DNA of 20,926 bases from a virus. How positions within the stretch are numbered: the stretch's first letter is position 1; each line of letters opens with the position of its first letter. A model generated the notes under the pieces. It was not told where the DNA came from and did not search any database. It saw only the letters and a list, made by a program, of their open reading frames with translations. Shown here in pieces: positions 1 through 20,926 of this stretch. Both the position numbers and the translations under genes were made by a program. The stretch spans positions 1 to 20,926 of the IMG/VR virus record IMGVR_UViG_3300025118_001772; one strand, given 5' to 3'.

Positions 1-901
1 AGCCGTTGAGATTGAAGGCCATGGTGCATATACCCATTGAGGTAAGCCAGATGCAAACCACAGGGAAAACAGCAAGAAAGAAATGAAGACTACGACTGTT
101 GTTAAACGAGGCGTACTGGAAGATGAGTCTTCCGAAGTATCCGTGTGCAGCAACGATGTTGTAGGTTTCTTCTTCTTGTCCAAATTTGTAACCATAGTTC
201 TGTGACTCATTCTCTGTTGTTTCTCTGATTAGAGAAGAGGTAACGAGTGATCCATGCATAGCACTGAATAAAGCACCACCGAACATACCTGCAACACCAG
301 CCATATGGAATGGATGCATCAGAATGTTATGTTCTGCCTGGAATACTAACATGAAGTTAAATGTTCCAGAGATACCTAGAGGCATTCCGTCAGAGAAAGA
401 ACCCTGTCCGAAAGGATAAACTAGGAATACTGCGAAAGCAGCTGATACTGGAGCAGAGTATGCAACACAGATCCAAGGTCTCATACCTAAACGGTATGAT
501 AACTCCCACTGGCGGCCCATATAGGCACAAATACCAATAAGGAAGTGGAATACTACCAACTGATATGGACCTCCATTATACAACCACTCATCTAGAGTAG
601 CAGCTTCCCAAATGGGATAGAAGTGAAGTCCAATTGCGTTACTTGAAGGAACAACAGCACCAGAGATGATGTTATTACCATACATTAAAGAACCAGCAAC
701 AGGTTCTCTGATCCCGTCAATATCGACAGGAGGAGCAGCGATGAAAGCAACGATGAAACAAGTTGCTGCGGCCAAAAGGCATGGAACCATCAAGACACCG
801 AACCAACCGACATAAATGCGGTTCTCAGTACTTGTGACCCAATCGCAGAAAACATTCCAGTTTTGCAACGGCGACTGCTCTCTTTGTGAAAGAGTTGTCA
901 T
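1..901 (-). CDS. psbA: Photosystem II D1 protein (partial, 3' end beyond window)
   Basis: D1 core subunit of photosystem II, a thylakoid membrane protein. Phage copies replace the light-damaged host D1 and keep electron flow going during infection. About 300 of the usual ~360 residues are present; the C-terminus lies past the left edge. Visible hallmarks are [14 protein letters not shown] (helix A), [16 protein letters not shown], the [17 protein letters not shown] segment, [16 protein letters not shown] (with the helix D histidine) and [14 protein letters not shown] (QB pocket with the conserved Ser). The residue equivalent to position 130 is Gln (131 here), the D1:1-like form. Segments such as [16 protein letters not shown] and [16 protein letters not shown] resemble Prochlorococcus D1 more than Synechococcus D1. 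The ATG at 899-901 has no Shine-Dalgarno. It has its own sigma-70 promoter upstream and a hairpin-rich leader. There is no intron in the visible part. Confidence 0.98.
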
Positions 902-920
902 GAGGACAATTTAAAGTAGG

Positions 921-1015
921 GCTGACAGGGAATCAGCGAAACTTAGAATCCTGTTGTACCCTCGAATCAACAGGTAAGATGAGAGATATTATAACCCCAT
1001 GATCTCGGTTTGGGG
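921..1015 (-). promoter_or_regulatory. Structured 5' leader of psbA with three hairpins
   Basis: Read on the minus strand, the ~135 nt between the psbA promoter and its start codon contain three inverted repeats in a row. They are CCCCA/TGGGG (995-999 with 1011-1015, 11-nt loop), CCTGTTG/CAACAGG (950-956 with 968-974, 11-nt loop, perfect 7 bp) and GCTGA/TCAGC (921-925 with 933-937, 7-nt loop). No Shine-Dalgarno precedes the psbA ATG, so these structures could influence translation or mRNA stability. A second TATAAT-like box (985-994 region) sits between the first two hairpins but has no good -35. The repeats are seen directly; the regulatory role is inference. Confidence 0.5.
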
Positions 1016-1043
1016 AAGTATAAAGTGCCGTGTAGACACTGAT

Positions 1044-1073
1044 ATTATATAGTCAGGCTTTAACTTTTGTCAA
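1044..1073 (-). promoter_or_regulatory. Sigma-70 promoter for psbA (TTGACA-18-TATAAT)
   Basis: On the minus strand a perfect -35 TTGACA (1068-1073) is separated by 18 nt from a perfect -10 TATAAT (1044-1049). It lies ~145 nt upstream of the psbA start and overlaps the last codons of the small gene before it. This is the consensus used by host-type RNA polymerase, so early transcription of psbA independent of upstream genes is likely. Confidence 0.8.
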
Positions 1074-1295
1074 GTAATATGCCTTGTAGTAATTGGCCAC
1101 CCCGTTTGTCGTTACTTGCTTACTGCACCAGTCATCTGCACACTCGTATATACTATCATCCTGTCCAAATTGCTTGAACAGGATAACGAGTACTTGTTGT
1201 CTAAGTCCTACTTGTTGATCCATTAAATGATTCCGATAGTTCCAGCCGTAAAACCAACTGCACAGAAAAATCCAAATTCCATTAAGGGATACCAA
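1053..1295 (-). CDS. Hypothetical protein, probably the C-terminal part of an interrupted membrane protein
   Basis: An 80-residue reading frame of unknown function. The first codon is TTG (1293-1295) with no Shine-Dalgarno. An ATG at 1221-1223, preceded by GGAA at suitable spacing, would give a 56-residue product. The N-terminal part is hydrophobic (LNGIWIFLCSWFYGW), followed by a soluble tail with two cysteines (YECADDWCSKQ) and a basic end (YYLTKVKA). The frame continues upstream, in phase, into a 24-codon open segment at 1299-1373, separated only by a TAG. The two halves read like one ~105-residue, two-helix membrane protein broken by a nonsense codon. The 3' end overlaps the psbA promoter. 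I do not recognise the family. Confidence 0.5.
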   Translation of the reverse strand: MVSLNGIWIFLCSWFYGWNYRNHLMDQQVGLRQQVLVILFKQFGQDDSIYECADDWCSKQVTTNGVANYYKAYYLTKVKA

Positions 1296-1298
1296 GCA

Positions 1299-1373
1299 CT
1301 ACTGAAAAGCGTATTGAGCTCCATCGAGAAAAACGTATGCGGCTACAGTCGAAAGAAATATTAATTGATACAT
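1299..1373 (-). CDS. 24-residue hydrophobic peptide, N-terminal part of the interrupted membrane gene
   Basis: ATG at 1371-1373 follows a good Shine-Dalgarno (AGGA, 5 nt spacing), and the peptide starts MYQLIFLSTVAAYVFLDG, a plausible membrane segment. It ends in TAG at 1299-1301. The next codons in the same phase are TGC then TTG and open onto the 80-codon frame at 1053-1295, so this is either a tiny gene of its own or the front end of a gene split by an amber codon. The strong ribosome binding site supports real translation. Confidence 0.4.
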   Translation of the reverse strand: MYQLIFLSTVAAYVFLDGAQYAFQ

Positions 1374-1399
1374 TATGTTCCTGAAGGTACTGGAATTGG

Positions 1400-1570
1400 T
1401 TACATCTGAGCAACTCTTATGCCCTTACCACCGTTAGTATCGTCATCATCGTCATTGTTTAAAACTCTAAGCAATAGTTCAATCACCACAAGAGCAGCCA
1501 TAGGATAAAAAACCCAGAGGACTGCTACTAGTGGTGATATTGAATCTGATGCGGCTGTTAAGTCGCCCAT
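1400..1570 (-). CDS. Small single-span membrane protein with acidic tail
   Basis: A 56-residue protein starting MGDLTAASDSISPL at an ATG (1568-1570) behind AAAGGA with ~8 nt spacing, and ending in TAA. One hydrophobic helix spans residues ~13-37 (VAVLWVFYPMAALVVIELLL). It is followed by a short acidic run of five Asp (NNDDDDDTNG) and a basic end. No match to a known Psb, Psa, Pet or Hli small subunit is evident. Its place two genes upstream of psbA, with similar small membrane ORFs between, hints at a thylakoid or cytoplasmic membrane role during infection, but this is only inference. It is the first gene after glgP and the repeat element. Confidence 0.7.
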   Translation of the reverse strand: MGDLTAASDSISPLVAVLWVFYPMAALVVIELLLRVLNNDDDDDTNGGKGIRVAQM

Positions 1571-1671
1571 TAATATGTTCCTTTCGTGATAAGTTACGAA
1601 TAATTATTTAGTTTTGTTACGACTTACACAAAATACTTAACGTATTCTGTCAAGTATAATTACCTATCGTG
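1571..1671 (-). promoter_or_regulatory. Intergenic leader, possible weak promoter
   Basis: A ~100-nt AT-rich spacer upstream of the 56-residue membrane protein gene. On the minus strand it has a perfect TTGACA (1648-1653), but the best -10 at acceptable distance is poor (TGTAAG, 19 nt away). A CTAAATAA motif near 1600-1610 resembles T4-type late boxes without matching the consensus. A real promoter here is possible but not shown. Confidence 0.25.
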
Positions 1672-1743
1672 TTAGCCGACCCTGACAGACGAAAAATACC
1701 CCGACTTTTTTTCCGAGCTTTTTTGGAATAAAAAAGCTAAATT
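1672..1743. repeat. Intergenic repeat element, copy 1 (direct repeat)
   Basis: A ~70 bp element immediately downstream of the glgP stop, with a similar copy in the same orientation at 6627-6697. Both share a TTAG[C/T]CGACCCT block, a central A-run/T-run pair, and a perfect hairpin. Here the hairpin is AGCTTTTTT/AAAAAAGCT (1716-1724 with 1730-1738), and the glgP stop codon lies inside the stem. The hairpin is AT-rich and not followed on the transcribed strand by a clean U-run, so it is not a classic intrinsic terminator. It may be a 3'-end processing or stability element. Confidence 0.7.
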
Positions 1744-4121
1744 TGCCACACCCTATCGCAATAATCTTTTATCGATCTGTCACTTGAGAAAAATCCTGAC
1801 CTTGCAATGTTTAACAGGGACATGGTGTTCCAGTTGTCCTGATCTTCCCACGCACTACTGACACGATCCTGAGCATCAAGATAATCATTAATGTCTGCCA
1901 TAACACAAAATGGGTCGTGATTGATCAGATTATCTAATAAAGCCGAAAAGACATCTTTATCACCGTGACTGAAATGACCACCCTGAATCAAATTTATCGA
2001 TTCCCACACTTCATCACTCATATGGTCTCTAGGGTTATATCCCTGATCCCACAAATTACGTATTCCATTCTCATCATGTCCAAATAGGAAGAAATTCTCT
2101 CCTCCCACTAAATTACGAATCTCTACATTTGCCCCATCTAACGTACCAATGGTAAGAGACCCATTCATCTGGAATTTCATATTACCTGTACCAGAAGCTT
2201 CCTTACCTGCTGTAGAAATCTGTTCTGATAGGTTTGCAGCAGGATATACTAATTCTCCCAACTTGACACTATAGTTTGGCAGGAATACTACACGTAACTT
2301 ACCATCCATATCAGGATCACTATTAACAATTTCTGCAATACTACAGATAAACTCAATAATCTTCTTAGCCATATAATATCCAGGCGCAGCCTTACCAGCA
2401 AATATTACTGTCCTTGGCACTACATTATGACCGTCTTTAATGCGTCTGTACTGAGTAACACACCATAATGCAAGTAAATGTTGTCTCTTGTACTCATGAA
2501 TCCTCTTGACTTGTACATCAAATAGACTGGTAGGATCAACAGATACTCCACAATGTTCAAAGATATAATTGGCAAGATTATGCTTTCCTATAATCTTAGA
2601 CTCCGCAAGTTTCTCTAATAAATCTGGATTGGATTTATTCTCCTCCAATTTACTAAGAGTATCCATATTAGTGATCCAATTTGGACCAACATACTGATCA
2701 AGAACTTGTGTAAGTGATGGATTAGAAGATGCAATCCACCTCCTAGGAGTAACACCGTTAGTCACATTGGTGAATTTATGTGGCCAAAGATCAGCAAACT
2801 CTGGCATCAACTGTGTCTTAATCAACTCAGAATGTAACTCTGCAACACCATTAACATGATGAGATCCAATAGTTGCAAGGTTTGCCATCCTAACAAACTT
2901 ATTACCACTCTCATCAATAATGGACATCTTCTCCAATATGGCATCATCGCCAGGATAATTCAGTCTCACTACCTGTAAGAATCTTCTATTAATTTCATAG
3001 ATAATCTCCATATGACGAGGTAGAAGTGTCTTAAACATTTTAAGATCCCACTTCTCTAATGCTTCTGGTAGAAGAGTGTGATTAGTATATGCAATGGAAG
3101 CATGTGTTATCTCCCATGCTTGATCCCATTCCATATGACGATCATCAACAAGGAGTCTCATCAATTCAGCAACAGCAACAGATGGATGAGTATCATTCAA
3201 CTGTACCTGATAATGTTCTGCAAACTGTTCAGCAGGAATACCACGTTTATCAAGACTATTAAACATGTCCTGAAGAGATGCACTAACAAAGAAATATTGT
3301 TGTTTTAATCTAAGTGTCTTACCAGCATCAGTACCATCATTAGGATAAAGAACCTTAGAAATAGTTTCAGAAGTAACACTCTGTTCTACAGAACCAAGAT
3401 AGTCACCAATATTAAATGCATAGAAATCAAATGTCTCAGTAGCATCGGCTCTCCATAGTCTTATCTTATTACAACTATTAACTTGATAGCCTAACTGCAA
3501 TATATCATAAGGAACTGCAACTACCTGTTCAGAAGGAACCCATCGAACCCTATAGTTATTATGATCTGAAATATAATTCTCTACTTTACCACCAAATCCA
3601 ACTAAAATAGACTCATCTGGCTGACATAACTCCCATGGCCAATCTCCATGCAACCAGTTATCAGTTATCTCTAACTGCATGTTGTCTTTGATTATCTGTT
3701 TGAATATACCATACTTGTACCTTATACCATAACCTGTAGCAGGAACCTTTAGTGTCGATAGTGACTCCATATAACAAGCAGCAAGACGACCTAACCCTCC
3801 ATTACCTAAGCCAGGTTCCTCTGCAATTTCAAGTACCTTTTCCAAACACTGATCATATTCATTCAATGCTTCTCTTGCTTCACCTACTAGTCCTAAGTTG
3901 AGGAGGTTACCATTCAACTGTGGTCCTATTAGAAATTCAGCTGATAGATATGCAACTTCTTTCTGTCCTTCTTTCTTAGTATCTAACCAGTAAGTCATCA
4001 TCTGATCTCTTACTGCATAACATAATGCCATGTAGAAATCATGTCGGGAAGCACTGTCAGGTCTCTTACCTAGAGTATAGTAAAGACGTTCTCTAATGCC
4101 ATTGTATAGATTATTTTTCAT
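1737..4121 (-). CDS. glgP: Glycogen/starch/maltodextrin phosphorylase (GT35)
   Basis: A PLP-dependent enzyme that releases glucose-1-phosphate from alpha-1,4-glucan. With 794 residues from the chosen start it is full length (bacterial enzymes are ~800). Conserved blocks appear in order: EEPGLGNGGLGRLAACYMES, GIRYKYGIFKQ, QLNDTHPSVAVAELMRLL, VTNGVTPRRWI, VQVKRIHEYKRQHL, and EASGTGNMKFQMNGS with the PLP lysine at ~649, then TIGTLDGANVEI. All core motifs are intact. The reading frame stays open back to 4193, but the ATG at 4119-4121 is preferred: it has AGAGG five nt upstream and overlaps the preceding oxygenase stop by 11 nt (translational coupling). The stop is TAG, inside the hairpin of repeat copy 1. 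It probably acts on host glycogen in the cytosol. It is unusual for a phage and sits in a block bracketed by direct repeats. Confidence 0.95.
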   Translation of the reverse strand: MKNNLYNGIRERLYYTLGKRPDSASRHDFYMALCYAVRDQMMTYWLDTKKEGQKEVAYLSAEFLIGPQLNGNLLNLGLVGEAREALNEYDQCLEKVLEIAEEPGLGNGGLGRLAACYMESLSTLKVPATGYGIRYKYGIFKQIIKDNMQLEITDNWLHGDWPWELCQPDESILVGFGGKVENYISDHNNYRVRWVPSEQVVAVPYDILQLGYQVNSCNKIRLWRADATETFDFYAFNIGDYLGSVEQSVTSETISKVLYPNDGTDAGKTLRLKQQYFFVSASLQDMFNSLDKRGIPAEQFAEHYQVQLNDTHPSVAVAELMRLLVDDRHMEWDQAWEITHASIAYTNHTLLPEALEKWDLKMFKTLLPRHMEIIYEINRRFLQVVRLNYPGDDAILEKMSIIDESGNKFVRMANLATIGSHHVNGVAELHSELIKTQLMPEFADLWPHKFTNVTNGVTPRRWIASSNPSLTQVLDQYVGPNWITNMDTLSKLEENKSNPDLLEKLAESKIIGKHNLANYIFEHCGVSVDPTSLFDVQVKRIHEYKRQHLLALWCVTQYRRIKDGHNVVPRTVIFAGKAAPGYYMAKKIIEFICSIAEIVNSDPDMDGKLRVVFLPNYSVKLGELVYPAANLSEQISTAGKEASGTGNMKFQMNGSLTIGTLDGANVEIRNLVGGENFFLFGHDENGIRNLWDQGYNPRDHMSDEVWESINLIQGGHFSHGDKDVFSALLDNLINHDPFCVMADINDYLDAQDRVSSAWEDQDNWNTMSLLNIARSGFFSSDRSIKDYCDRVWQI

Positions 4122-4650
4122 TAGGGCCTCTAGGTGGTTCTTGTAAGTAAACGTTGCCTGCAATTGTTGTTCCTTCATTACCACTGGTAACAAAGTGTTC
4201 TATCCATGATGGGAAGATTATTATATTACCAGAAGGAATTTGCGGCATGAAATCCATAGGTATGGATTCTGCATACATTGCCCACTGGTTCATGATAACT
4301 TTCCTAGAAGGATTCATAAACACAGTTCTAGAATGTTCAACGGATTCAATTATAACGAAACTCCATTGAGCACCAGAATGTATATGAGGATCCTGCCAAT
4401 CAGTCGTTGTGTATTTGTTTCTCCAAACTTGTCCAATATAAAATGGATCATTCAGAAACTGACCTATACACTCATCAATTATCCCATGCAAATAAGAATA
4501 ACTCTCGTCAGTAAAAGAGTCCCTACCCATAGTAGTTTTAATGCCACTAAGGTATGAACTCTCATACTTCTCAGATACTAAGTTAACTCTATCCAAATCT
4601 ATCTCTTCTATGAAGAAAGGAGTCGGAAAGATAGCGTTAGGATTTCTCAT
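4111..4650 (-). CDS. 2OG-Fe(II) oxygenase-like protein (TIGR02466 type)
   Basis: A 179-residue protein resembling the TIGR02466 family of putative 2-oxoglutarate/Fe(II) oxygenases common in cyanophages and marine bacteria. Visible features are the metal-site region DPHIHSGAQWSFV (His89, His91), a strand with NPSRKVIM, and the distal IIIFPSWIEHFV (His152) before the final strand TTIAGNVYLQEP. The true substrate is unknown; proposed roles of the family include hydroxylation of proteins or small molecules. The ATG at 4648-4650 (MRNPNAIF) is chosen because the farther upstream ATG lies inside the terminator of the preceding gene. No strong Shine-Dalgarno is seen. It overlaps glgP by 11 nt and probably shares its transcript. 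With the terminator directly upstream, transcription must come from readthrough or an unseen promoter. Confidence 0.75.
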   Translation of the reverse strand: MRNPNAIFPTPFFIEEIDLDRVNLVSEKYESSYLSGIKTTMGRDSFTDESYSYLHGIIDECIGQFLNDPFYIGQVWRNKYTTTDWQDPHIHSGAQWSFVIIESVEHSRTVFMNPSRKVIMNQWAMYAESIPMDFMPQIPSGNIIIFPSWIEHFVTSGNEGTTIAGNVYLQEPPRGPNEK

Positions 4651-4667
4651 ACTACTAATTATATCAT

Positions 4668-4699
4668 AAAAAAAGACCCCCTGCAATGCAGAGGGTCTT
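4668..4699 (-). terminator. Rho-independent terminator after the outer-membrane-like gene
   Basis: On the minus strand a nearly perfect hairpin (AAGACCC...GGGTCTT with a TGCA..TGCA inner stem, 4673-4699) is followed at once by a run of seven T. It lies ~30 nt after the stop of the gene at 4728-5120 and directly before the oxygenase gene, so it separates a monocistronic early/late gene from the glgP unit. Confidence 0.9.
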
Positions 4700-4727
4700 G
4701 TGTGTTGTATAACTAATCTTCTACAGA

Positions 4728-5120
4728 TCAGAATGTGAATTTAGCGCCAACTTTAGCACCCCAATCGACTACAGTGTCTCCACTGGAATCTTCACCATTA
4801 GAAGCGCCAGAAAGCTCTCCATAAAGTGCTAGGTCTTCATTAACTCCGTAAGAAGCACCAACCTTACCAGAAATTTCAGTTTCTGTATCGTCAGTAGACT
4901 CAGCATGGTTCAAAGAAGGACCACCCTGTACGTAGTAAGCAATCTTACCATCTTCTGTTGCGCCTTCATAACCAATGTGAAGATCCGTAGCAGCAGTGCT
5001 ATAGTCTCCATCAGGATATGCGAGGTTGCTTTCAACATTCACGTAAGGACCAGCAAAAGCGGCTCCAGCGAGAAGGAAAGGTGATGCTGCTACAGCAGCG
5101 ATTGTTGATTTAATAGACAT
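4728..5120 (-). CDS. Secreted small beta-barrel-like outer membrane protein
   Basis: A 130-residue protein with a clear Sec signal peptide (MSIKSTIAAVAASPFLLAGA, cleavage near AFA|GP at ~23). The mature part shows alternating amphipathic strands rich in Gly, Tyr and Asp (DLHIGYEG, KIAYYVQGG, GKVGASYGV, LALYGELSG) and ends in VGAKFTF. A C-terminal Phe of this kind is typical of outer membrane beta-barrel insertion signals. Similar small porin-like proteins occur in T4-like cyanophages. It could alter the host envelope during infection; a virion role is also possible. It stands alone: a sigma-70 promoter and a T4-type late box lie upstream, and a strong terminator follows. The start at 5118-5120 has no obvious Shine-Dalgarno. 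Confidence 0.8.
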   Translation of the reverse strand: MSIKSTIAAVAASPFLLAGAAFAGPYVNVESNLAYPDGDYSTAATDLHIGYEGATEDGKIAYYVQGGPSLNHAESTDDTETEISGKVGASYGVNEDLALYGELSGASNGEDSSGDTVVDWGAKVGAKFTF

Positions 5121-5149
5121 GTGTTTGTTTTAAGTGTCTCGCAAGTCAT

Positions 5150-5189
5150 AAAAAAACCTGCGGATGATAGACCCCCCGACTAGGGATCT
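5150..5189 (-). promoter_or_regulatory. Hairpin and T-run in the leader of the outer-membrane-like gene
   Basis: Within the ~165-nt leader on the minus strand there is a 7-bp hairpin (AGATCCC/GGGGTCT, 5169-5189, one G-U pair). Twelve nt later comes a run of seven T (5150-5156), 30 nt before the start codon. It could act as an attenuator or protect the mRNA; the gap between stem and T-run argues against a simple terminator. Confidence 0.3.
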
Positions 5190-5239
5190 TTATTCATTCA
5201 ACACAGGGGTACGATTCTTTCGGGCCCAGTATGTTAAGT

Positions 5240-5247
5240 TATTTATA
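5240..5247 (-). promoter_or_regulatory. T4-type late promoter box TATAAATA
   Basis: A perfect match to the T4 late promoter consensus on the minus strand, ~120 nt upstream of the outer-membrane-like gene and ~40 nt downstream of its sigma-70 promoter. Late boxes of this type are used by sigma gp55-directed polymerase in T4-like phages. Confidence 0.7.
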
Positions 5248-5287
5248 CAACTGTCACAGTAAAGATGTGCCAGTTCTATAGAGTAAG

Positions 5288-5316
5288 ACTATACCTCACT
5301 TCTGCCCACTTGTCAA
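5288..5316 (-). promoter_or_regulatory. Sigma-70 promoter (TTGACA-17-TATAGT)
   Basis: On the minus strand, -35 TTGACA (5311-5316) lies exactly 17 nt from -10 TATAGT (5288-5293). It overlaps the stop of the GT25 gene and reads into the outer-membrane-like gene. Combined with the late box downstream, the gene probably is expressed both early and late. Confidence 0.85.
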
Positions 5317-6137
5317 GCCTGTTGTTTGTGGGATTCCTGACCTGAATTCCTTGGGTCGCCACCTGCGATCCGACCAAGGTAAGGATCGAAGTCCGTAATA
5401 AGGTCTATCGTAATGTCCGAACCTCTTGTTGTCCAGAGTTCCCTAAGACCATCATGACTTCCTCTGTGGAAGATCTCAACGTGTTCTTCATGAATGGATG
5501 AACCCAGTTCAATCTTGTATAAGAATACGGGACATGCATATGCAGCACCAGAATTATAGATCAGATCATCTGCAACTGGTCTTGGTTTCACACCGTTGTC
5601 TAGTTTATATTTCTCTCCTCTACAATGAAGTTTGATTAGTTTCTCAGCATGGTGTCTTGTAATAACATAACATGCAGTAGAGAAATCATTAATGAATCTC
5701 CTATGAACTTGTACATGCAGTTCGCCAGGGCATATGATTGCAATCTGTAATGTGTCCCAGTCGTAAGGCATCCTAGAGATGAACTGTTTCCATGTGAATG
5801 TCCAGAACCTTGCAATACTAATGTCACAATCATCTTCCATGATGATTGCATAAGGTTCATCAGTCTCATTTACAAAGTGTTTAAGTGCCTTGAGGTGTGA
5901 GGTTACACAACCAATCTCACCTGCACTAACACTCTCTGGATACTTACCAGTAATAATATCACTAAGATCATCACCTGTAGATGGTCTTCCATCGTAAGCA
6001 GTGATGCGAGTATAGTTTTCTATCTCCCACTCTGCAAGTTGATTGGACATCCATTCCATTCTCTCTGGTTGATCATCCAGATTGATAATGTAAAGAGGAC
6101 CAAATCCCTTTAGTTTGTATGCAGCTCTATTTGACAT
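5313..6137 (-). CDS. GT25-family glycosyltransferase (LPS sugar transferase)
   Basis: A 274-residue protein of the GT25 family, which includes bacterial LPS beta-galactosyltransferases and collagen galactosyltransferases. It begins with the typical PLYIINLDDQPERMEWM (the family's Y-x-I-N-L-x-x-x-x-R-R/M pattern). It then has SAGEIGCVTSHLKALK and the DxD-like metal site IIMEDDCDI (Glu101-Asp102-Asp103), followed by a second acidic patch, PVADDLIY. The donor is probably a UDP-sugar; the acceptor is unknown. The start overlaps the preceding DUF6445-like gene by 11 nt. It is the last gene before the promoter of the outer-membrane-like gene, and its stop region contains the -35 box. Confidence 0.85.
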   Translation of the reverse strand: MSNRAAYKLKGFGPLYIINLDDQPERMEWMSNQLAEWEIENYTRITAYDGRPSTGDDLSDIITGKYPESVSAGEIGCVTSHLKALKHFVNETDEPYAIIMEDDCDISIARFWTFTWKQFISRMPYDWDTLQIAIICPGELHVQVHRRFINDFSTACYVITRHHAEKLIKLHCRGEKYKLDNGVKPRPVADDLIYNSGAAYACPVFLYKIELGSSIHEEHVEIFHRGSHDGLRELWTTRGSDITIDLITDFDPYLGRIAGGDPRNSGQESHKQQA

Positions 6138-6627
6138 CGAAAAAAAATGTTTGAGTTAATCTACCAGTCTCAACTGATGTACCAAAACCAGAGACAATAC
6201 TCCTATGATACATCATATTACCTTTATATGCAACCAATCTATTATATACATTGCCTACTGCAATATTCATTTCCCACTCACCATCTTCCTTTTTATGGTA
6301 AATACCTGTTCCAGAATCAACTGGAGCATCTGGAGTGAGATATAATACTGCGGCCCATTCTGCAACGGGATCAACATGAACCCAACTCTGAGTACCTTTT
6401 CTACATAGTTGAAAACAAAATGTATCCTGTTCCCAACACCATTCAATATCAGAGTTAAATATATTTCTAAATTTCTCTGTTACTTTGTCCTCATAGTCAC
6501 CACCTGCCCTATTAGATGACCTAACACCAGGCACACTCTCTTGTATCCTATCATAATCAAAGGATAAGGCATGATACCTTATCCTATCAGGATCATCCAA
6601 AAAATTATCAATAATAACTAAATCCAT
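6127..6627 (-). CDS. DUF6445-like 2OG-Fe(II) oxygenase-fold protein
   Basis: A 166-residue protein starting MDLVIIDNFLDDPDRIR, a beginning typical of small phage and bacterial 2OG-Fe(II) proteins of the DUF6445 type. The likely iron ligands are His84-x-Asp86 (SWVHVDP) and His141 (MMYHRSIVSG), with Arg156 in GRLTQTFFF positioned to bind 2-oxoglutarate. The full facial triad plus Arg suggests an active enzyme of unknown substrate. An AGGG seven nt upstream of the ATG lies in repeat copy 2. The gene ends in TAG and overlaps the GT25 gene by 11 nt. It is the first gene of the block bracketed by the two repeats. Confidence 0.7.
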   Translation of the reverse strand: MDLVIIDNFLDDPDRIRYHALSFDYDRIQESVPGVRSSNRAGGDYEDKVTEKFRNIFNSDIEWCWEQDTFCFQLCRKGTQSWVHVDPVAEWAAVLYLTPDAPVDSGTGIYHKKEDGEWEMNIAVGNVYNRLVAYKGNMMYHRSIVSGFGTSVETGRLTQTFFFDVK

Positions 6628-6697
6628 TAGTCGACCCTACAGAGTAAAAAATAGCCAGAGTTTTTTTTCCAGCTTTTCTGAAACAAAAAGCTGAATT
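6627..6697. repeat. Intergenic repeat element, copy 2 (direct repeat)
   Basis: The second copy of the ~70 bp element at 1672-1743, in the same orientation and again immediately downstream of a CDS stop (the GT11 gene ending at 6696). Shared features are the TTAGTCGACCCT block, an A-run then a T-run (TTTTTTTTCC), and the AGCTTTT/AAAAGCT hairpin (6671-6677 with 6686-6692). On visual alignment roughly three quarters of positions agree, with a few indels. The element runs up to the start codon of the DUF6445-like gene and supplies its AGGG. Confidence 0.7.
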
Positions 6698-7553
6698 AGG
6701 TGACGATCCATCCATCACAGTATAAGTCCTTGAGATTCTTATCTTTATAATCAGGACCGAACCATTGCTTAGGTGCAACGACTGGACCTCTACCGTTCTG
6801 TAACCATGCACCCCACCAAGACATTGATGAGTTAGCAATGATTGCACCAGAGCATAGACTCATGATACAAAGATCAACAAATGGTTCATAAGATCCATCC
6901 GAATACTTATCAGTTGGTTCTGATATAAGGAACCTATCATCAGCAAAGAACTCCTGTTCCTTTACCCACTCAGGCGAGTCAGAACAGACCACAATGGGTT
7001 GATCCTCTGGGAAATGAGTCAATGCCCTCTCATAATATTCCACTGGTTGTGGAGGGTGTTGGGAGGAGCACTGAGTATAAGACCACTTGAATCCTCTTGC
7101 GTCTGTAAGGTTTGGATCTCCTCTTCTTACATGAAGAAAGAGTGGTGGAGAATCGAGAGACTCAACCATCTCTTTACATGGCCCTAAGATAGAATCATGA
7201 AAAGTATAATCTCTTCTTATATCTGCTTCTATATTCTTAAAGTACTTCTCTGACTGGAAGAATCCAAAGAGACTTACCTCATTAGGACACATCCTATGGA
7301 GTTCTTCATCAAAATGAAAGTGTTTCTCTATAACAACAGGAGCATGACCTCTATCTAAGACTGCAAGGTTACTTGAACCAACACTCTCTAATGTGAATGC
7401 TCTATGAAGACTATAGTTATCTACCCTACTCGTCTCGAATGGTGGTATTCCAAATTCATACCCACGCATCGCAGCGATACCACGTACTGCAGCGTATTGA
7501 AACATCTGATTACCTAGACGACCTAGGTTTCCTATCTGATTAAACGCCAGCAT
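6696..7553 (-). CDS. GT11 fucosyltransferase-family glycosyltransferase, copy 1
   Basis: A 285-residue enzyme of the GT11 family (alpha-1,2-fucosyltransferases using GDP-L-fucose). Family motifs are complete: N-terminal GRLGNQMFQYAAVRG, the donor-binding LFLHVRRGDP (HxRRxD), and the C-terminal IMSLCSGAIIANSSMSWWG. It is the most canonical of three GT11 paralogues here. A strong AAGGAA Shine-Dalgarno lies 5 nt before the ATG, inside the end of the previous gene (14-nt overlap). It ends just before repeat copy 2. The actual donor could be GDP-L-fucose or GDP-L-galactose, given the GME gene upstream. Confidence 0.9.
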   Translation of the reverse strand: MLAFNQIGNLGRLGNQMFQYAAVRGIAAMRGYEFGIPPFETSRVDNYSLHRAFTLESVGSSNLAVLDRGHAPVVIEKHFHFDEELHRMCPNEVSLFGFFQSEKYFKNIEADIRRDYTFHDSILGPCKEMVESLDSPPLFLHVRRGDPNLTDARGFKWSYTQCSSQHPPQPVEYYERALTHFPEDQPIVVCSDSPEWVKEQEFFADDRFLISEPTDKYSDGSYEPFVDLCIMSLCSGAIIANSSMSWWGAWLQNGRGPVVAPKQWFGPDYKDKNLKDLYCDGWIVT

Positions 7554-8376
7554 TTAATTCCTTCCCCCTACGTTGGATGTATTGTAATGTGGAATAATAC
7601 TGTGTTAATTCGTCCTTGTCCAGAGTCCTAATCTTATTCCACAAGCGATCATTGTCTTGGAACTTAGGATTGTGATAGTGAGAATTAAATGTTCTACCAT
7701 GTTCAAAGTGAAAGATATCATCGATGACTCTACCAACTTTGAATCCAAATAGATTTAATCTATAATAAAACTCACAGTCTTCTGCACCCCATGAAATAAA
7801 CTCTTCATTCCACAGTCCAGCAGAAACTTCAGCAGTCTTAGTAATCATCTGGCCCCAACCAATAGAAGATGGAACCCTCACTGAACTGGCCTGAACAATA
7901 CTAGTATCAAAGTCCTTACCATCATGAGATGATAGAAACTTATCTAATAGATCATCAGAATAATTAACTGCCCACTGATAGATACCACATCCAAATGGAT
8001 AGACAGCATCAGATCCTTCTTGTGTAATTGAACGGTAAGCAAGTTCGTGACTGTTCTTTGGTACTACAACATCCACATCATGATTATAGATGATAGGAGT
8101 GTCAGCAGCAACACATAAGTCATTTAAGATACGAGTCTTATGAAAAAACTTCTCGTCACTCTGTTCAAAGATATGTTTTAGTTGTCCTACATCACCAACA
8201 TACTTCTTAATCTGTGGTAAGGCACTCTCTTTAAAATTTGATTGTGTATCTACTTCTTTAACCAGAACTTTTGCTTCTGGAAAGTTCTTCAGTATATAAG
8301 TAACCGAAGTGATTACATTTCGGAGTCTATCATCTGACTCAATCCTACAAGGTAGTAAGTAAGTTAAATCTTTCAT
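7540..8376 (-). CDS. GT2/GT7C-like glycosyltransferase
   Basis: A 278-residue glycosyltransferase with a GT-A-like layout. It begins LTYLLPCRIESDDRLRN (typical of chondroitin-polymerase-type GT2 domains). The metal-binding DxD is in IIYNHDVDVVV, and a GT7 C-terminal-like block GLWNEEFISWGAEDCEFYYR probably contributes the catalytic acid. It lies between two GT11 genes: its ATG directly follows the stop of the upstream GT11 gene (TAAATG), and it overlaps the downstream one by 14 nt. It probably extends a glycan chain with a UDP-sugar; substrate not determined. Confidence 0.8.
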   Translation of the reverse strand: MKDLTYLLPCRIESDDRLRNVITSVTYILKNFPEAKVLVKEVDTQSNFKESALPQIKKYVGDVGQLKHIFEQSDEKFFHKTRILNDLCVAADTPIIYNHDVDVVVPKNSHELAYRSITQEGSDAVYPFGCGIYQWAVNYSDDLLDKFLSSHDGKDFDTSIVQASSVRVPSSIGWGQMITKTAEVSAGLWNEEFISWGAEDCEFYYRLNLFGFKVGRVIDDIFHFEHGRTFNSHYHNPKFQDNDRLWNKIRTLDKDELTQYYSTLQYIQRRGKELNAGV

Positions 8377-9291
8377 TTATTCTGGAGCAATGTAGGATGG
8401 ATCGTTATGAACCTTAATCCATCTTGCAGGAATTAAATCCTTCATATCATACTGTTCATATGCAACACCAAACCAAGGATCAGGAGCAACAACCGTCCAG
8501 TTAGAATTCTTCTGCGAATCTCCACCTCTTTGTAACCATGCACCCCACCATGATAAGGATGAGTTAGCAATGATACCACCTCCACACAATGTCATAAGAC
8601 ATAGATCAATGTAAGGTACAGATGCACCATCTCCAAACTCCTCATAAGATGAGTCAGAGAATAAGAATCTATCTCCTTTCAACCAATCCTGTTCCTTACA
8701 CCAGTCAATAGTATCTGATACCACAACAACTTGTTTATCATCTGGGAAGTGAGTCAATGCTTCAAGATAGTATTCCTTCTTACAAAGAGGATGATACTCT
8801 TGCACCATCTGATAGGACCACTTCTCTCCTCTCCTACCAGTTACATTAGGATTACCTCTACGAACATGTAGGAAGATAGTATTCTGTTGTCCTCCATTCT
8901 CTTCAATAAACTCTTGACATGGTTCTAGGTACTCTGATTTAAACTTAAAGTCACCTAGAATAGTACCAGCAATAGTTTCAAAATACCTTTCGGTTTGATA
9001 GTTTCCAGAGAAATTAGTGCCATCTTTACACTCATTAAAAATCTTTTCATTGAAGGCCATATCTCTATAGACTTCTTGTTGATGGAAGAAAGGTTCTCCC
9101 TGATTCTCTGGTTTGCATCCAGACAATTCAAATGCATCAAACAAACCATAGTTATCAAGTCTGTCTGCATCAGGGCCTGGAATAACCCAATCGAATCCTC
9201 TGTTGTGTGCTACACCACGAACAAAAGCATACTGGAACATTTGATTCCCCAGCCTACCTTCATTACCCATTCCTTGAAATGAAATAGCCAT
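8377..9291 (-). CDS. GT11 fucosyltransferase-family glycosyltransferase, copy 2
   Basis: A 304-residue GT11 member with GRLGNQMFQYAFVRGVA at the N-terminus and LCGGGIIANSSLSWWGAWL near the C-terminus. The usual HxRRxD donor motif reads HVRRGN, with Asn in place of Asp. The region after it (GRRGEKWSY) matches copy 1 (ARGFKWSY), so copies 1 and 2 form a closer pair than copy 3. It is slightly longer than the other copies because of inserts before WFG and at the C-terminus. It follows the nitrilase gene after 11 nt with an AGGAG 8 nt before the ATG. The spacer also reads TATAAATT, close to a late box. Confidence 0.88.
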   Translation of the reverse strand: MAISFQGMGNEGRLGNQMFQYAFVRGVAHNRGFDWVIPGPDADRLDNYGLFDAFELSGCKPENQGEPFFHQQEVYRDMAFNEKIFNECKDGTNFSGNYQTERYFETIAGTILGDFKFKSEYLEPCQEFIEENGGQQNTIFLHVRRGNPNVTGRRGEKWSYQMVQEYHPLCKKEYYLEALTHFPDDKQVVVVSDTIDWCKEQDWLKGDRFLFSDSSYEEFGDGASVPYIDLCLMTLCGGGIIANSSLSWWGAWLQRGGDSQKNSNWTVVAPDPWFGVAYEQYDMKDLIPARWIKVHNDPSYIAPE

Positions 9292-9302
9292 AATTTATAC
9301 TC

Positions 9303-10193
9303 CTAGTGTTGGTTTAAACGATGCCAAGGGAACTCATTGACCATCTTATCATCATATTCATAGTATTTACTTTTGTGTGTGAATTTAGTGTCCAAATCAT
9401 AATAAAAATACTGTCTTCCGTATCTAGGTATCTCAGTCTTCCACCCTTTATAGTCAAGGAATCCACTCTCACTAGAGGTTGGACACTCTGACACCTTCTC
9501 TTCAGTACCATCCCAGTTCCAAGGAACACAAGAATCAACTGTTAAGATAGGACACACAGCTTTAAGAGCAGTCATTCTTAGAAACCCATCACTATACTTA
9601 TCAAAAGCAAAGCGACGATCATCTTTCTTAGAAAACTTTATACCATTAGTTGCATGGAGTATTAGAAATAGATTTTTACCTGCTAAATGTTTTTCACAGA
9701 AAGCAATACCTATCTCTTCGGCCGCACCCCACATATCATTACAAACCGTTCCCACTGCCCATAGGTTAGGGGACAATTCAAAATAATCTAGAGGTTCATT
9801 AACCTTCTTACCTAAAGAAAGATCAGCTGGAATACAATAAGTCTTGCGAGTTATATTAATCAACTCACCAGTTGAATTGTAATGCCGAATTTGGTTTCTA
9901 TTAATTAAACCAATGCGTTCCTTCTCCTGATTACAGGTTCCCAAATGAAGTCCGACCCCAGACTTCTTCTGATGTTCTTCAACCTCAAGTAATGCAGATT
10001 GAAGTTCCTCTATCCTAAGTGGCCAACCATCAACGTCTGGATTCAAACTACTGTATCCAGAAAGAGCACCCTCTGGAGTAAGTAGTTGATCTACATTGTT
10101 TTCTTTGGCCCAATCAATCGCTTTAAAGATTTCTCTCTTATTAGATTGTATATCTTTACCACTTATAGGAATCTGAGCACCAGCAACCCTCAT
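9303..10193 (-). CDS. Nitrilase-superfamily carbon-nitrogen hydrolase
   Basis: A 296-residue member of the nitrilase/amidase superfamily with the Glu-Lys-Cys triad in place: Glu41 in LLTPEGALSGYS, the Lys in INITRKTYCIPADL, and the Cys in VGTVCNDMWGAAEE. It hydrolyses or transfers from a C-N bond; substrate unknown. The family includes the glutaminase domain of glutamine-dependent NAD synthetases, of interest because nadE lies 2.3 kb upstream in the same cassette. The ATG at 10191-10193 shares a base with the stop of the previous GT11 gene (TGATG) and has GGAG six nt upstream. A GTG one codon earlier is less likely. The stop is TAG. It sits between two GT11 genes, so a role in sugar modification is also possible. 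Confidence 0.8.
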   Translation of the reverse strand: MRVAGAQIPISGKDIQSNKREIFKAIDWAKENNVDQLLTPEGALSGYSSLNPDVDGWPLRIEELQSALLEVEEHQKKSGVGLHLGTCNQEKERIGLINRNQIRHYNSTGELINITRKTYCIPADLSLGKKVNEPLDYFELSPNLWAVGTVCNDMWGAAEEIGIAFCEKHLAGKNLFLILHATNGIKFSKKDDRRFAFDKYSDGFLRMTALKAVCPILTVDSCVPWNWDGTEEKVSECPTSSESGFLDYKGWKTEIPRYGRQYFYYDLDTKFTHKSKYYEYDDKMVNEFPWHRLNQH

Positions 10194-11050
10194 CACTTAC
10201 TCCAATCGTGAATGTGCCAACGTAAAGGAATAACATCAGACGTATCAAGGTGTTCCATTGAAGTTCCAAACCATTTCTTAGGATCAGGAGCAATGATTTT
10301 ACCTCTATTGTTTTGCAACCATGCACCCCACCAAGAGAAGGAACTGTTGGCAATTATACCACCAGAACACAAACTCATCAAGCATAGATCTACTTGTGGT
10401 AACAAAGTGTTCTGCATCTTACCAAGACCATCTATAGTTTGGTACTGATACCTCTCATTATCTTCATTGAATAAGAACCTATCATCATCAAAGAAGGATT
10501 GATTCTTACACCAATCTATATCATCTGTGAATACAAAACACTCTTTATCATTTGGGAATTCTTCTAACGCCCTCTCAAAATAACTGATAGGAAGTATAGG
10601 ATGGTAATTTTCCCTACCTATGTTATCAGACTGTCTGATATGTAAAAAGATGGGTTCATTTAATTGACTAATGACATACTTACATGGTTCAAGGAAATCA
10701 TCTTTGAATGTAAAGTCCTCACGAATCTGATCAGACATGTGAGCAAAGTATTTCTCTGTCTGCATGTAACCATCAAGATTCACTCCATCAGTACAATGAA
10801 AGAGACTGTCATCAAATGCATGTCCCTTCTCATTAATAGTCATGGCATCATTAAACCCGATGTTCTCAGGTTTAACATTAGTCATCTTAAAGGTTTCAAA
10901 TAACCCATAATTATCTTTATGATTACAATCTTCAGGTGGAATCATCCAATTGAAAGTATTGTACCATGCTATACCTCGTAGTGAGGCGTACTGGAACATT
11001 TGATTGCCCAGTCTGCCATTACTACCAAGTTTATTATAACTAATCGTCAT
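10193..11050 (-). CDS. GT11 fucosyltransferase-family glycosyltransferase, copy 3 (divergent)
   Basis: A 285-residue GT11 protein with N-terminal GRLGNQMFQYASLRGIA and C-terminal LCSGGIIANSSFSWWGAWL, but the donor motif is HIRQSD instead of HxRRGD. The second Arg, important in the family, is replaced by Gln. The C-terminal WFGTSMEHLDTSDVIPLRWH parallels copies 1 and 2. The start at 11048-11050 is chosen because its ATGA overlaps the TGA of the upstream dehydrogenase; a start five codons earlier is open but would overlap more. The change may mean a different donor or loss of activity. Confidence 0.85.
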   Translation of the reverse strand: MTISYNKLGSNGRLGNQMFQYASLRGIAWYNTFNWMIPPEDCNHKDNYGLFETFKMTNVKPENIGFNDAMTINEKGHAFDDSLFHCTDGVNLDGYMQTEKYFAHMSDQIREDFTFKDDFLEPCKYVISQLNEPIFLHIRQSDNIGRENYHPILPISYFERALEEFPNDKECFVFTDDIDWCKNQSFFDDDRFLFNEDNERYQYQTIDGLGKMQNTLLPQVDLCLMSLCSGGIIANSSFSWWGAWLQNNRGKIIAPDPKKWFGTSMEHLDTSDVIPLRWHIHDWSK

Positions 11051-12210
11051 AGATCTATATTCCAAGTAGGTTCATGTATCTCTCTAGAATTTCTGACAAA
11101 TATAATACTATCATCATATAGATCTTCCAATTCCTCTTGGAATCTTTCTATAACTTCATCAATATCCATTACATATACAGTATGTCCATCCTTAAGAAGA
11201 TCTTCAACCAGTCTTAGTCTTGAACTCTCTACAACCATATCAGATCCTACTTTGAATCCAATACTTTCTATAGAGAATGGAAGGCCTTCTTTATTCTGAT
11301 CTACACAGAAGTTCTTAATAAACTCTGCATGTGCCTCATTGAAATCATCCGTCACTTGAGGAAGACTATACTTAAGTCCTACACTGTCAGCATAATATCC
11401 TAGGGCACGATTATCACGAGGCAAACAAGGGCCACCAAAACCTAATCCAAAGTTAAGATACTTGGAACCAATCCTAGTGTCACTTCCAATGGACTCAAGG
11501 ATGGCAGGAATCTCTTCACTACATCCAGAGTTGTGTAGAATCTGACCCATCATATTAGCGTAACTAATCTTATAGGTAAGGAAACAATTGATTCCTATCT
11601 TAGTAATCTCTACTGCCTTACGTGACAGTGAATGGAATACTACTTCAGTGTCCTGAATACCCTCATAGATGTCTTGAATCAATTCAAATCCACGATGATA
11701 ATCTGAACCATACTCACCACCACAGAGAACCATATCCGCATTTCTTAGATCACGAATGATACTACCCTGAGCAATGAACTCTGGATTATAATAAACTGAG
11801 ACACCTCTTCCTTCTAATCGATCAACAACAGTATCACAATAGCCAGGATTAGTAGTACATCCAATAACAAATATCTTACCATCAATAGATGGACATCTAC
11901 TAAGATCCTCAACTACCTGATCCACACAAGTACAATCGTAACTACCATCATCAAGAGATGGTGTAGGTACAAAGGTAAAGATCACATCTGAGTGACGAAT
12001 AACCTCTTGATTATTAGTAGTCGCTTGGAACCTCTCGGTTCTCATAAGAAGATCTTCTACCTCTGGTTCAGAGGAATCGATCTGCTTACCCTTAAGACCA
12101 CTAACATAACTGCTGACCACATCGGAGACAACAACATCATGACCTGCATCTTCACATAACAATGCGAAGCACAGTCCTAACCTTCCTGCGCCAATTACAC
12201 CGATTTTCAT
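11047..12210 (-). CDS. ugd: UDP-glucose/GDP-mannose dehydrogenase family (UGD type)
   Basis: A 387-residue, NAD-dependent nucleotide-sugar 6-dehydrogenase that oxidises a sugar nucleotide to the uronic acid (UDP-glucose to UDP-glucuronate is most likely, but UDP-HexNAc or GDP-mannose is possible). Visible are the Rossmann motif MKIGVIGAGRLGL, YYNPEFIAQGSIIRDL, EITKIGINCFLTYKISYANM with the conserved Lys204, and the catalytic Cys262 in GFGGPCLPRDNRAL. A third domain follows (VVESSRLRLVEDLLKDGHTVY). The start at 12208-12210 has an AAGGAGG Shine-Dalgarno in the tail of the previous gene; a longer open frame upstream (to 12279) lacks the Rossmann start. It overlaps GT11 copy 3 by ATGA. It consumes NAD, which fits with nadE nearby. 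Confidence 0.92.
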   Translation of the reverse strand: MKIGVIGAGRLGLCFALLCEDAGHDVVVSDVVSSYVSGLKGKQIDSSEPEVEDLLMRTERFQATTNNQEVIRHSDVIFTFVPTPSLDDGSYDCTCVDQVVEDLSRCPSIDGKIFVIGCTTNPGYCDTVVDRLEGRGVSVYYNPEFIAQGSIIRDLRNADMVLCGGEYGSDYHRGFELIQDIYEGIQDTEVVFHSLSRKAVEITKIGINCFLTYKISYANMMGQILHNSGCSEEIPAILESIGSDTRIGSKYLNFGLGFGGPCLPRDNRALGYYADSVGLKYSLPQVTDDFNEAHAEFIKNFCVDQNKEGLPFSIESIGFKVGSDMVVESSRLRLVEDLLKDGHTVYVMDIDEVIERFQEELEDLYDDSIIFVRNSREIHEPTWNIDL

Positions 12211-12214
12211 TGGA

Positions 12215-12541
12215 TTAATTCTCCTCCTTTTTAGTTTTCCGAGTTCTTCTCTTACGTGTTTTCTTTGGTGCAAGACCACCTATCCATGCTTCATTCTCTG
12301 GAGTGGAAGGATCATCTTTAATATAATGACCTTGTTTATTCCTAGCTCTAACAGGTTTAGTGACCTTGACTTTCTGTTTCTCTTCTTGAACAACAGGTCC
12401 TCGGATTACAGAGTCCGTAATGAACTGTTCCACAGGATTACCTGTGCAAATCTTTCTTATATGAACAACTCTTTCGTTGCCTTCAATCTGATCACTAATA
12501 ACTTCTATCGTTAGATAGGATGTAGACTCTGGAATTTTCAT
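12215..12541 (-). CDS. Hypothetical protein with basic C-terminal tail
   Basis: A 108-residue protein of unknown function. Residues 1-50 look folded with alternating strands (YLTIEVISDQIEGNERVVHI). The middle is Lys/Arg-rich with a Pro-rich turn, and the C-terminus is strongly basic (APKKTRKRRTRKTKKEEN), suggesting binding of nucleic acid or an acidic partner. It is ATGA-coupled to nadE upstream, and its last codons carry the Shine-Dalgarno of the dehydrogenase gene. It does not look like a sugar enzyme, so it is out of place in the cassette. Confidence 0.75.
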   Translation of the reverse strand: MKIPESTSYLTIEVISDQIEGNERVVHIRKICTGNPVEQFITDSVIRGPVVQEEKQKVKVTKPVRARNKQGHYIKDDPSTPENEAWIGGLAPKKTRKRRTRKTKKEEN

Positions 12542-13302
12542 GATTCTCCAAGTTTAAATGTAGGGATTGGTTCCATCTTGTGCCTGTTTTGTTTGTTGAA
12601 TCGGTAAAGAATATCAACCGCTGGGCCAGTACCAGTCTCCATTGCCTCTTCCAACTGTGCATAGGTAGCACCGATCTGATCTTCATCAGTCCGATCATCT
12701 TCCCATAGACCATCAGTAGGTTGAGCATCAAGGATCTCTGGGATTACTCCAATGAATCCTCCGAGTTCTCTGACTTCTGTTTTGTAGAGGTCAGCAATCG
12801 GTGCAATGTCAACGCCACCGTCACCATACTTAGTAAAAAAACCGATTCCATAATCTTCTACCTTGTTACCCGTACCAACAACAATACCACCAACGTTCTG
12901 AGCAATGTGATACAGAGTCATCATGCGAAGACGAGCCTTTGAGTTGGCCTTTGCCAATGGATTACCAATGTACTCCATATCCATATCATCGGAAAGTCCT
13001 TTGATAAATTTGGCAAAAGTTTCTGATAGATCAGTCTTTAAGACTTTAACATTATCATAACTCTTATCCAACCAGTAAAGGTGGGCATCAGAGAGAGTTT
13101 CCTGTTCTATCTTCTGACTCAGTGGCATACCCACAGCATAAACTGGTACTCCAGTCTTGGCTGCAAGAGTAGAGGTGACAGCAGAATCAATTCCGCCAGA
13201 CACCCCTACTACTAGTGAGTTTATCTTATTGTCATTAATATACTTACAAAGCCACCCGACTATATCAATAGTCAGTTTCCTGTAATCATCAATTCGATCC
13301 AT
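12538..13302 (-). CDS. nadE: NAD+ synthase (NadE type)
   Basis: A 254-residue ATP-PPi (PP-loop) enzyme that amidates deamido-NAD to NAD. Features are the PP-loop VVGVSGGIDSAV (residues 33-43), then SKARLRMMTLYHIAQ, GTGNKVEDYGIGFFTKYGDG and VDIAPIADLYKTEVRELG, and the late motif PTDGLWEDDRTDEDQIGATY. Together these are the hallmark of NadE. The length fits the ammonia-dependent single-domain form, without the glutaminase domain. It overlaps the upstream methyltransferase by 14 nt and is ATGA-coupled to the next gene. NAD is needed by the dehydrogenase and bound by the SDR enzymes of this cassette. The separate nitrilase-family gene could in principle supply ammonia, but that is inference. Confidence 0.9.
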   Translation of the reverse strand: MDRIDDYRKLTIDIVGWLCKYINDNKINSLVVGVSGGIDSAVTSTLAAKTGVPVYAVGMPLSQKIEQETLSDAHLYWLDKSYDNVKVLKTDLSETFAKFIKGLSDDMDMEYIGNPLAKANSKARLRMMTLYHIAQNVGGIVVGTGNKVEDYGIGFFTKYGDGGVDIAPIADLYKTEVRELGGFIGVIPEILDAQPTDGLWEDDRTDEDQIGATYAQLEEAMETGTGPAVDILYRFNKQNRHKMEPIPTFKLGES

Positions 13303-14110
13303 CCTTCTTTGTTGCTAGAATAACAGTGTTCTCGTAGTCACGGCCAACATCAAAGGTAAAATACTCTTTGATCTTGTCAATGAAATCATTATAATGGAAA
13401 TCATTGAAATTGACAAGGTTGTATATGATATACGCATACTTAGAATGTTGTACAATACATTTGAAGTATGCCATTTGTGATTCCAAATCACACTCAGACA
13501 GTGCGTAGTTACTAATGAATAGATCTACGTCTGTGATCTCCGCAAGGTCTGTTGTTGGAATACACTTAACCTTATCCTTAAGATCTGGGAACTGATCAAT
13601 ATACTTCCTCTGCAAGGCACTAACCTCTGGAAGATCGATCATAATATACTCATCAAATTCACAGACCATACTAAGAACTCTACAGAGTCCTCCATATCCT
13701 CCGCCAACTTCAACAACCTTACTAATCTCTGCACCATCCATCATGAATGACATCTCAAAGGTGTTCTTCATATACCTTAGAGTTGTAGGAGAGATAGGTC
13801 CTTCAATGCCAGGATAGATATGTGTTTCTGGGTTACCTATCTTATCGTTCTCCTTAAAGAGTTCAATGTTTGAATCAACACCCTCCTCACTCATCTCTCT
13901 ACAGATGTTAAGATAACACTGTCCTTGATCCTTTAGTACATGTTCTAAGATAGTCTTGTACTTGGGATTTGATTTGAAGTTTGCAAAGGCATCATCATTC
14001 TCAACGGCTTCAACACATGCAGCCAGATACTCTACAGCAATCTGATCTTCTGCTTGCCATCCACTACGATCATCCTTTACTTCTTCAGCATTCACATCGA
14101 TTGTTGTCAT
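13289..14110 (-). CDS. Putative sugar O-methyltransferase (SAM-dependent)
   Basis: A 273-residue protein resembling the putative sugar O-methyltransferase family (TIGR04371-like). The SAM-binding motif I is SKVVEVGGGYGGLCRVL, followed by EYIMIDLPEVSALQRKYI (acidic end of strand 2) and VDLFISNYALSEC (motif II/III region). The N-terminal ~110 residues are helical, with QGQCYLNICREM and a PISPTTLRYMKN segment typical of this family. It probably caps or decorates a sugar residue. It is ATGA-coupled to the GT10 gene upstream and overlaps nadE by 14 nt. Confidence 0.75.
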   Translation of the reverse strand: MTTIDVNAEEVKDDRSGWQAEDQIAVEYLAACVEAVENDDAFANFKSNPKYKTILEHVLKDQGQCYLNICREMSEEGVDSNIELFKENDKIGNPETHIYPGIEGPISPTTLRYMKNTFEMSFMMDGAEISKVVEVGGGYGGLCRVLSMVCEFDEYIMIDLPEVSALQRKYIDQFPDLKDKVKCIPTTDLAEITDVDLFISNYALSECDLESQMAYFKCIVQHSKYAYIIYNLVNFNDFHYNDFIDKIKEYFTFDVGRDYENTVILATKKDGSN

Positions 14111-15093
14111 GATACTTTGGCTCTTTGTTCTCTGTATGGGTCTAGTTGAATAAAATAATTACCGTAAAGATAATCCTCTGAGACTCTCATACATTGAGCA
14201 ACCTCAAAGTTTTCTTTAATAACTTCCTTCTTGGATTCATAATACTCTGGTGTAAGTTTGTCCCAAGGAATATTTTCCCAAGGTTCATCCTTATCCAAGA
14301 ATATAATGCCTTCATGGTTGAAGTACTGTGCTACTCCAGCAGTACCATAATACACTGGAATAGTACCACATGCAAAGCAATCGGTCAATTTCTCAGTGAA
14401 ATAGGTAGGATAATTCGCATTTTCACATGCAAAGCTGAACATATAGTCACGCAGGCCTCTAGATTTCTCTTTTAATGGGAGTTCTTGTCCCAATCCCCAA
14501 CCAAATAGATCATCCTGACCAAACTTCTCTACATATTTCTCTACAACTCTAAGTCTTCTCTTATGTCCCTCAGTATATCCTTTGTTGGATGCAATCATTG
14601 AGACAAGTTTTGTCTTAGTATAGATATCCCTATCCATAACCCAAGGAGCAGCATTAGATAGACAGTAAAGAAACTTACCATCTGGGCCTGCCTCTTGAGT
14701 CAATCGTTGATCGGATGTAAAGATACCATCAACCCTACTAGCAACGAAGTCATAGTTGTCTTCGATCCACTTGTATTGTTCTCCAATAATCTCTCTCGAT
14801 TCCAGTAACCAAATGAACTTAGGTAACCCACTGTTATCTTCAAGTACCTTTAGTGCCTCTTGATTAACATACAGATTACAAAAACCAGATCCATCACGAA
14901 CGAATCTAGTATAAACTGATCTATTGTTTGCTGATGTAGATGGTTCTAATGAATCATTACAGAAGAGATTAATAGGAAACTTCTTACTGGGATCCAGAAC
15001 AGGTATATCAACACCAGTTGGACTCGCCTTAGCCTGTGCAATAATATCTTGAAGAGCCTTCAACTCTTCTTCATTCTGTGGAACTTTACTCAT
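14107..15093 (-). CDS. GT10 fucosyltransferase-family glycosyltransferase
   Basis: A 328-residue enzyme of the GT10 family (alpha-1,3/1,4-fucosyltransferases). The C-terminal donor-binding domain shows KTKLVSMIASNKGYTEGHKR, DLFGWGLGQ, and YMFSFACENANYPTYFTEKL followed by DCFACGTIPVYYG, which matches the family signature (F-E-N-S/A...Y-x-T-E-K-L...G-x-x-P-V-x-x-G). The N-terminal acceptor domain is more divergent. With the three GT11 genes it makes four fucosyltransferase-type enzymes in one window. The donor may be GDP-L-fucose or GDP-L-galactose. Its start overlaps the upstream SDR gene by 8 nt. Confidence 0.88.
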   Translation of the reverse strand: MSKVPQNEEELKALQDIIAQAKASPTGVDIPVLDPSKKFPINLFCNDSLEPSTSANNRSVYTRFVRDGSGFCNLYVNQEALKVLEDNSGLPKFIWLLESREIIGEQYKWIEDNYDFVASRVDGIFTSDQRLTQEAGPDGKFLYCLSNAAPWVMDRDIYTKTKLVSMIASNKGYTEGHKRRLRVVEKYVEKFGQDDLFGWGLGQELPLKEKSRGLRDYMFSFACENANYPTYFTEKLTDCFACGTIPVYYGTAGVAQYFNHEGIIFLDKDEPWENIPWDKLTPEYYESKKEVIKENFEVAQCMRVSEDYLYGNYFIQLDPYREQRAKVS

Positions 15094-15934
15094 AATACTG
15101 TTTCATACCTCTGTAAATGTTTCCGATACCATCTTCTATGGTAGTCTTTGGATTCCACCAGCGGGTAATGAATTTACTCGCTTCGTTTTTGGCATTCTTT
15201 TGAACTTCGTCCTTAGATTTTGCTGGAACAATAGTAACTTCCTTCTCATCAGCCTTGAAAAGATCTTGTATGATCTTACCAATTCCCAGTATAGTTGTAC
15301 TAACAAAAGAAGTAATATGAAGCTCGTCGTCAGAGGAGAATTGATTGTAATTATCCATGACTGTTTCCAAAGCCTCACAACAATCTTCCGCATATAGAAA
15401 TTCCCTTTCCTCAGTACCATCGGTCATCATGTCGATGGTGCCTGTCTCGAATCCCTTCTTAATGAAGTCAGTAATGACATGGGCTTTCTCCATGTCCTTC
15501 TCGATTCCATATACGTTCCAAAACTTTACTATCACCCCGTTCAAAGACTTAGTATATAGTTCTCCAACCCTCTTCATTACACCGTAAGGTGAGTAAGACA
15601 TGTTACTCATCTGAGATGATGCAAAGACGAATGGAATCTTATATCTTTCAATATAATTGAAAGCATTTGCCATCAATCTAGTATTGTTATCAATGAACTT
15701 AAATGTATGTTGATACTTCTTAAGATAATGTGATCCACCTACATCAAATGCAAGGAAGAAAACAAACTGAGCTTTCTCAAGTGCATCCTGTAGATTAATA
15801 TTAGGGATAGCCGTTAGATCCTGATGTGGTGCATTAGCAACATCAAACTCTGTAACACTATGTCCCTTATCACGAAGATATTGTGTTAGATATGCTCCTA
15901 TCTGACCACTAGATCCAAGTACAGTAATTCTCAT
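15086..15934 (-). CDS. Extended SDR sugar-nucleotide epimerase/dehydratase
   Basis: A 282-residue NAD(P)-dependent epimerase/dehydratase-family protein. The Rossmann motif is ITVLGSSGQIGAYLTQYL, and the catalytic region SSQMSNMSYSPYGVMKRVGE contains YxxxK. VKFWNVYGIEKDMEKAHVI and REFLYAEDCCEALETVM are typical of substrate binding in this class. The product sugar cannot be told from the sequence. It has no clear start-site Shine-Dalgarno; it begins 3 nt after the stop of the upstream methyltransferase and overlaps the GT10 gene by 8 nt. Confidence 0.85.
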   Translation of the reverse strand: MRITVLGSSGQIGAYLTQYLRDKGHSVTEFDVANAPHQDLTAIPNINLQDALEKAQFVFFLAFDVGGSHYLKKYQHTFKFIDNNTRLMANAFNYIERYKIPFVFASSQMSNMSYSPYGVMKRVGELYTKSLNGVIVKFWNVYGIEKDMEKAHVITDFIKKGFETGTIDMMTDGTEEREFLYAEDCCEALETVMDNYNQFSSDDELHITSFVSTTILGIGKIIQDLFKADEKEVTIVPAKSKDEVQKNAKNEASKFITRWWNPKTTIEDGIGNIYRGMKQYYE

Positions 15935-15937
15935 CTC

Positions 15938-16525
15938 TTATGCCCAACTAACATCATGTTTCTCATCAAAGTTTATCAGTCCAGTACCACTCATGTGGCC
16001 TACCTCAGTTACATCTAACTTAGGATATGTAATCCTATTCCATAGATCTTCAACCTCTGGCCATTGGGGGCCGATATCATCAAACAACATTAATCCTTTC
16101 CATTCCTTTCCTTCAAGGAATTCCATCATTTCTTCTTCTTGGAGACCATCGTGGGGATCAACATCAAGCATAATGATAGAGACATGATCCCAATTGATGC
16201 TATCGTCTTCCCTGAAGTCTTTAATCTTGAACTCGATGTTATCTCTTTTAATTTTCGATGCACCTTGTTCTTGAAGATCGTAACTGACAACTTTGTTATT
16301 TTCATTATATGATAGAGCTAATGCAGACCCACCAGTACGTGTGCCTACGTCAAGAATTACTGAATTATCAAACTGTGTTGATAACCATGCGTACAAACGG
16401 TACTCACTCTGACCAGCACTAAGCCAGTCATTAGCATTGAGTGAGACATCTTGAAGGTGAGAAACATCTAAGTTCCTCACCGCATCCTTATCAATCTTGA
16501 TAGTCTTCTTAGTTACCTTTCGCAT
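15938..16525 (-). CDS. Class I SAM-dependent methyltransferase
   Basis: A 195-residue protein with motif I SVILDVGTRTGGSALAL, an acidic strand-2 end KVVSYDLQEQ, and a strand-4 region VSIIMLDVDPHDGLQEEEMM. The last resembles the metal-dependent macrocin/cephalosporin-hydroxylase-like group (Methyltransf_24 type), in which Asp residues bind Mg2+. It also has GLMLFDDIGPQW. A small-molecule or sugar O-methylation role is plausible; the substrate is unknown. The start has AGGA ~9 nt upstream and overlaps the GME gene by 13 nt. Confidence 0.75.
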   Translation of the reverse strand: MRKVTKKTIKIDKDAVRNLDVSHLQDVSLNANDWLSAGQSEYRLYAWLSTQFDNSVILDVGTRTGGSALALSYNENNKVVSYDLQEQGASKIKRDNIEFKIKDFREDDSINWDHVSIIMLDVDPHDGLQEEEMMEFLEGKEWKGLMLFDDIGPQWPEVEDLWNRITYPKLDVTEVGHMSGTGLINFDEKHDVSWA

Positions 16526-17607
16526 GTTACAGTTTCCTTTGATGAAAGATCAACCACACCATGTTGGCGGGAATTAATTTGTTCAGAGATCCAATCGTAA
16601 GTCTTACGAATACCTTCTTCAAGAGTTTGGAAATAATCCCAACCAAGTTTCTCACGAATGAGATCATTGTTTGAGTTCCTACCACGTACTCCTGTTGGTG
16701 CATTAAGAGTATAAGATTTCCTTACCACCTTACCTGCAACCTTGGCAGCAGTTTCCACTAATTGATTAATGGTAACCATCTCTTCGGAACCGATATTGAC
16801 GGGTCCTTGGAAGTCTGATTCCATAAGTCGTCGGGTTGCTTCGATACACTCATCGATGTAGAGGAAGGATCTTGTCTGCAACCCGTCGCCCCACACTTCA
16901 ATCGTTCCTCCCACTGCTGGGAGTAACGCAACCTTTCTTGAGATAGCTGCTGGAGCTTTTTCTTTTCCTCCTTGCCAGGTTCCTTCGGGTCCGAAGATAT
17001 TATGATACCTGGCAACACGCACAGGGATATCATGATTACGATTGTAAGCCAAGTATAATCTCTCGGAGAAGAGTTTCTCCCACCCATACTCGGAATCTGG
17101 TGCAGCTGGGTATGCAGAATTTTCACGACAGTCAGGGTTATCAGGATCAAGTTGGTTATGTTCTGGATACATGCAAGCAGAAGAACTGTAGAAGATCTTG
17201 GTCTTATTCTCACCAAGATTTCTGTTCAACTTAACTTGAGCATCAAGTACATTAAGATTGATACTAGCCGAGTTGTGCATGATGTCAGCAGAGTGTTCAT
17301 CAGTAAAGATGTAACCTGCACCACCCATATCAGCAGCGAACTGATAGATCTCATCGAATGGTTCTACCCACACTGGTTCTGGACTCTCATATCCAAATCC
17401 ACCTTCTTTAAATGCTACACATTCATTTACAAAGTTTGCGTCACGCAAATCACCTTGTACAAATTCGTCAGCAGCACTGTCTGAAAACTCTGGGTACTTA
17501 ATGTCAATTCCACGAACCCAATACCCTTCGGATTTGAGTCTCTTGCACATATGCGAACCGATGAAACCACCTGCTCCTAATACTAATGCCTTTTTATTAT
17601 CGGCCAT
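16513..17607 (-). CDS. gme: GDP-mannose 3,5-epimerase (plant-like GME)
   Basis: A 364-residue extended SDR enzyme converting GDP-D-mannose to GDP-L-galactose (and GDP-L-gulose). Motifs are LVLGAGGFIGSHM, YQFAADMGGAGYI, SSSACMYPEHNQL (Cys145), SEYGWEKLFSERL (Tyr174, Lys178), GTWQGGKEKAPAA (Lys217), VWGDGLQTRSFLYIDEC and GVRGRNSNNDLIREKLGW. The Cys145, Tyr174, Lys178 and Lys217 set appears, from memory, to carry the same numbers as the catalytic residues of the plant enzyme, and the blocks read very much like plant GME. A ~20-residue tail after EQINSRQHG is extra and overlaps the next gene by 13 nt. No Shine-Dalgarno is visible at the ATG; a late-type box lies ~30 nt upstream. Confidence 0.92.
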   Translation of the reverse strand: MADNKKALVLGAGGFIGSHMCKRLKSEGYWVRGIDIKYPEFSDSAADEFVQGDLRDANFVNECVAFKEGGFGYESPEPVWVEPFDEIYQFAADMGGAGYIFTDEHSADIMHNSASINLNVLDAQVKLNRNLGENKTKIFYSSSACMYPEHNQLDPDNPDCRENSAYPAAPDSEYGWEKLFSERLYLAYNRNHDIPVRVARYHNIFGPEGTWQGGKEKAPAAISRKVALLPAVGGTIEVWGDGLQTRSFLYIDECIEATRRLMESDFQGPVNIGSEEMVTINQLVETAAKVAGKVVRKSYTLNAPTGVRGRNSNNDLIREKLGWDYFQTLEEGIRKTYDWISEQINSRQHGVVDLSSKETVTCER

Positions 17608-17632
17608 ATAATTGTTTAATTAAACCGCAACT

Positions 17633-17640
17633 TATTTATT
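17633..17640 (-). promoter_or_regulatory. T4-type late promoter-like box AATAAATA
   Basis: On the minus strand AATAAATA (one base from TATAAATA) lies directly after the TAG stop of the SDR gene, in the only real gap (33 nt) of the upper cassette and ~25 nt before the GME start. It is placed to start a late transcript covering gme and the genes after it. Confidence 0.45.
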
Positions 17641-18393
17641 CTAACAGGTTACTGGGGTTTTTGCAAGTAATTGTACGGTTGGAAACCATCCCAAATTAAG
17701 TAGTTCTTGAGTGTCTGCACACAATACGTCAGGTTCATTAGGAGTATCTTCTTCAATGGGAAGGTGAGCCATACACATTGACTTCGCAAGATCATATACA
17801 GATACAGTCTTTCCTGTACCAATATCAATAGGACCAACGTATTCACTGGGCATCAAATATGCAATCGCTCTCACTACATCATTAACATGAATCCAATCTC
17901 TACTATGATTAGTAAGATACTTTGCCCTATTTTCTTGTAACATTCTGTATAACATATCTTCTCTACTACCTTTCTCTGACCAGACATTAAAAAATCTCAT
18001 GCCCACACTGTTAGGTGGTGCCATGAGTTCGTTTGCTTTCTTAGTCATTGCATAAGGATTCCGCCACCACTCATGTGCTCCAGCAGAACTTGCATACAAT
18101 AACCTAACATTATTATCTCTACAGTAATCAAATATAGGTTTCGACTTCTCTACATTATTCTCCCAGAATTTCTCTGGATTATCTACACTGTCTCTTAGTG
18201 CAGCGAATGCTGCAAGGTGTATAACATAATCATAATGTTTAGCAAACATCCCAGAAGGACCCACAAAATCTGCAATGTCATCTGGGAAATCTAATCCATC
18301 AACTAATCCACCATAACCTTGTTCGTATATTAGATCCTGAAAGACATGTCTTCCAATGAATCCTTTATGTCCTGTAACTAGAATTCGTGTCAT
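17641..18393 (-). CDS. Extended SDR NAD-dependent epimerase/dehydratase (short)
   Basis: A 250-residue protein with the Rossmann motif ILVTGHKGFIGRHVF, YVIHLAAFAALRDSVDNP, LLYASSAGAHEWWRNPYAMTKK (Ser and YxxxK catalytic residues), GMRFFNVWSEKG, RDWIHVNDVVRAIAYL and PIDIGTGKTVSVYDLAK. It resembles UDP-glucose 4-epimerase-type enzymes but is ~60 residues shorter, with a trimmed C-terminal domain. The catalytic core is complete, so it is probably active on an unknown nucleotide sugar. It is ATGA-coupled to the oxygenase upstream and ends in TAG. Confidence 0.85.
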   Translation of the reverse strand: MTRILVTGHKGFIGRHVFQDLIYEQGYGGLVDGLDFPDDIADFVGPSGMFAKHYDYVIHLAAFAALRDSVDNPEKFWENNVEKSKPIFDYCRDNNVRLLYASSAGAHEWWRNPYAMTKKANELMAPPNSVGMRFFNVWSEKGSREDMLYRMLQENRAKYLTNHSRDWIHVNDVVRAIAYLMPSEYVGPIDIGTGKTVSVYDLAKSMCMAHLPIEEDTPNEPDVLCADTQELLNLGWFPTVQLLAKTPVTC

Positions 18394-19040
18394 TCTGGAC
18401 CTTGATAGTTAGGAGAATTAGGGTCATTCAATCCCGCAGTATGTACTTGTGCAAGACCTGATGATCCTTGATACCAACCTGTAACAACATACTTACTCTT
18501 CATTGGTGGATTACCTCTATGAAGATGACTGTAACTACCAGGCCATATACAAACTGTTCCTCTCTTAGGACTAATCTTCTTCTGTTGATACAACCACTCA
18601 GTCTCTCCTCCATCATCCTTCTCAAGAGTATTCAAATATACTATCCATGCCATAGTCCTGTGTTGCATATTCCAATCAAGATTCTCTCCATGAAATATAT
18701 GATACCCCTTCATTGGTTCTGTCTTCTGCATCAGACATAAAGAACTAATATAATTAAAGTTCGTCAAGTATGGATAGTGTTTTACATATGCACCCAAGCA
18801 GTTATTAACAAACTGCATAAGTTGTTTCGCTTCTTGTGGTGAATATGTGTCTAAACAAATCTGTCTGTCCTCAACATATACCATCTCTCTAGGTATAACA
18901 AACTCAGCCTTGTCTATGTACTCGCATAACCAATCGCACAGATTTGGATCTACTGCTTCCTCATATACACCAATAAAATCATGATACTCTTCCTCAAAAT
19001 GAATTGGGTTATCATGCATGGGATGTTTTCCTTCAGCCAT
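18390..19040 (-). CDS. 2OG-Fe(II) oxygenase, prolyl-4-hydroxylase-like
   Basis: A 216-residue protein of the 2OG-Fe(II) oxygenase superfamily. The C-terminal half shows the double-stranded beta-helix core: MKGYHIFHGENLDW with His117-x-Glu119, TMAWIVYLNTLEKDDGGETEW, PKRGTVCIWPGSYSHLHRGN with the distal His172, and KSKYVVTGWY with Lys183 to bind 2-oxoglutarate. The first acidic ligand is Glu rather than the usual Asp. Proteins of this shape are frequent in T4-like cyanophages; substrate unknown. It is the first large enzyme of the cassette after the sigma-70 promoter and is ATGA-coupled to the SDR gene. Confidence 0.82.
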   Translation of the reverse strand: MAEGKHPMHDNPIHFEEEYHDFIGVYEEAVDPNLCDWLCEYIDKAEFVIPREMVYVEDRQICLDTYSPQEAKQLMQFVNNCLGAYVKHYPYLTNFNYISSLCLMQKTEPMKGYHIFHGENLDWNMQHRTMAWIVYLNTLEKDDGGETEWLYQQKKISPKRGTVCIWPGSYSHLHRGNPPMKSKYVVTGWYQGSSGLAQVHTAGLNDPNSPNYQGPE

Positions 19041-19042
19041 AA

Positions 19043-19273
19043 TTAATATTTTCTATATGCAGGTACTCCTGCGGGGTCTAACCATTTAGTATATTCTGGA
19101 TCTTCAATACAAGTATCCATTTGCATTTGATTATCTAAAAGATACATGTCCTTATACCTTTTAGTATATTCATCATATTTCTGTATCCTAAAATCCATTT
19201 TACCATTAGACAAGAATAGATTAGTATGGACAAACCTATAAGGTCCTTGCGTCACTATGGGAATGTATTTCAT
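19043..19273 (-). CDS. Hypothetical protein, 76 residues
   Basis: A small soluble protein, MKYIPIVTQGPYRFVHTNLF, rich in Tyr, Asp and Lys (RIQKYDEYTKRYKDMYLLDN), with an aromatic C-terminus (KWLDPAGVPAYRKY). No family recognised. It is ATGA-coupled to the previous small gene and ends 2 nt before the oxygenase gene. Coupling on both sides supports real expression. Confidence 0.65.
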   Translation of the reverse strand: MKYIPIVTQGPYRFVHTNLFLSNGKMDFRIQKYDEYTKRYKDMYLLDNQMQMDTCIEDPEYTKWLDPAGVPAYRKY

Positions 19274-19482
19274 TTAATTAAATCCTCAGAAAGTAGATCC
19301 AAAATTAACTCATAGTCGTCATATGGATCATTATAAAACTGTACTCCACTGTTTCTGTAAAACTTCAATACTTTCTTATATAACTTTTGATTCTGGTGAT
19401 CCAAATCGATGTTCCGATTAACTGCCTCTTGAAAAATACTCAAACTGGTCCTGAACTTATGCGAAAAATGTGACCTTGACAT
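19270..19482 (-). CDS. Hypothetical protein, 70 residues, first gene after the promoter
   Basis: A small basic-then-acidic protein. It has an N-terminal MSRSHFSHKFRTSLSIF, a helical middle (LDHQNQKLYKKVLKFYRN), and an acidic end (DDYELILDLLSEDLIK). No family recognised; it does not resemble a RelE/ParE toxin that could pair with the antitoxin upstream. It begins ~20 nt downstream of the consensus sigma-70 -10 box, making it the leading gene of the large operon. Confidence 0.65.
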   Translation of the reverse strand: MSRSHFSHKFRTSLSIFQEAVNRNIDLDHQNQKLYKKVLKFYRNSGVQFYNDPYDDYELILDLLSEDLIK

Positions 19483-19504
19483 CGTTCTTTGTGGGTACTT
19501 GATT

Positions 19505-19533
19505 ATTATACTTCTGTGTTGTTAGTTTGTCAA
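19505..19533 (-). promoter_or_regulatory. Consensus sigma-70 promoter (TTGACA-17-TATAAT) for the glycan cassette
   Basis: On the minus strand a perfect -35 TTGACA (19528-19533) and a perfect -10 TATAAT (19505-19510) have the ideal 17-nt spacing. The -35 abuts the TAA stop of the antitoxin-like gene. No terminator is seen downstream until at least 6696, so it can drive the whole sugar cassette with host polymerase. Confidence 0.9.
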
Positions 19534-19749
19534 TTATAGATCATACTGGGTCATACTCTCCAACCATTCATCATTCTCTATTGAAGTTGCCATCTTCACA
19601 TCTAGAGATGACTGTATCTTATCCTTATCTGGAACCAATGCAATGTCCTTACCATCAGGCGTAAGAATGAGAAATGATTTCCCACCCTCAGCCTGTCCTA
19701 GAATCTCATCAAAATGAGATTCTAAGTATTCTAATGTAATTTTTTCCAT
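19534..19749 (-). CDS. Phd/YefM-family antitoxin-like protein
   Basis: A 71-residue protein with the fold signature of Phd/YefM antitoxins: MEKITLEYLESHFDEIL (strand then helix), GGKSFLILTPDGKDIALVP (the ribbon with G-K/R-x-x-A-x-x-x-P), and an acidic, probably disordered C-terminal arm (IENDEWLESMTQYDL) of the kind that wraps a toxin. In toxin-antitoxin pairs such proteins bind the toxin and repress their own promoter. No toxin gene follows: the next genes are unrelated small ORFs. It starts 4 nt after the peroxiredoxin-like gene. Confidence 0.7.
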   Translation of the reverse strand: MEKITLEYLESHFDEILGQAEGGKSFLILTPDGKDIALVPDKDKIQSSLDVKMATSIENDEWLESMTQYDL

Positions 19750-19753
19750 TTAT

Positions 19754-20374
19754 TTAATGAGGAGATCCACCACCCATGATAGGTGAGGTATCAAGTAATG
19801 AAGCCAATCCCTTCGTATTTTCGGCTGCAATATGTGATGCCTGATTTCTGTTCCTTAAGGCTTTAATAACATTGGTAGGGTTTGTTTGCACATATGGTTG
19901 CAACACACACTCATCCTTACCTTCATTGGGAGCCTGTTCTGCGGTATTCCAAATACACATACAGTCTTGTACTAGAACAACCGATCTCCAGTTCCTCTTA
20001 TACATTCCAGTATTGAACTGAGTGCAACAACAATCGCCCTCAGAAAGTCCATCATTCTCATTAATTCTTAAAGACAATGCACCATTGCCATCAGGTAGAT
20101 ACTTACACTTCTTAATTTTCATCGACTTCCACCATGCATCCATAACAAATGGATCATTCATGGCAAGAAAGAAGATATCATTGATACCAAACTCATCACA
20201 AATATCATCATAAGCTTTCTCATATTCCTTTACCATTTTAGTATCATTAGCGGTAAAGGCGCCTGGTATCAGAAATAGTAAACAATCCTTTCCTTCAAAG
20301 AATTCTTTAACTGGGGTCTTGACTAACTTCTTTTTCTCAAAACCAAATAATTGTGCTTCAGGTAATACAAACAT
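19754..20374 (-). CDS. Peroxiredoxin-fold protein lacking the peroxidatic cysteine
   Basis: A 206-residue protein with the Prx5/AhpC-TSA pattern: DCLLFLIPGAFTANDTKMV, then EYEKAYDDICDEFGINDIFF, AMNDPFVMDAWWKSM and KYLPDGNGALSLRINEN. In true Prx5 enzymes the first block reads PGAFTPTC; here the Cys position is Asp44, so normal peroxidase activity is not expected. A triple Cys (CCC, 115-117) and further Cys (CMCIW) could give other thiol chemistry or metal binding. The C-terminal ~50 residues extend past the family core. Peroxiredoxin-like proteins are known in T4-like cyanophages. No strong Shine-Dalgarno is seen at the ATG. Confidence 0.8.
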   Translation of the reverse strand: MFVLPEAQLFGFEKKKLVKTPVKEFFEGKDCLLFLIPGAFTANDTKMVKEYEKAYDDICDEFGINDIFFLAMNDPFVMDAWWKSMKIKKCKYLPDGNGALSLRINENDGLSEGDCCCTQFNTGMYKRNWRSVVLVQDCMCIWNTAEQAPNEGKDECVLQPYVQTNPTNVIKALRNRNQASHIAAENTKGLASLLDTSPIMGGGSPH

Positions 20375-20412
20375 GGTGAAAAATTTAATACTCCAAATCT
20401 CTAGTATATATA

Positions 20413-20628
20413 TCAGACTTTTGCAACTTGTCTGATCGGTTCCATTTTAATGAACTGTTCTTGTAAATTATACAACAGTCTATGGGTTTTTGTAGTCACA
20501 TAGTAACCAGTTATGTCATTTCCATCACAATGATATCCATATCCCGTAAGCTTTTCTTGTGATCCATCTATACGGAGAGTTTTCTGTCCACTGAGATAGT
20601 CGTGGTATCTTTCGTCTAAATTAATCAT
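20413..20628 (-). CDS. Hypothetical protein, 71 residues
   Basis: A small protein starting MINLDERYHDYLSGQKTLRI, with strand-rich Tyr/Gly segments (GYGYHCDGNDITGYYVTTKT) and a C-terminal RQVAKV. No family recognised. ATGA-coupled to the zinc-ribbon gene upstream. The 38-nt gap after it holds an AT-rich stretch without a convincing promoter. Confidence 0.65.
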   Translation of the reverse strand: MINLDERYHDYLSGQKTLRIDGSQEKLTGYGYHCDGNDITGYYVTTKTHRLLYNLQEQFIKMEPIRQVAKV

Positions 20629-20894
20629 CGTTCCTCGAAGGTAAGTTTACGGATTTTGCGCTTGCGGCGCTTCTCTTGATAATTTAGGTCATCAGATGTC
20701 AGAAAGTCAACACTTTTAAGACTATCTTTAGAATCAATTAATATTACGTCATCTAAATTGGTTGCTGTCACTGTATCTTCCTTCACGATCATCTGATTTG
20801 AGCAACCACACCCTTGAGCTTTCTTACTAGCCAAGATCTCTTTACCACACACTCTACATCTTGCTGCTAACATTGTCTTGTCCTTGTAATTCAT
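20625..20894 (-). CDS. Small zinc-ribbon protein with basic C-terminus
   Basis: An 89-residue protein with a likely four-Cys zinc site near the N-terminus (CRVCGKEILASKKAQGCGC, i.e. CxxC...CxC). It is followed by an acidic linker (TNLDDVILIDSKDSLK) and a strongly basic end (EKRRKRKIRKLTFEER). The layout suggests nucleic acid or polymerase binding. No specific family recognised. The start at 20892-20894 is preferred; an in-frame ATG seven codons later is possible. Confidence 0.7.
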   Translation of the reverse strand: MNYKDKTMLAARCRVCGKEILASKKAQGCGCSNQMIVKEDTVTATNLDDVILIDSKDSLKSVDFLTSDDLNYQEKRRKRKIRKLTFEER

Positions 20895-20898
20895 CCAG

Positions 20899-20926
20899 TC
20901 ATTTTACTACATGATCCCATGCGTCT
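20899..20926 (-). CDS. Possible 3' end of an upstream gene
   Basis: In one minus-strand frame the last bases read DAWDHVVK then TGA, plausible as the tail of a gene that starts outside the window. Two other frames also stop nearby, so the call is weak. Confidence 0.2.

Follow-up and report, generated by a model that had tools for sequence, protein, structure and literature searches.

The DNA analysed here, which we call the window, is a stretch of 20,926 nucleotides and a fragment of a T4-like cyanophage, best matched by S-SSM6a/S-SSM7 (77% identity across 54% of the window). Towards its end lies a small gene for a Phd-like protein, set in the following surroundings:

19754..20374, minus strand: peroxiredoxin-like gene (phrog_2281, Redoxin), the immediate upstream neighbour, separated from the Phd-like start codon by 4 bases
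19534..19749, minus strand: Phd/YefM-fold protein phrog_375, 71 amino acids, ATG start, with a predicted N-terminal β-α-α-β-β domain (1-41) and an acidic disordered tail (42-71)
19505..19533, minus strand: sigma-70-type promoter TTGACA-N17-TATAAT, directly past the Phd-like stop codon, oriented towards the two small genes that follow
19270..19482, minus strand: small protein phrog_552 (T4-GC 249), the first gene past the promoter
19043..19273, minus strand: small protein phrog_481 (T4-GC 250), with a 4-base overlap with phrog_552 and a predicted β-β-β-β-α fold

The peroxiredoxin-like and Phd-like genes are probably carried on one transcript. The Phd-like gene at 19534-19749 is real and conserved, and belongs to an already annotated cyanophage family: its open reading frame recurs in IMG/VR contigs (100% identity in two, 93% in another and 62-66% in four further), its product matches the PHROGs profile phrog_375, “Phd-like antitoxin” (E=4.9e-9), as do 35 of the 38 aligned family proteins, and the labels “Phd-like antitoxin” or “PhDYefM tox-ant domain” already stand on records such as those of S-PM2, S-RSM4, and S-SSM7. 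It was both the profile match and a common gene order that placed it in phrog_375. With the window protein as query, matches were found in 6 phage records, and with the S-RSM4 homologue in 71, all of them by name cyanophages or marine virus contigs. Compared codon by codon, the gene seems to be under purifying selection, with dN/dS values of 0.15-0.30 for contigs L004, L006, and L007; the value of 0.50 for the window and L003 comes from 9 differences only, and the window-L004 pair is saturated at synonymous sites. A limited literature search on the name “Phd-like antitoxin”, or on prevent-host-death proteins of cyanophages, returned no on-topic paper.

A recent capture of the gene from a host was considered and rejected, given that the phage profile matches only one of 300 host-family genomes, weakly, and that a genome scan found no relative. 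The same profile matched none of 121 Prochlorococcus genomes in a search made without a positive control, and the host/phage tree can be explained by only 2 changes where shuffling requires 35 on average, a weak comparison in view of its few columns and long branches.

Elsewhere in the window, all on the minus strand, there is a full-length glycogen/carbohydrate phosphorylase (1737-4193; PF00343, 1010 bits), whose 20 matching phage records include one cyanophage, Synechococcus phage S-SCSM2R (69.5%), and an NAD synthase domain protein (12538-13302; PF02540, 2.3e-46). A 297-residue open reading frame (9303-10196) looks by eye like a nitrilase-type amidase, with no Pfam match at 0.001. Three family-11 glycosyltransferase (fucosyltransferase-like) paralogues stand in one cassette (6696-7553, 8377-9291, and 10193-11065), accompanied by a family-10 fucosyltransferase-like gene at 14107-15093.

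The Phd/YefM fold and the position of R10

The AlphaFold model, which drew on 38 related sequences of the window and of viral contigs, is confident for the β-α-α-β-β domain (pLDDT about 90 at residues 1-40) and falls below a pLDDT of 50 at residues 43-61 and 65-71, as in a disordered tail. This predicted fold is that of Phd/YefM. In the Foldseek list, rows 1-32 are all Phd/YefM-type antitoxins, mostly P1 Phd and YefM-YoeB structures (best match E 3.2e-3, probability 1.00), and so are rows 1-23 of the VIA-align list (Z 6.6-4.2, the first unrelated row having Z 3.3), where the P1 Phd DNA-binding domain (4zlx_A) aligns at 1.6 Å over 46 residues. The VIA-align Z values are middling, and the argument is that one and the same family tops both lists. 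A sequence search against solved structures (query A1) gave chance matches only. The fold family is PF02604, whose profile scores 16.1 bits on the window protein against a curated cut-off of 29.8, and at E<=0.1 recovers 15 of 17 family members, the best of them with 5.2e-8. The original prediction of an antitoxin fold with an acidic C-terminal arm is thus upheld by the structure searches for its first part, and for its second by residues 42-71, an acidic stretch with 7 acidic against 3 basic side chains that is also largely disordered by pLDDT.

The DNA-binding face of the domain is a different matter. In YefM, R10 and R31 are essential for DNA binding, as stated in an excerpt of a review (PMC4803016). 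We aligned 49 distinct phage proteins with P1 Phd, E. coli YefM, and host-family Phd/YefM proteins, the latter being a selected set of 42 strong and 20 weak matches and not every match. At the R10 position, arginine or lysine is present in 61 of the 62 host proteins (33 R, 8 K, and 1 A among the strong matches; 13 K and 7 R among the weaker ones), whereas none of the 49 phage proteins has a basic residue there (37 E, 8 Q, 2 V, 1 D, and 1 I); an earlier alignment with 39 strong host matches gave 39/39 basic host residues vs. 0/49 in the phages. The folded domain as a whole has also become acidic, with a median charge of -5 in the phage proteins and -6 in the window, compared with 0 and 0.5 in the strong and weak host matches, respectively. 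A general bias of phage proteins does not account for this, since the first 41 residues of the neighbours phrog_481 and phrog_552 are basic (+2 and +5).

At the second YefM arginine, 23 of the 49 phage proteins carry K or R, and the window protein carries T. Some DNA affinity is therefore possible, and the R31 half of the DNA-binding argument is weaker than the R10 half. Taken together, the alignment indicates that operator binding has probably been lost across the family. Having lost the R10 equivalent, the family is likelier to act through a protein partner than by switching genes off. Of the features of autoregulated type II antitoxins, both the basic patch at the R10 equivalent and a recognisable adjacent toxin are missing here.

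The promoter past the stop codon

The Phd-like gene had been described as sitting right before a promoter, and indeed a perfect sigma-70 site fills exactly 19505-19533, with a score reached by none of 2000 shuffles of the gap. Both hexamers are kept in L004-L007, with the spacer changed. Where the Phd-like gene is present, 15 of 16 loci carry a promoter with at most one mismatch in 12 positions ahead of phrog_552; where it is absent, 8 of 27 do. Loci with the promoter but without the gene include P-SSM2 L107, L063, and L069. Being conserved in relatives, and present also where the Phd-like gene is missing, this promoter was assigned to the downstream genes, and its association with the Phd-like gene may reflect only common descent.

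These data also bear on the proposal that the protein is a repressor of this promoter, in which case it would bind 19505-19533 and shut the phrog_552-phrog_481 unit, as Phd/YefM proteins do on their own operators. The 15/16 vs. 8/27 association speaks for such a repressor, and some relatives, e.g., L092 and L094, have TTGAC..GTCAA inverted repeats close to the promoter by eye; however, the R10 equivalent is absent in 49 of 49 phage proteins, the domain is strongly acidic, the promoter occurs without the gene, and the window promoter contains no obvious palindrome by eye. We consider local repression quite improbable, and this part of the original prediction is not sustained.

In several relatives, the promoter and the coding sequence run into each other. 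The Phd-like stop codon lies inside the -35 box (TTGACA/TTGACT) of the next promoter in L008, L013, L014, and L080, and a complete TTGACA-N17-TATRAT promoter lies inside the Phd-like coding tail in L019 (3001-3207), L023, L049, and L079, partly by eye. In the S-RSM4 clade, 13 of 15 relatives encode W-Y-N as TGG-TAT-AAT, which reads as an extended -10, where background codon use would predict about 40%; as an embedded promoter this is only suggestive, the loci being related.

Partner toxins, neighbour genes, and hosts

In the window and ten phages, the genes around the Phd-like one encode 63 proteins, none of which was recognised as belonging to a toxin family, so the earlier observation that no toxin is nearby extends to the loci of relatives. 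Profiles of ParE/RelE (PF05016) and Fic (PF02661) were absent from 15 phage records, some of them fragments, and PADLOC gave no match. A “plasmid stability” protein near the Phd-like gene of P-HM2 was set aside, as it has no Pfam or NCBIfam match.

One might suppose that phrog_481 or phrog_552 is itself an unrecognised toxin with the Phd-like protein as its antitoxin, which would then be no orphan, all the more because phrog_481 comes directly after it in many relatives, often with the 4-base overlap typical of toxin-antitoxin operons. Nevertheless, phrog_481 is strongly conserved and far commoner than the Phd-like gene, being found in 461 phage records (tblastn, S-RSM4 homologue as query). 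In 111 loci, a count that takes in duplicates and the window's own copy, the gene orders were Phd-like-phrog_481 in 37, phrog_552-phrog_481 in 33, all three genes in 21, phrog_481 alone in 16, Phd-like-phrog_552 in 2, and the Phd-like gene alone in 2, so that 49 of the 111 have phrog_481 with no Phd-like gene detected (33 with phrog_552 and 16 alone). The predicted phrog_481 fold likewise has no toxin match: the best Foldseek row is Pur-alpha with E 0.3, while the toxin HigB2 reaches E 1.8 and Z 3.3. We rejected phrog_481 as a hidden toxin, and a toxin in either neighbour seems to us very improbable. The predicted β-β-β-β-α fold of phrog_481 is weakly like that of the Pur-alpha/PC4 nucleic-acid binders.

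Under classical counter-defence, the phage antitoxin would neutralise a RelE/YoeB/Doc-type host toxin that would otherwise stop infection. The fold and the arm fit this, and targets exist, with PF05016 in 87 and PF02604 in 133 of 300 host-family genomes. Excerpts of published work point the same way: lone cyanophage antitoxins countering host toxins have been proposed for S-CREM1 (PMC9964418), and a PIN-PhoH gene of Synechococcus WH8102 limits phage Syn9 (PMC5490813). Against it, the arm has no “LLRSP” stretch of the host YefM-type proteins. Moreover, PF02604, PF05016, PF06769, and PF02661 (Phd/YefM, ParE/RelE, YoeB, and Fic) were found in none of the 121 genomes of the genus containing Prochlorococcus MIT 9201, to which MED4 presumably belongs, while control genomes were detected in each of the four family searches. 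Nonetheless, the Phd-like gene is present in P-HM1, P-HM2, and MED4-213, three phages for which Prochlorococcus MED4 was the isolation host. An excerpt of a review agrees with this distribution: by its count, 27 of 33 Synechococcus strains, but none of 38 Prochlorococcus strains, have TA systems (PMC12413379). Since MED4-isolated phages have the gene where the candidate toxin families are lacking, a known host toxin is not the whole story, unless other hosts are used, and counter-defence in this classical form is thereby weakened to a plausible but less likely explanation.

The C-terminal tail and a comparison with known antitoxins

Most relatives of the window protein have kept a C-terminal peptide, ..TxHDDAS. 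The tail pattern [HN]x[DE][AG][SCPA]-end is present in 34 of the 49 phage proteins vs. 2 of 5647 other open reading frames of these loci, and since the motif codons vary synonymously, the tail is conserved as protein. In the window itself, W, M, and D of the tail (..DEWLESMTQYDL) still stand at corresponding positions, and the terminal HDDAS of the relatives is lost. The same tail is also found without the Phd domain: S-CAM9 encodes a 41-residue protein with the motif directly after talC, that is, in the place of the Phd-like gene of S-RSM4 and Syn1, and tblastn found this protein in nine isolate records, from S-CAM9, S-PRM1, S-8S53, S-8S55, and S-8S56. Tail patterns were also used to retrieve 13 viral contigs, 8 of which have tail-only proteins of 41-55 residues beside talC and phrog_552/phrog_481, and the other 5 have no open reading frame passing the filter; L260 and L261, retrieved in this way, are probably S-PRM1 and S-CAM9.

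Two further loci deserve a description. At the end of the tail-only gene of L254:1201-1400 there is an inverted repeat with T residues behind it, by eye resembling a terminator hairpin. At L065:1728-1886, the second of the two non-Phd reading frames with the motif encodes 52 residues of other ancestry, its N-terminal part resembling S-SSM5 gp185, with a similar tail (..DDEYIKIMTQHGDGP), and it lies farther upstream. The Fic-inhibition motif is [ST]xxxE[GN]; by eye, only 3 of the 49 tails fit it exactly, and such a function is not claimed.

Our preferred reading, to which we give about an even chance, is that the protein is a Phd/YefM derivative without DNA binding that most likely acts by its tail on a protein partner. 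The small folded domain, a dimerisation scaffold in Phd/YefM, would be kept together with the disordered acidic tail, while the operator-binding surface would have been lost, leaving the adjacent promoter unregulated by the protein. The tail would bind another protein, as antitoxins bind toxins, and would thereby neutralise or modulate a host factor during lytic infection, presumably to the benefit of the phage. The leading candidate for the partner is a toxin of a Synechococcus host, and the leading idea is that the protein would work like an antitoxin. The occurrence of the same tail without the Phd domain in the slot after talC argues for binding to a partner; against it, the window's own tail has lost its HDDAS end, acidic phage proteins can be DNA mimics in need of no tail partner, and K or R persists at the second YefM arginine in 23 of 49 phage proteins.

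More tentatively, and with a good deal less expectation than for partner binding itself, the slot between the metabolic genes and the early-type promoter might be kept for a short C-terminal peptide that binds a host factor, the carrier being either a Phd domain without DNA binding or a small leader of different sequence. The consensus of the slot peptide is ..[DE]x[WY]xx[ML]YTxH[DN]DAS-COOH. If this were true, an antitoxin fold would have been turned into the carrier of a binding peptide, active even in hosts without known toxin-antitoxin genes. Cyanophage “Phd-like antitoxins” are usually taken as anti-defence from the name alone, and the loss of R10, the gene in MED4-isolated phages, and a tail with and without the Phd domain provide a concrete and testable alternative, for which the conserved tail offers a 14-residue peptide bait in a search for the target.

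Among known systems, Dmd of phage T4 is a lone phage antitoxin without a toxin of its own. The Phd-like protein would act in the same manner as Dmd, which is mentioned in an excerpt of PMC7354431. With Phd of phage P1 (4zlx, 3hs2, and 4zm2), it shares the N-terminal fold and the disordered tail, but no doc lies beside the window gene, E10 replaces R10, and the domain charge is -6 vs. 0. With YefM of E. coli (2a6q) and of cyanobacteria, it also shares the N-terminal fold, but it has neither yoeB nor an LLRSP-type arm, and E and T stand in place of R10 and R31. Finally, with phrog_375 of S-PM2 (S-PM2p167), S-RSM4 (S-RSM4_045), and S-SSM7 (S-SSM7_245), it forms one family in a common slot, after talC, glutaredoxin, or peroxiredoxin and before phrog_552/phrog_481, from which the window differs in its tail without the terminal HDDAS and in its full promoter just past the stop codon.
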